64,000 nt of DNA from Fibrobacter sp. UWEL (GTDB taxonomy: Bacteria; Fibrobacterota; Fibrobacteria; Fibrobacterales; Fibrobacteraceae). Every line of letters begins with the position of its first letter. The stretch's first letter is position 1. The stretch spans positions 248,001 through 312,000 of the forward strand of contig NZ_FRBE01000002.1 in NCBI RefSeq assembly GCF_900142535.1, read 5' to 3'. Position numbers and translations under genes: made by a program. This document shows, one piece after another, positions 1 through 64,000 of the stretch. The notes under the pieces were generated by a model, which was not told the origin of the DNA, searched no databases, and was given only the letters and a program-made list of their open reading frames with translations.

Positions 1-474
1 ATGAACAAACTTTGCGCACTGATACCTTTCGCTAGTCTGCTATTGTTGGTGGGATGTCCTTATGTAGATCACGGAACATCTTACGCACAGAACCGCCTTC
101 CCACCTTGGCAGAAGCCAGCGGCTGCTACTACCACGAAGGGCAGGAAACATACGGCGATTATTCGACCGGAGTTTATGTTTGTTCAGAACTATGCATCGA
201 CACCCTCCATGCATACATCCACGAAATAAAGTATCGCCAAAGCGAACCAGAGCTTTCCGACAAATACGAGGACACCACCACCGTGTGGGATGTTCGGGAA
301 AACCGTCCTGATACAGACGGAACCATAAAAGACGGTCATTTCTTATTCGAGACAAATGATGGGGAGTTCGGTCGCAAGGCGGTCGGAATCTATAACGGCG
401 GCCCTGTTCGGGAAATTAAATTCGGTCTGGATATTTATTCTGCTGAAAAGGGAGAAAGCAAATGCGAATTCTAG
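1..474 (+). CDS. Putative lipoprotein, unknown function
   Basis: The 157-residue product starts with a short basic n-region and a hydrophobic stretch ending in a lipobox (LLLVGC, Cys at about residue 19), so it is probably a lipid-anchored envelope protein. The mature part is polar and holds several cysteines that could form disulfides in the periplasm. I recognise no family. The first base of the window is the A of the ATG, so the ribosome-binding site lies outside view, but the signal sequence directly after this ATG supports it as the true start. The 3' end overlaps the next gene by 13 bases, which suggests translational coupling and a shared envelope role. Confidence 0.7.
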   Translation: MNKLCALIPFASLLLLVGCPYVDHGTSYAQNRLPTLAEASGCYYHEGQETYGDYSTGVYVCSELCIDTLHAYIHEIKYRQSEPELSDKYEDTTTVWDVRENRPDTDGTIKDGHFLFETNDGEFGRKAVGIYNGGPVREIKFGLDIYSAEKGESKCEF

Positions 475-1040
475 TTCTTTGCCTTTTCCTTCTGGCTACC
501 TACGCCAACGCATTCTTCGCGTTTGGCAATCTAGGCGACAACCGTTTACAGAGCGAGAATAACGTCTATCGTCCGGCAGGTATCGTGAACTGGTCCCTGG
601 GCGTAGGCGTCTTTGACGAACCGCAAAACCTCATTGACTACAAGATGTCCTTCGGGCTCACCCGCATTGGATATTCCTTCGACGACGGAAACGAAAGCGT
701 TTCGCTATACGTCATGGATTTCAATCTGGTTTCCTGGTCGGCCACCTACAAGAACGTTTATTTCGAGATCTATGGAGGCTTCTCCTATCTGCTATTCGCA
801 AACAATTTCTCCGACTACATGCAGGAGAAAGTCGGTGACGAATTCATCGACCAGGAACGGGTTTACCCCAGATACGGATATCGTCTAGGTTACTACGTCA
901 TGGACAACCTGATGGTTTCGCTAACCGCCAACTATAACATCGTGTGGTGGCGTTACGGCCATGGCAGCTGGAATAGCAACAACAATGAAACCCTACTTAT
1001 CGGCGGCATCGGCCTGTCGGTTCAGTACAATCTGTTTTAG
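462..1040 (+). CDS. Putative outer-membrane beta-barrel protein
   Basis: A 192-residue protein with a cleavable signal peptide (hydrophobic residues 2-14, likely cut after ANA near residue 17). The rest shows alternating hydrophobic/polar stretches rich in Tyr, Trp and Gly (for example residues 80-100 and 135-190) and ends in Phe, as outer-membrane beta-barrels do. It overlaps the lipoprotein gene upstream by 13 bases, so the two probably form one transcript. The barrel assignment is inferred from composition and the terminal Phe; no specific family is recognised and the function is unknown. Confidence 0.6.
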   Translation: MRILVLCLFLLATYANAFFAFGNLGDNRLQSENNVYRPAGIVNWSLGVGVFDEPQNLIDYKMSFGLTRIGYSFDDGNESVSLYVMDFNLVSWSATYKNVYFEIYGGFSYLLFANNFSDYMQEKVGDEFIDQERVYPRYGYRLGYYVMDNLMVSLTANYNIVWWRYGHGSWNSNNNETLLIGGIGLSVQYNLF

Positions 1041-1072
1041 ACAAGAACTTTTTGATAAGACGTTTTTCCCAC

Positions 1073-1106
1073 GGCCTCCCCTCAGATTCTGACGGAGGTC
1101 TTTTTG
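1073..1106 (+). terminator. Rho-independent terminator
   Basis: A GC-rich hairpin (GGCCTCC pairing with GGAGGTC, with an inner TCAG/CTGA stem) is followed directly by TTTTTG. It lies 33 bases after the stop of the barrel gene and would end the two-gene envelope transcript. Confidence 0.75.
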
Positions 1107-1277
1107 CTGTATAATACAATGCGTATAATAAACAACAAGTAAACTCCACTAAAAACCAAAAATTTCAATATTTTTATTCGTTTTCTGTGTTTTTGTATAA
1201 CAAAACGCCTCACCAGCACATTCAAAACCTATATTGAAAGCAAGGGTTAAACAACAATGCTAAGGAGATTTGGTAAC

Positions 1278-2093
1278 ATGAAACACATCGTCAGTTACAC
1301 AAATTTCCGCCAATACATGCTGGACTTTTACGAGGAAAAGAAGCGCACCTCCGCATTTTCCTGGAGGGAGTTCAACAAGCTGGCAGGGTTCACCTCCCCC
1401 AACTACCTGAAGTTGGTTTGCGACGGAAAAAGCAAGCTGAGCAAGACGAAGGTGTCGGCGGTGGCCCAGGCCATGAACTTGGCGGGTTACGAGGAAACTT
1501 ATTTTGAATTGATGGTCTCTTTTGACAACGCAAAAGAGGAACGCAGGCAAAGGGAAATCCTGCTGGAAATGGACCGCATGGCGCGGGAACACAAGGCCCG
1601 CCTAGTTGACGGAGACGCCTTCGAGTTTTACCAGTCCTGGGAATATCCGGTGCTTCGGGAACTGGCGCCCATGATGCCTGGGGCAAATCCCAGCGAAATG
1701 GCGGCCGCCTGCAACGAAGATGTTTCCGCCGAGGACGTGAGCCGCATTTTAAAGTTCCTGGTGAAGCGAGGCTTCCTGAAGTCTGAAGGAGACAAGGTCT
1801 ACACCCAGACCGAAAAGACGGTAATCGCCTCCAAGGAAGCGCTACCGCTGGCCATCCGTTCCATGCACAAGGAAATGGCAGGCTACGCCCAGAAGGCCGT
1901 GGACAAGTATCCTGCGGGAGAACGTCACTTTCTGGGGATTACCATGGGCGTCAACGAAGAGCTTTACGGTAAAGTGGTGGAAGAGCTGGAAAATTGCTGC
2001 CGACGCATCAACGCCCTTACTGCTAACAGCGAAAACCTGGATCAGGTCTATCGCATGAACATTCAATTTTTCCCATTTACAAAAAAGGTTTAG
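1278..2093 (+). CDS. TIGR02147-family transcriptional regulator
   Basis: A 271-residue member of the TIGR02147 family, a regulator family greatly expanded in Fibrobacter. The N-terminal ~60 residues begin with the family-type opening (MKHIVSYTNFRQYMLDFYEE) followed by a helix-turn-helix-like segment (FSWREFNKLAGFTSPNYLK). The C-terminal half holds the DUF4423-like region (FYQSWEYPVLRELAPM at about residues 115-130). I prefer the ATG at 1278 over an in-frame ATG at 1257 because AAGGAG lies about 10 bases upstream and the family usually begins at this point. The stop lies 9 bases before a lipoprotein gene, so the two are surely co-transcribed. Regulator plus lipoprotein recurs at 17.0-13.9 kb. 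Its target is not visible. Confidence 0.85.
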   Translation: MKHIVSYTNFRQYMLDFYEEKKRTSAFSWREFNKLAGFTSPNYLKLVCDGKSKLSKTKVSAVAQAMNLAGYEETYFELMVSFDNAKEERRQREILLEMDRMAREHKARLVDGDAFEFYQSWEYPVLRELAPMMPGANPSEMAAACNEDVSAEDVSRILKFLVKRGFLKSEGDKVYTQTEKTVIASKEALPLAIRSMHKEMAGYAQKAVDKYPAGERHFLGITMGVNEELYGKVVEELENCCRRINALTANSENLDQVYRMNIQFFPFTKKV

Positions 2094-2102
2094 GAGGCAA
2101 TC

Positions 2103-3338
2103 ATGAAAAAGTCAATCATCGCAGCAGGGGCTTTGAGCCTGCTTACTCTCGTGGGCTGTTCCGAAAACGCCACTGCCGGCAACGAAATCGAGCCAAACGC
2201 AGTCGCCAACAACAGTTCCTCCAGCGGAACCACACCGGACGAAGGTTCCTCCAGTTCCAACAGCAACACGGAATACACCATCAACTTTGACGAAATCTAT
2301 ACGTTCTCTACGGATGTCACCGGTAAGGAAAAAGTGGGACTGGCATTGATTTCCACTTATAAGGAAGAAAATGCGGCATCCGCAAGTTGCACCGTAAAGA
2401 AGCAGGAATTGACCGGCATCGTAAAGATTCACGACGGTCTCATCACCCGAGCCTACTCCGGAAAGAACCTATGCGCGACAGATGTAGATGAATTCGTCTA
2501 TATGTTCAAGAAGACCTGCGCCAACTCCTTAACAGATGCAAACAAGACTATCGATTCCCTCGTCACTGGAGACAACAGCTTTGACTTCGCCTGCGTTTCC
2601 GGTACAGACTACATGTCCATCGATGAAGCTCTGGGAATGTTCGAAAGCATCATGAGCGACAACTGCAAGCAACTGGAAATTCGCGCTACCCTGGACTCTT
2701 TGGACAGTGCTAGTGCCGCAAACACACCTGCAAAAATTGTCTTTACCGACGACAATCCCGATGAGATTATCACCATCAATACTGCGGAAAGGACATTGGC
2801 GAATTACACCCTGCAATACGCTAAGCCCGAGGAACTGTCCTTCGATTCCCACGTACTGGCATACAGCAGCAACTTGAGTACGGACTGCTTTAAGGCCATG
2901 GACAAATACGAGGAAAACGAGAATGGCATTACCCTCTACAACGCCCCCATCATGTCCATCGAAAAAGATGTACTCCCCACCTGCTTCCCGAAGACCGAGT
3001 CCGTGGCGGATTTTTCCAGAAGAAGCGGCTCCTGCAAGTACTATCTAGTAAGTAGCGATGACGGAGCCCAGCCCACAGGCCACGTGCTGAGCAAGGTTTC
3101 AAAGGATACCGTCGAAACCATCAGCATCGCTCCCGGCGGGACCTGTATGCAAAGCTTCGGATTCTTTACGGTCTACTTCCTTGTGGAAGACTGCGACGGC
3201 ATCATTAGCGAAAACACAAACATCATCCGCCGCGGAGCAACAAGCAAGCGGTGGGCCTGCGAAGAAGGCAATTACAGTCCCTCCCTAGACGCAATTTCCT
3301 ACGGAGAATGGTATAGCGAAAGCCTGCTAGAACACTAA
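2103..3338 (+). CDS. Putative lipoprotein, TIGR02147-linked
   Basis: A 411-residue protein with a clear lipoprotein signal (lipobox LVGC, Cys at residue 19) followed by a low-complexity Ser/Asn/Gly linker at about residues 35-58, typical of Fibrobacter surface lipoproteins. The mature domain carries many cysteines, suggesting an extracytoplasmic, disulfide-bonded fold. No enzymatic motif is recognised. AGGAGG just upstream of the ATG is a strong ribosome-binding site. The gene follows the TIGR02147 regulator by 9 bases, so this lipoprotein may be the output or a partner of that regulator (inference from position only). Confidence 0.7.
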   Translation: MKKSIIAAGALSLLTLVGCSENATAGNEIEPNAVANNSSSSGTTPDEGSSSSNSNTEYTINFDEIYTFSTDVTGKEKVGLALISTYKEENAASASCTVKKQELTGIVKIHDGLITRAYSGKNLCATDVDEFVYMFKKTCANSLTDANKTIDSLVTGDNSFDFACVSGTDYMSIDEALGMFESIMSDNCKQLEIRATLDSLDSASAANTPAKIVFTDDNPDEIITINTAERTLANYTLQYAKPEELSFDSHVLAYSSNLSTDCFKAMDKYEENENGITLYNAPIMSIEKDVLPTCFPKTESVADFSRRSGSCKYYLVSSDDGAQPTGHVLSKVSKDTVETISIAPGGTCMQSFGFFTVYFLVEDCDGIISENTNIIRRGATSKRWACEEGNYSPSLDAISYGEWYSESLLEH

Positions 3339-3344
3339 AGCACG

Positions 3345-3376
3345 AACGCCCCGCGAAAGCGAGGCGTTTCTTTTTC
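3345..3376 (+). terminator. Rho-independent terminator
   Basis: AACGCC pairs with GGCGTT around a GC-rich loop, followed by TTTCTTTTTC. It lies 6 bases after the lipoprotein stop and ends the regulator-lipoprotein operon. Confidence 0.8.
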
Positions 3377-3522
3377 ATGCAGGGCATTTCTTTTAAAATA
3401 AGGCAATCTTGCAAAAATCTTACCAATCCATCATTAGCACTTGGAATAGACCAAACGTTACCTGAAGGCCTCATTTTTTACTATTTTACGGTGAAATTAA
3501 CAATTAACTAAAGGTGGTTTCT

Positions 3523-3627
3523 ATGGGCAAAGTTCTCGGAAGACTCGCTTTACTCTCTGCGATTATTTTTGCAATTTACCACATCTATATTTCCAGCAAG
3601 CTGGACAAGGAAAATTTTAACGGGTAG
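3523..3627 (+). CDS. 34-residue single-pass membrane peptide
   Basis: A small open frame of 34 codons preceded by AAGGTGG 5 bases upstream of the ATG. The product has a basic start (MGKVLGRLA), one hydrophobic segment of about 15 residues (LLSAIIFAIYHIYI) and a charged tail (SSKLDKENFNG), so it looks like a one-pass inner-membrane peptide. It ends 6 bases before the DUF2334 gene and would be the first gene of the lipid-type operon. The coding call rests on the ribosome-binding site, the clean membrane-peptide composition and the tight spacing. Function unknown. Confidence 0.6.
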   Translation: MGKVLGRLALLSAIIFAIYHIYISSKLDKENFNG

Positions 3628-3633
3628 GTCACT

Positions 3634-4404
3634 ATGGAAATGAATAAAGACATCGCAGACCTCCAGGCTGCCGAATTGAAGCGCCACAAGGATAAGAAGT
3701 ATATCCTGTGCTACCACAACCTGACCGTGAAGAACTGCAAGAAGGCCGTGGTGGAAATCCGCAAGATTGCAGAAGCTGCAGGCTCCCCCATTTCTATCGC
3801 CGTGGTTCCCTCCGTCGGTGGTGTTCCTGAATCTGAAATCGAATACTTCCACGAAGAACTGGAAAAGTTCGTAAACGAAGGCTACGAAATCCTTCTCCAT
3901 GGTGCCCGCCACCGCGCAGACCTGTTCATCAACAGAAACTTTGTTGGCCGTGCCGCCCTGTGGCTCTCTAACAATGGTGCCGAATTTGCAGGTCTTAACG
4001 AACGTTTCTCCCAGGCACTGCTGAACCGCAGTCTGGCTCTGTGGAACGCCAACGGTTCCGGCCAGCCTACCGGCTTTATCCCCCCGGTCTGGTTCGCCAA
4101 CAAGCACCTGAAGGCCCAGGCTCTTGAAAAGTTCGACTATTACGAAGATCTGTGCCGTATTTACAAGAAGACCGACATCAGCTTCACTTCCCTGAAGTCC
4201 CGCGTGCTGACCTTCTCCGTAATTCCTCAGCCCCTGCTGAACATCGCCCAGAGTTTCGCATGCCTCACCATGCTCCTGCCCGGTGGCATTCCCCGTCTGG
4301 TCATCCACAACAGTGATTTCCAGACCATCGGTGAAAAGCGTCTGCTGAACATGGTTCGCTACGCAAGTTCTCTTCGTGAAAAAATTATGTATAGGGATCT
4401 CTAA
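3634..4404 (+). CDS. DUF2334 / polysaccharide-deacetylase-like protein
   Basis: A 256-residue protein resembling the DUF2334 branch of the polysaccharide deacetylase superfamily. It has an early strand plus His (YILCYHNLT), a central LLHGARHR motif at about residues 88-95 where the family carries metal-ligand His residues, and a GFIPPVWFAN motif near residue 148. There is no signal peptide, so it probably acts in the cytoplasm on a small acylated or N-acetylated substrate rather than on wall polymers. It lies 2 bases before the acyl-CoA synthetase gene, which points to a role in acyl-group metabolism. The superfamily call is fairly sure; the substrate is unknown. Confidence 0.65.
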   Translation: MEMNKDIADLQAAELKRHKDKKYILCYHNLTVKNCKKAVVEIRKIAEAAGSPISIAVVPSVGGVPESEIEYFHEELEKFVNEGYEILLHGARHRADLFINRNFVGRAALWLSNNGAEFAGLNERFSQALLNRSLALWNANGSGQPTGFIPPVWFANKHLKAQALEKFDYYEDLCRIYKKTDISFTSLKSRVLTFSVIPQPLLNIAQSFACLTMLLPGGIPRLVIHNSDFQTIGEKRLLNMVRYASSLREKIMYRDL

Positions 4405-4406
4405 TA

Positions 4407-6131
4407 ATGATTCTCAATAAGTTCCTCTCCCGAGTCGATTACAACTCCTACGAAGATCTCCACGAGAACTTCAAGATTACGATTCCTGACAATTTCAACT
4501 TTGCCTACGACGTTGTTGACGAATACGCCAAGAACGAGCCCAAACGTGAAGCCCTGGTTTGGTGTGACGACAGTGACGAAAGCCATATCTTTACCTTCAA
4601 GGATATTTCTGTTGCATCCCAGCGTACAGCAAACTTCCTGGTAGATAACGGCATCAAGAAGGGTGACCGCGTGATGCTCATTCTCCGTCGCCGTTATGAA
4701 TTCTGGTTCTTTATCCTGGCATTGCATCGTATTGGCGCTATCGTCATTCCTGCAACCAACATGCTTTCCGCTCACGATCTGGAATACCGCTTTAACGCCG
4801 CCGACGTGAAGATGGTGGTTTCCTATGATGAACCGACCCTCCAGAAGGAAGTAGAAACAGCAAAGGCAAAGAGCCCCTCTGTAGAAAAACTGGTCACTGT
4901 AGGTTCCGCCCGTCAGAACTGGATCAGCTTCTACGACGAATACGAAATGATGCCTCGTGAATTCAAGCGTCCCACTGGCGACGCCGGTACCAAGAACGAC
5001 GACATCATGCTGGTGTACTTTACCAGCGGCACTTCCAGCAACCCCAAGATGGTGGCACACACCTTTACCTACCCTCTGGGCCACATCAACACCGCACGTT
5101 TCTGGCAGCACGTCATCGATGGCGGTCGCCACCTGAGTATTGCAGAAACCGGTTGGGCCAAGGCCATGTGGGGCAAGATCTACGGTCAGTGGATTGCAGG
5201 TACCGCCGTATTCGTGTACGACATGAAGGTATTCATCCCCGGCAAGATGCTGGAAAAGATGGCCGAATTCAAGATTACCACCTTCTGCGCACCTCCCACC
5301 GCCTATCGCTATTTGCTCCAGCAGGATTTGAGCAAGTTTGACCTGTCCAGCCTCACCTACTGCGTCACTGCAGGTGAAGCCCTCAGTTCCGACATTTTCA
5401 ACAAGTGGTTCGAGAAGACTGGCCACAAACTCCGCGAAGGTTACGGCCAGACGGAATCTACCCTCATTACTGGTAACTACGAATGGATGGAAGCTAAGCC
5501 CGGTTCCATGGGTAAGCCCTCCCCCGGTTACAACCTGGACATCATCAACGCTGACGGAACCTCCTGCGGCGTGGAAGAAGTGGGTGAAATCATTATCCGT
5601 ATCGATGGTGGCAAGCCCTTTGGTCTGTTTGGCGGTTACTACCGCGATCCGGAACGTACCGAAAAGGTTTTCGAAGGTGGCGTCTACCATACAGGCGATA
5701 CCGCCTGGAAGGATAAGGATGGCTACTACTGGTTTGTGGGCCGTACCGACGACCTGATCAAGACCTCCGGCTATCGCGTGAGCCCCTTCGAAGTGGAAGA
5801 AGTCCTCCATCAGCATCCCGCCGTTATGGAAGTGGCGGTGACTGGCGTGGAAGACGCTGCCCGCGGTCAGGCCGTGAAGGCAACCATCGTGCTCCACAAG
5901 GGTTACGAAGCCTCCAAGGAACTGGCTAAGGAAATTCAGCTGTTCACAAAGAAGGTAGCTGCCGCTTACAAGAGCCCCCGCTACATTGACTTCGTCACGG
6001 AACTTCCCAAGACCATCAGCGGCAAGATTCGTCGTGCCACCATTCGTGACAACGACAAGGCTCAGGCAGAATCTGCAGAGAAGCCCGCTGAAGCCACTGA
6101 AGAAAAGAATTCAACAGAAGAACAATCCTAA
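4407..6131 (+). CDS. AMP-forming acyl-CoA synthetase (ACSM-like)
   Basis: A 574-residue member of the adenylate-forming superfamily. It activates a carboxylic acid with ATP and loads it on CoA or a carrier thiol. Visible core motifs: YFTSGTSSNPK (phosphate-binding loop, about residues 203-213), EGYGQTE (about 347-353), HTGDTAWKD, GRTDDLIKTSGYRVSPFEVEE (hinge and A8 region, about 446-466) and PKTISGKIRR with the catalytic Lys near 536. The overall layout resembles medium-chain acyl-CoA synthetases. An unusual acidic Ala/Glu tail follows the catalytic domain. It sits between the DUF2334 gene (2 bases) and fabF (27 bases), so its product may prime or feed a condensing reaction. Acyl specificity cannot be read from sequence. 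Confidence 0.88.
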   Translation: MILNKFLSRVDYNSYEDLHENFKITIPDNFNFAYDVVDEYAKNEPKREALVWCDDSDESHIFTFKDISVASQRTANFLVDNGIKKGDRVMLILRRRYEFWFFILALHRIGAIVIPATNMLSAHDLEYRFNAADVKMVVSYDEPTLQKEVETAKAKSPSVEKLVTVGSARQNWISFYDEYEMMPREFKRPTGDAGTKNDDIMLVYFTSGTSSNPKMVAHTFTYPLGHINTARFWQHVIDGGRHLSIAETGWAKAMWGKIYGQWIAGTAVFVYDMKVFIPGKMLEKMAEFKITTFCAPPTAYRYLLQQDLSKFDLSSLTYCVTAGEALSSDIFNKWFEKTGHKLREGYGQTESTLITGNYEWMEAKPGSMGKPSPGYNLDIINADGTSCGVEEVGEIIIRIDGGKPFGLFGGYYRDPERTEKVFEGGVYHTGDTAWKDKDGYYWFVGRTDDLIKTSGYRVSPFEVEEVLHQHPAVMEVAVTGVEDAARGQAVKATIVLHKGYEASKELAKEIQLFTKKVAAAYKSPRYIDFVTELPKTISGKIRRATIRDNDKAQAESAEKPAEATEEKNSTEEQS

Positions 6132-6158
6132 TCCCTATCAAAGAATAGAGACAAAAGA

Positions 6159-7409
6159 ATGACAAGAAGACGTATTGTAATTACCGGCATGGGTGCTGTG
6201 ACACCCCTTGGCAAGAATGTTAAGGAACTGTGGGACGGCATCCAGCACGAAAAGTGCGGCATTGGCCCCATCACCCTGTTCGATGCAACCGACTGCCCGG
6301 TAAAGATTGCCGCCGAAGTGAAAGACTTCAAGCCCGAAGAACATGGCATCGATCCTAAGGAAGCCCGCCGTATGGCTCGTTTCACCCAGTTCCTGCTGGC
6401 AGCCTCCAAGGAAGCCGTTGCAGATGCTGGCCTCACGGAAGATGATCTTCACGCTGACACTACCGGCATTATCGCTGGTACCGGTTTCGGTGGTATGGAC
6501 ATTATCGACAACACCTTCAACCAGTACGTCGCTGGTGGCAAGCGTCGCGTCTCCCCGCTGGCCATGGCTGAACTGATTCCTAACGAAGGTGCAGCAAACG
6601 TTTCTATCGCACTGGGCATCACCGGTTGCGCATGGGCCATCGGTACCGCTTGCGCTTCTGGCACAGACGCTCTGGGCGTTGCTCTGGATGCAGTCCGTTC
6701 CGGCCGTCTGGACATCTGCCTTGCAGGTGGTTCCGAAAGCGGTATTACCGACTACTCCATCAAGGCTTTCGCAGGTATGCACGCCCTCACTGACAAGTTC
6801 AACGACGCTCCCGAAAAGGCAAGCCGTCCCTTCGATAAGGACCGTTCCGGCTTTATCATGGGTGAAGGCGGCGCAGTGATGATTCTTGAAGAATTGGAAC
6901 ATGCAAAGGCTCGTGGCGCCAAGATCTACGCAGAACTTGCTGGCTACGGTGCAGCAGCTGACGCCTACCACATCACCAGCCCCAAGCCCGATGGAAGCGG
7001 TTGTGCTATGGCTATGAAGCGTGCCATGAAGGATGCAGGCGTTGAACCTACCGACATTGACTACTACAATGCCCACGGTACTTCCACCCATCTGAACGAT
7101 GTTACCGAAACTGCCATGCTGAAGATTGCATTGGGCGAACATGCCCGCAAGATTAAGGTTTCCAGCACCAAGAGCATGACCGGTCACTGCGTAGGCGCCG
7201 CTGGCGTTTGCGAAGCGATCATCAGCACTCTGGCTATTCGCGATTCCTTCGTTCCCGCAACCATCAACCTGGAAAACCAGGATCCGGAATGCGACTTGGA
7301 TTATACCCCGAACAAGGGCGTATCCATGAACATCGACGTTGCCGCTTCTGCTTCTCTGGGCTTTGGCGGTCATGACGGCATCGTCATCATCAAGAAATAT
7401 AACGGCTAA
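6159..7409 (+). CDS. fabF: Beta-ketoacyl-ACP synthase II-like condensing enzyme
   Basis: A 416-residue thiolase-fold enzyme of the FabF type, which condenses malonyl-ACP with an acyl thioester. The Cys-His-His triad is visible: the Cys in GTACASGTDA (about residue 164), the first His in NAHGTSTHLND (about 305) and the second in KSMTGHCVGAAG (about 342). Length is normal for FabF. Codon use is strongly biased, as in highly expressed genes. It is the last gene of an operon with an acyl-CoA synthetase and a DUF2334 protein rather than with acpP or fabD, so it may be a specialised paralogue rather than the housekeeping enzyme; I cannot decide this from the window. Confidence 0.88.
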   Translation: MTRRRIVITGMGAVTPLGKNVKELWDGIQHEKCGIGPITLFDATDCPVKIAAEVKDFKPEEHGIDPKEARRMARFTQFLLAASKEAVADAGLTEDDLHADTTGIIAGTGFGGMDIIDNTFNQYVAGGKRRVSPLAMAELIPNEGAANVSIALGITGCAWAIGTACASGTDALGVALDAVRSGRLDICLAGGSESGITDYSIKAFAGMHALTDKFNDAPEKASRPFDKDRSGFIMGEGGAVMILEELEHAKARGAKIYAELAGYGAAADAYHITSPKPDGSGCAMAMKRAMKDAGVEPTDIDYYNAHGTSTHLNDVTETAMLKIALGEHARKIKVSSTKSMTGHCVGAAGVCEAIISTLAIRDSFVPATINLENQDPECDLDYTPNKGVSMNIDVAASASLGFGGHDGIVIIKKYNG

Positions 7410-7411
7410 AA

Positions 7412-7440
7412 TTTGAGGGGCGCTAAAGCGCCTCCTCAAA
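7412..7440. repeat. Palindrome with TTTGAGGGG / CCTCCTCAAA arms
   Basis: A 29-base imperfect palindrome directly after the fabF stop. The outer arms TTTGAGGGG and CCTCCTCAAA are shared with a second copy at 34373-34402 after another operon, while the inner stem differs (GCGCT/AGCGC here, AAGC/GCTT there). No T tract follows. It is probably a small dispersed palindromic element or mRNA 3'-end hairpin. Confidence 0.6.
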
Positions 7441-7464
7441 GATTGTCGAGTATTCATTTATGCG

Positions 7465-7495
7465 AAAGGACCTTCCGTCGGGAAGGTCCTTTTTA
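7465..7495. terminator. Bidirectional terminator between fabF and pilB
   Basis: AAAGGACCTTCC pairs perfectly with GGAAGGTCCTTT around a 4-base loop, followed by TTTTAA on the plus strand. It lies between convergent genes and can serve both, although the T run is better on the plus strand. Confidence 0.85.
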
Positions 7496-7519
7496 ATACT
7501 TGATTCGAGATCCGGCGGA

Positions 7520-9451
7520 TTAATCGTCGGCGGCGGAAGCGCCAACTGCCTGTTCCAGAGTGGTAATGCCCTGGAGGGCCTTGGAGATACCGTCCATTCG
7601 AAGGGTAATCATTTCGCATTCCTGCATAGCGGCACGTTTGATAACGTCACCGGAAGAACGCTTAATAATCAGGTTACGCACGGATTCGTTGGGCACCAGG
7701 AATTCGTAAATACCGGCACGGCCCTTGTAACCGGAGCCATCGCACTTTTCACAGCCACGGCCGTGGAAGAACTGCATGTCCGGGGACAGGTGAAGTTCGT
7801 TGCGCATTTCTTCGGAAATTTCGAAAGGTTCCTTACAGAACTTACAGATACGGCGGACCAGTCGCTGAGCCAACACGCCCTTGATAGCGGTAGACACAAG
7901 GAAGGGTTCCAAGCCCATTTCCAGAAGACGGGGGAATGCACCAGCAGCATCGTTGGTATGGAGGGTACTGAAGACCAAGTGACCCGTCAAAGCAGCTTCG
8001 ATAGCCATTGAAGAGGTTTCCTGGTCACGCATTTCACCGATCATGATCACGTCAGGGTCCTGACGGAGCAAGGCACGAATGCCCGCGGCAAACGTAAACC
8101 CGGCCGCATTGTTGATCTGTCCCTGGTTGACGCCGTCGATATTCAATTCCACAGGGTCTTCCATGGTAGAAATGTTAATAGTACTATCAAGAATTTCACC
8201 AATAGATGCGTAAAGCGTAGTAGACTTACCGGAACCCGTAGGACCGGTCACCAGCACGATGCCGTTAGGAGCGTTAATGGCGTCGATGAACTGCTTGAGA
8301 ACTCGGGGGTCGAAGCCCATGTCCTTCAGGGGGAACTGACCGGAGTTCGGGTTCAAGATACGCATAACGATCTTTTCGCAGACGCCGCGCTTACGGAGAG
8401 AGATGGGGAAAGAAGACACACGAAGGTCAACTTCGGAACCCTTGTATCGCACCGTAAAACGACCATCCAAGGGCTTACGCTTTTCAGCAATATCCATCTT
8501 GGAAAGGAGCTTAATACGGGACAAGATCTGCGGCATCAGACGTGCCGGAATAGGAGACATGACCTGCAGGTCACCATCAATACGATAACGGAGCTTCAGG
8601 TAAGTTTCCTGAGGTTCCAGATGAATATCGGAAGCCTTACGGGCAATTGCTTCGTGAATCAGGGTGGTCACGATCTTAACGACCTGACGACCTTCTTCGT
8701 CAGAAAGTTCTTCTTCCTGGTTGCCCTGACCGCGTTCCACGGTCTCAAGTTCTTCGTTATCCTTAGAGTCGCTGATCAAATCAGCAAGAGATTCTTCTGC
8801 AGCACCGTGACCCGCAAAGATACGTTCGATTGCCTTCTTCACGTCATCGTCGGAGGCCATGACCACATCCACTTCCATCTTCACCTTGAATCGGACAGCG
8901 GTAATGGTACGCATATTGGTGGGGTCCGTCATGGCAATAGTCATCACCTGGCGTGACTGGTGGCGCTCGTCCTCAGATTTCTGGATAAACAGCGGTACCA
9001 CCTTGTACTGCTTACACAAGTCTTCGGGCAGATAGTTATAGGCCTCGGGGTCAATGTGGAAGGTATCCAGCTTGACGTAGGGAACTTCGAACTGTCTGGA
9101 AAGAATTTCAATCAGACGTTCTTCCGGCATGAATCCCAAGTCCACCAAGGTACGTCCAAGACGCTTGCCTGTGGTTTTCTGGGTTTCCAGAGCCTTGTTC
9201 AACTGTTCATCCGTGATGTAGCCCTGAGCAATGAGCATCTCACCAATACGCATCTTGGTGGTGGACTGCATCTGGACGCCCAGGATGCTAGTCAGCGTAT
9301 CTTCGCTGACCATGCCCAGGCGGACGAGAATCTTACTAAGCATAATGCCGGTACGTTTGTGTTCCGACATTGCATGAGCCAGCTGGTCTTCGTCAAGAAC
9401 GCCCTGACGCAGCAGCAACTGACCTAAGTTCATCTTCATGTTGTTTATCAT
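7520..9451 (-). CDS. pilB: Type IV pilus / type II secretion ATPase (PilB/GspE) with tandem MshEN domains
   Basis: The hexameric assembly ATPase that drives pilus extension or pseudopilus movement at the inner membrane. ATPase motifs: Walker A GPTGSGKST, Walker B DPDVIMIGEMRD, the His box around TLHTND, and a zinc site made of CKFC and CEKC. The N-terminus carries two MshEN units (c-di-GMP-binding type). The second fits the published layout exactly: a 24-residue motif starting RIGEML, a 5-residue spacer and a second 24-residue motif starting RLGRTL. The first unit is degenerate. I chose the ATG whose ATGA overlaps the thiL stop; an ATG 12 bases upstream (9463) is possible, and neither has a clear ribosome-binding site. 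No other pilus gene is in the window. Confidence 0.9.
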   Translation of the reverse strand: MINNMKMNLGQLLLRQGVLDEDQLAHAMSEHKRTGIMLSKILVRLGMVSEDTLTSILGVQMQSTTKMRIGEMLIAQGYITDEQLNKALETQKTTGKRLGRTLVDLGFMPEERLIEILSRQFEVPYVKLDTFHIDPEAYNYLPEDLCKQYKVVPLFIQKSEDERHQSRQVMTIAMTDPTNMRTITAVRFKVKMEVDVVMASDDDVKKAIERIFAGHGAAEESLADLISDSKDNEELETVERGQGNQEEELSDEEGRQVVKIVTTLIHEAIARKASDIHLEPQETYLKLRYRIDGDLQVMSPIPARLMPQILSRIKLLSKMDIAEKRKPLDGRFTVRYKGSEVDLRVSSFPISLRKRGVCEKIVMRILNPNSGQFPLKDMGFDPRVLKQFIDAINAPNGIVLVTGPTGSGKSTTLYASIGEILDSTINISTMEDPVELNIDGVNQGQINNAAGFTFAAGIRALLRQDPDVIMIGEMRDQETSSMAIEAALTGHLVFSTLHTNDAAGAFPRLLEMGLEPFLVSTAIKGVLAQRLVRRICKFCKEPFEISEEMRNELHLSPDMQFFHGRGCEKCDGSGYKGRAGIYEFLVPNESVRNLIIKRSSGDVIKRAAMQECEMITLRMDGISKALQGITTLEQAVGASAADD

Positions 9452-10437
9452 AAATGCGACCATGCCCGAGGTTCAACGGGCACCTTTTCTCCACTTCGGC
9501 AAAGCATGGAGACCTGGGCGTCGGCGGAATTTACCGTGGCCGTCCCAATCTTACACACCTTACCCAAAAGCACATTTTCCTTATCAAATATACTATCTGG
9601 CAGAGAATTGGCAAACAGGAGTTGATATTCCTCACCCCCATTTAAGGCAAATTCCAGCGGTGAAATGCCATAATATTCACTCATTTTGACCACTTCGGGG
9701 TCAATTGGCAAACTTTTTTCGTCAATTTCAATGGAAACACCGGACGAAACAGCCAAATGATTCAATTCCGAAGACAATCCATCGCTAATATCCATACAGG
9801 CGCCATACGCCTTAAGACGAGCCAGTTCTTCACCGCTATGTTCCGGAATTTTCGGAGCCAGATGGTATTCCACCAAGTCCGGAAAAAGATGACGATCTTC
9901 GGGATGGTTCATCAGCAACCAGAGTCCGGCACCGGACTTCCCCAAAGTGCCGTTTACATATAAATTATCATTCGGTTTGAGAGAGGAACGAACCAGCGGG
10001 AATTCCCCAGCCAGTTCTCCCAACAAGGTTGTAGAAAGAACGCCTTCCTCGCCGGATACAGTATCGCCACCAATGAGGGTAATACCGCGCTTGGCAAAGC
10101 CCTGGGACAGGGCATTACGGATGCGGGCCTTGATATCCTCGGACCAGTGACGGTTCACGCACAACCCCAGAAGGGCAATACGAGGACGAGCCCCCATGGA
10201 ACAGATATCGGAGACGTTCGAGACAATATGCTTTTCCACCGCCTGTTCGGGAGTGGACCAGTCCAGGCGGAAATGGGTATTTTCCACGGAAAGATCCTTG
10301 GTTACCACCCAGCCGTCAAAAATGGCAGCGTCATCCCCCACCCCGAGCCAAGTCCTTACTTTCGGAGATTTTTCCACCAAAGGAGCCGCATTCTGGAGCA
10401 GAGATTCAATAAACTGAAATTCACCAAGTTTAATCAT
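9448..10437 (-). CDS. thiL: Thiamine-monophosphate kinase
   Basis: A 329-residue ThiL, which phosphorylates thiamine monophosphate to thiamine diphosphate with ATP, the last step of cofactor synthesis in the cytoplasm. Family motifs are visible: GVGDDAAI near residues 32-39 (Mg/ATP-binding Asp pair), SVENTHFRLDW, LGLCVNRHW, LIGGDTVSG near residue 120 and MDISDGLSSELNHL near 216. Length is typical. The 3' end overlaps pilB by four bases (ATGA), so the two are translationally coupled, an odd functional pairing that is probably only positional. Confidence 0.92.
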   Translation of the reverse strand: MIKLGEFQFIESLLQNAAPLVEKSPKVRTWLGVGDDAAIFDGWVVTKDLSVENTHFRLDWSTPEQAVEKHIVSNVSDICSMGARPRIALLGLCVNRHWSEDIKARIRNALSQGFAKRGITLIGGDTVSGEEGVLSTTLLGELAGEFPLVRSSLKPNDNLYVNGTLGKSGAGLWLLMNHPEDRHLFPDLVEYHLAPKIPEHSGEELARLKAYGACMDISDGLSSELNHLAVSSGVSIEIDEKSLPIDPEVVKMSEYYGISPLEFALNGGEEYQLLFANSLPDSIFDKENVLLGKVCKIGTATVNSADAQVSMLCRSGEKVPVEPRAWSHL

Positions 10438-10475
10438 GACAATGAAAAATTAAAAAAACAGCCATAATCTCTAGT

Positions 10476-10510
10476 CCCTAGACCCTATACCCTATACCCT
10501 ATACCCTAAT
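10476..10510. repeat. Tandem 7-bp repeat, CCCTANN x5
   Basis: Five consecutive 7-base units: CCCTAGA, CCCTATA three times, then CCCTAAT. It lies in the 93-base gap between divergent thiL and the small receiver-like gene. It resembles simple telomeric repeats by chance only; copy-number change could alter promoter spacing. Confidence 0.85.
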
Positions 10511-10530
10511 CTTTTTTAAATTTGACATAT

Positions 10531-10962
10531 ATGGGACACATCTTCTTTATATCCCCTTCCGCACCGGGCAGTTTGGACCGGTTGTGCCAATGGACATTCC
10601 GTTGGCTTTTGGAGCATGGGGACATGGCAGAAGATTCCACACTCTATACATGCAACTCTATCGAGGATGCCACCAACCTGCTGGAAAGCGCCCTGATTAT
10701 CGGGCAGTCCCCCGCATTGATTATCCTGGACCATTCAGACAAGCCTAGAGAAGAAAACCTGAAGTTCAGCAAGCTTCTCCATGACGGTATTCCTGAATCC
10801 TGGATTGTGGAACTGGTTCCCGAGGACATGCCCCTGCCCAAGGACGAAAGCGGAATCTTCTGGATCCGTCGTCCATTAAGTGAAGAAGAATGGGCAGCAA
10901 CCCTGCAGCAAGTTCTTTTACGTAACGGCTCCCCCCAATGGGCCGCCGGCAACGAAATTTAA
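10531..10962 (+). CDS. Small degenerate receiver-like protein
   Basis: A 143-residue cytoplasmic protein. It has the alternating pattern of a response-regulator receiver: an opening hydrophobic strand (HIFFIS), a central strand ending in Asp (ALIILDHSD, Asp at about residue 67) and a late strand followed by RRP (GIFWIRRPLSEEEW) where a receiver has Lys-Pro. The acidic pocket at the start of the domain is missing and the Lys is replaced by Arg, so if it is a receiver it is probably not phosphorylated normally. The assignment is an inference from pattern. The start chosen is the first ATG; an in-frame TTG nine bases upstream has no better support. It precedes the TIM-barrel gene by 19 bases. 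Confidence 0.55.
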   Translation: MGHIFFISPSAPGSLDRLCQWTFRWLLEHGDMAEDSTLYTCNSIEDATNLLESALIIGQSPALIILDHSDKPREENLKFSKLLHDGIPESWIVELVPEDMPLPKDESGIFWIRRPLSEEEWAATLQQVLLRNGSPQWAAGNEI

Positions 10963-10981
10963 TTAGCCCAAGAGCTCTCCT

Positions 10982-11971
10982 ATGGCAAAAGTGAAAATTC
11001 GAGGCGTAAGCTATTTTGGCGTACGCAACCCCAAGCACGTTCTTTCCGACATGGCGAAAATTGAGGAAAAAGGTTTTAACGCCGTATTGCACACCTGGAG
11101 TGAAGAAGACCAGCAATACTACTACGGCACCATGAAGGACATCGTGGACGGTTCCGCCGCTCTTGGCTTAAAGGTGTACGTCAATCCCTGGGGCGTTGGA
11201 CGCGTATTCGGCGGAGAGGCCTACTCGGAACTTACCGCCCGTGATCATGACATGTGCCAGATTGGCGTGGACGGAAACCCCAAGGTGGCCGCCTGCCCCA
11301 ACCATCCTCGCTTTCGCGAATACATGCACAAGTGGATTGAGACCGTCTGCAACACCGCAGTTGACACCATCTTCTGGGACGAGCCCCACTTCTACTTCGA
11401 GAAGGGCGGTTTGGAAAAATGGAGCTGTCGCTGCGAAACCTGCAAGAAGAAATTCCAGGAACGTTTCAACAACGAGATGCCTTCCCTGCTGACCGACGAC
11501 GTGAAGGAATTCCGCGAGGACAGTCTCATCGACTTCCTGAAGGAAATGACGGAAAACGTCCACGCCCGTGGCAAACGCAACTGCGTCTGCATGCTTCCCC
11601 CTTGGTTCCCCGCAGGACTGGACGACTGGGAAAAGATTGCCCGTCTGGAAAGTGTGGATGAAATTGCCAGCGACCCCTACTGGGAACGTGGCGCAACAGA
11701 AGAATGGGTCCGCGAAAAATATGCAGAAACCGCAGTGAAGTTGACGGAAGCGGCCGCCAGATACGGTAAGGCAGTCCAGATGTGGATCAAGGCCTACCAG
11801 ATTGAAGCAGGCCGAGAGAAGGATCTGACCGTCGCTACCGAAGAAAGCATCAAGGCGGGCATCGACAACATCTTCGCCTGGAGTTACAAAGGTACGGAAA
11901 CCTTGACCTGGCTGAAGTCCGACGATCCCATCACCACCCAGATGGCGTTTGAATCCGCCCTCGGATTATAG
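10982..11971 (+). CDS. TIM-barrel glycoside-hydrolase-like protein
   Basis: A 329-residue protein without signal peptide that reads like a complete (beta/alpha)8 barrel: GFNAVLHTWSEED, LGLKVYVNPWGVGRVF, DTIFWDEPHFYF, VDEIASDPYW and GIDNIFAWSYKG are regularly spaced strand ends. The Asp-Glu of WDEP could be a catalytic pair, as in hypothetical glycosidase families. A Cys cluster, CRCETC, follows directly and could bind metal. I do not recognise a numbered GH family. It overlaps the convergent M32 carboxypeptidase gene by 6 bases at its 3' end. The substrate is unknown. Confidence 0.6.
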   Translation: MAKVKIRGVSYFGVRNPKHVLSDMAKIEEKGFNAVLHTWSEEDQQYYYGTMKDIVDGSAALGLKVYVNPWGVGRVFGGEAYSELTARDHDMCQIGVDGNPKVAACPNHPRFREYMHKWIETVCNTAVDTIFWDEPHFYFEKGGLEKWSCRCETCKKKFQERFNNEMPSLLTDDVKEFREDSLIDFLKEMTENVHARGKRNCVCMLPPWFPAGLDDWEKIARLESVDEIASDPYWERGATEEWVREKYAETAVKLTEAAARYGKAVQMWIKAYQIEAGREKDLTVATEESIKAGIDNIFAWSYKGTETLTWLKSDDPITTQMAFESALGL

Positions 11972-13478
11972 ACCGTAGATTTCGCCGTACTTGGCTTCCA
12001 GATAATCCAGGAAGTCCTTGGGAGTGAAATCCCGGCCCGTAATGTTCTTGATCCAGGTCTTGGGGGCTTCACGATCTGCACGAGCCCACACATTCTTTTT
12101 CATCCAGCCATTGATGGTAGCGAAATCACCGGAGCGCACAGCAGCCTTCAGGTCAAACTCGCTGGCCATCTTATTGTAATACATGGCATTGTACATGTTA
12201 CCCAAGGCGTATGTGGGAAAATACCCGAAGCCGCTGGTCCAGTGAATATCCTGTAGGATACCTTCCGCATCATGAGCGGGTGTAATTCCCAGATATTCGG
12301 AATACTTTTCATTCCACAGCTTGGGAAGTGAAGCAATGTCACATCCGGAACCATTCACGATCATCTTTTCAATTTCATAACGAATGATAATGTGGAAGGT
12401 ATAGGTAAACTCATCCGCTTCCGTACGAATCAGGCTCGGTGTTACCGTATTCATGGATTCGTAGAATTCCTGTTCAGATACACCTTCAAACACATTGGGG
12501 AACAACTCGCAGCACTTTGGATAAATTAAGGCGATGAATTCGCGACTGCGGCCAATGCGGTTCTCGTAGAAACGGCTTGTACTTTCGTGCATGCCCATCG
12601 TCTTGTTGAATTCAATATAATGGCTGTAGTTTTCCGCCGGCTGGTTCTGTTCGAAAAGGGCGTGGCCCCCTTCGTGAATAATGCTGAACATGCTGGAATA
12701 GAACGCGTCGGGATAGTAATGAGTGGTCACGCGGGTATCATTCTTTCCCATCTCGATGGTAAAGGGATGTTCCGTGGTAGCGAAAGCCCCGCGATTGAAA
12801 TCGAAGCCCATGGTATCCAGCAGGTACTGGGCGCAAGCTTTTTGAGATTCATCGGAAACAGGACGGCTGAGAAAATCCGTACGGATTTTCTTCTTGCTGG
12901 ACATGATCTTCTTTAAGAGCGGAACCAGGCGTTCCTTACATTCGTTAAAGGTATCGTCCAGATCCTGGCTGGTCAATTCACGTTCATAGCCGTCAAAGAT
13001 GGTATCATAGGGTGTAGCCTTGCGATTCTCGTGAAGGTTGGCTTCGCGGATTTGCACATCACGAACCTCCCCCAGGCTTTTGGAGAAAATACTGAAGTCC
13101 TTCTTGGATTTGGCCTCTCGCCAATTCACGTACGCCCGATTGTACACCAGGGAACGTTCATGCTGCATTTCGGGAGTGATATTCTTTTCCTTGGCGAAAT
13201 CACGATGGAGGGATTCAGCCAGAGCCACATCAAATTCATCAGTCAGTTCATCCTTGTGGTCGTAAATATACAGGCAGGCTTCCATATAGGCAGGATCTTT
13301 CTGGAGGATAAAGGCCTTGTTGCTGAGGAAGGCATCCACTTCTCCCTGGGCTTCTACGCCCCCCCTTAGGGCAAACCGTCTGTTGGTCAAAATTAAGGAC
13401 AGAAGATGCATGATTGTACATGCGGACTTCGGAAAGGGTCTTCTTTACAAGATCAAGAGAATCAGAAAGCTTAGACAT
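11966..13478 (-). CDS. M32 (Taq-family) carboxypeptidase, interrupted by a frameshift
   Basis: A zinc metallocarboxypeptidase of family M32, which removes C-terminal residues from peptides. The zinc motif HEGGH is present in IIHEGGHALFEQN. The gene is split into two frames. The first 40 or so residues (start MSKLSDSLDL, through FDQQTVCPKGG) are in one frame, and everything from VEAQGEVDAFL onward is in another. The join falls in a run of seven G on the coding strand (C run at 13360-13366); six G would restore one continuous frame matching the family's N-terminus (WDQ...PPGG.AE). So this is either a real one-base insertion, a slippage-variable tract, or an assembly error. AAAAGG lies upstream of the ATG at 13478. 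Confidence 0.85.
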
Positions 13479-13535
13479 TAAAAAACCTTTTGTAACAAGG
13501 AATGTAAATCAAACCTTTAGAATTTATAAAAACGA

Positions 13536-13567
13536 CAAAAAATGAAAAGCCCAGGCGGAGTCTGGGA
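13536..13567 (-). terminator. Rho-independent terminator for the small membrane gene
   Basis: Read on the minus strand, CCCAG pairs with CTGGG around a 7-base loop and is followed by CTTTTCATTTTTT. It lies about 70 bases after the stop of the 90-residue membrane protein gene. Confidence 0.65.
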
Positions 13568-13635
13568 CATCTCAAAACTTGTTTTGCAAATTGTATGCCA
13601 ATGAATTTGCCCCTCGGCTGCTACGCTCGGGGACC

Positions 13636-13908
13636 TTATTGTTTTTCTTCTTCGGCAGCCACCTTTTCAGCAGCTTTCTTGGCTTGTTCCTGGAGTTCCT
13701 TCAGTTCCTGCCAGGTAGACTTGGTCTCCCCTTCCGTTTCCTTGGTATTGAACAGCACACAGAGGAGAGCAAACACAGCCATATAGAAACCGATGGCAGC
13801 AAGGGCTCCCAGCAGGTCATGACCGGAATAAGCAGCCACCTTCTGGTATACTACAACAGAGAAACCGGTAGAAATCAGGAACAGAATTGCAGGGAGTTTC
13901 TTTTTCAT
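13636..13908 (-). CDS. Small two-helix membrane protein with charged coiled tail
   Basis: A 90-residue protein with two hydrophobic segments (about residues 5-21, and 35-55 including AIGFYMAVFALLCVLF), followed by a Glu/Lys/Ala-rich helical tail that is probably a short coiled coil in the cytoplasm. No family is recognised. I prefer the ATG giving MKKKLPAI because it begins the first hydrophobic helix with a basic cap; an ATG five codons upstream is possible. It follows the pectate lyase gene by 17 bases on the same strand and may be the last gene of that operon. Confidence 0.55.
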   Translation of the reverse strand: MKKKLPAILFLISTGFSVVVYQKVAAYSGHDLLGALAAIGFYMAVFALLCVLFNTKETEGETKSTWQELKELQEQAKKAAEKVAAEEEKQ

Positions 13909-13925
13909 AGCACAATAATACAAAA

Positions 13926-16088
13926 TTATCGTGGGCCCGCATTTTTCTTGATACGACCAGCCAAACCTGCATCCGGTTCTTCCGCCACGTATTCATAAGA
14001 GGGCTTGTATCCGTTAGCTTCGCCTATCAGGTCCTTGCCTCCCGCCGTATACCAGTTGCCCGTCATTTTCACGAAGCCAACGGTAGTATCCACAGGAGAA
14101 TCATCTTCCCACAGGCGATAGAGGGAAACAACCTCATCCTTATTGAAGATATTCTTTTCAATGAAACAGCGGGCTGAATCCGTACATTCCACGCCATAAT
14201 GGCCTACATCATTAAAGTAGTTGTTATAGGCATGAAGCATACCACCACGAGCAAATACACCAGAAACGGTCATATTGCTAAAATAGTTGTGATGCATGGT
14301 CATAGTCTGGAAAGTTTCCTTGAACAAGTCCGGTTCAATGCCAAAGAGAATTCCCGTTTCCGCATTTTCAAATCGAGACCAGGAGACGGTCACGTCATAG
14401 GAACCGCGCTTCATATCCAGCTGGTAAATGGGATATTCGTCAAAGGTACAATGGTCAATCCAGATGGTATTGGTAATGTTATGAAGGGAAACTGCACGAC
14501 GGCTAGAAGAATCCTTCTCATATATGGACGGTGCAGAGAACGTGATATTTTCAAAAATCACATTTTCCGTTACATCCGTCATGATGCCGGTACCAGTAAG
14601 GCGAACATCACGACCACGGCCATCAAAAGTCTTATTGGACTTGATACGGAGCGGGCTACTCAGATGGTAAACGCCACTCTTTTCAAAAAGAATCCATGCG
14701 GCAGTATCCCGGGAAGCACAGTCACGGAGAGATCCTTCAGCGATTACGGCCTTGGTTGCCACGTTTCCTAAGGAATCCACATTCGTAGAATCATCCACAA
14801 TGATGAAATCATCCATAGTGGTCACACGGCAAATCACACCGCCCTTACCACCTGTGACATTTGCAGCATAACCATCAGCCTGAGCCAGCAACGCCTCATG
14901 TTCGGACCAGTCTTCGGGATAAGTGGTGTACTCAGAATTACCGGTTGCCACATCCTTCAGGGTCTTTTCAGTGATTCCGCCCAGGAATACATCATCCAGG
15001 AACAGGGTATCACCGTCGCTCACCTGGAAATCAATGCGGGTAACCCTGAAATTTTTCTTGTCAGCCTTACCGAAGGTTTTCATATCCGCAAGGGCAATGG
15101 CGTAGCCCTTCCAGACCTTGCTCAATTCAACGTCAATGGCCAAGCCGCTTTCGGATTCATCATCCACCTTTCCATAGGCCAGAGCTACATGAAGCTTGCC
15201 TGTACCGCGGGCAGAGAACATCAAGGTGTCCAGAGAAGGCAGGGCGTAAGCGGAGTCATAAAGGCCCAGCAAGAATCCTAGACGATCCGTAGTGCGGGCG
15301 CAACCACCAGAGGCGCAGCCCTTCTTACCCGCATAGGCACTGGCAAGAGTCTTATCCCAGAGTGGCAGAATATTCTTTCCATCCTTATCCAGAGCATACC
15401 ACCAGCCATCGCCAAGAATTTCACCCGTTGCAGAAATTCCGCTAAAGCTTTCGAAGTCTTCTACAGCGAATCCACGAGGTTCACCCAGGCTGACTGCGGG
15501 AACCGTAGAACCTGCAGATGCGGAAACTTCAATCACACCGCGGTTGGAAAGACTTTCGATACGCAGGCCAAAATCACCTGCGGGGAGCGAGTCAATAACG
15601 AAATGACCGGCGCTATCGGGAACCACATAGCGATCCACGCCAGCAATACGGACTACAGAAGGTCCCTGACCCGCAGAGACATAGCCTTCAATGGTCGTCA
15701 ATTCCGTTAGCTCCATGGATTGATCCACAGCACCAGCGGAGTCCTTCGTCACATAGGCGATGGCACCTACAGCCTCTTCATCTCGAGTGCGACGAGCTTC
15801 CACCACATAGGAACCTGCAGCCACATCCTTAAATTCTACACGGCCGTCATCGTCAGCCAAAGTCCACTCTACGTCCTTTTCGCCATCAGACAGATAGCTG
15901 TCGGCAAGCATACGGACTCGAGCCAGAGAAGCGGGGGTTCCATCAGCCAAATGAACCTGCAGGGCAATGGTAGATTCCGCCTCGGTACCACCGGCAACAT
16001 CCTTCTTGTCGGCGCAGGACGTAAGGCCCAGAAGTGCGGCTACAGAAACGGGCAACGCACGATACAGAAAGAAACGCAAACTAGTCAT
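13926..16088 (-). CDS. Pectate lyase family 1-like outer-membrane lipoprotein
   Basis: A 720-residue protein with a lipobox (LTSC, Cys at residue 25, followed by Ala) that predicts an outer-membrane lipoprotein. Next come Ig/carboxypeptidase-regulatory-like beta domains (about residues 40-185), a beta-sandwich that may bind carbohydrate (about 190-400), and a C-terminal right-handed beta-helix of the PL1 type: LRIKSNKTFDGRG, DVTENVIFENITF, NTIWIDHCTFDEY and TMTMHHNYFSNM. The IWIDHCTF and HHNYF pattern is typical of pectate lyases, which cleave polygalacturonate by beta-elimination. The start is set by AGGAGG six bases upstream of the ATG. The gene overlaps the TIGR02147 stop by 8 bases, so the regulator and lyase are coupled. 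Confidence 0.85.
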   Translation of the reverse strand: MTSLRFFLYRALPVSVAALLGLTSCADKKDVAGGTEAESTIALQVHLADGTPASLARVRMLADSYLSDGEKDVEWTLADDDGRVEFKDVAAGSYVVEARRTRDEEAVGAIAYVTKDSAGAVDQSMELTELTTIEGYVSAGQGPSVVRIAGVDRYVVPDSAGHFVIDSLPAGDFGLRIESLSNRGVIEVSASAGSTVPAVSLGEPRGFAVEDFESFSGISATGEILGDGWWYALDKDGKNILPLWDKTLASAYAGKKGCASGGCARTTDRLGFLLGLYDSAYALPSLDTLMFSARGTGKLHVALAYGKVDDESESGLAIDVELSKVWKGYAIALADMKTFGKADKKNFRVTRIDFQVSDGDTLFLDDVFLGGITEKTLKDVATGNSEYTTYPEDWSEHEALLAQADGYAANVTGGKGGVICRVTTMDDFIIVDDSTNVDSLGNVATKAVIAEGSLRDCASRDTAAWILFEKSGVYHLSSPLRIKSNKTFDGRGRDVRLTGTGIMTDVTENVIFENITFSAPSIYEKDSSSRRAVSLHNITNTIWIDHCTFDEYPIYQLDMKRGSYDVTVSWSRFENAETGILFGIEPDLFKETFQTMTMHHNYFSNMTVSGVFARGGMLHAYNNYFNDVGHYGVECTDSARCFIEKNIFNKDEVVSLYRLWEDDSPVDTTVGFVKMTGNWYTAGGKDLIGEANGYKPSYEYVAEEPDAGLAGRIKKNAGPR

Positions 16089-17010
16089 TGGATTCCTCCT
16101 GAACATCATCCTGTATTACTTCGGCAGAACCTTCCCCACTGCGCATTTCTTCCCCACGAATCTTGCGCTTGCGTCCACGCCTTACAGGAGGTGGATAAGG
16201 ATCGCTTAAGGGAAACAGTTGCATACCCAGCTGGAAAACACGGTTCGGTTTTTGACATTGATCTACTTTTGCAAGAACCTCCCTACGGAACCTACGGACC
16301 ATTTCCACAAGTTCATTGTAGGTACCTTCGTCACATGCAAAAGCCAGAGTAGATAAGTTACGTTCTTCTCTAGAAAAGCGATCCATTGCGGAAGTGGCCA
16401 CATCCAGATTCTGCTGGATGTATGCATTTACTGCCGTACTGTAAGATTCGCTACCGCTAGAAATCAGCCCCTGGGTCTGTTCATAAAATCCAGTCTCTGG
16501 ATTCTTGCGGATCATGGAAAGTCGTTCAAGAAGTGCGATGGAGGATTTCACCTGGCTAGCCGTAATTGCAGGTCGCACCATCAAGCCAAGCGCTGCGTCA
16601 TCGCCTACGTAGGGGTAAAAAGTCACCAGTTCACGAACAACCGCATGATACCAGTGATCGAAATATTCAAATTGGTCGCGGGCAACTTCTTCGACCTTAC
16701 ATTCCTTGGTAGCCACCAGTTTTTCCAGATACTGACGGCTTTCGGAATGGTTCTTCGCCTGATTGAAAGCAACCATGTCAGCGAAGTACTGTTTTTCGCG
16801 ATCGTCACGGCAGAAAATGTCTGCAAAGACCGAAACCAGACGGGCAGTCAAATTGCGTTTGCCCTGAAGAATCTTATTGAACATGGAGGCATCGAACTCA
16901 GCCTTTTCCGCAATGTAGCGATGGCTAAAACGCCAGTCACTGGCATGGCGTTCTTCGTATGCGTCCTTTAAAAATTCGCGATAGTTCAAATATTCAAAAA
17001 GATTAATCAT
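16081..17010 (-). CDS. TIGR02147-family regulator with basic C-terminal tail
   Basis: A 309-residue TIGR02147 protein with the family opening (MINLFEYLNYREFLKDAYEE) and a helix-turn-helix-like segment (FSHRYIAEKAEFDASMFNKIL). The body ends at the usual LGMQLFPLS motif, but about 45 further residues follow: a Pro/Arg/Lys stretch containing RRGRKRKIRG, which looks like an AT-hook, then an acidic end. It is translationally coupled to the pectate lyase gene, so it is a candidate controller of pectin degradation. A 10-base motif (GTCTACAGTT on the plus strand) lies about 33 bases upstream of its start and recurs upstream of the PL11 gene. Confidence 0.85.
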   Translation of the reverse strand: MINLFEYLNYREFLKDAYEERHASDWRFSHRYIAEKAEFDASMFNKILQGKRNLTARLVSVFADIFCRDDREKQYFADMVAFNQAKNHSESRQYLEKLVATKECKVEEVARDQFEYFDHWYHAVVRELVTFYPYVGDDAALGLMVRPAITASQVKSSIALLERLSMIRKNPETGFYEQTQGLISSGSESYSTAVNAYIQQNLDVATSAMDRFSREERNLSTLAFACDEGTYNELVEMVRRFRREVLAKVDQCQKPNRVFQLGMQLFPLSDPYPPPVRRGRKRKIRGEEMRSGEGSAEVIQDDVQEESND

Positions 17011-17042
17011 TAATGAAAATATAGCTTATTTCAGCCGTGAGA

Positions 17043-17052
17043 GTCTACAGTT
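17043..17052. promoter_or_regulatory. Candidate operator AACTGTAGAC
   Basis: On the minus strand this reads AACTGTAGAC, identical to a 10-mer at 23496-23505 upstream of the PL11 operon and one base from another at 23473-23482. Its position ahead of the TIGR02147/pectate-lyase operon suggests a shared operator. This is inference from the repeated motif. Confidence 0.45.
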
Positions 17053-17058
17053 GTCCAA

Positions 17059-17089
17059 ATAAAAAAGTCCACACTTCAGTGGACTTTCC
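17059..17089 (-). terminator. Rho-independent terminator of the PL11-CE12-CE12 operon
   Basis: AAAGTCCAC pairs with GTGGACTTT around a 6-base loop. On the minus strand it is followed by TTTTATTT. It lies 26 bases after the CE12 stop. Confidence 0.85.
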
Positions 17090-17114
17090 TATTTGTGATT
17101 TGCTTCACGGAACT

Positions 17115-18884
17115 TTACTTCACGTTTCTTTCGAAGTATACTCCGCGAGACGCTTTCTGATTTACAGTACGTCCCAGCAAGTTCACCTGCTTAGTGCGTC
17201 CATTCATCTGCACGTCGCGAACGACGGGTTTGCGGCCAATCCCATCCGGGCCTTCAACGGAACTGGAGCTATTCACCACAGGTTCCTTAGGTTCCGCGCC
17301 AATGCGATAAACGTCCTTGATGTCAAAGCCAACCACGTCAATATTGGGGCCACCATCAGAGGTGAGTGCGGTAAACTTCAAGTCAAAATCGCAAGCATCC
17401 AGCCAAACGTCATCCACATAGACCGTATCCCAGCTATCCCAGGAAGCGCTAGGCGGAAACTCCACATCGTAAGTTTTGGCATCCACCTGAACAGTCATCT
17501 TGCTTGTGGTAGTCTTGCCGTTACAATAGCGGATAAACATTCTAGCATTGGAAGCAGACTGATAAGAGGTCATCTTGTAAGTAGCATAAGAACCGACCTT
17601 GTTATCAAAGTTATAGAAGCCCTTTCCCGTAAAGCCTACGTGATTCGCTTCCGTCCAGCCAACGTCCACCTCGTTGGGGTAAGACAAATCGCTGAGACTA
17701 GGCCAATCCTTCGTGCCATCCAGAATATCAAACATCACCAGTTCGCTACTGCTAGAAGAAGATACTGCACCTTGGCTTGCACTGGATCCAGGCACCGGCG
17801 TATTTTCGTCACCATGATTGGTTGTAACGCAATTTGCGCCGCCTTCGAAGATTGCTGTATAGGTGATATCGCGGTAAGGCATTTTCACCTTGTAGTAGTT
17901 GGAGTCCGCAGTCACCTTCTTGCAATCATCGTCAGCCCAGTACTGGAATTTCTTTCCGAAACTTCCCGGAGAAACGTGCAAATTCAAGGCTGCTCCACCA
18001 GGCAAATTCTGGTTATGAGTAATCAAGCCGCTTCCAGAAATATTAGCCTTTACCGTCAACTTATAAGTAGGAGCAATAGCGCCCACCAACGTAGTTAACG
18101 CCGCCTTTTCAGAAGCATTTACCGTAGAGCTATTCAAGTTTTCCTGAAGGCCAGCAGTAATCAGCTGGGCATGAACAACAGAGCCCGATTCCTGGAAATG
18201 AGTGGTACCGTCATTGGTCACACCATTAGGATAGTTGGGATATTCCCCCGCCAGGAACATCTTGTAGACGTAGCGGGAAATATAGGCGGAGCTCAACTGA
18301 GTGTACAGATTATAAGTCTTGGTGGTAAGATCAATAAAGGGAACGCCATTCTTTGCGGCAACATCCTTGATCTTATCCTTCACAGGATATTCCTTATTCT
18401 TGTGAGCAGCATCCGTAAGCTCGTTGTCGAATACGTTTCGAGGATATGTGTTCAACATCAACGGGCTCATCAGCACAATGTGCGCACCCTTGCTCTTGGC
18501 GCCATCCACATATTTCTGGAACCAGTAAGCACTGGAGTCAATGGGTACGTAACGATCAGCCTTGGAATAGTCGCGGTCGTTTGTTCCCATCTGTACGAAG
18601 ATATAATCACCCGGCTGAGTCGCCTTCAAGACAGCATCCAAACGACCATCGTTAATAAAGGACTTGGAACTGCGACCACCAATAGCATAGTTAATCACCT
18701 TCACTCGAGACTGGTCAAAGAAGGGAGCTAAGACCTGACCCCAACCTGTTTGGGGGTATGCATTATCCTTGTAATCGCAAACAGTGGAGTCGCCAATCAC
18801 ATGGATGGTAAAGCTTGTAGTGTCACTTACCGCAACACTTGTAAAGAGTGCGGCAGCAACAAAATACTTCAAGAAAGTTTTCAC
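17115..18884 (-). CDS. Rhamnogalacturonan acetylesterase (CE12-like), modular
   Basis: A 589-residue secreted SGNH hydrolase that should remove acetyl groups from rhamnogalacturonan. A signal peptide (about 20 residues) is followed by the catalytic domain: GDST (Ser nucleophile, about residue 32), GGRSS, MGTNDRD, and DGTTH with the Asp/His pair near residue 228. Then come an InlB-like beta module (about 270-345), a Ser-rich linker, a CBM6/35-like module (about 395-530, ending SDGGPNIDVVGF) and a C-terminal module (NLLGRTVNQKASRGVYF) that resembles type IX sorting domains but is shorter. It is the last gene of the PL11-CE12-CE12 operon, 12 bases after the other acetylesterase. Confidence 0.88.
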   Translation of the reverse strand: MKTFLKYFVAAALFTSVAVSDTTSFTIHVIGDSTVCDYKDNAYPQTGWGQVLAPFFDQSRVKVINYAIGGRSSKSFINDGRLDAVLKATQPGDYIFVQMGTNDRDYSKADRYVPIDSSAYWFQKYVDGAKSKGAHIVLMSPLMLNTYPRNVFDNELTDAAHKNKEYPVKDKIKDVAAKNGVPFIDLTTKTYNLYTQLSSAYISRYVYKMFLAGEYPNYPNGVTNDGTTHFQESGSVVHAQLITAGLQENLNSSTVNASEKAALTTLVGAIAPTYKLTVKANISGSGLITHNQNLPGGAALNLHVSPGSFGKKFQYWADDDCKKVTADSNYYKVKMPYRDITYTAIFEGGANCVTTNHGDENTPVPGSSASQGAVSSSSSSELVMFDILDGTKDWPSLSDLSYPNEVDVGWTEANHVGFTGKGFYNFDNKVGSYATYKMTSYQSASNARMFIRYCNGKTTTSKMTVQVDAKTYDVEFPPSASWDSWDTVYVDDVWLDACDFDLKFTALTSDGGPNIDVVGFDIKDVYRIGAEPKEPVVNSSSSVEGPDGIGRKPVVRDVQMNGRTKQVNLLGRTVNQKASRGVYFERNVK

Positions 18885-18896
18885 GGATCCCCCCCC

Positions 18897-20774
18897 CTAC
18901 TTTCTCACCATGGTCTGGCGAATCATCTGGAGACCCTTACGGATAACTACATGGTAGAGACCATTGGACTTAACCATCTGATTCAATTCCTGATTGGAAA
19001 GGCCACTGCCAATCATCATCTGACGACGAGCAATCAACTGGCCCTGCATATTGAAGATGCTGACATCAGCATTTTCCATTCCAGAAAGGTTGATATTCTT
19101 GGTCAAAGCATCTGTTCCGCTTGTATCCTTAGCAGTAGTGTCCTTAACTGTAGTGTCTGCAGGAACGACCTTGTTGGTATCCGGACGGGTAGCGCCCTTA
19201 TACACAACACCCTTCATCTCAAAACCGAACATATCGATATTGGGGGCTCCATCAGAAGTCATGGAAATAATCTGAAGAGTTCCTTCACCCTTTGGAGTCA
19301 TAATCTCAGTATAAACGGTATCCCAAGTATCCCAGCCATTAGGAGGACAGGACACATAATAATCATGGTCCAAATACACGTTGATCAATCGATCTGTCTT
19401 ACCACCATTAGCATAGACAATAGCAAGAGTTGTTGTTGCCGCTTCGGGGAAATCTAGATCGTAGCTAGCAAAAGACTGGTTGTTATTAGCAAGATTAACA
19501 AAGCCTGTTCCCGTAAAGCCCAAATGATTTGCCTCAATAAAGCCTTCATTCATCGTTACGGAATCTTCTGCCTGGAACAAGCTATTAAACTCAATAGGGC
19601 CAAGCACCTTTTCATCTTCGGCAGGCTGACTTGTATAGCCTTCGGGCTGGAAAGGCAAGCCATTCAATTTCCTAGGAACATCAACGCTGAACTGTGTTAC
19701 AGCGCCGCCATTTCCCGTATATTTCTGGGCGCTACCACCTGCATAGACTGCAGTATACTGGGTAGACTTATTCCCCATCTTGAAGGTATAAATGTAAGGG
19801 GATTTTACTTCGGACCTTGCATTTCCAGAAACCTTGTTAGCGTTACCATCATACCAGCCCACAAAAGTGTAGCCAGCCTTGGGCGTAGTCTTCAAGGTTA
19901 CCATCATGCCTTCCGGATAGTAACCGCTAGCAGTTGCTGCAGTTGCAGCACCTTCCGGGCTAACCTTCACATCCACCTGATACATGGGCTTCAAAGCTTT
20001 GGACAGTTCCTTTACCTTGGCATCGCTATGGAATCGAAGCTGTTCAGTCACAATTCGTCCAAAGGCGTTAGCACCCATCTGCTGCAAATGCTGATTATCC
20101 GTCTGCACACCACTCGTCGAATATTCACCTTCGTCAATGAACATATTCAAGTAGTGATTTGAATAGTACTGACCAAGGCTCAGCAAGTAATTTCTAGACA
20201 GAGTATCTAAATCAATAAACGGAACCTTCAAAGAACCAGCCAATTCGCGCATATAAATCGGATAGGCATGATAACCTTCGTAAACAGAGTCTACGCTGGT
20301 AAAATTAGAGCGACGGATGGGAGAAATCAAAATGGGATAAGCACCCTTCTGCTGAGTTTCCTTGACCATGGCAGTCACCTTGGTCTTGAAATTTTCTTCA
20401 CCAGTCTTATAACCATTATCGTTGGCGCCGATCATGATCATCACATAGTCGCCAGTCTGCACCATGTCTCTAATAGCCTTGTCAAAGACATACTTTCCGT
20501 TACGGTCCGTACCGCGAACAGACCAGAAGCCGTCATAGTAACTTACTGACGTTGTACCACCACGACCAGCATTGAAAACCCTGGCTAAACCAGAATCAAA
20601 GAAGTAGCCAAAATCCTGACCCATCCCCTGCTTTGGATAATAACCAGAAGCCCAGTCCTGCATGGTGGAATCGCCTACCAGGTAAATTGTAACAACAGCA
20701 TTTGCTGCGGTAGCGAAAACCATGGAAGCGACTACAACGCCCTGCCAAATTTTGCTAAAAAATCCTTTTCTCAT
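18897..20774 (-). CDS. Rhamnogalacturonan acetylesterase (CE12-like), second copy
   Basis: A 625-residue paralogue of the downstream esterase. Signal peptide (cut near ANA, residue 26), SGNH domain with GDSTMQDW, GRGGTTS and IGANDNGYKTG, and a variant C-terminal block (DNQHLQQMGAN) that carries the Asp and His. An InlB-like module follows (VKVSPEGAATAATASGYYPEG), then a CBM6/35-like module ending SDGAPNIDMFGF, a Thr/Asp linker and a full C-terminal sorting-like domain (ADVSIFNMQGQLIARR ... GLYHVVIRKG). Having two divergent CE12 enzymes in one operon suggests different acetyl positions or substrates. It lies 28 bases after the PL11 gene. Confidence 0.86.
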   Translation of the reverse strand: MRKGFFSKIWQGVVVASMVFATAANAVVTIYLVGDSTMQDWASGYYPKQGMGQDFGYFFDSGLARVFNAGRGGTTSVSYYDGFWSVRGTDRNGKYVFDKAIRDMVQTGDYVMIMIGANDNGYKTGEENFKTKVTAMVKETQQKGAYPILISPIRRSNFTSVDSVYEGYHAYPIYMRELAGSLKVPFIDLDTLSRNYLLSLGQYYSNHYLNMFIDEGEYSTSGVQTDNQHLQQMGANAFGRIVTEQLRFHSDAKVKELSKALKPMYQVDVKVSPEGAATAATASGYYPEGMMVTLKTTPKAGYTFVGWYDGNANKVSGNARSEVKSPYIYTFKMGNKSTQYTAVYAGGSAQKYTGNGGAVTQFSVDVPRKLNGLPFQPEGYTSQPAEDEKVLGPIEFNSLFQAEDSVTMNEGFIEANHLGFTGTGFVNLANNNQSFASYDLDFPEAATTTLAIVYANGGKTDRLINVYLDHDYYVSCPPNGWDTWDTVYTEIMTPKGEGTLQIISMTSDGAPNIDMFGFEMKGVVYKGATRPDTNKVVPADTTVKDTTAKDTSGTDALTKNINLSGMENADVSIFNMQGQLIARRQMMIGSGLSNQELNQMVKSNGLYHVVIRKGLQMIRQTMVRK

Positions 20775-20802
20775 ATACCCAAACTCTTTTTAAAAATCCC
20801 AA

Positions 20803-23454
20803 TTACTTATTAAGAAAAGTTCCCTTAGAAACCATCACTCCATCAACATCAACCTTCACAAAGTACTTACCCTGAGGCAGCATTTCGCGATCGATGACCA
20901 CCATGTTCAAGCCCTCGTTCACATGGGTGTATACGCTTCCCACCACATGGCCGCGCATATCGTACACAACAACCTGTGCGCTGCCGGAACGATTGGAGCG
21001 GAGCACGCCTGTATTCGGATTATATGCATTTACTCCGGGAACGCCTGCAATGGAAATTCCATCAGGAATGGTATCCTTACCCAGTTCAGGAAGTTTCTGG
21101 TTATTATAGAGTTCAATGCCGTCCATACCAAAAGTAAAGGTATCCACATTGGGGCCACCATCAGAAGATGCAGAAACCAATTTTAGAGTATTCTTACCGG
21201 CCTTAAGAGCAACATTTACAGTCACATCCTTGTAAGTGGTCCAGCCGGTAGCAGCGAATTCCACCGTACCTGCAGACTTGTCATTTATGTACAGAGTCAT
21301 GTTGCGGTTTGCAGTTCCGCCGTTGGCGAAGCGAATCGTCAGAGTAGTCTTCACATCCTGGGGAGAGAAGATTTCCCACACACCGTAGCTACCCATGCTA
21401 TTGTCAAAATTGTAGAAACCATCCTGTTCATAGCCAGCATTGTTCGTTTCGCAGGCAAAGCCTTTACCTTCAACAGGCTTGCAGATTTCCATAGAAGACT
21501 TACCATCCTTAATGACGGGATAATCTTCAGTAGGATCCGGAACGGAAACAATAGGATCCCCCACAATCTGGATTTCGGGAGCGGCCAATTTCTTCACAGC
21601 ATCCGGCAGGTAGTAACCGAGGTGCGGCGGCTGGTTGTAAGCAGTGTTCTGCCATGCGATTGCAGTACGGTAAACAGCATCATGCATCAAGGTATAGACG
21701 CGATAGGGAGAAGTTACCGGAGTAGACACAATGTAAAGTACGGTCGGATCGTTTGCATTACGAACCACCAGTTCTTCGCGCCAGTCGCCGAAGAGATCTG
21801 CAACAAGGCTCGGAGTATTCTTGGTGCCGTTACAACCGGTTGCGCCAAGTGCGGTAGGACCATCGAAATAAACCTCAGACTTACCCGCAGAAGAATTGAA
21901 CTTGGTCACATAGGCGCCATCCAAAAGTTCATCCTGAAGGTCCCCGTCAAAGTATATACGGAAGTTGGTGGAAACCGCCGGAGAGCCCATGGACTTGCCC
22001 TTGATATCGTGCATGCCGCCACTCTTGCTGGACCAAACTTCAAAACCACGATGCGTAGAATCAATGTCAGCAGCCATACCACGGCCATTGTCTACACCAG
22101 GATTGGGCTGCGGCGTACCCCAAATAATTTTTCCATCGGGGCCACGAACTTCATCGGTATACTTGGCATCGGTATGCTCATGCACATCGAAAAATTCCAG
22201 GCCCGGAAGATCCGGATCCAAGTCAGACAAATGACCTGCATCCCCATGGCCCAACTGAGTAGAATAACGAAGAGTACCGTCATGGTTTAACGCAGCACCG
22301 CCAAACACGATTTCATCATAGCCATCGCCATCAATATCACCAGTTACAATGTTATGGTTGCCCTGAGCATAAAGACCTGCACCCGGATCTTCGGACTTAT
22401 GGTACCAACGCTGCTTCAGAGTCTTGCCATCAAAATCATAGGCAACAACGTAAGAGGAGGAATAGTAGCCACGAATAAAGATTGCACTTGGATGGATACC
22501 ATCCAAGTAGGCAGTTGCAGCAATATAGCGTTCGCAGCGGTTACCATAGTTATCGCCCCAATAGCCCTTCTTATCAACACCCTTTACATGCTGATTGATA
22601 TTACGGCTGGGAACAAAGTCAATGGAAGTAATCGCAGCACCATCAGCACCACGGAAAACGGTCAGGTATTCGGGACCGTCAAGAACTGTTCCACCAGAAT
22701 TGCGGTAATCCTTGGACTTGTCACCAATAGCCTTGCCCGTACCATCAATAGTACCGTCGGCGGTCTTCACGATCATTTCGGCCTTGCCGTCACCATCGTA
22801 GTCATAAACCTGGAACTGGGTATAGTGAGCACCGGCACGGATATTCTTGCCCAAGTCAATGCGCCACATACGGGTGCCATCCAGCTTGTAGGCGTCAATA
22901 AATACGGTACCCGTATAACCTGACTGGGAGTTGTCGTGAGCGTTGGACGGATCCCACTTCAGGATCAGTTCCAGTTCGCCATCCCCATCGAGATCGGCGG
23001 CGCTCATATCGTTAGGCGTATAAGTGCAGGTAGAGCCGTCCGGCATGGTCTGCTTCGCAGGAACTTCAAGCTTGATAGTCTTGTACGGGAAGGAATTTCC
23101 GGTATTTGCAACAGTCTTGTCCAATACAACGGAAAGTCCGGCCTTTGCGCCTTCCTTGCCACCAATTACAGCGGAAACCTGATATTTGGAAGAGGCCTTG
23201 CCATCCTTATCCAAATAGTTGGTACCCTCGGTTCCCTTGATAGAGGCAATTTTATCGCCATCGCGGTAAAGGTTGAATTCCGTAGCCGGGTCGTCGGTAC
23301 CCAGCAAACGCCAGCTCACCAGCATTCCCTTCCCTACGTTAGAGGCAACTAGACCTCGAGTCAGATTTTCCATCTGCTTCGGAGCAGCAAAAGCCAAGCC
23401 ATTCATGCTCAAAAGAGCAGACCCAATCAGTAATGCCTTAGAAATTTTACGCAT
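20803..23454 (-). CDS. Rhamnogalacturonan lyase (PL11-like) with CBM and C-terminal sorting module
   Basis: An 883-residue secreted lyase of the RhgW/YesW type, which cleaves rhamnogalacturonan-I backbones by beta-elimination. A signal peptide ends near FAA (about residue 24). A fibronectin-like N-domain follows, then the beta-propeller with Ca-binding repeats (DLDGDGELE, DYDGDGKAE, DIDGDGYDE) at about residues 155-385. After the propeller come a CBM6/35-like module (about 650-790, ending SSDGGPNVDTFTFG) and a C-terminal module (VVVYDMRGHVVGSVY ... QGKYFVKVDVDG) like type IX sorting domains. I start at the ATG before RKISKALLIG because the signal peptide begins there; ATGs 6 and 30 bases upstream are in frame. 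Confidence 0.9.
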   Translation of the reverse strand: MRKISKALLIGSALLSMNGLAFAAPKQMENLTRGLVASNVGKGMLVSWRLLGTDDPATEFNLYRDGDKIASIKGTEGTNYLDKDGKASSKYQVSAVIGGKEGAKAGLSVVLDKTVANTGNSFPYKTIKLEVPAKQTMPDGSTCTYTPNDMSAADLDGDGELELILKWDPSNAHDNSQSGYTGTVFIDAYKLDGTRMWRIDLGKNIRAGAHYTQFQVYDYDGDGKAEMIVKTADGTIDGTGKAIGDKSKDYRNSGGTVLDGPEYLTVFRGADGAAITSIDFVPSRNINQHVKGVDKKGYWGDNYGNRCERYIAATAYLDGIHPSAIFIRGYYSSSYVVAYDFDGKTLKQRWYHKSEDPGAGLYAQGNHNIVTGDIDGDGYDEIVFGGAALNHDGTLRYSTQLGHGDAGHLSDLDPDLPGLEFFDVHEHTDAKYTDEVRGPDGKIIWGTPQPNPGVDNGRGMAADIDSTHRGFEVWSSKSGGMHDIKGKSMGSPAVSTNFRIYFDGDLQDELLDGAYVTKFNSSAGKSEVYFDGPTALGATGCNGTKNTPSLVADLFGDWREELVVRNANDPTVLYIVSTPVTSPYRVYTLMHDAVYRTAIAWQNTAYNQPPHLGYYLPDAVKKLAAPEIQIVGDPIVSVPDPTEDYPVIKDGKSSMEICKPVEGKGFACETNNAGYEQDGFYNFDNSMGSYGVWEIFSPQDVKTTLTIRFANGGTANRNMTLYINDKSAGTVEFAATGWTTYKDVTVNVALKAGKNTLKLVSASSDGGPNVDTFTFGMDGIELYNNQKLPELGKDTIPDGISIAGVPGVNAYNPNTGVLRSNRSGSAQVVVYDMRGHVVGSVYTHVNEGLNMVVIDREMLPQGKYFVKVDVDGVMVSKGTFLNK

Positions 23455-23472
23455 ACACATCCCACACGTTAT

Positions 23473-23532
23473 AACTGTTGACAATTAAAAGTCTAAACTG
23501 TAGACAAATATATACTAAAAAAGTCTACATTT
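23473..23532. promoter_or_regulatory. Operator-like cluster in the divergent pectin / sensor-kinase promoter
   Basis: AACTGTTGAC (23473-23482) and AACTGTAGAC (23496-23505) lie 23 bases apart on the plus strand. The second is part of an inverted repeat, GTCTA-N5-TAGAC (23491-23505). A third, one-mismatch copy (AAATGTAGAC) lies on the minus strand at 23523-23532. Because the region feeds both the PL11 operon and the kinase operon, one regulator could control both. Inference; the best candidate is the TIGR02147 protein at 16081-17010. Confidence 0.45.
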
Positions 23533-23685
23533 CACATTGTAAGGGTAAAATATTTTTGATAGATAATCCACAGCACCGCTATAAGCCTATTTTTCTCACA
23601 TTTATTTTACCGATACGTGACAAAAAGTTTACATTTTAATAAAAAGAGCCTAAATCGAAGCGGTTTTCAATCATTCTGGATTTTT

Positions 23686-25566
23686 ATGATACCCGAACTC
23701 GTATCGTCAGTATTTGCCGTATTTCTTCTAGTCCTTCTTATAAGGGTCCTTTACCGCGTATGGCCCAATCGAAAGGATTCCCCCTCCCAAGGGATATACG
23801 CAAACTTTGTACTTGCGGCACTCATTCTGGAAGCAGAAACAATTCCCGACTTATTACTTCTATGCGGGATTTTCCAATTAAATAAGATTGCCGCCTCCAT
23901 TTTCTATACGACAGAATTTACTCTTATCGCCTTGGTCGCATACCAGTGGTTCAAATATTTCGTCACCATCCAAAACGAAAAAAAAGTTTTCACCCGAAAA
24001 TGGAACATCCTTTTTGCGATTCCGACAATTATCGTCTTCATCGCAGCAGCTTCCTCCTACTGGACTAACGCCCTGTTTATAACAGAGTTCACCGATGGCC
24101 AATACTATTACCTGAACGGAACCCTACCTTGGATCCAGTACATCCCCTACATTTACATACTTGCAGGAATGGGGCTCATCTTTAAGCAAGCGGTAAAGGA
24201 CAACCGGGAAAAAACAAGAAAAAATTTATGGTTCATATTCACATTTACATTTCCTTGCGCTATTGCAGTGGCCTTCCAGGCTTTAGCGGGAATTGACTAC
24301 GGTTTTACACAAGCGGGAATTTGTCTTGCAGTGTACCTGTCCTACGTGGAATTATACATCGAAGAGATCAAGGAAGCGAAACGTCTAAAAGATATAGACG
24401 AAATCAACGCCAAACTGAAAGACGCGAATCAGGCCAAGACAAGATTCCTCTTTAACATGAGCCACGACATTCGCACTCCCATGAATGCCATTATCGGCTA
24501 CACAAGCCTTATAAGCAAAAATATGAGTCATCCGGAAAAATGCCTGGACTACATTTCCAAAATTGACAAGTCCAGCCAGTACTTGCTCTCCCTCATCAAC
24601 AATGTTCTGGAAATGGCAAGCATCGAAAGCGGGGCCATCGTGAATGACACTCGCATTTGCAACATCTACGCCATCAAGCAATCTCTGGAATCCATTTTTG
24701 GCGAACAGATGAAACAGAAAGGACTAGAATTCAACGTCAATGTGGACATCCAACATACAAACATCATTATCGACGAAGTCAAAGTCCGAAGCATTTTGCT
24801 GAACCTTATTTCCAACGCCTATAGGTACACCTTACCTGGAGGCACGATCGTCGTCACAGTTCGAGAATTCCACTCCGAAAAACCCGATTGCGGAATGTAC
24901 CAGGTGATTATCTCCGACACAGGCGTTGGTATTTCCAAGGAATTCCGATCACATCTGTTTGACGAGTTCTCCAGAGAGAAAAATTCTTCTGGTAACAAGA
25001 TCGCAGGAGCAGGTCTCGGCATGTCCATCGTCAAGAATTATGTGGAACAGCTGGGCGCAACTATATCCGTAGACAGCGAAGTCGGGGAAGGCACGACCTT
25101 TACCATCACCCATCCCGCAATTCCTCTCGCACAAAGCGATGAACAGGCAGCCCCAGTCGAAACATCCAACGTCATCCCCCGCTTCGAAGGCAAGAAAGTT
25201 CTGCTAGTAGAAGACAACGATCTAAACGCAGAGATTGCCTATGAAATTCTAAAGGGCATGGGCATCCAGGTGGACCGAGCCGAAGATGGCATCCAGTGCA
25301 TCCACAAGATGAGCCAGTCCGAAGAAGGCTATTACGACTTGATCCTCATGGATATCCAGATGCCCAACCTGAATGGGTACGAAGCCACAAGAGCCATCAG
25401 AACCACCATGACAGGAAAGAAAGCCGACATTCCAATTCTTGCTATGACAGCGAATGCCTTCAAGGAAGACAGACTGGAATCTCTAAAGGCTGGCATGAAT
25501 GGGCACTTGGCAAAGCCCATTAACGTAATTGAACTGACTCAGGAACTCTCAAGGATTCTTGGATAA
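23686..25566 (+). CDS. Hybrid histidine kinase with seven-helix membrane sensor
   Basis: A 626-residue membrane kinase. Seven hydrophobic segments fill about residues 3-235, as in 7TM-type sensors. Next come a short coiled linker ([17 protein letters not shown]), HisKA with the phospho-His in [14 protein letters not shown] (about residue 267), HATPase motifs ([30 protein letters not shown]) and a receiver ([12 protein letters not shown], phospho-Asp in LILMDIQMP, Lys in HLAKPIN). The start chosen is the ATG directly before the first helix; a GTG 23 codons upstream is possible. It is the first of three adjacent hybrid kinases and lies divergent from the pectin operon. Confidence 0.88.
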
Positions 25567-25576
25567 CGGTTAGCCT

Positions 25577-28363
25577 ATGAAAAAGATTGTATTTGTATTT
25601 GCGTTATTTTTTCTAGCGATCGTCGCATTTGCACCCGCTCAAGAGAGCACGGGTAAGACCGTCAAGGTGGGTTGGTTCCAGAGCAACACTTTCCAGGAAG
25701 GTATGGATGACGAATCCCCCAAGGGAGGATTCTCCTACGAATACCTAATGAAAGTTGCCGATTACAATGGTTGGCAATACAAGTATGTTTACGGTGAATG
25801 GCCAGACTTATTTGAAAAACTACGCAAAGGGGAAATTGACGTTCTAGCCGGAGTATCCTCCACAGAAGAACGAAAGAAAACAATATCCTTTCCCAGCTAT
25901 ACCATGGGAAACGACCTTTACTATCTCTACCAGCACTCTGATACCCATGTGATGGATATTTTCGACTTGAACACCCTTCAGGGAAAGAAAATTGGATGCG
26001 TCAAGGAAAATCGAATGACCACTTTTTTACTGGAGTGGGCAAAGGAAAATGGTGTTCAATTCGAGATCGTCTATTATGATGGATTTACAAAACGAGACGA
26101 AGAATTCAAGAAAAGAAAAATTGACGGAATCGTCGCAACCGACAATAATATTCTATCCATTTCGGGTTACTCCGCTGTGGTTAAAATCGGTGAAGAACCC
26201 TTCTATCTTGCAGTCACAAAACAACGCAAGGATCTTTTAAAAGACTTGAATCGCTCCCTGGAAATTATTCAGGAAATGAACCCCTATTTCTTGCACGATT
26301 TGCAACATTCCAATCAAGGCGTATCCAACAACAACAACAGGCTTTCCCCAGAGGAAAATAACTGGTTAGCCCACCATCACGTACTGAACGTGGGCTACAT
26401 GAACAATTACACGCCCTTCTGCGGAACAAGCAAGGATAACCAGGCCACCGGTCTTATTACAGACGTTATGGACGCCATTGTTGAGCGGTTAAATCTCAAG
26501 GGAACCCTGTTCGTTCGATACAAGCCCTATGACAACTACAACGACATGGTGCAATCCCTTCATGATGGAACCAACGATGTAGTATTTCCCATTAGCGGAA
26601 GCACATGGGACATTGACCGCGACGGAATTAACGTAACATCACCTGTAGTCACTGTAGGTATGAACCTTGTTTACGAAGGAACCTTCAGCGAAGAAAAATT
26701 GAGAAAAATCGCTGTCAACAGCAATAACAAAAATCAGCAATACTACATCAATGAAACTTACCCTAAGGCAGAGCTCATTTACAAGTCCTCCATTGAAGAA
26801 TGCTTGAAGGCGGTAAAAGAAGGAGAAGCAACAGCCACCATCATCAATGGCCTCCGAATTGATCTGGTCCGCAAAAATAGCGATTATAAGGATTTGACCA
26901 TACTCCAGCTAGGAAAGAGCAGTTCCCGTTTTATGGGTGTCAGGAAGGGCGAAACAGGAATCCTACTACAGCTTAATCGCGGACTGAAGCTCATTGGCCG
27001 TGACTTTGGAATTAATGCTTCCTACAAGTACATGGATGAATTCTACACCTACACCGCAAAGGATTTTATCAAGAAAAACTTCATGACCATCGGCCCTGCA
27101 CTCATCATCCTGATGCTTCTGGTGGGAATCATTCTAGGCTTTGACGCAAGACGGGCAAAGAAGCTGGCAAGGCGAATGGATGCTTTAAACAAGAACCTGG
27201 AAAAGGCCCGCGAGGACGCAGAATCTGCCAGTAAAGCAAAAACAAATTTTTTCTTCAATATGAGCCATGACATCCGTACGCCCATGAATGCCATCATGGG
27301 ATTCACGGAGCTTTTGGACAAATATCAGGAAGACCCTCTTAAGCGCAGCAATTACTTAAAGAAAATCAATGATTCCAGCAATGTTCTCCTCTCCATTATC
27401 AACAACGTTCTGGAAATGGCACGAATCGAAAGAGGTACGGTCAATATTGAAGAATCTGTCTGGAGCGTGGAGCAGTTTAACGACACTCTCTATTCAGTAT
27501 TCCAGGAGATGATGTTAAATAAGAACATCAAGTTCACCCGAACAATCAAGGTCGAACACCATCAGGTTTATTGCGATACCATCAAGGTTCGCGAAGTGTT
27601 CCTGAACATTCTCTCCAATGCCTACAAGTACACTCAGGAAGGCGGCCATGTGGATATGGTCCTTAGGGAAATTCCCTGCAAGAAGATGGGATATGCCACA
27701 TTCGAAACCACCATATCCGACACTGGCATTGGCATCTCGGAAGAATTCCTTCCTTACGTCTTTGACGAGTTCGCACGAGAAAATAATTCCGCCGGAAACC
27801 GCATCGAAGGAACAGGCCTTGGTCTTTCCATCGTAAAGAGCCTTGTGGAACTCATGAACGGAACCATCACCGTTCGGAGCAAGAAAGGCCTTGGCACCAC
27901 ATTTGTCGTGATCCTCACTCATAAGATTGCAAAACAGGAAGAAATCGTCCATCATGCATTCCAGAAACAACCTCCTCTCTCCTTCAGAGACAAGCGGATC
28001 CTACTTGCAGAAGACAACGACTTGAATGCCGAGATTACCAGCGCAATTCTAACCGAAGTCGGATTCATCGTGGATCGTGCCACCGACGGAAACGTCTGTC
28101 TAGACATGCTGAAAAATGCAGACGACAATACCTACGATCTCATCCTGATGGACATCCAGATGCCCAACATGAACGGCTACGAAGCCGCTGCAGCCATTCG
28201 AAATCTAGAGGACAAGAAGAAATCCAGCATTCCTATTTTGGCTCTTACCGCCAATGCCTTCGAAGAAGACAAGCAGGCAGCCCTGGCCGCAGGAATGAAC
28301 GGACACTTATCCAAGCCTATCAACATTCAAGAACTGATGGATACTTTGGAGAAAACTCTATAA
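25577..28363 (+). CDS. Hybrid histidine kinase with two periplasmic solute-binding domains (BvgS-like)
   Basis: A 928-residue kinase. A signal peptide (about 21 residues) is followed by two bacterial extracellular solute-binding (family 3) domains at about residues 30-245 and 265-490: KVGWFQSNTFQEGMDDE, GGFSYEYL and DVLAGVSSTEERKKTISF mark the first, and LNVGYMNNYTPFCG and DVVFPISGSTWD the second. A single membrane helix near 503-522 leads to HisKA ([14 protein letters not shown]), HATPase (ILSNAYKYT, DTGIGIS, GTGLGLSIV) and a receiver ([12 protein letters not shown] ... LILMDIQMP ... HLSKPIN). The design is that of BvgS-type nutrient or metabolite sensors. It starts 10 bases after the previous kinase. 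The ligand is unknown; the pectin neighbours make an oligosaccharide-linked or amino-acid signal worth considering. Confidence 0.9.
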   Translation: MKKIVFVFALFFLAIVAFAPAQESTGKTVKVGWFQSNTFQEGMDDESPKGGFSYEYLMKVADYNGWQYKYVYGEWPDLFEKLRKGEIDVLAGVSSTEERKKTISFPSYTMGNDLYYLYQHSDTHVMDIFDLNTLQGKKIGCVKENRMTTFLLEWAKENGVQFEIVYYDGFTKRDEEFKKRKIDGIVATDNNILSISGYSAVVKIGEEPFYLAVTKQRKDLLKDLNRSLEIIQEMNPYFLHDLQHSNQGVSNNNNRLSPEENNWLAHHHVLNVGYMNNYTPFCGTSKDNQATGLITDVMDAIVERLNLKGTLFVRYKPYDNYNDMVQSLHDGTNDVVFPISGSTWDIDRDGINVTSPVVTVGMNLVYEGTFSEEKLRKIAVNSNNKNQQYYINETYPKAELIYKSSIEECLKAVKEGEATATIINGLRIDLVRKNSDYKDLTILQLGKSSSRFMGVRKGETGILLQLNRGLKLIGRDFGINASYKYMDEFYTYTAKDFIKKNFMTIGPALIILMLLVGIILGFDARRAKKLARRMDALNKNLEKAREDAESASKAKTNFFFNMSHDIRTPMNAIMGFTELLDKYQEDPLKRSNYLKKINDSSNVLLSIINNVLEMARIERGTVNIEESVWSVEQFNDTLYSVFQEMMLNKNIKFTRTIKVEHHQVYCDTIKVREVFLNILSNAYKYTQEGGHVDMVLREIPCKKMGYATFETTISDTGIGISEEFLPYVFDEFARENNSAGNRIEGTGLGLSIVKSLVELMNGTITVRSKKGLGTTFVVILTHKIAKQEEIVHHAFQKQPPLSFRDKRILLAEDNDLNAEITSAILTEVGFIVDRATDGNVCLDMLKNADDNTYDLILMDIQMPNMNGYEAAAAIRNLEDKKKSSIPILALTANAFEEDKQAALAAGMNGHLSKPINIQELMDTLEKTL

Positions 28364-28384
28364 CCTTTTGTTGTGTATATTGCC

Positions 28385-30484
28385 ATGAGTACGAAGCAGA
28401 AATCACATAAAAAGTTCGAGCTTGACCAGCTAAAAACAGGGATGTTCATCCTTGCCATAGGTGTCGTGTTGGAAGCTGTTTTCCTTTTCTCAACCTATAG
28501 AAGTACAGAAAAGCAGCTAAAAACTGAATATAGGGCTCATGCCGAGGAAATTGCCGGCAGTATTACTAGAGAACTCAACAATGCGTACGAAACTACGGAA
28601 CTTCTCAGGGACTTGTATAACGTCTATGACGAACTATTCCTGAACGACTTCAATAAAATCTGTGCAGAACTGACCAAGGACAATCTTGCCATTGGCAGTA
28701 TGTATTTCGCGCCCAATGGAATCATCAAGTATTCCTACCCCAGTACTGTAGATTCCGCAACCTCCAACTTTGAAATGTTAAAGGACTCCATCCAGGGGCC
28801 TAAGGCACTAAAAGCAATCCAGGACCAAAAGCCCACCATTGCAGGACCTCATCACCTGGTGGAAGGAGGCGAAGGATTCATCGTTCGTACTCCTATATTC
28901 AAGAGAGATCGCTTTGAGGCATTCTCCATCATTGTCATTGATAAGGAAACCTTGATTACCCAAATCAAGAATAACCCTAAATTTCACCATTACAAATTCG
29001 CCATCTGGAAAGACGAAGATCCAACAGCAATTCTTGACGCAAATGGCTTTATCTTAACCAGCAATGAAAACGATAAAGTTTCCAGGGACAATTTCGTTTC
29101 CTTCGAAGTATTAAACGACATTTGGCACATTTCCGTTGAGCCCGTCGAAGGACTAAAGGTCTGGGGATCCATGAAGTATTCCCTGATAGCCTCCATCACT
29201 CTTCTTTTCGTTCTCGCAGCCCTATTCTATATACAGTCCATTGCTATGGGGCGTAAACGTCAGTTGCAAATGGAACGTATGTCCAACAAGGCAAAGAGTC
29301 AGTTCCTATTCAGCATGAGCCACGACATTAGAACACCCATGAATGCAATTCTTGGTTTTGCGGACTTGATGAAGAAGAATCTGGATGATAAGGAAAAACT
29401 AAAAGACTATCTAGAAAAGATTAACTCCTCCAGTACATTCCTGCTATCCTTAATCAACAATGTTCTAGAAATGGCCCGAATCGAAAGTGGCAAGGTTACT
29501 CTAGACGAAAACATAATCAACACCCAAAAATTTGAAGACGTTACAGACGCGGTCTTTACAGACTTGGCTCACAGCAAGGGGTTGGAATTCCGTAACGATT
29601 ATCATCTCATCCATGAGTATGTCATTGGCGATGAAATGAAGTTAAGGGAACTTACCCTGAACATTGTCAGCAACGCAATCAAGTATACCCCTGTAGGCGG
29701 TTACGTCAAGCTTAGCCTTATAGAATCAGAAAATAAGACTCCCGGCTACACCACCTTTACCGCGATTTGCGAGGATTCCGGCATCGGGATCAGCAAGGAA
29801 TATCTACCCCATATCTTTGACGAATTCTCCCGAGAAAGGAATTCCACCGACAGCAAGATTTCCGGTACTGGTCTAGGCATGCCCATTGTCAAAAGGCTTC
29901 TCAACCTGATGAACGGAACCATCGACATTGAAAGCGAGGTTGGAAAGGGCACGAAGATAACCATTGTCCTCCCCCTCCGCCTCCCCACGGAAGAACAGAT
30001 GGCCGCAGCAAGACAGGCAGAAACCCAGTCACACGGCAACACCATTCATACGGAAATGTTGAACCGCGCACCAGTCAGCGATAAAATTTTCAATGGGCAT
30101 CGTATCCTTCTCGCCGAGGATAATGACCTCAATGCGGAAATTGCCACAGCCATCCTGGAAGAAATGAGCCTCTCTGTAGAACGAGTTCCCGACGGTATCC
30201 AGTGCATTCAGACCTTAAGCAAACATGCTAACGGATATTTCGACGTGATTCTTATGGACATTCAGATGCCCAATATGAATGGCTATGACGCCACTCGAGC
30301 CATCCGATCCCTGAATATGCCAGAAAAGGCAAACATTCCCATCATCGCCATGACTGCCAACGCCTTTGACGAAGACCGACAGAAAGCATTTGAATCCGGC
30401 ATGAACGACCATGTGGCAAAGCCTATTGACGCCTACAAGCTGGCAAAATCTATAGAAAAAGCACTGAATTTAAGGAAAACCTAA
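28385..30484 (+). CDS. Hybrid histidine kinase with extracytoplasmic Cache/CHASE-like sensor
   Basis: A 699-residue kinase with two membrane helices (about residues 19-37 and 261-281) flanking a periplasmic domain of about 220 residues. That domain contains YFAPNGIIKYSYPS and GFIVRTPIF, a pattern typical of CHASE/Cache sensors. HisKA ([14 protein letters not shown]), HATPase (IVSNAIKYT, EDSGIGIS, GTGLGMPIV) and a receiver ([25 protein letters not shown]) follow. I start at the first ATG rather than at a GTG four codons upstream. It lies 21 bases after the BvgS-like kinase. All three kinases share [11 protein letters not shown] and near-identical receivers, so they probably arose by duplication with sensor swapping. 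Confidence 0.88.
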   Translation: MSTKQKSHKKFELDQLKTGMFILAIGVVLEAVFLFSTYRSTEKQLKTEYRAHAEEIAGSITRELNNAYETTELLRDLYNVYDELFLNDFNKICAELTKDNLAIGSMYFAPNGIIKYSYPSTVDSATSNFEMLKDSIQGPKALKAIQDQKPTIAGPHHLVEGGEGFIVRTPIFKRDRFEAFSIIVIDKETLITQIKNNPKFHHYKFAIWKDEDPTAILDANGFILTSNENDKVSRDNFVSFEVLNDIWHISVEPVEGLKVWGSMKYSLIASITLLFVLAALFYIQSIAMGRKRQLQMERMSNKAKSQFLFSMSHDIRTPMNAILGFADLMKKNLDDKEKLKDYLEKINSSSTFLLSLINNVLEMARIESGKVTLDENIINTQKFEDVTDAVFTDLAHSKGLEFRNDYHLIHEYVIGDEMKLRELTLNIVSNAIKYTPVGGYVKLSLIESENKTPGYTTFTAICEDSGIGISKEYLPHIFDEFSRERNSTDSKISGTGLGMPIVKRLLNLMNGTIDIESEVGKGTKITIVLPLRLPTEEQMAAARQAETQSHGNTIHTEMLNRAPVSDKIFNGHRILLAEDNDLNAEIATAILEEMSLSVERVPDGIQCIQTLSKHANGYFDVILMDIQMPNMNGYDATRAIRSLNMPEKANIPIIAMTANAFDEDRQKAFESGMNDHVAKPIDAYKLAKSIEKALNLRKT

Positions 30485-30585
30485 AAAAAATGGAAGTTTT
30501 TTGTATGTTTTCCTCCATTTTCTCCCACAATAACTTATCTTAATCTCATCATAGATTGTAAAAATACGTAAACGGATCTTTTATA

Positions 30586-32247
30586 ATGCTAAAGAGTGAA
30601 ATTCTTATTGTAGATGACTCTGAAATCAATCGCAGTATGCTGCGCTTGATGTTGCAGGAAGAATACGAAGTTACGGAAGCGGAAAACGGCGCAGAAGCAC
30701 TGGCCTTAATCGAAAAAGGCGATCACATTTTCCGTTTAATTCTGCTGGATCTGGTAATGCCTGTTATGGATGGATTTACCTTCCTTACAGAACTGCAGAA
30801 GCAGAAACAACTGCAAATTCCTGTCATTATTATCTCTGGAGACAGCTCCGAAGAGTCTCTTGACAAGTCCTACGGCCTCGGGGCAGTAGACTTCTTTACC
30901 AAGCCTTTTAACCCCAGCATCGTAAACCATCGAGTACAGAACGTTATTTCCCTGTACTCCCATGGCTATCGGGATGTACTGACCGGCTGCTATACCCGTA
31001 ATGGATTTATCCAGGTCTGCGAGAACTTCATCCAGAAGGTGGAGGATCCCTCCATCTACTCCATCATCTTTTACGACCTGAAGAACTTCAAGGCAATCAA
31101 CTCTATTTTTGGAACAGCAGGCGGAGACTTGGCACTTAAATATACTAGCCAGGGCATTCAGAAAAGCAATCTAGCCCCTCTATTCGTAGCCCGTCTAGAA
31201 GCAGACCACTTCGTATGCCTAGCCGAAACCAATAGAATCGACATCGCCGCCATGATGGAAGAAAACGGGGCCGTAGTTGAATTCAACGGACGTCCCATGC
31301 AGATTCGTTTCCGCATGGGTGTTGCCCATATTGACTCCAAGGCTCCTATCGCAGGCTATATGGACAGGGCAAAGCTAGCCCTGAGCTATATCGAAGATGA
31401 ATATCTGAAGCCTTATGCAATCTTTGACGAAAAGATGTCCGAAAACTACGTCAACGCAGCTGTCGTTGCCACAGACTTTGAAACCAGCCTGGAAAAGAAC
31501 GAGTTTAAGGTATACTACCAGCCTGTGATGGAAGCATCCACCGGTAAGATTGCCTCAGCAGAAGCTTTGATCCGCTGGATCCATCCCGAGCGCGGTTTCG
31601 TACGTCCGGACTTGTTCATTCCTGTTCTGGAAAAGGACGGCTACATTTCCAAGTTGGACCTGTTTGTAGACTTGAAGGTCCATTCCGTCATGAATGACTG
31701 GAAAAATCAAGGCCTCCCAACAGTGCCAGTTTCTGTCAATCTTTCCTGGATGGATTTCTACGACGCCGACATGATTCGCTTTATCCTGGACCGTCTGGAA
31801 ACGAACCAGGCAGCCCCGGGACAGGTCCGTTATGAAATTACGGAATCTTCCTTCGCAGCCCTCAAGGAAAATCGCGACGGAGTCCTTAAGGAAATGCAGA
31901 GTCTTGGCGCATGGCTACTGATGGATGACTTCGGAAGTGGCTACTCTTCTCTTGCAATGCTCATGAACTACAAGTTCAACATCCTGAAAATTGACATGAG
32001 TATTGTACGCAAACTGGAAGAAAAGCCTGAAGTGCCCCATATCGTGGAACTAATCATCAATATGTGTCACCATCTGGGAATGAAGGTTGTAGCCGAAGGC
32101 GTGGAAACCGAAAGCCAGCTCAACTTCCTCAAAAATGCTGGATGTGACTACATTCAGGGTTATTACTTTAGTAAGCCTCTGCCCGAAGCGGATTTCAAGG
32201 AATTCCTCGCAAAGTGCAGGGCCGAAGGAAACATCGTAGAGAACTAG
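30586..32247 (+). CDS. Response regulator: REC - degenerate GGDEF - EAL c-di-GMP phosphodiesterase
   Basis: A 553-residue cytoplasmic protein. The receiver (ILIVDDSEIN, phospho-Asp in LILLDLVMP, Lys in FFTKPF) occupies about residues 5-120. The GGDEF domain (about 135-275) has RLEADHF where active cyclases have GGDEF, so it should not make c-di-GMP. The EAL domain (about 295-540) keeps the catalytic set: AEALIRW, VNLSWMDF, ITESSF, DDFGSGYSS, LKIDMS, VAEGVET and QGYYFSKPL. It should therefore hydrolyse c-di-GMP. It is the only output protein in the cluster and is followed 11 bases later by the Hpt gene. Confidence 0.9.
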   Translation: MLKSEILIVDDSEINRSMLRLMLQEEYEVTEAENGAEALALIEKGDHIFRLILLDLVMPVMDGFTFLTELQKQKQLQIPVIIISGDSSEESLDKSYGLGAVDFFTKPFNPSIVNHRVQNVISLYSHGYRDVLTGCYTRNGFIQVCENFIQKVEDPSIYSIIFYDLKNFKAINSIFGTAGGDLALKYTSQGIQKSNLAPLFVARLEADHFVCLAETNRIDIAAMMEENGAVVEFNGRPMQIRFRMGVAHIDSKAPIAGYMDRAKLALSYIEDEYLKPYAIFDEKMSENYVNAAVVATDFETSLEKNEFKVYYQPVMEASTGKIASAEALIRWIHPERGFVRPDLFIPVLEKDGYISKLDLFVDLKVHSVMNDWKNQGLPTVPVSVNLSWMDFYDADMIRFILDRLETNQAAPGQVRYEITESSFAALKENRDGVLKEMQSLGAWLLMDDFGSGYSSLAMLMNYKFNILKIDMSIVRKLEEKPEVPHIVELIINMCHHLGMKVVAEGVETESQLNFLKNAGCDYIQGYYFSKPLPEADFKEFLAKCRAEGNIVEN

Positions 32248-32258
32248 AAGGAATTTTT

Positions 32259-32612
32259 ATGGATATCAAAGAACTTTATGTTAAGATTGGCGGAAATTAC
32301 GAAGACGTCCTGGGACGCCTGATGAAGGACTCCCTTGTGGAAAAATTCGCCCTCATGTACCTGAAGGACACCTCTTTCGAGACCCTCATGGCTGCAATCA
32401 CCGCAGGAAATATCCCTGACAGTTTCCGTGCGGCACACTCCCTGAAAGGCGTATCTGCCAACCTGGGTTTCGAGGAACTGCGTAAGGCAGCCTCCAACCT
32501 GACCGAACAGCTCCGCCCTCAGACTACCCCGGCAAACGCAGAAATGGTAGAAGCAGTAAAGGCTGCTCACGAAAAAGTTGTTGGCGGCCTCAAGGATTAC
32601 CAACCGGCCTAA
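32259..32612 (+). CDS. Histidine phosphotransfer (Hpt) protein
   Basis: A 117-residue free-standing Hpt domain with the phospho-His in FRAAHSLKGVSANLGF (about residue 53) and otherwise helical composition. It should carry phosphate from the receivers of the three hybrid kinases to the REC-GGDEF-EAL protein just upstream. I start at the ATG preceded by AGAAGGA; a longer in-frame start inside the upstream gene lacks such a site. Having hybrid kinases, an Hpt and a response regulator in one cluster makes a complete phosphorelay. Confidence 0.9.
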   Translation: MDIKELYVKIGGNYEDVLGRLMKDSLVEKFALMYLKDTSFETLMAAITAGNIPDSFRAAHSLKGVSANLGFEELRKAASNLTEQLRPQTTPANAEMVEAVKAAHEKVVGGLKDYQPA

Positions 32613-32640
32613 AAACATCGTTTTTTTGCGTTTTTCATAA

Positions 32641-32669
32641 AAACAGCTCCAAAAGGGCTGTTTTTTTTG
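32641..32669 (+). terminator. Rho-independent terminator of the phosphorelay cluster
   Basis: AACAGC pairs with GCTGTT (extended by CC/GG) and is followed by eight T residues. It lies about 30 bases after the Hpt stop. Confidence 0.88.
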
Positions 32670-32721
32670 TTTTTACGTTTTTTGAGAAAACCAATTCCCG
32701 CTTAATTTTTAAATTTGCCCT

Positions 32722-33693
32722 ATGCCCGAATGGTTTAAAAATTTCTCCTGGGAAAGGATCTTCGACGCCCTGGCCGAAAAGTCACCCGTGCCCATCAAAG
32801 TTGCGGTAACCGCCGGCAAGTCCTTTCTGTATTACCACGGTCTCACCCGTGCAGCCGCCCTGACTTATACGACCTTCCTTGCAATGGTTCCCCTGCTCAT
32901 TATGCTCACCTCTATCACTATTGCGGTTGGCATGGGCAGCTTTATGTCCGACTACATTCCCCACATCATCGACATGCTTCCCCTGGACTGGCCTACAGAA
33001 CCACTGGTGGAATTGATCAAGAATGCGGAGACCATTCCCATCGGACGTCTAGGAATTATTGGTGCAGTCGGTCTTTTCGTTACCTTTATCCTGGCATTTG
33101 GAAGTCTTGAATCCAACTTCAACGTGGTGTGGGAAAACAAGATTTCCAGAACCCTCATTCGCCAGATCGAGATTTACACCCCTTTCTTCCTGCTGGTGGC
33201 CATTACCATCGGACTTTATGCAGGATTTGTAAATCACGTACAGGGTGTTCTTAACGAAATCGTAGTGGATGGACTGCACTTCACTCCGGAAGTTACCAAG
33301 ACCATGATCAACGCCTTCTGGTCCATCACCTTCCATGCAGCAGCCCTGTTGTTCATCTTCCTGATGTTATTCGCCCTGCCCTCCAGACCTAAAATGAAAG
33401 GGCCGAGACCTTATACAAATCGCAAGCTCATGGTTTCGTCCATCGGTGTCACTGCCCTGGCCTGGGTTTGCATTATTGTTTACGTAAAGATTCTAGTGCT
33501 CATTCAGACTACCCTGGTCATCAGGATGTCCATTTTCTACGGTTCTCTGGCATTCATCCCCCTTTTGTTGCTCCTGGTGTTCGGTGTGTGGACCATTATC
33601 CTTTGCGGAAACAGCTTGGTATGGACCATCTGTTTCTGGCCGGAAGCAGGAAGACGAATCTGGAACTGGAGAGGAGGTTCAAGCAATCTATGA
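32722..33693 (+). CDS. YihY/BrkB-family inner-membrane protein
   Basis: A 323-residue membrane protein of the YihY/virulence factor BrkB family (once misnamed RNase BN). The family N-terminus (RAAALTYTTFLAMVPLLIML) is clear. Around six hydrophobic segments follow, with the FGSLESNFNVVWEN motif between helices. Members are proposed transporters or envelope-stress proteins, but the biochemical role is not settled. The stop overlaps the next ATG (ATGA), so the outer-membrane-type gene downstream is coupled to it. Confidence 0.85.
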   Translation: MPEWFKNFSWERIFDALAEKSPVPIKVAVTAGKSFLYYHGLTRAAALTYTTFLAMVPLLIMLTSITIAVGMGSFMSDYIPHIIDMLPLDWPTEPLVELIKNAETIPIGRLGIIGAVGLFVTFILAFGSLESNFNVVWENKISRTLIRQIEIYTPFFLLVAITIGLYAGFVNHVQGVLNEIVVDGLHFTPEVTKTMINAFWSITFHAAALLFIFLMLFALPSRPKMKGPRPYTNRKLMVSSIGVTALAWVCIIVYVKILVLIQTTLVIRMSIFYGSLAFIPLLLLLVFGVWTIILCGNSLVWTICFWPEAGRRIWNWRGGSSNL

Positions 33694-34286
33694 GAAAGAT
33701 CAACCTGGTAAAAGCAGCTGCAATGGCCTTGTGCCTTGCTACAGCATCCAATGCAGAACTTCGTTCCGCATCCTTCACCCCCGACGAACCCGAAAAGAAG
33801 GCCTGGTCTGCATTCCTGGGCGTGGATGGCGGTAACGCTCTGATTGCCCGAGATGGCACCATCTTTACCAACCTCCGTATCGGAATTGAATGGAATTCCA
33901 TGATTTCCACAGGTCTATTCGCCACATTGTTCGTGGATAACGTGCTCAATCATCACGTGAGCCCCGCCCAGATGGTGAACTACAAGGCCTATGGTGCTGT
34001 TATCGAAGTAACGCCCTTCCGTAAGGACCTGTTCTCCATCTCTATCCCGGTTAAGGTTGCCGGTGGCGTGGTCAACGCCATGGATCGTGGCGAAGGCGCT
34101 TTCTCTCCTGAAGATTACTTCTTTACGGCAGATGCAGCCCTGCACTTCAACTACCGCATTACCAAGATGCTGGAAGTATCCATCGGTGGTGGCTATCGCG
34201 CCTTCGCTGGTATTGAAGAAAACAACCTGGAAAATTCTGACTTTAACACACCCTTTGGCGAACTCCGCTTCACCATCAAAGAATAA
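33690..34286 (+). CDS. Exported outer-membrane-type protein, unknown function
   Basis: A 198-residue protein with a signal peptide cut after SNA (about residue 22). The mature chain consists of alternating amphipathic strands with aromatic ends (IFTNLRIGIEWNSM, ALHFNYRITKMLEVSIGGGYRAF), suggesting a small beta-barrel. The start is fixed by the ATGA overlap with the YihY stop and by the signal peptide; GGAGG lies about 13 bases upstream. No family recognised. Confidence 0.65.
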   Translation: MRKINLVKAAAMALCLATASNAELRSASFTPDEPEKKAWSAFLGVDGGNALIARDGTIFTNLRIGIEWNSMISTGLFATLFVDNVLNHHVSPAQMVNYKAYGAVIEVTPFRKDLFSISIPVKVAGGVVNAMDRGEGAFSPEDYFFTADAALHFNYRITKMLEVSIGGGYRAFAGIEENNLENSDFNTPFGELRFTIKE

Positions 34287-34291
34287 TATGC

Positions 34292-34312
34292 CTCGAGGGG
34301 ACACCCCTCGAG
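34292..34312. repeat. Perfect 9-bp-arm hairpin, no T tract
   Basis: CTCGAGGGG and CCCCTCGAG form a perfect hairpin with a 3-base loop a few bases after the outer-membrane gene stop. No T run follows, so it is probably an mRNA 3'-end structure acting with the terminator just downstream. Confidence 0.6.
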
Positions 34313-34318
34313 CTCCCC

Positions 34319-34370
34319 AAAAAAAGAACTGCGCTATCACAGGCTACGCCTGTTCGGCTTGTTCTTTTTT
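34319..34370. terminator. Bidirectional terminator
   Basis: AAAAAAGAAC pairs with GTTCTTTTTT around a loop that itself folds (ACAGGC/GCCTGT). Both ends carry the needed A or T runs. It ends the YihY operon. Confidence 0.75.
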
Positions 34371-34372
34371 GA

Positions 34373-34402
34373 TTTGAGGGGAAGCGAAGCTTCCTCCTCA
34401 AA
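34373..34402. repeat. Second TTTGAGGGG / CCTCCTCAAA palindrome
   Basis: It has the same outer arms as the element at 7412-7440, with a different but still complementary inner stem (GAAGC/GCTTC). Two further CCTCAAA fragments follow by 34455, so the area looks like decayed copies of this element. About 80 bases follow before the UvrA-like gene with nothing else recognisable. Confidence 0.6.
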
Positions 34403-34481
34403 TGTTTGAGCCAGGAAGTTCTCCTCAAAAGGGATGCGGGGTTTATCCTCAAAAGAATCTTAGGTTTTATCGGGTCGCTTT

Positions 34482-36875
34482 ATGGATATGATTTCTCTTC
34501 GCGGATGTAGGCTCCACAACTTGAAGAATGTGGATGCGCAGTTCCCGTTGGGAAAGATTACTGTGGTTTGCGGCCCCTCCGGCTGCGGAAAATCAACTCT
34601 AGTTTTGGACACCCTTCACGGGGAAAGTAAGCGTCGCTATCTGGAGACGCTTTCTCCTTTTGCATGCGAACTGCTGGGTGGTCGCAGGAATATTCCGCTG
34701 GACAGCGCCGAAGGTTTGAGCGCTAGTTTGGCCATCGGCCCTAGCCACGGGGAATCGCCCGCGAAGGCTTATGCTTTAAGTATTTCGGAATGCGATAGCG
34801 CCTTGCGGACACTGTTTGCGGCGTTTGCGAAACCGGCCTGCCCTGTTTGCGGCAGCCCTATGGAAAGTACCAGCCGTGAAGAAATCATCAGGCAGATTGC
34901 AAGCAGGCCGGAAGGGACGAAGTTGCAGTTTTTCGCCAGGATGGACACAGGCTGCGAGGGCGCCGCTGACGGCAGCGCAAGGGGTAAGCGCGGACAGTCG
35001 CTGGACAAGTTGTCCGCGGTTTTCTTGGCGCAAGGTTACACCCGCGCCATGGCTGATGGAGTCGCTTACTCTCTCGCCGATTTAACCGACGCAGAGCGGG
35101 AAATTTGCCCTAAGGAATTCTTTATTGTGGTGGACCGCGTCATTGTTCGCGAGAACACCCGCACTCGTATTGCAGAAGCTGTAGATGGCGTTTTGAAGCT
35201 GACCCACAGCGAACTGACTCTGGACGAAAACGGCTCGCGCACCGTGTTTAGCACGGTTCCCTGTTGTAAGGAACACGGTGCAGCAGAAATCAAGGCACTG
35301 GAAGCCGCAGACTTTACGCCCTACAACCGCAAGAACGCCTGCCCTTGCTGTGGCGGAACAGGATTTAAGGAAAGTGCGGGCAACGATGCGACGGAAGAAG
35401 TCAACGAAGAATGCCCGGAGTGCGGCGGCCTGCGATTGAAGAAGGCCTTCTTGAACGCAACCATCGGGGGCGTTACCTGGGCCGAAGTTTTAAGTACGCC
35501 CTTCTCCCTGCTGGAGAAAAAAGTCCGCGGGCTCTTCGAAGAACGCATTAAGCAGAATTTGGTTCCTACGCTGAACAGCCTGCTGGACCGCATCGAAGCC
35601 ATTAACGAACTGGACATCGGCTACCTGACAGCAGGTCGTTCCGGCGTCACTTTGTCTGGCGGCGAAATGCAGCGTTTGCGTTTGGCCAGTTTGTCTACCG
35701 GACATCTGAACGGTCTAACCATCGCCTTGGACGAACCGGCCAGCGGCCTTCACCACACTGATGTGGAAGCCCTTTGGAAGGTGTTGAAGAAAGTTCAGTC
35801 CCGCGGCAACACGCTGGTTTTAATTGAACACAATCCCGGCATTATTGCAAAGGCAGACTGGATTATTGAAATGGGTCCTGGCGCTGGCGAAAAAGGCGGC
35901 GAAGTTCTGTTCATGGGCCCCGCAAAAGAAGTTTTAGGCAACCCCGCCTCCCCCACAGGAAACTGGATTAAGTATTTGGAAGGATCCCGCAAAGGAGAAC
36001 GTCATCCCGAGCGGAGCGCAGCGAAGTCGAAGGATCTAGCCATCCCCGTTCGCGATTTCGCCCTTTTCGACATGAAATCCGTTTCCGCAGATTTCCCTCT
36101 AAAGAAATTCAGCGTGATTACGGGCCAAAGCGGTAGCGGCAAGTCCACCCTCATGTTCAGGAATCTGGCAGTCCGCGCAAATGCTGGCGAATTCGCCCCC
36201 TTTGGAATTGACGCTCTGTCTATTCTCTCCACAGGCGACTTCCACGGAAACCGCCGCAGTACCGTACTTAGTGCCATCGGTATGGGCAACCTCCTGCGAG
36301 ACCTGTTTGCAAAGCTTCCCGAAAGCAAAGTCCGTGGGTACGCCGCGGGCAAATTCGCAACCCACGCCGCAGGCGGCCGCTGCGAAAACTGCAAGGGCGA
36401 AGGCGTCATCTTGGATCCCTCCGGCTACGAGGAAACCGAATGCCCAGTCTGTCTGGGCAAGCGCTTCCGTGATGAGGTTCTTGAAATACGATTCAAAAGT
36501 TTAAGCATCGCAGATATTCTGGACATGGAAATCGGCGCCGCCTACAAGCTGTTCGTGAACATGAAACCTTTCGCAGACAAGTTGAAGCCCCTGGTAGACA
36601 CAGGCTTGGAATACCTGCGTTTAGGCCAATCCACCGCTCACCTTTCCGGCGGCGAACGCGCCCGTTTGCGTCTCTCCATCGCTCTTGCAAGAGCCAAGGC
36701 ACCCAACACGCTGTTCTTATTTGACGAACCTGCCCGAGGCTTACATCAGGTGGATATCAAACACCTGCTGGAACTGATCCGCGGACTCACAGAAGCAGGT
36801 CACACCGTGGTGGCCATTGAACACGCTCAGGACTTTGTGAACGCCGCCGACTACGTGGTGGAATTAAGCCGATAA
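34482..36875 (+). CDS. UvrA-like (UvrA2-type) ABC ATPase
   Basis: A 797-residue tandem ABC ATPase of the UvrA family, shorter than canonical UvrA (about 940). First ATPase: Walker A GPSGCGKST and signature VTLSGGEMQRLRLASL with DEPASGLHHTD. Second: GQSGSGKST, HLSGGERARLRLSIAL and DEPARGLHQVD. Zinc sites appear as CPCCGGTGF/CPECGG and CENCKGEGV/CPVCLG. Short UvrA2 proteins are linked to drug tolerance or accessory DNA binding rather than to core excision repair. The linker between the halves contains 13 residues (RHPERSAAKSKDL) encoded by a dispersed repeat inserted in frame. No ribosome-binding site is evident. The gene stands alone. Confidence 0.85.
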   Translation: MDMISLRGCRLHNLKNVDAQFPLGKITVVCGPSGCGKSTLVLDTLHGESKRRYLETLSPFACELLGGRRNIPLDSAEGLSASLAIGPSHGESPAKAYALSISECDSALRTLFAAFAKPACPVCGSPMESTSREEIIRQIASRPEGTKLQFFARMDTGCEGAADGSARGKRGQSLDKLSAVFLAQGYTRAMADGVAYSLADLTDAEREICPKEFFIVVDRVIVRENTRTRIAEAVDGVLKLTHSELTLDENGSRTVFSTVPCCKEHGAAEIKALEAADFTPYNRKNACPCCGGTGFKESAGNDATEEVNEECPECGGLRLKKAFLNATIGGVTWAEVLSTPFSLLEKKVRGLFEERIKQNLVPTLNSLLDRIEAINELDIGYLTAGRSGVTLSGGEMQRLRLASLSTGHLNGLTIALDEPASGLHHTDVEALWKVLKKVQSRGNTLVLIEHNPGIIAKADWIIEMGPGAGEKGGEVLFMGPAKEVLGNPASPTGNWIKYLEGSRKGERHPERSAAKSKDLAIPVRDFALFDMKSVSADFPLKKFSVITGQSGSGKSTLMFRNLAVRANAGEFAPFGIDALSILSTGDFHGNRRSTVLSAIGMGNLLRDLFAKLPESKVRGYAAGKFATHAAGGRCENCKGEGVILDPSGYEETECPVCLGKRFRDEVLEIRFKSLSIADILDMEIGAAYKLFVNMKPFADKLKPLVDTGLEYLRLGQSTAHLSGGERARLRLSIALARAKAPNTLFLFDEPARGLHQVDIKHLLELIRGLTEAGHTVVAIEHAQDFVNAADYVVELSR
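36001..36039 (+). repeat. Dispersed GTCATCCCGAGCG-type repeat inside the UvrA-like gene
   Basis: It begins GTCATCCCGAGCGGAGCG and ends GGATCTAG. It belongs to the same family as the longer intergenic copies at 54112-54191 and 55601-55684. Here it is read in frame as RHPERSAAKSKDL between the two ATPase halves, so the protein seems to have absorbed it as a linker. Confidence 0.75.
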
Positions 36876-36899
36876 AATCACGCAGTTAGTCCTGCGCGT

Positions 36900-37724
36900 C
36901 TATTTCTTCTTATAAATCATTCGGGCAAGGCCGAATACATAGCGGCGAAAGCCGGGACGATAGTGGAGCACCTTGTTAAACCAGCCGATTCGTTTGCTCA
37001 CCTGCTTTACCGCAAAGCCCACATAGAACATAGCGAATAAAGTACCCACGCCAACAATATGCCACTGCCAAGCACCAAAGAAAGCGAAGCAAGCGGCAAC
37101 ACCCAAAATCACAAGGGTCGTATCTACGCAGATTTTTACCTTGGGAAATTCAATTCCAGTCACCTTGCTGATAGCCACCGGGAAACCTTCCCCAGGCATA
37201 GTCACAGAGCCGCAACGCACTTCAAAAGCAATGCCAAAACCGAGAATGGTGCAGCCCACAAACTGAGTCAAGATTTGCATCCATAAAGCATCCGGTACAA
37301 GCCATGTGGTCAGGAACATATTTAGGTCAATGAGGTAACCGAAGAAAAATCCAATGACCAGCTGAAACAACTGCACCAGTTGGAATTTGCGGCGCAACAC
37401 AAGAATCTGGCCAAACACCAGGATAAAATTCATAATGCAAGTGTACTGGCCAATGGTCAACGCCGGCACCATCCCCTGCCTACCAGCCTGATCAAACACA
37501 TAAGGCAAAACGCTAATAACGCAGGAACCCAAGTGCGAACGGACGCAAACCGCCACACCCAAGGTCATAACGTAAAGAGAAATCAACAGCAAGAAATGCT
37601 GCCACAAAAATGAAACAACCTTATCCTTTGTCAATCGCAATTTGACCTCGTCACCAAAACGAGGCCAAATATAGAATTTTGCAGTCCGCTTACCTAGCTC
37701 CTCCGCCCTGCGGATAACCCGCAT
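36900..37724 (-). CDS. YczE/YitT-like integral membrane protein
   Basis: Up to 274 residues with about five hydrophobic segments. The mid-region carries GIAFEVRCGSVTMPGEGFPVAISKVTG, a pattern typical of the YczE/YyaS group (DUF6198-like). The function of these proteins is unknown. The start is uncertain: the ATG given overlaps the upstream mscS gene by 35 bases and has no clear ribosome-binding site, whereas a TTG at 37640 is preceded by GAGG and would begin just before the first helix. Same strand as the MscS gene, so probably one operon. Confidence 0.7.
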   Translation of the reverse strand: MRVIRRAEELGKRTAKFYIWPRFGDEVKLRLTKDKVVSFLWQHFLLLISLYVMTLGVAVCVRSHLGSCVISVLPYVFDQAGRQGMVPALTIGQYTCIMNFILVFGQILVLRRKFQLVQLFQLVIGFFFGYLIDLNMFLTTWLVPDALWMQILTQFVGCTILGFGIAFEVRCGSVTMPGEGFPVAISKVTGIEFPKVKICVDTTLVILGVAACFAFFGAWQWHIVGVGTLFAMFYVGFAVKQVSKRIGWFNKVLHYRPGFRRYVFGLARMIYKKK

Positions 37725-38877
37725 ACTGGAACAGGCTCAATCCGAATTCAGGAAGGACGGCAATTAAATGATCGAAGATATCTGCCTGGATTCCTTCGTA
37801 GGCGATCCACTGGGTCACATTGGCGAAGGCGTAGATTTCCAGCGGCAGGCCCTCGGGAGTGGGCTGCAACTGGCGGGTCATCAAGGTCATATCCTGAGCA
37901 ACGCTCTTGCTGCTGCGGAGATATGCAGTGCAGTAAGCACGGAACGTCCCGATATTCGTGAGGTGGCGGCTATTCACCATATCCAACTCGCTGGGAGCGG
38001 AACCTTCCCCATACTTCTTGACGAATTCGGTAGCAAGTTCACGCCTCTTTTCATCCATGTAGGGCTTTAGAATTTCAATCTTGGACAAGCGCTCTATTTC
38101 CTCTTCTGTCAAGAAACGAATGCTATGCTGGTCCAGGAAGAGGGAACGCTTGATGCGGCGACCACCGGATTCCTCCATGCCACGCCAGTTCTTGAAGCTG
38201 TTGGTAATGAGGTCATAGGCGGGAATCACAGAGATGGTCTTATCCCAGTTACGAACCTTCACAGAAGTAAGAGTAATGTCGATGACCGTTCCATCGGCAT
38301 GGTGACGGTCAATTTCAATCCAGTCGCCCTTACGCAACAAGTCGGACAAGTTAATCTGAATTCCAGAAACCACCCCCAGGATGGAATCGCGGAAAATCAA
38401 CATGAGAACCGTAGCGGCAGCGCCCAAGGCTGAGAGAATAAAGATGGGGCTCTTTCCCGAAACCTGGGAGACGATTACGATTGCGCATACACAAAAAATC
38501 GCTAGCTTAATTGCCTGGAAAATTCCGTGCAAAGGCTTATTCATAGTCCGCTTGTTGTTATCGTTCAGTGCTTCCACTACATCAAAGATGGAGCAGCCAA
38601 CAGCACAACCCACAAGAGCAAACCACACATTGGAAACTCGGGTGCAAAGATCAAATACCCAGGACGTCTGATCCAGAACTTCCGGGAGTCCCGTACTAAA
38701 AATACCGGCAGGAACTAATTGCAGAACTCGGGAAAAGAAATTCTTTTCCACCAGCAAGTCATCAAACTTATTGGGAGTCTTTTGAGCAATTCGCTTCGCA
38801 ATGGGATTCACCACAAAAAAGCAGAAAGCCAGCGCCACAAAGGTGGCTATGAGTAAAATGGCAAACTTGATATCCAT
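37690..38877 (-). CDS. MscS-family mechanosensitive channel (YbdG-like)
   Basis: A 395-residue channel protein with about five membrane helices (to about residue 165), the pore-lining Gly/Ala-rich helix (FILSALGAAATVLMLIFRD), and the beta domain (DLLRKGDWIEI, KTISVIPAYDLITNSFKNWRGM). The NWRGMEESGGRRIKRSLFLD motif is characteristic of the YbdG/MscM branch, which has an extra insertion and a low-conductance osmotic-sensing role. It protects cells against hypo-osmotic shock or senses tension at the inner membrane. It lies divergent from the CobW-type GTPase gene. Confidence 0.88.
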   Translation of the reverse strand: MDIKFAILLIATFVALAFCFFVVNPIAKRIAQKTPNKFDDLLVEKNFFSRVLQLVPAGIFSTGLPEVLDQTSWVFDLCTRVSNVWFALVGCAVGCSIFDVVEALNDNNKRTMNKPLHGIFQAIKLAIFCVCAIVIVSQVSGKSPIFILSALGAAATVLMLIFRDSILGVVSGIQINLSDLLRKGDWIEIDRHHADGTVIDITLTSVKVRNWDKTISVIPAYDLITNSFKNWRGMEESGGRRIKRSLFLDQHSIRFLTEEEIERLSKIEILKPYMDEKRRELATEFVKKYGEGSAPSELDMVNSRHLTNIGTFRAYCTAYLRSSKSVAQDMTLMTRQLQPTPEGLPLEIYAFANVTQWIAYEGIQADIFDHLIAVLPEFGLSLFQYAGYPQGGGAR

Positions 38878-38912
38878 AGCCTAAAAATAAAAAAATTGCT
38901 AGATTTTGGGCC

Positions 38913-40274
38913 ATGAAGAAATCAGTACCTATTACAGTGCTCACCGGTTACTTAGGAGCCGGTAAAACTACTCTCCTCAACTACGTTCTTAACAACCAGG
39001 AAGGCTACCACGTAGCTGTTATCGTCAACGACATTGGCGAAGTAAATATTGACCAGACCCTTATTGAAAAGGGCGGAAACATCACGAAGGCCGACGACGG
39101 CACCGTGGTCCCCCTGTCCAATGGCTGTATCTGCTGCTCCCTGAAGCAGGACATGCTGGAACAGATTGCAGAAATTCTGGAAACCGGCAAGTTTGACTAC
39201 ATCCTGATCGAAGCAAGTGGCATCTGCGAACCGGAACCCATCGCACAGACCATCTGCATGGCCGGCGCCCAGCTGAGAGGCAAGAACGGTGAACCGCTCC
39301 CCTGCCATCTGGACAATATCGTAGCCGTAGTGGACGTGCTGCGTCTTGCCGACGAATTTGGCGGTGGCGAAAAGCTCCTCCAGAAGGATCTGGAAGAAGA
39401 AGATATTGCAAACCTGCTGATCCAGCAGATCGAATTCTGCAACACCATCATCATGAACAAGGTGGATTGCCTTTCCAAGAACGATCTTGAAAAGGTGAAG
39501 GCCGTGGTGAAGGCTCTGCAGCCCACCGCCAAGATGATTGAAACCAACTTCGGCAAGGTGGAAATGAATGAAATTCTGGACACCAAGCAGTTCGACTACG
39601 AAAAGGTTGCCGAATCCGCAGGTTGGGCCATTGAACTGAACAAGATCGATGACGGTCACGACGACGACGATGATGAAGATGAAGACGAACATCACCATCA
39701 CGACCATGACCACGAAGACCACAGCGATTGCGATCATGAACACGGCGTCTGCCACCACCATCACGATGATGATGACGACGATGATGACCACGACCATGAA
39801 CATCATCACCATCATGATCATGACGACGAAGACCACAGCCACTGCGACCATGAACATGGCGTATGCCACTGCGGTCATCACCACGACAAGGATCATCCCC
39901 ATGGTGACGAATACGGCATTTCTACCTTCGTGTACGAGCGCCGCCGTCCCTTCAACCGCAAGAAGTTCGAAGCTTTCCTGAACGATTATCCCAACAGCAT
40001 CATCCGCACCAAGGGTCTGCTGTGGTTCAGCGACGATCGCGACAACAGCTTCCTTTACGAACAGGCAGGCAAGCAGGCTACCGCACAGAATTTCGGTCGT
40101 TGGTTTGCAGCCGAAGACAAGGCTACCCAGCAGATGATTCTCAGCCAGAATCCTGACCTGATGAAAGTCTGGGACGCAGAATACGGTGACCGCATCATCC
40201 GTCTCGTCTTTATCGGCCAGCACATGGAAAAGAAGAAGATTATCTCTGTCCTGAACGACTGTCTGGACGACTAA
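38913..40274 (+). CDS. CobW/COG0523 GTPase metallochaperone with long His/Asp-rich segment
   Basis: A 453-residue G3E-family GTPase. Visible: Walker A GYLGAGKTTLL (residues 12-22), the metal-binding GCICC motif (about 71-75), ASGICEPEP, the guanine-specificity motif NKVD (about 187-190), and the CobW C-terminal domain from about residue 340 onward. Between these lies a segment of about 85 residues (about 247-331) made almost only of His and Asp with a few Cys, which should bind many zinc or similar ions. It contains a duplicated motif, CDHEHGVCH, spaced 38 residues apart. It probably delivers or stores metal, zinc being the best guess. No Zur-like box is seen in the short upstream region. Confidence 0.88.
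   Translation: MKKSVPITVLTGYLGAGKTTLLNYVLNNQEGYHVAVIVNDIGEVNIDQTLIEKGGNITKADDGTVVPLSNGCICCSLKQDMLEQIAEILETGKFDYILIEASGICEPEPIAQTICMAGAQLRGKNGEPLPCHLDNIVAVVDVLRLADEFGGGEKLLQKDLEEEDIANLLIQQIEFCNTIIMNKVDCLSKNDLEKVKAVVKALQPTAKMIETNFGKVEMNEILDTKQFDYEKVAESAGWAIELNKIDDGHDDDDDEDEDEHHHHDHDHEDHSDCDHEHGVCHHHHDDDDDDDDHDHEHHHHHDHDDEDHSHCDHEHGVCHCGHHHDKDHPHGDEYGISTFVYERRRPFNRKKFEAFLNDYPNSIIRTKGLLWFSDDRDNSFLYEQAGKQATAQNFGRWFAAEDKATQQMILSQNPDLMKVWDAEYGDRIIRLVFIGQHMEKKKIISVLNDCLDD
39717..39869 (+). repeat. Intragenic duplication in the His/Asp-rich region
   Basis: Two 39-base segments, 39717-39755 and 39831-39869 (offset 114 bases), encode almost the same residues with mainly third-base changes. This shows an in-frame duplication within the metal-binding region of the CobW-type gene. 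Confidence 0.8.
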
Positions 40275-40291
40275 TCCAATTCAAGAATCCT

Positions 40292-40327
40292 AAAAAAAAG
40301 ACGAACCTTACGGTTCGTCTTTTTTTA
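40292..40327. terminator. Bidirectional terminator
   Basis: GACGAACC pairs with GGTTCGTC around TTAC. Eight A lie before and seven T after, so it works for both the CobW-type gene and the convergent operon ending at 40347. Confidence 0.92.
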
Positions 40328-40346
40328 CGTTCTGTTCTTATCTGTT

Positions 40347-40613
40347 TTACAAGGCATTCCCAAGAGCTTCACCAACAGCCCCAACCGCCATTTCCGCAGC
40401 ATTCTCAGCTACTTTGAGCAATGATTGAGCAGCAAACTCTCCTGCAAATTCCTTGCAAATAGAAGAGATGCTAAAGGAATCCTCCGGTTCTACTTGCGGG
40501 ATTTCTTTCGGCACTGCTTTGGGTCTTTTTACCTTCACATGAACAATCTTTTCTTCTTTAGGCAAGGCAGCTTTTTGCGCAGCCTTCTTTGCAATACGTT
40601 TTTTAACAGTCAC
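40347..40613 (-). CDS. Small basic/Ala-rich protein, unknown
   Basis: An 88-residue product with a Lys/Ala-rich first half (KKRIAKKAAQKAALPK) and an amphipathic, Ala-rich second half. It begins with GTG whose GTGA overlaps the glycosyltransferase stop, so it is translationally coupled to that gene. No domain recognised. The reading frame is supported by the overlap and by the terminator 20 bases after its stop. Confidence 0.5.
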   Translation of the reverse strand: MTVKKRIAKKAAQKAALPKEEKIVHVKVKRPKAVPKEIPQVEPEDSFSISSICKEFAGEFAAQSLLKVAENAAEMAVGAVGEALGNAL

Positions 40614-41344
40614 TTAAAGAGCCTCCGCCACACAAGTCTTAGACAACGTAATCCGTACGTCACCACATTTAGATTGGACGTCTCCTCGGCATAGACTGTA
40701 GGGATAGGTAATTCGCCCAGAGCAAACCCGCGAGCGTCCGCAATGGAGATCAGTTCCAAGTCAATATCAAAGCTGGGGCTTAACTTTTCAAGATCCACCG
40801 TCTTTAAAAAGCTGGTGCGGTAAAGTATGAATCCGCTGTGCCGATCCGTCAGTTTTTGACGGAACACCCGGTTTTCTAAAGCCGTCAGGAAAGCACCCCC
40901 AATCCTTTTATGGAGGGGCATGTTCCCCGCCTTAGCACCCCCGCGGGTTGCATGTCGAGACCCCTGCAGAAGTACAAGTTTCTGTCCCGAAGGGGCTTCA
41001 AAGTTTTCAAGATGTTCAATGAACTTGTCCAGCAGATTTGCGGGATACTGTCCATCCCCGTGAAGACACGCTACGAATCTATAAGAACCAGCTGTACTTA
41101 ACCGCAGGCCTTTTTTCACTACAGCGCCGTACCCGCTATTTTTCTCAAAGCGGAAATAGAACAGCGGCATTCTGGGATGAGTCTTGACGAATTCATCGTA
41201 TGCACCGCGGGTATTGTCCATAGAGCCATCGTCAATGACCATCACCTCGGAACGTTTCCAGACGCTTTCAGGAATTGCAGAAAGAACATCTCCTAACGTC
41301 TTTTCCACATTATAGGCAGGAACAAAAATGAAGATATCAGCCAT
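40610..41344 (-). CDS. Family 2 glycosyltransferase (dolichol-phosphate-mannose-synthase-like)
   Basis: A 244-residue GT-A fold enzyme with FVPAYNVEKTLGDVL near the start, the nucleotide-binding VIDDGSMDNT and the metal-binding LHGDGQYP (DxD equivalent) at about residues 95-102. There are no obvious C-terminal membrane helices, unlike ArnC. It should transfer a sugar from a nucleotide donor to a lipid or glycan acceptor on the cytoplasmic face. It lies 7 bases after the epimerase gene, so the nucleotide sugar made there may be its donor. Confidence 0.85.
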   Translation of the reverse strand: MADIFIFVPAYNVEKTLGDVLSAIPESVWKRSEVMVIDDGSMDNTRGAYDEFVKTHPRMPLFYFRFEKNSGYGAVVKKGLRLSTAGSYRFVACLHGDGQYPANLLDKFIEHLENFEAPSGQKLVLLQGSRHATRGGAKAGNMPLHKRIGGAFLTALENRVFRQKLTDRHSGFILYRTSFLKTVDLEKLSPSFDIDLELISIADARGFALGELPIPTVYAEETSNLNVVTYGLRCLRLVWRRLFK

Positions 41345-41351
41345 AGTTCTC

Positions 41352-42395
41352 TCAGGAATAATGGCTCACGAACCATTCCAGAGATTCCCGCAGAACCTCG
41401 TCCAGAGGGGTGCGAGCCCGAAAGTTCACAAGACGTTCCGCCTTGCTTACATCGGGAAGGCGGCGCATGGAGTCTTCATAGCCAGCGCCATAATATTCTT
41501 CTCCGGAAATTTCACGCGGTTCAGGAATGGAGGAAACGTCTACACCGCGAATACTTGCGTAAATAGAACGCATTTTCTGGGCAAGTTCCCCGATGGAAAG
41601 TTCATTATCGGGATTGCCCACATTGAAAGCCTGGTGGTCGCAACTTTCGGGAGCAGCACCGAAGAGGCAAAACAGGAATTCCACCGCATCATGTACGGAG
41701 GTAAAACTGCGTTTGGCCTTACCGCCGTTTACAAGAGCAAGAGGTTCCCCCCGCACAAGAGCGCTGGAGAAGTTCGCAAGAACTCGCGGGATTCCTTCCC
41801 CATCGACGCCAGGCATGTAGTCCATGTAGGGTCCTACAAAGTTGAAAGGTCTCACTACAGTCCAGCTCAGTCCGGAAAGGCCTGCAATATAACGTTCCGT
41901 CAGGAGCTTTGCCGTAGCATAACTCCAGCGGGAAGCGCTTACGGGACCGAAGGATATTTCCGTGTGGTCCTCGTTCAGCAAGCCGGATTCCGCAGAAGTC
42001 TTACCGTATATTTCAGAAGTAGAGAAATGCACCAACCAGGCGCCGCTCTTCAGGCAAGCATCTGCCAGTCGAGCCGGGTGGTCATAGTTACTGCGAATGA
42101 CTTCCGCAGCCTCATCCATGTAGCGACTAGGCGTGCAAATGGCGGCCAGATTGATGACCACAGGGAAAGCTGCCACCCGCTTAATCACGGAAGAATCAGC
42201 CAAATCCGCACAGAGAAATTCCAGTCGGGGATTAGCCAGGTGTTGCTGAATTCTGTAAGATTCCAGATCCACGCCAAAGACACGCCAGCAGGTCTTCTCA
42301 AAGATGGCCTGCAAAAGATGACTACCAATAAAACCACCGCAGCCAACAACGGCTACGGTGATTGAAGGATCGTCAAATCTTAATACAGGTTTCAA
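41352..42395 (-). CDS. NAD-dependent nucleotide-sugar epimerase/decarboxylase (ArnA C-domain-like)
   Basis: A 347-residue extended SDR enzyme. The Rossmann motif is GCGGFIGSHLL (about residues 18-28), the catalytic region shows FSTSEIYG and SYATAKLL (YxxxK), and RPFNFVGPYMD follows. STSE directly before YG resembles the Ser-Glu pair that ArnA-type UDP-glucuronate decarboxylases use, so a decarboxylase or epimerase role on a UDP-hexuronate is plausible but not certain. It is placed between a lipoprotein gene (13 bases) and the glycosyltransferase (7 bases). Confidence 0.8.
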   Translation of the reverse strand: MKPVLRFDDPSITVAVVGCGGFIGSHLLQAIFEKTCWRVFGVDLESYRIQQHLANPRLEFLCADLADSSVIKRVAAFPVVINLAAICTPSRYMDEAAEVIRSNYDHPARLADACLKSGAWLVHFSTSEIYGKTSAESGLLNEDHTEISFGPVSASRWSYATAKLLTERYIAGLSGLSWTVVRPFNFVGPYMDYMPGVDGEGIPRVLANFSSALVRGEPLALVNGGKAKRSFTSVHDAVEFLFCLFGAAPESCDHQAFNVGNPDNELSIGELAQKMRSIYASIRGVDVSSIPEPREISGEEYYGAGYEDSMRRLPDVSKAERLVNFRARTPLDEVLRESLEWFVSHYS

Positions 42396-42408
42396 CGGAA
42401 TGCCGTGA

Positions 42409-42843
42409 TTATTCAGTCACGGTAAACTTGCCGGAGTTGGCACCCTTACCCTGGTTGGAGTAAGGAATCACGCGAATCACAGCTTCGTCAGAAGGAGTCA
42501 CCGCTTCAGAGTCAAGAACGACCTTTACTTCATAGCAGGTCTTGCCATCCGGTTCTTCGGGACCCACAGAATTTTCAACCAAGCTCTGACCCTTGGCATT
42601 TTCACTCGTACGATATTCAATATCAAAACCATTGGCCTTAATATCAGAACCGAATACGACGGTAATTTCGTCACCAATCTTAAACTTAGCGCCAGCAGCC
42701 GGAGACACAACGACAACGCCGTTAGAGACTTCGCACTTGGAGTCTGCACCGGAAGAGGAAGTGGAGCTATCATCGCCACAAGCCACCAGCATGGAAGCAG
42801 CGGCAACTGCAGAAACAGCAATCAGAGAACGTACGAATTTCAT
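42409..42843 (-). CDS. Small lipoprotein with Ig-like domain
   Basis: A 144-residue product with a signal sequence and lipobox (LVAC, Cys at residue 22), a Ser-rich linker and a compact beta-rich domain (VVVVSPAAGAKFKIGDEITVVFGSD). That pattern resembles Ig-like or Ser-Thr-rich glycan-binding lipoprotein domains. AAGGAG lies 7 bases before the ATG. It is the first gene of the epimerase/glycosyltransferase operon. Confidence 0.7.
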   Translation of the reverse strand: MKFVRSLIAVSAVAAASMLVACGDDSSTSSSGADSKCEVSNGVVVVSPAAGAKFKIGDEITVVFGSDIKANGFDIEYRTSENAKGQSLVENSVGPEEPDGKTCYEVKVVLDSEAVTPSDEAVIRVIPYSNQGKGANSGKFTVTE

Positions 42844-43040
42844 GGAAAAACTCCTTATTTTTGCCGTAATATATAAAAAACAGGCGGAAACCGATTACGG
42901 AAAATCATTCCAAAATAGATGTTTTCCAAAGTTTTACCCATTTGTGCAGTACTTTGTCACTTTGTGCCATTTTATTTTTCTACATTACGGCCGAGACGTA
43001 AAAAACTAAATTGTCCAAAAATTTTTGAGACTTTAGAACT

Positions 43041-45581
43041 ATGAGCGAAGAAAGACAAGATTCTACCCTTGGACTATCGAATGTAAACCATCTTGAAAAG
43101 CTTTATAACGGATGGTTTTTGGACTACGCCAGCTATGTGATTCTGGACCGCGCCGTTCCTTACTTCGAGGACGGTCTCAAGCCGGTGCAGCGCCGCATTC
43201 TGCATTCCCTTTTTGAAAACCACGACGGCCGCTACCAGAAGGTGGCTACCATCGTGGGTCGTACCATGGCTTATCACCCTCATGGTGATGCATCCATCGG
43301 TGATGCTCTGGTGGGCTTGGGCCAGAAGGGCCTGCTCATTGACACCCAGGGTAACTGGGGTAACCCCTTTACCGGTGACCGTGCCGCAGCCCCCCGATAC
43401 ATCGAAGGCCGACTGACACCGTTTGCCGTGGACGTGGTGTTCAATCCCGAAACTACGGAATGGATTCCCAGCTACGACGGTCGTAGCGAAGAACCGGTGA
43501 CCCTCCCCGTCAAGTTCCCCCTGCTTTTGGCACAGGGCGTAGACGGTATTGCTGTGGGTCTTTCCACCTACATCCTCCCCCACAACTTCCGCGAACTTTG
43601 CCAGGCAAGCATCGACTACCTCCGCGGCAAGAAAGTGGTTCTCTATCCGGACTTCTTTACCGGCGGCATCATCGATGTTTCCGACTACAATGATGGTCAG
43701 CGAGGCGGCAAGGTTAAGGTTCGTGCCAAGATCGAAAAGGTGGACAACAAGACTTTGGCCATTAAGGAAATTCCTTATGGCACCACTACCGTAAGCCTGA
43801 TCGAAAGCATCGTGAAGGCCAACGAAAAGGGCAAGATCAAGATTAAGCATGTGGACGACAATACCAGCCAGTCCGTGGAAATTTTGATCCACCTGCAGCC
43901 GGGCACCGACCCCCAGGTGGCCATGAACGCCCTCTACGCCTTTACCGACTGCGAAAAGAGCCTGTCCCCCTGCACCTGCGTCATCGTAGACAAGCATCCC
44001 AAGTTCCTGGGCGTATCCGAAATTCTGAAGATGAATACGGATCATACGGTTCAATTATTGAAATGGGAACTGGAAAACGAACGTAAGCATCTGGACGACA
44101 AGTGGCACATGACCAGTCTGGAAAAGATCTTCATCGAAAAGAAGGTCTACCAGGTCATCGAAAACGCCAAGAGTCGTGACGAAATGGTCCAGCTTATTGA
44201 CGACGGTCTTAAGCCCTACATCAAGCATCTGCGTCGCGAAGTCACTCAGGAAGAAATCCTGAAGCTGGCAGAAATTCCTATCCGCCGTATCAGCCGATTC
44301 GACCGTAAGAAGGCCGATGAACTGTTGGCAGAACTGGACGCAAGCATCCAGCAGAATACCTTCAATCAGGAACACATTACGGACTACACCATCGACCACT
44401 TCAAGAACATCCTGAAGAAGTACGGCGAAGGCAAGGAACGTAAGAGCGAGATTGCTGAATTCGGCAAGGTGGAAGCGGTTCATGTGGCCATTGCCAACCA
44501 GAAGCTCTATGTAAACCGCAAGGAAGGCTTCCTGGGTACCGGCATGAAGAAAGAAGAATACCTCTTCGACGTGTCCGAGTACGACGACCTTATCGTGTTC
44601 AAGGCCGACGGAAGCTTTAAGGTGGTCAAGGTCAGCGACAAGGACTTCGTGGGCAAGGACATTATTCTCGTCGAAAAATTCAAGAAGGACGACGACCGTC
44701 ACATTTATAACGTCATCCACCTGGACGGTAAAGACGGAGCCTACTACATCAAGCGATTTAACGTGGGTGGCGTTACCCGCGACAAGGATTACTTCATGGG
44801 CAAGGGCAAGCCGGGCAGCAAAATCCTGTATATGTCCAGCAACATGAATGGCGAAGCCGAAGTGGTAGAAGTCACCCTGAAGCCCCGTCCCCGCACCAAG
44901 CTGAACTTTGAAGTGGACTTCAGCACCATCGAAGTGAAGGGTCGCGGAGCCATGGGCAACATCGTGACAAAGTATCCCGTCAAGAGCATCAAACGTCTGC
45001 GCAAGGGCGTAAGCACCCTGGGAGCCCGCGTACTGTACTTTGACGCCCCCAGCGGTGTAATCAGCACCCAGAAGAAGGGCGACCGCATTGGTGAGTTTGG
45101 CGAAAAGGACAAAATCTTGATCGTCAAGGAAAACGGTTCTGCCCGCGTCCATGACATGGCCGACCCGATTATTGTGGGTACTGGCATCAAGTATATCCAC
45201 AAGTACGACCCGACACAGATTTTCTCTATTCTGTACTTTGAAGGCGGAAACTTCAACTACATGGTCAAGCGATTCAACCTGGATGGCTGCCCCATGACTA
45301 CGGAGTTCAACCTGATTTCCGACCACAAGGATTCCAAGATGATCGAGTTCTTTGCCTCTAACGATGCCAAGGAACTGATGGAATACCAGGTAGGTCGCGA
45401 AGTCCAGAAGGAAGAACTGGACCTGACGGAAGTTGCAGAAATCAAGGGCTACAAGGCTCTTGGCAGCAAGTTTACCGCCAAGAAGGTGAAGCGCGTTAGC
45501 CGCATTTCTCCCGCCGACTCATTCGACGATGGAGCAAGTGAATCCGACGACGCAGACGACGCCGAACCCAGTCTATTCTAG
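43041..45581 (+). CDS. parC: DNA topoisomerase IV subunit A
   Basis: An 846-residue type IIA topoisomerase A subunit, which cuts and rejoins DNA through a catalytic Tyr to unlink daughter chromosomes. The Tyr is in AAPRYIEGRL at residue 120, the same number as in E. coli ParC. YHPHGDASIGDALVGLGQ (quinolone-region equivalent) and the coiled-coil gate (LELEN/EEILKLAEIPIRRI region) follow. The C-terminal part is a beta-pinwheel without a clear GyrA box, favouring ParC over GyrA. The partner parE is not in the window. The last 40 residues are acidic. Strong codon bias suggests high expression. Confidence 0.85.
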   Translation: MSEERQDSTLGLSNVNHLEKLYNGWFLDYASYVILDRAVPYFEDGLKPVQRRILHSLFENHDGRYQKVATIVGRTMAYHPHGDASIGDALVGLGQKGLLIDTQGNWGNPFTGDRAAAPRYIEGRLTPFAVDVVFNPETTEWIPSYDGRSEEPVTLPVKFPLLLAQGVDGIAVGLSTYILPHNFRELCQASIDYLRGKKVVLYPDFFTGGIIDVSDYNDGQRGGKVKVRAKIEKVDNKTLAIKEIPYGTTTVSLIESIVKANEKGKIKIKHVDDNTSQSVEILIHLQPGTDPQVAMNALYAFTDCEKSLSPCTCVIVDKHPKFLGVSEILKMNTDHTVQLLKWELENERKHLDDKWHMTSLEKIFIEKKVYQVIENAKSRDEMVQLIDDGLKPYIKHLRREVTQEEILKLAEIPIRRISRFDRKKADELLAELDASIQQNTFNQEHITDYTIDHFKNILKKYGEGKERKSEIAEFGKVEAVHVAIANQKLYVNRKEGFLGTGMKKEEYLFDVSEYDDLIVFKADGSFKVVKVSDKDFVGKDIILVEKFKKDDDRHIYNVIHLDGKDGAYYIKRFNVGGVTRDKDYFMGKGKPGSKILYMSSNMNGEAEVVEVTLKPRPRTKLNFEVDFSTIEVKGRGAMGNIVTKYPVKSIKRLRKGVSTLGARVLYFDAPSGVISTQKKGDRIGEFGEKDKILIVKENGSARVHDMADPIIVGTGIKYIHKYDPTQIFSILYFEGGNFNYMVKRFNLDGCPMTTEFNLISDHKDSKMIEFFASNDAKELMEYQVGREVQKEELDLTEVAEIKGYKALGSKFTAKKVKRVSRISPADSFDDGASESDDADDAEPSLF

Positions 45582-45606
45582 ACCGCGAGGCTAATCCATT
45601 TCTCAT

Positions 45607-45641
45607 AAGGGCCTGCAGTAAAAAACTGCAGGCCCTTTTTA
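45607..45641 (+). terminator. Rho-independent terminator after parC
   Basis: AAGGGCCTGCAGT pairs perfectly with ACTGCAGGCCCTT around five A residues, followed by TTTA. This is a very stable hairpin. Confidence 0.93.
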
Positions 45642-45695
45642 CAATGTTTATTTTTATTTCGATAATACAGATGTAACAAAGAACCTGAGGAACTT

Positions 45696-46283
45696 ATGTC
45701 CGTATATGTTGATGACTACGTTTATTTTGTTGGATTGCCCGAAAGAATTGATGCTCTTTGGAAAGAGTATTTAGATGCGCAAGAAAATGTTGTTCAGAGA
45801 GCACTAGGATTCCGTCCCACCGTAGATATGGTGGACGACAACCACACCATCTATAACGGCAGCATCGGCGTCATCGCGTCGAAGCGTTCGCTCAATGGCA
45901 AAGCAGTTCTCAGCGTATCCACCACGGGAGACTGCTACGGACATGGGTTTGGAGACGAAGAGCGAAGTGAATTCAATCCCATCCTATTAAGATTAGATCC
46001 GAAAAACTGGGAATCTGGAGAAGTTTCTCGCATTCAGAAAACTTACGTTGGTTCACGTCTTGCATGGATCAAGGATCCCAACGAGGTGTTCTTCAAAAAC
46101 TGCAAAAATGAAGATGCCCCTGACCCTAATCAAATAACAGAACTATATGAAGAATTCCACAAAAGCACCGCAAGTGACCATGTAGTCAGGCAATTCATCA
46201 AGCGTAAGCAAGAAGAAGATTCTCGATATTTCGCCTATCGAAAAAGTTCTTTCTGTTGCGACGAAGAATGTGTAGAGCAATAA
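45696..46283 (+). CDS. Hypothetical protein, 195 residues
   Basis: A soluble protein with no recognised domain. It has an N-terminal YVYFVGLPERIDALWKEY segment, a Gly/His patch (DCYGHGFGDEE) and a Cys cluster near the end (SFCCDEEC) that could bind metal. TGAGGAA lies just before the ATG. The gene is noticeably richer in A/T-ending codons than parC upstream, which may mean low expression or later acquisition. It converges with nadE, leaving only two bases between stops. Confidence 0.65.
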   Translation: MSVYVDDYVYFVGLPERIDALWKEYLDAQENVVQRALGFRPTVDMVDDNHTIYNGSIGVIASKRSLNGKAVLSVSTTGDCYGHGFGDEERSEFNPILLRLDPKNWESGEVSRIQKTYVGSRLAWIKDPNEVFFKNCKNEDAPDPNQITELYEEFHKSTASDHVVRQFIKRKQEEDSRYFAYRKSSFCCDEECVEQ

Positions 46284-46285
46284 GA

Positions 46286-48265
46286 CTAGCTTTCCAGCCA
46301 ATCACTGAAACTTGCATCCGAGGGCATTCTCCAGTCTGCACGAGGAGACAAGGAGATGGTACCAACCTTAGGGCCATCGGGAATGCAACTGCGCTTGAAC
46401 TGCTGAGTAAAGAAGCGGCGTACAAACAGCTTCAGGCAGCGTTCCAGTTCTTCGTCCGGATAGGTGCCGGCAAAAGCAATCTTAGCCAGATACAGAAGCT
46501 TTGCAGGTTCTGCCCCGTACTTAGCAAAATGGTACAGATAGAAATCATGAATTTCATAAGCACCCAAGATGGACTCCGTCTTCTGGGCAATCTGGCCATT
46601 GGCATCGGCAGGGAGTAATTCCGGAGAAACAGGCGTATCCAAAATATCGCGAAGCACAGCAGAAAGTTCATCCGCAGTCTTTTCATCAGCAATAAAGTTA
46701 CGAGCGCGGTCTGCGTACCAGGCCACCACATGGCGCACCAGAGTCTTCGGGATATCGCAGTTCACTGCATACATGGACATGTGATCGGCATTATAAGTGC
46801 TCCAGCCCAACGCAATTTCAGACAGGTCACCAGTACCAACCACGATACCGCCTTCCTTGTTGGCAACATCCATCAGGATCTGCGTACGTTCGCGGGCCTG
46901 AACGTTTTCGTAAGTCACGTTCAACACAGCAGGGTCATGTCCAATGTCGCTAAAGTGCTGCATACAAGCATCCTTGATGGATACGGTACGCAGTTCAACG
47001 CCCAATAGTTCCGCCATAGTCACCGCATTATTTTTCGTGCGGTTAGTTGTTCCAAAGCCGGGCATGGTCAGCACTAGAATTTCGGAAGCAGGGCGATTCA
47101 TCAGTTTGAAAGTTTCAGCAATCACCAGCAAAGCCAGCGTAGAATCCAGGCCACCGCTCAAGCCCACCACAGCGCGCTTGGAGTGAGAGGCTTCCATACG
47201 TTTTGCAAGGCCAGCACACTGAATGTTAAAGATTTCACGGCAGTTGGAATCGCGGGTTTCCACGTTACCCGGCACGAAGGGAGTAGAACAGATAAAGCGG
47301 TTCAAGACCTTCACTTCCGGCAGGGGGCCGAATTCTGCAGCAGTTGCAAAATAGGGTGTTGCGTCAAAATCCTGGAAGGAACCTTCGCTCAGGCGCTGCA
47401 TATTCAGGCGCTGAACGTCCACATCCGCATAAATAATTTCGGACTCGCGACCGTAATCCTTACGTTCCGCAAGCATGCTTCCGTTTTCAGCAATCATCAG
47501 GTGACCGCTAAAGACCATGTCCGTAGTAGATTCCTGCACACCAGCAGAAGAATAAACGTAGGCCGCCATGCAACGAGCAGACTGGTTCATCACCAGGTTA
47601 CGGCGGTAATCGCCCTTCCCCACCAACGCATCGCTGGCAGAAAGGTTCAGGATAACGTTTGCTCCAGCCAAGGCCAGTTCACCGCTAGGCGGCATGGGAG
47701 TCCAAAGGTCTTCGCAAAGTTCCACGCCAAAGCAAATTTCGGCCCCCGCATTTTCAGCATCACAGCCAGCCACAGAACTTACGCCACTACGAATGAAGTT
47801 AGTTACAGGCACTTCGCCAAAGCCCGGGAAATCCCAGGTAATGCGATCTGCAGAATTCAGCAAGTCGCGACCGCTATTGAAGTGACGCTTCTCGTAGAAT
47901 TCGCGCTGGTTGGGCAAATGAATCTTGGGAGTCACTGCAATGAGCTGGCCACGCTGCACAAAAGCAGCACAGTTATAAAGGCGACCAAACATACGCAGAG
48001 GCAAACCCACTGCAACAATCATATCGGAATCCGCAAACGCTTCTGCAATCTTCTGAAGGCTACCATAAGCATTCTTCAATAGCAGTTCCTGATGGAACAA
48101 GTCACTGCAGGTGTATCCTGTAATGCACAGTTCAGGAAACACGGTAACAGCGGTCCCATTTTCCTGAGCAAGCTTACCGCAGCGAATAATCTCCGCAGTG
48201 TTAAAGGCAGTATCCGCAACCTTCAGGTTGGGGCAAACAGAAGCAAATCGATAAAATCCGAACAT
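46286..48265 (-). CDS. nadE: Glutamine-dependent NAD+ synthetase
   Basis: A 659-residue two-domain enzyme that makes NAD+ from nicotinate adenine dinucleotide using glutamine as the nitrogen source. The N-terminal nitrilase-type glutaminase shows its triad: Glu in FPELCITGY (about residue 45), Lys in TPKIHLPNQREF (about 115) and Cys in FGVELCEDLW (about 180). The synthetase domain has the P-loop GLSGGLDSTLALL (about 365-377) and later GTGDLSEIALGW. Length fits the fused class. It lies next to the NifA-like and glutamate synthase genes, consistent with a nitrogen-related neighbourhood. Confidence 0.93.
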   Translation of the reverse strand: MFGFYRFASVCPNLKVADTAFNTAEIIRCGKLAQENGTAVTVFPELCITGYTCSDLFHQELLLKNAYGSLQKIAEAFADSDMIVAVGLPLRMFGRLYNCAAFVQRGQLIAVTPKIHLPNQREFYEKRHFNSGRDLLNSADRITWDFPGFGEVPVTNFIRSGVSSVAGCDAENAGAEICFGVELCEDLWTPMPPSGELALAGANVILNLSASDALVGKGDYRRNLVMNQSARCMAAYVYSSAGVQESTTDMVFSGHLMIAENGSMLAERKDYGRESEIIYADVDVQRLNMQRLSEGSFQDFDATPYFATAAEFGPLPEVKVLNRFICSTPFVPGNVETRDSNCREIFNIQCAGLAKRMEASHSKRAVVGLSGGLDSTLALLVIAETFKLMNRPASEILVLTMPGFGTTNRTKNNAVTMAELLGVELRTVSIKDACMQHFSDIGHDPAVLNVTYENVQARERTQILMDVANKEGGIVVGTGDLSEIALGWSTYNADHMSMYAVNCDIPKTLVRHVVAWYADRARNFIADEKTADELSAVLRDILDTPVSPELLPADANGQIAQKTESILGAYEIHDFYLYHFAKYGAEPAKLLYLAKIAFAGTYPDEELERCLKLFVRRFFTQQFKRSCIPDGPKVGTISLSPRADWRMPSDASFSDWLES

Positions 48266-48277
48266 GCCACAAATATA

Positions 48278-48308
48278 AAAAAGGTCCCCCTTACGGGAGA
48301 CCTCTTTT
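48278..48308 (-). terminator. Terminator-like hairpin between nadE and the NifA-like gene
   Basis: Read on the minus strand, AGGTCTCCC pairs with GGGGGACCT around GTAA, followed by TTTTTATA. It lies 17 bases after the stop of the NifA-like gene and separates it from nadE. Confidence 0.8.
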
Positions 48309-48325
48309 CACTCAAATAAACATCT

Positions 48326-49843
48326 TTACTTGGTATTCAGTCCCAGCTTGTTCATGCGATAGTTCATCATGCGGGGGCTGACACCCAGCTCACGGCCTGC
48401 AGCGGAAATATTTCCGTTGTTGCGCTTGATAGCTTCGGTGATCAGTTCACGTTCGTAGTTATTCATCATCACATCCAGCGGGGCGTTCTTCATTTCAGCA
48501 GAAATGATGGAGCCGGTGCTAAGGCTAGTCTGCAGCGAAGGCGGCAGGTTGTAGCTATGGATGCAATCGTCACTTGCAGTAAGAACGGCACGTTCCATGC
48601 AGTTCTCCAATTCACGAACGTTACCCGGCCAATGATAGCTCATGAGCAGATTAATGGCGGTTGTAGACAAACGAACAACTTTCTTGCTGTAACGCAGGTT
48701 CATCTTTTCAATGAAGTGTTCTGCCAACAAGATAATGTCACTCTGGCGCTTTGCCAAGTCCGGCATGGAAATCGGGAAAATGTTCAGGCGGTAGAACAAG
48801 TCTTCGCGGAACAGTTTCTTTTCCATCAGTTCTTCCAGATTGCGGCTAGTTGCAGCCAGGAAGCGAACATCGGAATGAAGTTCTTCGTTACTACCCACAC
48901 GGCTGAAAGTCTTTTCCTGCAAGAAGCGGAGAAGCTTCACCTGTGTCTGCATGGTCAAATCACCAATTTCGTCCAGGAAGAGAGTACCGCCATTGGCTGC
49001 TTCTGCACGACCGATACGGCGGTTCACAGCACCAGTAAAGGCACCCTTTTCATGGCCGAACAGTTCGCTTTCAACCAGGTTTTCCGGAAGGGCAGCGCAG
49101 TTCAAGGTAATGAAAGGCTTATCCTTACGGGAAGACAAATTCACGATAGCGCGGGCGATCATTTCCTTACCAGTACCGCTACCACCACGAATCAGAACGG
49201 TTGCATCAGAGGGTGCCACCTGACGAGTCTGTTCATACACAATCTGCATTTCGCGGCAGTTACCCACCAGTTCCGTGGGATTACCGGACAACATATCACG
49301 CAGCTTCTGGTTTTCTTCCAGCAAGGCGGCATGTTCAGAATGGACTTCCTGACATTCGTTGGCGGCATCACCCGTAATGTTGGCGATGATTTCCAGCAAG
49401 GCAACGTCATGATCCAAATCCGTGGTCACATCCACCGGGCGGTCCACAGAAAGAGTACCGATGACCTGTTCATCATGAACCAGAGGCACGCAAATGAAGG
49501 CCACCTGGGAATCGTAATTACGAGAACCCGTACGGTTCAGGAAGCGAGAATCCTTACGCAAGTCGGGAATCACATGGCTACGTCCCGTTTCAGCAACGTG
49601 ACCTGTAATACCTTCACCCATATGGTACTGACCCAACTGCTTTTCAGCTTCCGTCATACCGTGGGAAGCTTCAATCTTCAAGGTATCACCAAAGCGCAAG
49701 GTGAATGTACCACGAAGCATGCCAAGTTCTGTATCCAAAATGGCAAGAACATTGGACAGCAGCTTTTCTGCATCACGTTCGTGAATGATAGCTGCGCTAA
49801 TCTTTTGAATAACCGAGATTTCTGGACCGATTGGCTGTTTCAT
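48326..49843 (-). CDS. NifA-like sigma-54-dependent activator (GAF-AAA+-HTH)
   Basis: A 505-residue enhancer-binding protein. A GAF domain fills about residues 20-165 ([19 protein letters not shown]). The AAA+ domain (about 195-420) has Walker [11 protein letters not shown] (usually GESGTGKE), the sigma-54 contact loop [15 protein letters not shown], Walker [13 protein letters not shown] and [11 protein letters not shown]. The C-terminal Fis-type helix-turn-helix is [24 protein letters not shown], close to the NifA type. It should activate sigma-54 promoters in response to a small molecule bound by GAF. No Shine-Dalgarno is seen: the 5' region next to the ATG is a 14-bp tandem repeat. A TTTTAC-N7-GTAAAA palindrome lies 93 bases upstream. 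No nif structural genes are in view, so its targets may be gltB and dapF. Confidence 0.92.
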
Positions 49844-49846
49844 AGG

Positions 49847-49874
49847 CTAATGGTTAGTGGCTAGTGGTTAGTGG
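49847..49874. repeat. 14-bp direct tandem repeat abutting the NifA-like start codon
   Basis: CTAATGGTTAGTGG is followed directly by CTAGTGGTTAGTGG (one mismatch), ending 3 bases from the ATG on the minus strand. It takes the place where a ribosome-binding site would be. Confidence 0.85.
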
Positions 49875-49935
49875 CTCGCGCCTGCGGCACTTTGAGGTTT
49901 CGCGGGCTAATATTTCTGGTTTCAAATATACTTTG

Positions 49936-49954
49936 TTTTACAGAAAGTGTAAAA
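49936..49954. promoter_or_regulatory. TTTTAC-N7-GTAAAA palindrome upstream of the NifA-like gene
   Basis: TTTTAC, AGAAAGT, GTAAAA. It ends right at the dapL stop codon and is the only palindrome of this type ahead of the activator gene. No sigma-54 -24/-12 pair is seen between it and the gene, so it may serve autoregulation of a sigma-70 promoter. Inference. Confidence 0.55.
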
Positions 49955-51163
49955 TTAAAGTTTTTCCTTGATTCGTTTCAAGGCGACCTTGGTCTGTTCA
50001 TGATCTCCGAAGGCGGTCAAGCGGAAGTATCCTTCACCACAGGGGCCAAAGCCAGATCCCGGAGTTCCCACCACTTCGCAAGTACCAAGCAGACGATCGA
50101 AGAAGTCGAAAGACTTTTCGCCATTTTCCAGCTTCCACCAGATATAGGGAGCGTGTTCGCCACCAAATACGGTGTAACCGGCAGCAGTCAGCTCGGAGCG
50201 GATCATAGCAGCGGTGTCCATATAGCCCTTGATGACAGCCTTAGTCTGTTCCCAACCTACGGGAGTATAAATAGATTCGGCAGCACGCTGGACAACGTAG
50301 TTCACGCCGTTAAACTTAGTGCACTGACGGCGATTCCACATGGAGCGAAGCTTGCCCAGTTCATGAGGCACGATGGTGTAAGCGCAACGGACTCCGGTAA
50401 AGCCAGCAGTCTTACTGAAACTGCGGAATTCGATTGCGCAGTTGCGGGCACCCGGAATTTCATAAATGGAGTGAGGCAGAGATTCATCCTGGATGTAGCA
50501 GTTATAAGCACCATCGAACAGGATCAGAGCGCCGGTTTCGTTGGCGTAATCCACAAACTTCTGCAAAGTTTCGCGGCTAAGAACAGTTCCCGTCGGGTTG
50601 TTGGGGCTGCACAGGTAAATCAGCTGCACCGGATTCTTGGGAAGCTCCGGCTGGAAATTGTTTTCGGCGGTAGATGCCAGGTAAGTCACTTCAGAGAAAT
50701 GGCCATCTTCCTGCATAAAGCCCGTACGGCCAGCCATCACGTTGGAGTCCAGATACACAGGGTAAACCGGGTCAGGAATGGCAATCTTCACGTCAGCAGC
50801 AAAAAGTTCCTGGATGTTAGCAACGTCGCACTTGGAGCCATCACTTACAAATACATCATCGGGGTCCATTTCAACGCCGCGGGGAGTATATTCACCGCGA
50901 ATAATAGCTTCACGAAGGAAATCATAACCCTGTTCCGGACCGTAACCGCGGAAGGTGTTCTTGCAAGCCATTTCATCCACAGCCTTGTGCATGGCTTCGA
51001 TAGCGGCGGGGATAATGGGAGTGGTCACGTCACCGATACCCAGGCGGATAATGTCGGCGTTTGCGTGAGTGCCCTGGTATTCCTTAATTTTCTTGGCAAT
51101 GGTAGAAAACAGGTAGCTGCCAGGAAGACGATCGTAGTACGGATTGACAATCTTTTCGTTCAT
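49955..51163 (-). CDS. dapL: LL-diaminopimelate aminotransferase
   Basis: A 402-residue PLP enzyme that converts tetrahydrodipicolinate directly to LL-diaminopimelate with glutamate as amino donor. It bypasses the succinylase/acetylase branch of lysine and peptidoglycan precursor synthesis. Family features: YLFSTIAKKIKEY, IIRLGIGDVTTPI, NTFRGYGPEQGYDFLR, LCSPNNPTGT and the PLP-binding Lys in FRSFSKTAGFTGVRCAY (about residue 265). It lies 53 bases after dapF, the next enzyme of the pathway, and very probably shares the sigma-54 promoter ahead of dapF. Confidence 0.95.
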   Translation of the reverse strand: MNEKIVNPYYDRLPGSYLFSTIAKKIKEYQGTHANADIIRLGIGDVTTPIIPAAIEAMHKAVDEMACKNTFRGYGPEQGYDFLREAIIRGEYTPRGVEMDPDDVFVSDGSKCDVANIQELFAADVKIAIPDPVYPVYLDSNVMAGRTGFMQEDGHFSEVTYLASTAENNFQPELPKNPVQLIYLCSPNNPTGTVLSRETLQKFVDYANETGALILFDGAYNCYIQDESLPHSIYEIPGARNCAIEFRSFSKTAGFTGVRCAYTIVPHELGKLRSMWNRRQCTKFNGVNYVVQRAAESIYTPVGWEQTKAVIKGYMDTAAMIRSELTAAGYTVFGGEHAPYIWWKLENGEKSFDFFDRLLGTCEVVGTPGSGFGPCGEGYFRLTAFGDHEQTKVALKRIKEKL

Positions 51164-51216
51164 TTCTTTTTCTCGTTCTTTATTTTAAATTTCACCTCTC
51201 GGCGCATGGCGGCGAG

Positions 51217-52092
51217 CTAAACCTCGCCTCTAAAGCATTCCTTCGCGGGGCCGGTCATGAGGACTGGTCCGTCTTCTTCGTGCTTGATGTGGAGGGTTCC
51301 GCCATCCAGAACCACGTCGGATTCAAGACCTACGCGGCCAGTACGCTGAGCAGCCACCAGAGTAGCGCAGCTTCCGGTTCCACAAGCCATGGTTACGCCA
51401 CAACCGCGTTCCCACACGCGCATACGGATCTTGCCGGGAGCCACAACTTGGGCAAATTCAATGTTGCAACGGTCCGGGAACTGCTTATCGTGTTCCAGAA
51501 TCGGGCCCCAGTTTTCCAACTGGATTTTTTCAATATCATCCACGAAAATCACAGTGTGGGGATTGCCCATGGAAACGGTTTCGCCAGTAAAGTCGAAGGA
51601 ATCCGCAGTAAGCTTGATGGTTCCTAAGAAATCGCGGGGAGCACCCATATTCACGCAAACCTGAGCATCTTCCAGCTTGTTTGCATCGCCAAGAATTGCG
51701 GGCTTTATCAAGCCGCTCTTGGTATGAAGTACAAAGGAATCCTTGTCACTCAGGCCGCGGGTACGAATGAACTTAGCCACGCAGCGAGTAGCGTTACCGC
51801 ACATGGCCGCTTCGGAACCATCCGCGTTAAAGATTCGCATTTCGAAATCAACACCATTGCCTTTGCCGTCGCTAGTAGCACGAACATCCTTTTCGGCCAC
51901 AACGTATTCTTCGCCACTGTGCAACGGAGTCACAACAACAACCCCATCGGCACCAATACCAAAACGACGATCGCAAAGTTCAATCACGCGCTTTTCCAGG
52001 TCTGCACCCAGAGTCATATCAAAAGCTTCACCCGGTTCCACCAGAACGAAATCGTTTCCGAGACCAGTCCACTTAGAAAATTTCAATGACAT
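51217..52092 (-). CDS. dapF: Diaminopimelate epimerase
   Basis: A 291-residue cofactor-free epimerase that turns LL-diaminopimelate into the meso form. Its two catalytic Cys are in AAMCGNATRCVAKF (about residue 96) and MACGTGSCATLVA (about 237). FSKWTGLGNDFVLV near the start is the family opening. It is the first gene of a dapF-dapL operon. A good -24/-12 sequence lies about 31 bases upstream of the ATG, and three TTAC-N7-GTAA palindromes fill the rest of the upstream region. Confidence 0.94.
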   Translation of the reverse strand: MSLKFSKWTGLGNDFVLVEPGEAFDMTLGADLEKRVIELCDRRFGIGADGVVVVTPLHSGEEYVVAEKDVRATSDGKGNGVDFEMRIFNADGSEAAMCGNATRCVAKFIRTRGLSDKDSFVLHTKSGLIKPAILGDANKLEDAQVCVNMGAPRDFLGTIKLTADSFDFTGETVSMGNPHTVIFVDDIEKIQLENWGPILEHDKQFPDRCNIEFAQVVAPGKIRMRVWERGCGVTMACGTGSCATLVAAQRTGRVGLESDVVLDGGTLHIKHEEDGPVLMTGPAKECFRGEV

Positions 52093-52122
52093 AAATTGTA
52101 ATCCTTAAATTCGCCATAGTAA

Positions 52123-52138
52123 AGCAAAAAACATGCCA
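52123..52138 (-). promoter_or_regulatory. Sigma-54 promoter of dapF-dapL
   Basis: On the minus strand TGGCATGTTTTTTGCT matches the -24/-12 consensus TGGCAYR-N4-TTGCW, with correct GG-GC spacing. Transcription should begin near 52112, about 20 bases before the dapF ATG. Confidence 0.72.
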
Positions 52139-52163
52139 CTTTTACATTTTCAGTAAAAGTGGC
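52135..52163. promoter_or_regulatory. Perfect 11-bp-arm palindrome overlapping the dapF -24 element
   Basis: GCCACTTTTAC, seven bases, GTAAAAGTGGC. The core is TTTTAC-N7-GTAAAA, the same as the sites at 49936 and 60280. Its left arm overlaps the -24 box, so a bound protein could hinder as well as help RNA polymerase. Confidence 0.6.
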
Positions 52164-52221
52164 GAATTTCATTAAATTTTAAAGATTGCGAATCGGATTT
52201 GGATTTCAAGATTTGAAAGAA

Positions 52222-52238
52222 TTTACAAAATATGTAAC
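52222..52238. promoter_or_regulatory. TTTAC-N7-GTAAC palindrome, dapF/SDR intergenic
   Basis: TTTAC-AAAATAT-GTAAC. Its centre is about 118 bases upstream of the predicted dapF start of transcription, a usual enhancer distance for a sigma-54 activator. Confidence 0.55.
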
Positions 52239-52251
52239 AAACGTCTTTATA

Positions 52252-52269
52252 TTTTACACTTTATGTAAC
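52252..52269. promoter_or_regulatory. TTTTAC-N7-GTAAC palindrome, dapF/SDR intergenic
   Basis: TTTTAC-ACTTTAT-GTAAC. Its centre is 31 bases from the previous site, close to three helical turns, which would allow cooperative binding on one DNA face. Confidence 0.55.
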
Positions 52270-52370
52270 ATAGTTTAGATTTTTTCAAAAATGCTGGACG
52301 AAATCCGTCCAAATGCGTAAAAAGCAATCATTACATACAAAATCATAAATCATTTTCTATACTTGCGTCC

Positions 52371-53132
52371 ATGAGATACGCAGTTATTACAGGCGCCAGC
52401 TCGGGTATCGGCGCCGAATTCGCAAAGAATTTGTCCGCCCGCGGTTATGGTCTTATTCTGGTGGCCCGTCGCGAAGACCGCCTGCAGGCACTTGCCAAAG
52501 AATTGGGAACTCCTGCAGAAGTATTTACCGCAGACCTTTCCAGCCAGAGTGAATGTGAACGTCTGGGCGAATTTCTTGACAAGTTCGACGTAGGCGTCTT
52601 TATCAACAACGCTGGCTTCGGCGATTGCGGCGCATTTGCGGAAACAGACTTAAGCAAGGAACTGCGCATGATCAACGTGAACGTCATCGCGCTGCACCTC
52701 CTTTCCAAGCTAGCCGTAAAGATTCTGGCAAAGAACGGCGGACATCTCTTGAACGTAGGATCCAGCGCAGGCCTTATGCCTTCCGGTCCCTACATGGCCA
52801 CCTACTACGCTACCAAGGCCTATGTGGTAAGCCTTACCCAGGGAATCGCCGTGGAACTTCAGGAATCCAAATCCAACGTATCCGCTAGCGTGCTCTGCCC
52901 GGGTCCAGTAAAGACAGAATTCAATGACGTAGCCAACGTGCAGTTCGCCTTGCCGGGAATCTCCCCCAAGTTCTGCGCTAGCTACGCACTGAAGATGATG
53001 TTCAAGAAAAAGACCATCATTGTCCCCAGCTTGATCATGAAGGGCGCCGCCATTGCAGGCAAGCTCCTCCCCCGCTATATTGCCTCCAAGATTGCAGGTG
53101 CACAGCAGAAAAAGAAACTGGGCAAAGTCTAA
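52371..53132 (+). CDS. Short-chain dehydrogenase/reductase
   Basis: A 253-residue classical SDR with GASSGIG (residues 8-14), NNAG (about 81-84), a catalytic Ser in NVGSSAG and YYATK (about residues 146-150, YxxxK). It resembles the DltE/YqjQ-type oxidoreductases with a hydrophobic C-terminal segment and a Lys-rich tail. It reduces or oxidises an unknown carbonyl substrate with NAD(P). It is divergent from dapF, and the shared 278-base region holds three regulatory palindromes that might also affect this gene. Confidence 0.85.
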   Translation: MRYAVITGASSGIGAEFAKNLSARGYGLILVARREDRLQALAKELGTPAEVFTADLSSQSECERLGEFLDKFDVGVFINNAGFGDCGAFAETDLSKELRMINVNVIALHLLSKLAVKILAKNGGHLLNVGSSAGLMPSGPYMATYYATKAYVVSLTQGIAVELQESKSNVSASVLCPGPVKTEFNDVANVQFALPGISPKFCASYALKMMFKKKTIIVPSLIMKGAAIAGKLLPRYIASKIAGAQQKKKLGKV

Positions 53133-53192
53133 AGCTAGACAAATTTACCTGAGGATTTAAATCCAGCATTTTTTGAAAAAGGAGGCAAAACA

Positions 53193-54026
53193 GTGTTGAA
53201 CAGCAAGCAAATTATGGAAAGGGGCAGGGACGCCCTCAAGGGGAACTGGGGCAAGGCAGCCATTTTCACATTGATTTTGGTTATCGCCATACTGGTCGTC
53301 TCTGGAATTCTTGACGTAGACAACTTCGTCAAGGAGCCCGTGTATCCAGACCCATCCAAAGGAATCGAGGGCGACCTCAGCACACTCCCAGCATACGTTC
53401 TTTTGGGACTAGGTTTCGCACTTATCAGCACCATCTTATGGAATGCCGTTTCCGTAGGCGAAGCCAAGATATTCATCCATCTTGTTGACAACGGCGAATT
53501 CAACTGGAAGCACATAACGCACGGCCTACACAAACTGGGACGCAACACACTTTCAGTCCTTTTGTACACGCTCGTCTTGACATGCGCATTGGGTTTGATT
53601 GGAGGCGGAATCATATTCGTCACAGCATTTATAAGTACGTTAACTAGCCATGTTTCAGAAACAGCAGGAATTGTCATCTTTGTAATTGGAGCAGTCATTT
53701 TAGCAGGTATCGCCGGCTTCTTCCTATACAAGTTTTTGCCGACATACATCATGCTTTTCATGAAATTGGCTCTTGACGACAAGGTAAAAAGTGTTCCAGC
53801 AATAAAAGAGACCTTCCATACCGTAGCTCCGTACAATTGGGAATTTTGCTGCTTATCACTTCGCTTTACCGGCTGGCTATTACTCTGTTGCGTAACATGC
53901 GGAATCGGCTTCCTTTGGGTTAGTCCATACATGTCTGCAAGTTTCTATGTATTCTACAAGGAATGCATCGCAGACCAAGAAAACTACAGCAACGATGAAG
54001 TCTTAACAGTCTCTACAGAGAAATAA
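53193..54026 (+). CDS. DUF975-like multi-pass membrane protein
   Basis: A 277-residue protein with about five to six hydrophobic segments. The opening (RGRDALKGNWGKAAIFTLIL) and the end (GIGFLWVSPYMSASFYVFYKEC) match the pattern of DUF975-type membrane proteins, whose function is unknown. The start codon is GTG, fixed by GGAGG seven bases upstream. It may be co-transcribed with the SDR gene 60 bases upstream. Confidence 0.7.
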   Translation: MLNSKQIMERGRDALKGNWGKAAIFTLILVIAILVVSGILDVDNFVKEPVYPDPSKGIEGDLSTLPAYVLLGLGFALISTILWNAVSVGEAKIFIHLVDNGEFNWKHITHGLHKLGRNTLSVLLYTLVLTCALGLIGGGIIFVTAFISTLTSHVSETAGIVIFVIGAVILAGIAGFFLYKFLPTYIMLFMKLALDDKVKSVPAIKETFHTVAPYNWEFCCLSLRFTGWLLLCCVTCGIGFLWVSPYMSASFYVFYKECIADQENYSNDEVLTVSTEK

Positions 54027-54051
54027 ACTCCATAACAACTTAATACAAGAA

Positions 54052-54081
54052 GGCCGCCAGCGGATTTACCCGCCAGCGGCC
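54052..54081. repeat. GC-rich hairpin after the DUF975 gene
   Basis: GGCCGC pairs with GCGGCC, with an inner CGG/CCG pair and a 6-base loop. No T tract follows. It is probably a transcript-end hairpin between convergent genes. Confidence 0.55.
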
Positions 54082-54111
54082 CGTGTTGTTACACAAGGAA
54101 CTCTTTTAGTT

Positions 54112-54191
54112 CGTCATTCTGAGCGAAGTGCCAAAGGCACGGAGTCGATGAATCTAGATCCTTCGACGCGCTACGCTTGCTCAGGATGACG
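54112..54191. repeat. Dispersed palindromic repeat, full copy (GTCATTCTGAGCG ... GCTCAGGATGAC)
   Basis: An 80-base element with inverted ends (CGTCATTCTGAGC and GCTCAGGATGACG) and an internal AATCTAGATC. It has the same family ends as the copies at 36001 and 55601. It lies between the convergent DUF975 gene and gltD and could fold into a long hairpin in either transcript. Confidence 0.8.
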
Positions 54192-54198
54192 CACAGTA

Positions 54199-55539
54199 TT
54201 AAAACTTTGAAACCTTCGCCTTTGCATCGGCCATGGCGCGCACAACCAGGGAAGCTCCATTAGCGCAGTCACCTACAGCGTAGATATTGCGAGACGGATC
54301 CTGAATGATTGCGGTACGCGGCGTCAGTTCAAGGCCAAGATCCTTCACGATACCTTCAGCAGGCACGCCGGTAAAGCCCATAGCCAGAACAACCAAGTCA
54401 GCGTCAATCACTTCGGTGGAGTTGGGAACTTCATTAGGCTTGATGGGACGGCCGTTAGGAGCCATTTCCCATTCCACAGCCACAGCTTCAACGCCAGCCA
54501 CCTTGCCGTCCTTCACAATGAACTGCTTGGAAGACACATTCCAGCGGCGTTCGCCACCTTCGTGATGAGCATAGCTGGTGCGCAGCATGTACGGCCAATC
54601 CGGCCACGGAGTAGACGGAGAACGTTCTTCAGGAGGCTTAGGCATGAATTCCACCTGAAGCACGCTCTTGCAACCTTCACGGAGGGATTTACCTACGCAG
54701 TCATTACCAGTATCGCCACCGCCAATGATCAGCACCTTCTTGCCCTTGGCATTGTACTTTTCACCTTCCCCGTGGAGGAAGTCCAGAGCCAGGTAGATAC
54801 CTTCGGCATCGCGGCCCGGGATGTTCAAGTCACGAGCGTTGGGAGTACCTATTGCCAGGAACAGGTAATCGTAATTCTTGCGAATGTAATCGGCAGAAAT
54901 ATCCTTGCCGATTTCGCAGTTGCAAACAAATTTAATACCAGCTTCTTCAAGGAGAGTCACGCGACGATCGATAACTTCCTTTTCCAGCTTCCAGTTAGGA
55001 ATGCCATAACGGAGAAGGCCGCCAACCTTGGGCTTCTTTTCGTAAACGGTTACGGCGTAACCCTTACGGCGCAAGGCTTCTGCAGCATAGAGGCCAGAGG
55101 GACCGCCACCGATTACAGCTACAGTCTTGCCGTTAGGTACAGCAGCAGGCTGTTCCACCCAACCTTCCTTGAAGGCGGTTTCGATCATGTGCTTTTCCAC
55201 CTGGCGAACCATGACTGCGTCGTCATTCAGGTTGCGGGTGCAACTTGCTTCGCAAAGGGCGGGGCAAACGCGACCGGTAAATTCCGGGAAGAAAGCGGTC
55301 TTGCAAATAATGTCGTAACCCTTGCGCACATCGCCTGCAGCAACGGCATTGTTAAATTCGGGAATCAAGTTTCCCAGAGGGCATCCTGCACCATGGCAGA
55401 ACGGAATGCCGCAATCAGCGCAGCGGCTGGCCTGAGCCTTAATTTCTTCTTCAGTGAAGAGGCGTTCAACTTCTTTCAAGTCCTTAACGCGTTCTTCTAC
55501 GGGGCGGTACACGTCCTGGATTCTCTGTACGATAGCCAT
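54199..55539 (-). CDS. gltD: Glutamate synthase small subunit
   Basis: A 446-residue NADPH-dependent subunit that passes electrons to GltB. The N-terminal iron-sulphur region shows CADCGIPFC and CPALCEASC (about residues 38-110). The FAD site is GGGPSGLYAAE (about 149-159) and the NADPH site GGGDTGNDC (about 275-283). The C-terminal FAD motif is YAVGDCANGASLVVRAM. Length is typical. It lies 204 bases after gltB on the same strand, separated by dispersed repeats. Confidence 0.94.
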   Translation of the reverse strand: MAIVQRIQDVYRPVEERVKDLKEVERLFTEEEIKAQASRCADCGIPFCHGAGCPLGNLIPEFNNAVAAGDVRKGYDIICKTAFFPEFTGRVCPALCEASCTRNLNDDAVMVRQVEKHMIETAFKEGWVEQPAAVPNGKTVAVIGGGPSGLYAAEALRRKGYAVTVYEKKPKVGGLLRYGIPNWKLEKEVIDRRVTLLEEAGIKFVCNCEIGKDISADYIRKNYDYLFLAIGTPNARDLNIPGRDAEGIYLALDFLHGEGEKYNAKGKKVLIIGGGDTGNDCVGKSLREGCKSVLQVEFMPKPPEERSPSTPWPDWPYMLRTSYAHHEGGERRWNVSSKQFIVKDGKVAGVEAVAVEWEMAPNGRPIKPNEVPNSTEVIDADLVVLAMGFTGVPAEGIVKDLGLELTPRTAIIQDPSRNIYAVGDCANGASLVVRAMADAKAKVSKF

Positions 55540-55600
55540 AAAATTTATTCCTTATAAAAAGCGTTAAAAGAAAGCGACAAAAGCGAAACTCTTCTTACGT

Positions 55601-55711
55601 GTCACCTTGAGCGAAGCCCGTATGGGCGAAGTCGAAAGGTCTAGATTCCTCGACTTCGCGCAAAGCGCTCCGCTCGGAATGACATTTCAAACATTTCGCT
55701 CGGAATGACAG
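55601..55711. repeat. Dispersed palindromic repeat plus extra half copy in the gltB-gltD gap
   Basis: A full element (GTCACCTTGAGCG ... CGCTCGGAATGAC) spans 55601-55684, and a second terminal half (CGCTCGGAATGACA) ends at 55711. It is the same family as 54112-54191. In the gltB-gltD transcript it would form a hairpin that could change the ratio of the two subunits. Confidence 0.8.
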
Positions 55712-55743
55712 CATTAGAGTTCCGCAATCATCCAAGAGTTGTA

Positions 55744-58700
55744 TTACTTAGCTTCAGCCTGCTTTGCCAAGGCGTTGCGATATTCCACCGGGAAGACCTT
55801 CACGAACTTCGGACGAGAGTTGTTCCAGTCTTCGAGAATGCGCTTACCCTTTTCAGAACCGGTAGCTTCCACATGCTGCTTGATGATATCAAGGAGTTCT
55901 GCTTCGCTTTCGGTACCCGGAAGCACGCTTTCCAAGTCAACGGAATCCACGTTGCAGCTCAAGTCGAAGTGACCCGTTTCGTCGAAGACGTAAGCAAAAC
56001 CACCAGTCATACCTGCAGCGAAGTTCACGCCTACACGACCCAGCACAACAACGCGGCCACCAGTCATGTATTCGCAACCATGGTCGCCAACACCTTCGGT
56101 AACAAGCAGCATACCAGAGTTACGGATACCGAAGCGTTCGCCAGCAAGACCGTTGATGAACACCTTACCGCTAGTTCCACCGTAGCCAATCACGTTACCA
56201 GCGATAACGTTGTCTTCAGCCTTGAAGGTTGCGTTTTTGGACGGGCGAACAATGATCTTACCACCGCTGAGGCCCTTGCCCATAAAGTCGTTGACTTCAC
56301 CTTCGATATCGAGAGTAATACCCGGAGCAAGGAAGGCGCCAAAGCTCTGGCCAGCCACACCCTGCAGGTGAATCTTGATGGTATCTTCCGGCAGGCCCTT
56401 TGCACCAAAGTGTTCGTCCACTTCACCAGAAAGTTCAGTACCCACGGTACGGTCCACGTTATGGATCATGGTAGAGAGTTCAACAGCCTTACCAGTCTTC
56501 AAAGTTTCCTGTACGAAAGGCAAGAGTTCGCGACGGTCGAAGTTGACCAATTCTTCAGGAACGTAGTTAGGATCGTGCTTCTTGATCTGTTCCTTACCGT
56601 TGCCAGCATCCACAGAAGCGAAGATCTTGCTGAAGTCCAGCTTCTTAGCCTTGTAGAAGTTGATGGCTTCGTTCATATCCAACAGGTCGTTACGGCCGCA
56701 GGCTTCATCAAGGCTACGGAGGCCAAGGCTTGCGAGGATTTCACGAATTTCGTCAGCGATGAAGTAGAGGAAGTTTTCAACGAATTCCGGCTTGCCCTTG
56801 AAGTGCTTACGGAGTTCCGGATCCTGAGTTGCAAGGCCCATGGGGCACTGGTTGGTATGGCACTTACGGTCCATAATACAGCCAAGGCTTGCAAGGAGGT
56901 TAGTTGCGAAACCAAATTCTTCTGCACCAAGGAGGGCAGCGATCACAACGTCACGGCCAGTCTTCAACTGACCATCCACCTGCAACTTCACGCGACCGCG
57001 GAGATCATTAAGAACGAGAGTCTGTTCAGCTTCGGCAATGCCCAATTCCCAAGGAAGGCCGGCATGCTTGATGGAAGTCAGCGGAGATGCACCGGTACCA
57101 CCGTCGTGGCCAGAGATAAGCACAACGTCTGCATGAGCCTTTGCCACACCTGCAGCAACCGTACCCACACCCACTTCAGAAACCAGCTTTACAGATACGC
57201 GGGCCTTGGGGTTGGAGTTACGAAGGTCATAGATCAACTGAGCCAGATCTTCGATGGAGTAAATATCGTGATGCGGCGGAGGAGAAATCAAGGAAACATT
57301 AGGAATAGAGTGACGAATACGAGCAACGAATTCGTTCACCTTGTGAGCAGGCAGCTGGCCACCTTCACCGGGCTTTGCACCCTGAGCCATCTTGATCTGC
57401 AAATCCTTTGCCTTACGGAGGTAGTCGATGGTCACACCGAAACGACCGGAAGCGATCTGACGGATGGCGCTGCTACGGATATCGCCGTTGGGAGCCGGAG
57501 TGTTACGATCCGGGTCTTCACCACCTTCACCGCAGTTGCTCATGGCGCCGTTACGGTTCATAGCGATAGCGATAGCTTCGTGAGCTTCCGGGCTCAAAGA
57601 ACCAAGGCTCATTGCACCAGCAACAAAGTGCTTGATAATATCCTGACGGGATTCCACTTCAGAAATATCGATGGGAGTGGTTTCCTTGAACTTGAAGAGA
57701 CCGCGGAGAGTTGCCTGACGCTGAGACTGATCGTCGATGAGCTTGGAGTATGTCTTGAACTTTGCGTAGTCACCCAGCTGGACAGCCTGACGGAATGCGC
57801 CCAGGGACTGGGGAGTCCACAAGTGCATTTCACCTTCCTTACGGAACTTGTACTGACCACCTTCCTTCAGGATGGGGCTTGCGTCCTTCAGAGAAATGGA
57901 GTTACGTTCATCCACTTCGCGGGCGATTTCAGCAAGGCCAATACCTTCGACGCGGCTTGCAGTACCCGGGAGGAACTTTTCGATAATTTCGTGGTTCAAA
58001 CCAACAGCTTCGAAGATCTGTGCGCTGCGATAGCTACGGAGAGTAGAGATACCCATCTTGGACATGATCTTCAGGAGGCCCTTGTCCACAGCCTTGACGT
58101 AGTTGGCTGCGGCAGTCACAGGACCCACATCCAGTTCGCCAGTGTGGCACATATTGGTGATGCTCTGGAAAGCAAGGTACGGGTTGATGACCGTTGCGCC
58201 GTAGCCCAGGAGGAGTGCAAAGTGCATCACTTCACGAACTTCACCGGACTGGACAATCAAACCGATTTCCGGACGGACGCCAGCTTCGACCAAGGTACGG
58301 TTTACAGCGGCAGTTGCCAACAGAGACGGCATGGGAACATAGCCCCAATCAATGTTCTTATCAGAGAGAACGATAATGTTGAAACCTTCCTGCACGGCAC
58401 GGACTGCGTCGCCAGCCAGGTTCTGCAAGGCAGCTTCAAGAACTTCGCCGTTACCACCCATGGGGAACTGCATCTTGAGCACCTTAGCCTTAAAGCTCTT
58501 ATCGCCAATGTTTTCGAAGTGAGCGATTTCGTCTTCGGTAACAATGGGGCGAGGAATCTTAATGAGGTGAGCCTGTTCCGGAGTTTCTTCCAGAATGTTA
58601 CCGTGGTTACCAATGTAAGTGGTAAGGCTCATGACCAGTTCTTCACGAATCGGGTCGATAGGCGGATTGGTAACCTGAGCGAAGAGCTGCTTAAAGTAGT

Positions 58701-60177
58701 TAAACAACGGCTGGGGCTTGTCAGAAAGGACTGCCAGAGCAGCGTCGTTACCCATAGAACCGATAGGTTCCTGACCATTCTTGGCCATGGGCTGCAAAAT
58801 CACGTTCAGGTCTTCTGCAGAATAACCGAAACGCTTCTGCTGGATCAGCAAATCTTCCGGAACGTCAGAAGGATTGATTTCGCTGAAGAGGCCGCGAACA
58901 CTCATCTTGTTTTCGGCAACCCAACGACGGTAGGGCTTGCTACGAGCAACGAAGGCCTTCATTTCTGCATTCTTAAGAATGCGGTGGTTTTCAATATCCA
59001 GGTAGATGATTTCACCGGGCTTCAAGCGGCCCTTTTCTTCAACTTCGTCGTCGTTGATGTCCAAAACGCCGGTTTCGGAAGCCATGACGAAGAGACCATC
59101 TTTACACAAAGTGTAACGTGCCGGACGGAGACCGTTACGGTCCAGGATTGCACCAGCGTTCACACCGTCAGAGAATGCAACGGCTGCGGGGCCATCCCAA
59201 GGTTCCATAAGCATGGATTCGTATTCGAAGAAGCCACGAACGTCGCGGCCCATGTAGTGCTTAGCACCCCAAGCCTGGGGCATCATCATAAGGATTGCGT
59301 GCGGGAGGCTACGGCCTGCAGCCACCAGCAATTCAAACATATTGTCAAGGCTTGCAGAGTCACTCTGACCGCCAGCGATCAAAGGCAAGCACTTCTGAAG
59401 ATCATCGCCAATACGTTCGCTCTTCAGGTGAGGTTCACGAGCCTTAAGGCTGTTCAAGTTACCGCGGAGAGTATTGATTTCGCCGTTGTGAGCTAGGTAG
59501 CGGAACGGATGAGCCAGAGGCCAAGTGGGGAAAGTATTGGTAGAGTAACGCTGGTGAACCAGGGCAATGGGGCTTTCAAAATCAGCGTCATTCAGGTCCT
59601 TATAGAAGGCTTCGATCTGAATTGCAAGGAGAAGACCCTTATAAACGATAGTCTTGCTGGAGCAAGAGCAGATGTACAGACTGTCGCAAGCCTTTTCAAT
59701 CTGGCGACGCAGCACAAAAAGCTTGATTTCTGCATTTTCGGGCTTGGTAGCGTCGAAAATGTACTGACGAATATGCGGAAGAGTTTCGCGAGCGGTACGA
59801 CCAATAGCCTTGGGGTCTACCGGAACTTCACGGACATGGAGAACGGGGCAACCTTCAGAAGCTGCCAGTTCCTTAATCTTTTCATCATAGGTATCGGCGG
59901 CAACGGAGTTGTCTACGAAAACCATAGCCACACCGTACTTGGCCGGAAGATCTGAATAGAGCTTCTTGAAGAACTTGTGGGGCATAGAAAGCAAAAGGCC
60001 AGCGCCATCACCCGTTTCCGGGTCGCCGCCAGCCGCACCACGATGCATAAGACGCTTCAGGACAGTGATACCCTGAAGCACAATCTGGTGGGAAGCCACA
60101 TTGTTAATATTGGCAACGAGACCTACGCCGCAGGCGTCATGTTCGTTGGCCGGATTATAAAGAGCTTGAGCTTTCAT
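55744..60177 (-). CDS. gltB: Glutamate synthase large subunit
   Basis: A 1477-residue enzyme that makes two glutamates from glutamine and 2-oxoglutarate. It begins MKAQALYNPANEHDACGVG; Cys16 is the N-terminal nucleophile exposed after propeptide removal. Downstream come the glutaminase domain (to about 420), the central domain, the FMN domain with the 3Fe-4S motif CIMDRKCHTNQCP (about residue 1120), and the C-terminal beta-helix. I reject a longer in-frame start at 60255: AAGGAA precedes the ATG at 60177, the propeptide length is then normal, and a perfect sigma-54 promoter lies in the would-be extension. Extreme codon bias suggests very high expression. Confidence 0.95.
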   Translation of the reverse strand: MKAQALYNPANEHDACGVGLVANINNVASHQIVLQGITVLKRLMHRGAAGGDPETGDGAGLLLSMPHKFFKKLYSDLPAKYGVAMVFVDNSVAADTYDEKIKELAASEGCPVLHVREVPVDPKAIGRTARETLPHIRQYIFDATKPENAEIKLFVLRRQIEKACDSLYICSCSSKTIVYKGLLLAIQIEAFYKDLNDADFESPIALVHQRYSTNTFPTWPLAHPFRYLAHNGEINTLRGNLNSLKAREPHLKSERIGDDLQKCLPLIAGGQSDSASLDNMFELLVAAGRSLPHAILMMMPQAWGAKHYMGRDVRGFFEYESMLMEPWDGPAAVAFSDGVNAGAILDRNGLRPARYTLCKDGLFVMASETGVLDINDDEVEEKGRLKPGEIIYLDIENHRILKNAEMKAFVARSKPYRRWVAENKMSVRGLFSEINPSDVPEDLLIQQKRFGYSAEDLNVILQPMAKNGQEPIGSMGNDAALAVLSDKPQPLFNYFKQLFAQVTNPPIDPIREELVMSLTTYIGNHGNILEETPEQAHLIKIPRPIVTEDEIAHFENIGDKSFKAKVLKMQFPMGGNGEVLEAALQNLAGDAVRAVQEGFNIIVLSDKNIDWGYVPMPSLLATAAVNRTLVEAGVRPEIGLIVQSGEVREVMHFALLLGYGATVINPYLAFQSITNMCHTGELDVGPVTAAANYVKAVDKGLLKIMSKMGISTLRSYRSAQIFEAVGLNHEIIEKFLPGTASRVEGIGLAEIAREVDERNSISLKDASPILKEGGQYKFRKEGEMHLWTPQSLGAFRQAVQLGDYAKFKTYSKLIDDQSQRQATLRGLFKFKETTPIDISEVESRQDIIKHFVAGAMSLGSLSPEAHEAIAIAMNRNGAMSNCGEGGEDPDRNTPAPNGDIRSSAIRQIASGRFGVTIDYLRKAKDLQIKMAQGAKPGEGGQLPAHKVNEFVARIRHSIPNVSLISPPPHHDIYSIEDLAQLIYDLRNSNPKARVSVKLVSEVGVGTVAAGVAKAHADVVLISGHDGGTGASPLTSIKHAGLPWELGIAEAEQTLVLNDLRGRVKLQVDGQLKTGRDVVIAALLGAEEFGFATNLLASLGCIMDRKCHTNQCPMGLATQDPELRKHFKGKPEFVENFLYFIADEIREILASLGLRSLDEACGRNDLLDMNEAINFYKAKKLDFSKIFASVDAGNGKEQIKKHDPNYVPEELVNFDRRELLPFVQETLKTGKAVELSTMIHNVDRTVGTELSGEVDEHFGAKGLPEDTIKIHLQGVAGQSFGAFLAPGITLDIEGEVNDFMGKGLSGGKIIVRPSKNATFKAEDNVIAGNVIGYGGTSGKVFINGLAGERFGIRNSGMLLVTEGVGDHGCEYMTGGRVVVLGRVGVNFAAGMTGGFAYVFDETGHFDLSCNVDSVDLESVLPGTESEAELLDIIKQHVEATGSEKGKRILEDWNNSRPKFVKVFPVEYRNALAKQAEAK

Positions 60178-60218
60178 TGTAATATTCCTTGTGTTTTTAA
60201 TTTTTTCCGCCCCGTTAT

Positions 60219-60234
60219 TGCAAAATGCGTGCCA
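60219..60234 (-). promoter_or_regulatory. Sigma-54 promoter of gltB
   Basis: On the minus strand TGGCACGCATTTTGCA is a perfect match to the sigma-54 consensus TGGCACR-N4-TTGCW. Transcription should begin near 60208, about 31 bases before the gltB ATG. Confidence 0.82.
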
Positions 60235-60279
60235 AAACGGGTCAAAAATCAACAAGGAACCGACACAAAATGAAAAATC

Positions 60280-60294
60280 TTACATTTTAAGTAA
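60280..60294. promoter_or_regulatory. TTAC-N7-GTAA palindrome upstream of gltB (proximal)
   Basis: CTTAC-ATTTTAA-GTAAAA, with its centre about 79 bases upstream of the predicted start of transcription. Confidence 0.55.
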
Positions 60295-60373
60295 AACAAC
60301 GTAGTTTTCTAGGCGTTATAAAAAATACCGGCGGATACCCACCGGCTAGGTCATGTAAAAACACCTATCAAGA

Positions 60374-60390
60374 TTTACAGATTACGTAAA
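60374..60390. promoter_or_regulatory. TTTAC-N7-GTAAA palindrome upstream of gltB (distal 1)
   Basis: TTTAC-AGATTAC-GTAAAC, with its centre about 174 bases upstream of the predicted start of transcription. It is the first of a pair spaced 30 bases apart. Confidence 0.55.
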
Positions 60391-60403
60391 CAAAACCAAG
60401 AAA

Positions 60404-60420
60404 ATTACATAAAACGTAAA
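60404..60420. promoter_or_regulatory. TTAC-N7-GTAA palindrome upstream of gltB (distal 2)
   Basis: ATTAC-ATAAAAC-GTAAAC, 30 bases from the previous site, mirroring the 31-base pair upstream of dapF. Confidence 0.55.
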
Positions 60421-60439
60421 CATAAGCTACTAAACAAAG

Positions 60440-61759
60440 CTAAATCGCCTCCCCGTTCACAATATAACGGGAGAAAGTAGCCAGGATACCATTTTCATCA
60501 TCGGAATAGAGCAAAGGGTCTAATAGCACCTTTTCCCAGGCAAAGTCCATCAGGCGTACCATGGCGCTATCACCGCTTTCCCCAAAAGGAATCACACGAT
60601 CCGCCAGGTAGGTGGCATAAAACTCCAGCACCGCAGCACAGAAATCAGCCACCTGCTCGGAAACCTCTTTCAATTGGGCGAAGGCCTCCTTTCGCGGAGC
60701 CCAATTATCCGAAGATATCACCATCGGAACATCCATTCCAATACGCAAGTTTCCTTCCATACATTCATAAGTAAGTCGATTGCTCCGATATCCAAAAGTT
60801 CCCCGAGTCGTATAACGGGCTACACAATCTCGATAAGCCCCCTCCACCCGGGCATAAAATTGAGGAAGAATCTCCTCAAACAATTTCTCTCGGACACGCT
60901 CAAAAGCTAAGCTCACCGCAAATCTGCCATTCTTATAATATTGACTTACGCGTCCCCCATAAGTTTGAGGAGCCGGGCCCAAAAACTTCAGGAAGTCATT
61001 GTCACAACGATACTTAAGAAGACGCTCCTTCAAGACAGTGTCATCCACCAGCAGGGCAGCAAAGCCAGCAAAATCATAAATCGAGTATTTGCGGGCAGCC
61101 ATCTCCTGAAGGAGGACATTCCTAAACTCTCTTTCATCCGCAGGCTTGACACAAGCGAAGGTGGTATCCTTATTTATATAGAGAGAATCCTTATGGAGCA
61201 GTAACCCCAAGGCAAGTTCCGTCTTCCGTCTTAAGGACTGTTCGTCGTGGAGATATTCGCGGAAGCTGATGCCGTCCCGAAACGTGTCCAGAGAGAGAGG
61301 AACCAAAGGATTCCTCATCTGGATACGAGCACGGAAACTGACGTTTATGCGGAACATGGGACGATTCTCGCCGGAAATATCCACAAAACTCGCCACTTTC
61401 CAGGAGTTGGGCTCCAGATACAATGAAGCATGCCCCACTTGGTCTACAGGGAAAACATCCCCATTCTGTAGAGGACCTAAAACCTTATCCAGAAAGAGGT
61501 CAACCAACTGAGGGTCATTGGAAAATTCCTCCGAAACACAAAAGGAAACGGAACAGTGATCCGTATAGATTTGTTCCCCCATCAGAAAGCGAACCACCTC
61601 AGAATCCTTATCCAGAGAAACGTCTTTTACAATTTTTGTAAAATCAAGATTTTCACCCAAGGCGTGGATACCCAGCCCCACCCTATAATCCGCCCGAGAG
61701 TCATAGCAGATACAGGAACCATAAACCTTGCAGACCAGCGAACAACCCTTTTTAGTCAT
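60440..61759 (-). CDS. Unrecognised 439-residue protein
   Basis: A soluble protein with no domain I recognise. Early Cys residues (GCSLVCKVYGSCICYD) could bind a metal or cluster. Later parts read like a mixed alpha/beta enzyme (YTDHCSVSFCVSEEF, SFVDISGENRPMFRINVSFRARIQM, FGYRSNRLTYECMEGNLRIGMD). I start at the ATG preceded by GGGGG and overlapping the upstream gene by 8 bases; longer in-frame starts lie inside that gene. The overlap shows it is coupled to the frameshifted small gene before it, and the two probably act together. Confidence 0.6.
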   Translation of the reverse strand: MTKKGCSLVCKVYGSCICYDSRADYRVGLGIHALGENLDFTKIVKDVSLDKDSEVVRFLMGEQIYTDHCSVSFCVSEEFSNDPQLVDLFLDKVLGPLQNGDVFPVDQVGHASLYLEPNSWKVASFVDISGENRPMFRINVSFRARIQMRNPLVPLSLDTFRDGISFREYLHDEQSLRRKTELALGLLLHKDSLYINKDTTFACVKPADEREFRNVLLQEMAARKYSIYDFAGFAALLVDDTVLKERLLKYRCDNDFLKFLGPAPQTYGGRVSQYYKNGRFAVSLAFERVREKLFEEILPQFYARVEGAYRDCVARYTTRGTFGYRSNRLTYECMEGNLRIGMDVPMVISSDNWAPRKEAFAQLKEVSEQVADFCAAVLEFYATYLADRVIPFGESGDSAMVRLMDFAWEKVLLDPLLYSDDENGILATFSRYIVNGEAI

Positions 61760-61987
61760 GTTTTCCCCCAACGGATTCTTTCTGAAGGTATTCATAAATC
61801 TCCTTGAACATGCGGGAAAGTGTCGCCACAAATTCATCATGGTAAGCAAGCTGCTTCGCCCTGTCGGTCGCACTTACAAAACTTTCATTTTCCAAGGGAT
61901 TATTCAAATCTTCAACCTATCGAAAAGTTCCTTCAGGGGGACATTGGCTTTGGCAGCGCACTCGAAAACATTGATTCCGTTTTCCAT
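61752..61987 (-). pseudogene. Small gene broken by a single-base frameshift
   Basis: The first 27 codons (MENGINVFECAAKANVPLKELF...) follow ATAGGAG seven bases upstream of the ATG and stop at a TGA at 61904. From the same point another frame continues with good coding character (NNPLENESFVSATDRAKQLAY ... FVATLSRMFKEIYEYLQKE) and ends by overlapping the next gene by 8 bases. One added base near 61911-61915 would give a single protein of about 78 residues. The break may be real or a sequencing error. The protein is not recognised. Confidence 0.6.
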
Positions 61988-62055
61988 GATTGACTCCTAT
62001 AAGTACCGATTTAGATCGGCTAGTACCAGACGCAGCTGGCAGTTTTCGTTTCGTG

Positions 62056-62085
62056 ATTTACGAGATCCGAGGATCCCTCGTAAAT
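62056..62085. promoter_or_regulatory. Inverted repeat in divergent promoter region
   Basis: ATTTACGAG, 12 bases, CTCGTAAAT. The arms are perfect. It lies between the divergent small gene and the GH116 gene and is a candidate operator for either. Apart from this, the 185-base gap shows only a short CGAT...ATCG hairpin near 62007-62018. Confidence 0.5.
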
Positions 62086-62172
62086 TGTATCGTCCTTAAA
62101 TTCGGGATTGTAAAATAAAATGCTATTATTATGTGTGAAAAATTTTTAACCCTCCATTTCATGGAAATCTAT

Positions 62173-64000
62173 ATGAGCACTAAAGAATACCTTGCCGGCG
62201 CCAAGATGGCCGGTTCCGTCCAGAAGCTGATGACCCCGGGTCTGGCTGTTGAATTCATTCAGCCCTGGTACACCCCGCTTTCTACCACTCCGTCTACCAC
62301 CGGTATCGCAGTGGGCGGCATTGGTTCTACCTTTACTGCAACTCCCGCAGGCACCACCCCCGTCATGAACGTGATGCCCGGCGTGCAGGTTCGCACCGAA
62401 AAGGCATCTGACCTTCGCTTCAACAACTTCTTCTTCCGCGAAGCAGTGATCAGCGACAAGGCACAGCTGGCCATTCACAACTTTGCAGCATTCACCACCT
62501 ATCTGGGCAAGTTCGCCATCGTCGACGCCAAGGGTGCAGCACTGTTCGGCGCCGCAGAACTGGCCGACCAGAAGAAGGCAGAATCCAAGCTGAACAAGCT
62601 TGTAGCAGACAAGGACTTCTTGAAGAACAACGCAGCCGCTTTCGAACGCTGGCACATCCAGTGGAGCGACCGCACTGCAGAACTTCTGGCTAAGAAGGGC
62701 GCAAAGGTTGCCGAAGTGAACCGCGCAGTTCTCATCGATTTCTTCGACGGCGTTGTAGGCGAAAAGATTGCTCGCCAGGGCGCATTGACCGCTGCATGGG
62801 CTGACGACAAGACTTTCCTGGGTCAGGAAGGTTACGACGCAGCAAAGATGCAGTACACCGCACTCTATCCCGTTAGCGAAACCAAGTACGAAGGCAAGGG
62901 CGTTCAGATTACCAAGACCCAGTCCAGCTACGTGACTCCGGGTGACGAACGTCTCTCCAGCCTGCCGGTAAACGCAACCGTTTTCACCTTGGAAAACACC
63001 ACCAAGGAAACCCGCGAAATGACCATCGTCCAGGTTCAGGACAGCCTCTGCGGCTACTATGCTCGCAAGGACCGTCAGGGCGTGCAGGACTCCAGCTTTG
63101 TTCTGGTTCCCATGGCCAAGAACCCCAAGGCAGTTGCTTTCAGCATGAACGCTGCCGATGGCCGCGAAATTCGCGGTATCGAATTCTACAACGAAGAACA
63201 GCAGCCCGCTTCTGACTTTAACGGCTGCATGGGCATTTCTGTTGCATGGAACAAGAAGGACAACCTGAATGTTACCGTGAAGCCCATGTTCTACCAGGAC
63301 GACGCCGCAGCTACCGTTAAGGCAGCACTCCAGAGCGGTCGCGTCAACAACACTTTCGTGAAGAACGTTTACAGCGGCCGCGAAACTATCGCAGGTGCTA
63401 TCGCTGTGACCGTAGTTCTCAAGCCCAAGCAGAAGGTTTCCTTCCAGTTCAACACTGTACTGGACTTCCCGGAAATCAAGCTTGTGAAGCTCACCAGCCA
63501 GAAGAAGTACACCGCCTTCTACCCCGAAGCATACGGCCGCGTTGGCGCCATGCTGGACGAAGCTCTGGCAGCAGACAAGACTTTCGACGCACGCCTCAAG
63601 GCATTCGAAGCTCTGGTCCCCAAGGCTAAGGTTGCAAAGATCTATAAGGAAGCAAAGAAGCAGGTCGAATTCAAGAGCCTGGCCATCAACACTTTGAGCT
63701 TCCTCGCCGAAGCAACCGTCTGGGACAAGGAAGACCGCTTCCTGGTTCGCGAATGCGCTGACTATCCCTTCTTTAACTCTCTAGACGTTTACTTCTACGG
63801 CAGCTTCAGCCTGCTGGCTCTGATGCCGCGCCTGGATGGCGTTGTGATGAAGCGTTTCGGTGATGCAATCCTTGCTATTAACGAAAACCGCCGTCGTCAT
63901 CACGAATACGTGAACCTGCCCTTTGCAGATCTTCCGGATCCTAAGCTGGAAGGCCCCCGCGCTGTTCGTGGCGCTGTAATCCATGACCTGGGTAGCCCCT
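62173..64000 (+). CDS. GH116-like beta-glycosidase (partial, runs off the window)
   Basis: At least 609 residues with no stop before the window ends. The N-domain contains TGIAVGGIGSTFTATPAGTTP and LRFNNFFFREA, like the beta-sandwich of the glucosylceramidase/GH116 family. The (alpha/alpha)6 part begins with LVRECADYPFFNSLDVYFYGSFSLLALMP, where the Glu corresponds to the family nucleophile region, and the last visible motif is GAVIHDLGSP. No signal peptide is seen, so it probably acts in the cytoplasm on imported beta-glucosides or similar. I start at the ATG preceded by GGAAA; another ATG 12 bases upstream is in frame. The acid/base residue lies beyond the window. Confidence 0.8.
   Translation, partial: MSTKEYLAGAKMAGSVQKLMTPGLAVEFIQPWYTPLSTTPSTTGIAVGGIGSTFTATPAGTTPVMNVMPGVQVRTEKASDLRFNNFFFREAVISDKAQLAIHNFAAFTTYLGKFAIVDAKGAALFGAAELADQKKAESKLNKLVADKDFLKNNAAAFERWHIQWSDRTAELLAKKGAKVAEVNRAVLIDFFDGVVGEKIARQGALTAAWADDKTFLGQEGYDAAKMQYTALYPVSETKYEGKGVQITKTQSSYVTPGDERLSSLPVNATVFTLENTTKETREMTIVQVQDSLCGYYARKDRQGVQDSSFVLVPMAKNPKAVAFSMNAADGREIRGIEFYNEEQQPASDFNGCMGISVAWNKKDNLNVTVKPMFYQDDAAATVKAALQSGRVNNTFVKNVYSGRETIAGAIAVTVVLKPKQKVSFQFNTVLDFPEIKLVKLTSQKKYTAFYPEAYGRVGAMLDEALAADKTFDARLKAFEALVPKAKVAKIYKEAKKQVEFKSLAINTLSFLAEATVWDKEDRFLVRECADYPFFNSLDVYFYGSFSLLALMPRLDGVVMKRFGDAILAINENRRRHHEYVNLPFADLPDPKLEGPRAVRGAVIHDLGSP

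Follow-up and report, generated by a model that had tools for sequence, protein, structure and literature searches.

A 64,000-nucleotide stretch (the window) of the 3.53-Mb genome of a gut Fibrobacter contains three adjacent genes for hybrid kinases, followed by a gene for a REC-GGDEF-EAL protein and a gene for a free Hpt protein. The question raised by this locus is whether these genes encode a closed phosphorelay that controls c-di-GMP breakdown, or whether their Hpt also serves kinases that are encoded elsewhere in the genome. A preliminary description made from the sequence had considered the set to be self-contained.

The five-gene locus and its products

The five consecutive genes on the forward strand (Table 1) were identified from the ORF list and Pfam, and the gene set and domains proposed in the preliminary description are real. 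The ATG that was taken there as the start of HK1 is internal, and the gene begins at the GTG. The HK1, HK2 and HK3 genes are closely spaced, as are the EAL and Hpt genes. A gap of 101 nt separates HK3 from the EAL gene, which may therefore have its own promoter. The hairpin downstream of the Hpt gene is presumed to end the transcription unit. Rfam gave no match to a c-di-GMP riboswitch or any other known RNA within the window, and a promoter scan returned fewer sites than shuffled sequences. Pfam identified no DNA-binding regulator in the locus, and the NCBIfam matches of the kinases and the phosphodiesterase all lay far below the cut-offs and gave no specific name.

Table 1. Features of the locus and its surroundings, in window positions
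Feature	Position	Strand	Basis and remarks
Second GDSL esterase	17115-18884	-	
Recombination tract, ~99% identical to G007	18382-24623		6.2 kb, sharp edges
GDSL esterase with CBM6-like region, downstream of RGL11	18897-20774	-	Pfam
RGL11 rhamnogalacturonan lyase, divergent neighbour of HK1	20803-23484	-	Pfam
HK1 hybrid kinase, 649 aa	23617-25566	+	Pfam, hydropathy; GTG start, alternative ATG 23686
HK2 hybrid kinase, 928 aa	25577-28363	+	Pfam, BvgS/EvgS structure matches
HK3 hybrid kinase, 703 aa	28373-30484	+	Pfam; CHASE-like sensor
Second tract, 365 bp, 100% identical to G007	29741-30105		HK3 HATPase/linker coding region
REC-GGDEF-EAL output protein, 553 aa	30586-32247	+	Pfam, residue inspection
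Free Hpt phosphotransfer protein, 117 aa	32259-32612	+	Pfam; ATG 32259
Intrinsic-terminator-like hairpin and T run, 11 pairs	32639-32665	+	Pattern match only

HK1 has HisKA, HATPase and REC domains in Pfam. Its sensor region exhibits seven hydrophobic segments by hydropathy and a HisKA_7TM (PF16927) match near the threshold (27.8 against 28.6 bits), and is of the 7TM type. The protein ends 8 aa past REC and has no Hpt of its own. HK2 consists of a signal or anchor segment, two Venus-flytrap SBP_bac_3 domains, one TM segment and HisKA-HATPase-REC. The second SBP_bac_3 stretch matches the sensor structures of BvgS (4q0c) and EvgS (9ilw). By Pfam and structure match, HK2 therefore has the two periplasmic Venus-flytrap domains of the BvgS/EvgS unorthodox kinases. 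It ends 7 aa past REC and lacks their fused C-terminal Hpt, so it works like BvgS without being one. HK3 has two TM segments that flank a CHASE-like periplasmic domain, followed by HisKA-HATPase-REC. The CHASE match scores 24.8 against a cut-off of 25, and that of the G007 orthologue is above it at 30.4. Where related clusters have a single kinase, that kinase is an orthologue of the HK3 core. The three sensor types that had been claimed (7TM, double solute-binding and CHASE-like) were thus recovered from Pfam matches near or above threshold, hydropathy and structure matches.

All three kinases end 7-12 aa past REC and belong to the Hpt-less hybrid kinases. Their transmitter and receiver motifs had been described as near-identical, which is correct for the phospho-site motifs but too strong for the domains. 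Pairwise identity is 63-66% for HisKA, 46-53% for HATPase and 56-61% for REC, so the three kinases are paralogues and not near-copies.

The receiver of the output protein is intact (DD10/11, D55, S84 and K106 in the translation) and could be phosphorylated, and its DD, S and K were checked across orthologues. If the earlier wording "REC-degenerate GGDEF-EAL" referred to the receiver, it does not hold; the degenerate domain is GGDEF. RLEADHF occupies the motif position in ten orthologues (RFEADHF in two), and the GGDEF/GGEEF motif of an active diguanylate cyclase is absent from the output protein. The EAL domain (PF00563, 227 bits) has the complete set of catalytic and metal-ligand residues (EAL, N, E, DDFGSGYSS, K, EGVE, QGY). 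These residues are conserved in ten orthologues, except for one EGVE position in two of them. The output protein is a probable c-di-GMP phosphodiesterase whose degenerate GGDEF domain would probably do no more than support the structure or sense GTP.

The last gene encodes a stand-alone Hpt (PF01627, 42.5 bits) with HSLKG around H60. Its translation most likely starts at the ATG in Table 1 rather than at the GTG at 32214 of the ORF list. A PDB search with the Hpt gave weak matches only, mostly to CheA and HPt domains, and a contig scan with its sequence returned two Fibrobacter loci and weak matches in Verrucomicrobia.

Conservation of the cluster and sharing of the Hpt

Relatives of the Hpt were surveyed in 151 Fibrobacterota genomes. 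Eight close orthologues (66-84% identity), a second group at ~40% and weaker relatives were found. In all nine orthologous loci, counting that of the window, the Hpt gene directly follows a REC-GGDEF-EAL gene. In the second group it directly follows a REC-HD-GYP gene in 17 of 21 loci, which indicates that the free Hpt usually pairs with a c-di-GMP phosphodiesterase. The remaining four loci of the second group have a REC-bearing gene directly upstream. Two of these four loci were opened (L147 and L148, from G065 and G096), and the Hpt gene there lies directly 3' of a hybrid kinase gene with no phosphodiesterase gene nearby.

The number of kinases beside the EAL-Hpt pair varies. Three adjacent kinases are found in the window and G007, one in G110, G097, G081, G041, G147 and two MAG loci (L070, L071), and none in G011 and G118. 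The layout had been called unusual, which holds only for the count of three kinases. Most commonly, a single kinase accompanies REC-EAL and Hpt, and comparable clusters that have REC-HD-GYP where these have EAL occur widely across the genus. In the latter (L084-L087, L089, L090), found in many Fibrobacter, REC-HD-GYP and Hpt lie between a pair of hybrid kinases that run in the opposite direction, and one kinase of the pair has an SBP sensor. A third kind of cluster (L091-L095, L134) consists of a two-receiver hybrid kinase, REC-GGDEF-EAL and Hpt. The genome of the window also has a second kinase-to-c-di-GMP-phosphodiesterase cluster (L100, G000:C8:55000-74900), in which three Hpt-fused hybrid kinases lie beside a REC-REC-HD-GYP protein.

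In G011, the kinase tandem beside RGL11 directly precedes a BrkB gene, and neither an EAL nor an Hpt gene lies between them (the kinases end at 11943 and BrkB starts at 11965 of L116), and the EAL-Hpt pair is on another contig (L082). That tandem (L116, 3293-11943) consists of three hybrid kinases of 1217 aa (SBP, two receivers), 941 aa (SBP) and 691 aa. In G118, RGL11 and one kinase are found in L141 and the EAL-Hpt pair in L083/L142. Since these two genomes hold the kinase block and the phosphodiesterase-Hpt block on different contigs, the blocks are separable and their adjacency alone proves no pairing.

Eight Hpt matches were detected in the genome of the window, and the cluster Hpt is the sole free-standing one at the Pfam threshold, below which divergent Hpts could be missed. 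Six Hpt-less hybrid kinases are encoded elsewhere (contigs C3, C7, C15, C16, C34 and C44), of which those on C15 and C44 have 1060 and 931 aa, and one more is truncated where its contig ends. The six end 8-12 residues past REC, share the receiver start EDNxxNxxIA with HK1-3 and group with them in one clade. Another clade, with a receiver start of the VDDVxMNLxV type, takes in nearly all of the Hpt-fused kinases.

The same association was found across the genus in a draw of 67 Fibrobacter genomes. A free Hpt is encoded by 51 of them; all 51 also encode one or more Hpt-less-class kinases, and 48 encode two or more. Among the 16 others, 11 have no such kinase, five have one and none has two (Fisher 3e-9 and 9e-13, uncorrected for phylogeny). 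Two apparent exceptions are an 858-aa kinase with a divergent receiver motif in G015 and a 772-aa kinase with a 123-aa tail on a very long branch in G001.

"Self-contained" therefore describes the contiguity of the parts but probably not the circuit. A closed relay implies no other Hpt-less kinase of this class in the genome, and six are present with no other free Hpt detected, while the kinases and the phosphodiesterase-Hpt pair lie apart in G011 and G118. These remote kinases and the co-occurrence in the genus indirectly favour a shared Hpt over a closed circuit, and the cluster Hpt probably also takes phosphate from the remote kinases of the same clade.

Recombination tracts and the pectin neighbourhood

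The locus had been described as divergent from pectin-degradation genes, and the RGL11 lyase and two GDSL esterases do lie divergently upstream of HK1. RGL11 lies divergently beside kinases in five genomes inspected (window, G007, G110, G011 and G118). The sensor that faces it varies between species, and the pectin genes are absent from most orthologous clusters. The pectin neighbourhood travels with the kinases rather than with the phosphodiesterase.

The window and the sister genome G007 (locus L076) were compared at this locus. The 6.2-kb tract has flanks of roughly 70-85% identity, against a genomic background of 82-84% between the two. It covers one GDSL gene in part and the other in full, then RGL11, the intergenic region and, in HK1, the sensor and HisKA. 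On the right it breaks off within the part of HK1 that encodes HisKA (24433-24636), with 13 bases of the domain left. This tract is most simply a recent transfer. The 365-bp tract in HK3 has flanks of ~75-80% identity and is conversion-like.

Other kinases of the related clusters also differ in their sensors. The HK2 position in G007 is occupied by a different kinase, and the closest counterpart of HK2, found in G011, shares 52% identity in the sensor and 70% in the core. The single kinases of G110, G041, G118 and L070 have a sensor with several TM segments and a cytoplasmic extension, like the second kinase of G007, and a core like that of HK3, with the switch in similarity inside HisKA (residues 400-440). 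Since the tract edge and these switches both lie inside HisKA, it seems that homologous recombination exchanges the sensors. Most simply, such recombination would have happened recently, with the conserved transmitter sequences as crossover sites. The sharp edges inside HisKA show directly how a hybrid kinase may acquire a new sensor and still keep its partner specificity.

The proposed relay, its alternatives and known systems

All domains and residues for an H-D-H-D relay plus an output are present. Domain content and gene linkage are the basis on which the phosphotransfer steps, enzyme activity, ligands and biological outcome are predicted. The cluster anatomy is best read as three kinases that would act through one Hpt on one c-di-GMP phosphodiesterase. 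Each membrane hybrid kinase would autophosphorylate on the HisKA histidine and pass the phosphate to its own REC, from there to H60 of the free Hpt and then to D55 in the receiver of the REC-GGDEF-EAL protein. The phosphorylated receiver would raise or lower c-di-GMP breakdown. The three cluster kinases would be a locally kept, exchangeable set of sensors. We favour, with a probability of about 0.7, a many-inputs-to-one-output phosphorelay onto the phosphodiesterase whose Hpt is very probably shared with remote kinases, and with this sharing the locus would be the point where a larger network delivers its output, and not a closed circuit.

An unlikely alternative is that only HK1-3 use the cluster Hpt, which phosphorylates only the EAL protein, and that the remote kinases have other partners. 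The contiguity of all parts agrees with this, and small closed versions do exist, since G041, G004 and G051 hold Hpt-less-class hybrids only within the Hpt cluster. The six same-clade kinases in the genome of the window, with no other detectable free Hpt, and the kinases that lie away from the Hpt in G011 and G118 argue against it here. It is slightly more doubtful that the locus serves to sense pectin and regulate the divergent rhamnogalacturonan operon, with c-di-GMP control being incidental. The position of RGL11 beside the kinases in five genomes, two of which have the phosphodiesterase-Hpt pair elsewhere, would suit such a role, as would the tract that holds the pectin genes and the HK1 sensor together. 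However, the locus is without a DNA-binding regulator, the pectin genes are missing from the majority of orthologous clusters, and different species have different sensors next to RGL11.

The Hpt could also mainly serve or drain other regulators, with the EAL protein phosphorylated directly by the kinases or never; this is the least probable of the alternatives. The genome holds a REC-GGDEF (contig C11) and a LytTR-like (contig C6) regulator without an adjacent HisKA kinase, and the use of an Hpt as a phosphate sink is known for other systems. However, frames of REC-GGDEF size (~290-310 aa, with REC matches) also seem to be present in genomes without any free Hpt, which makes the EAL protein the best candidate target, and the Hpt adjoins REC-EAL or REC-HD-GYP in 26 of 30 loci.

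A broader form of the shared relay is proposed more tentatively, at somewhat less than even odds. One free Hpt may be a genome-wide funnel for nine or more interchangeable hybrid kinases onto an Hpt-phosphodiesterase node that sets c-di-GMP. New inputs would arrive through recombination in the HisKA-coding region, which can carry a sensor together with neighbouring polysaccharide-degradation genes.

In F. succinogenes S85, the c-di-GMP level on cellulose is ~2.5-fold that on glucose. Two proteins with GGDEF domains also rise on cellulose and were called orphans with unassigned inputs; one of them is annotated as GGDEF/EAL/response regulator (1.78-fold) (PMC6851124). Given these increases, an output in plant-fibre attachment or substrate choice is plausible; pectin use is another plausible outcome. 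The locus illustrates possible inputs of regulators of this type and names a testable hub.

The REC-HD-GYP clusters of Fibrobacter have the same architecture with two hybrid kinases, a homologous Hpt (~40% identity) and homologous kinase cores, and an output of the c-di-GMP phosphodiesterase type. They differ in having HD-GYP for EAL and kinases on the opposite strand around the phosphodiesterase-Hpt pair. In the HptB pathway of Pseudomonas, the output regulator HsbR is presumably not a c-di-GMP phosphodiesterase, unlike the predicted output of the locus. As judged by shared domains only, that pathway is similar in that four hybrid kinases (RetS, PA1611, SagS and ErcS') act through one free Hpt (HptB) on one output regulator (PMC6335343). 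The Hno network of Shewanella (HnoK and HnoS acting on HnoB, HnoC and HnoD) likewise connects multiple kinases with distinct inputs to a c-di-GMP-degrading EAL response regulator (PMC6335343). Hno has an NO/H-NOX input and branches to a transcription factor and a degenerate HD-GYP protein, whereas the locus has 7TM, double SBP and CHASE-like sensors and one output gene. In Pseudomonas, RocR is a REC-EAL regulator and RocS1 is a BvgS-like kinase; RocS1-type kinases have a fused Hpt, in contrast to the separate and probably shared Hpt of the locus. Roc comprises two kinases (RocS1/RocS2) and three regulators (RocA1, RocR and RocA2) in a branched arrangement (PMC12051241), and ArrS/ArrR of Aeromonas is described as a two-component system for c-di-GMP breakdown (PMC11841396). 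Many-to-one kinase relays through a free Hpt (HptB) or onto REC-EAL phosphodiesterases (Hno), as well as branched ones (Roc), are already known, and the interest of this locus lies in its recombination pattern and in the probable genome-wide sharing of its Hpt.
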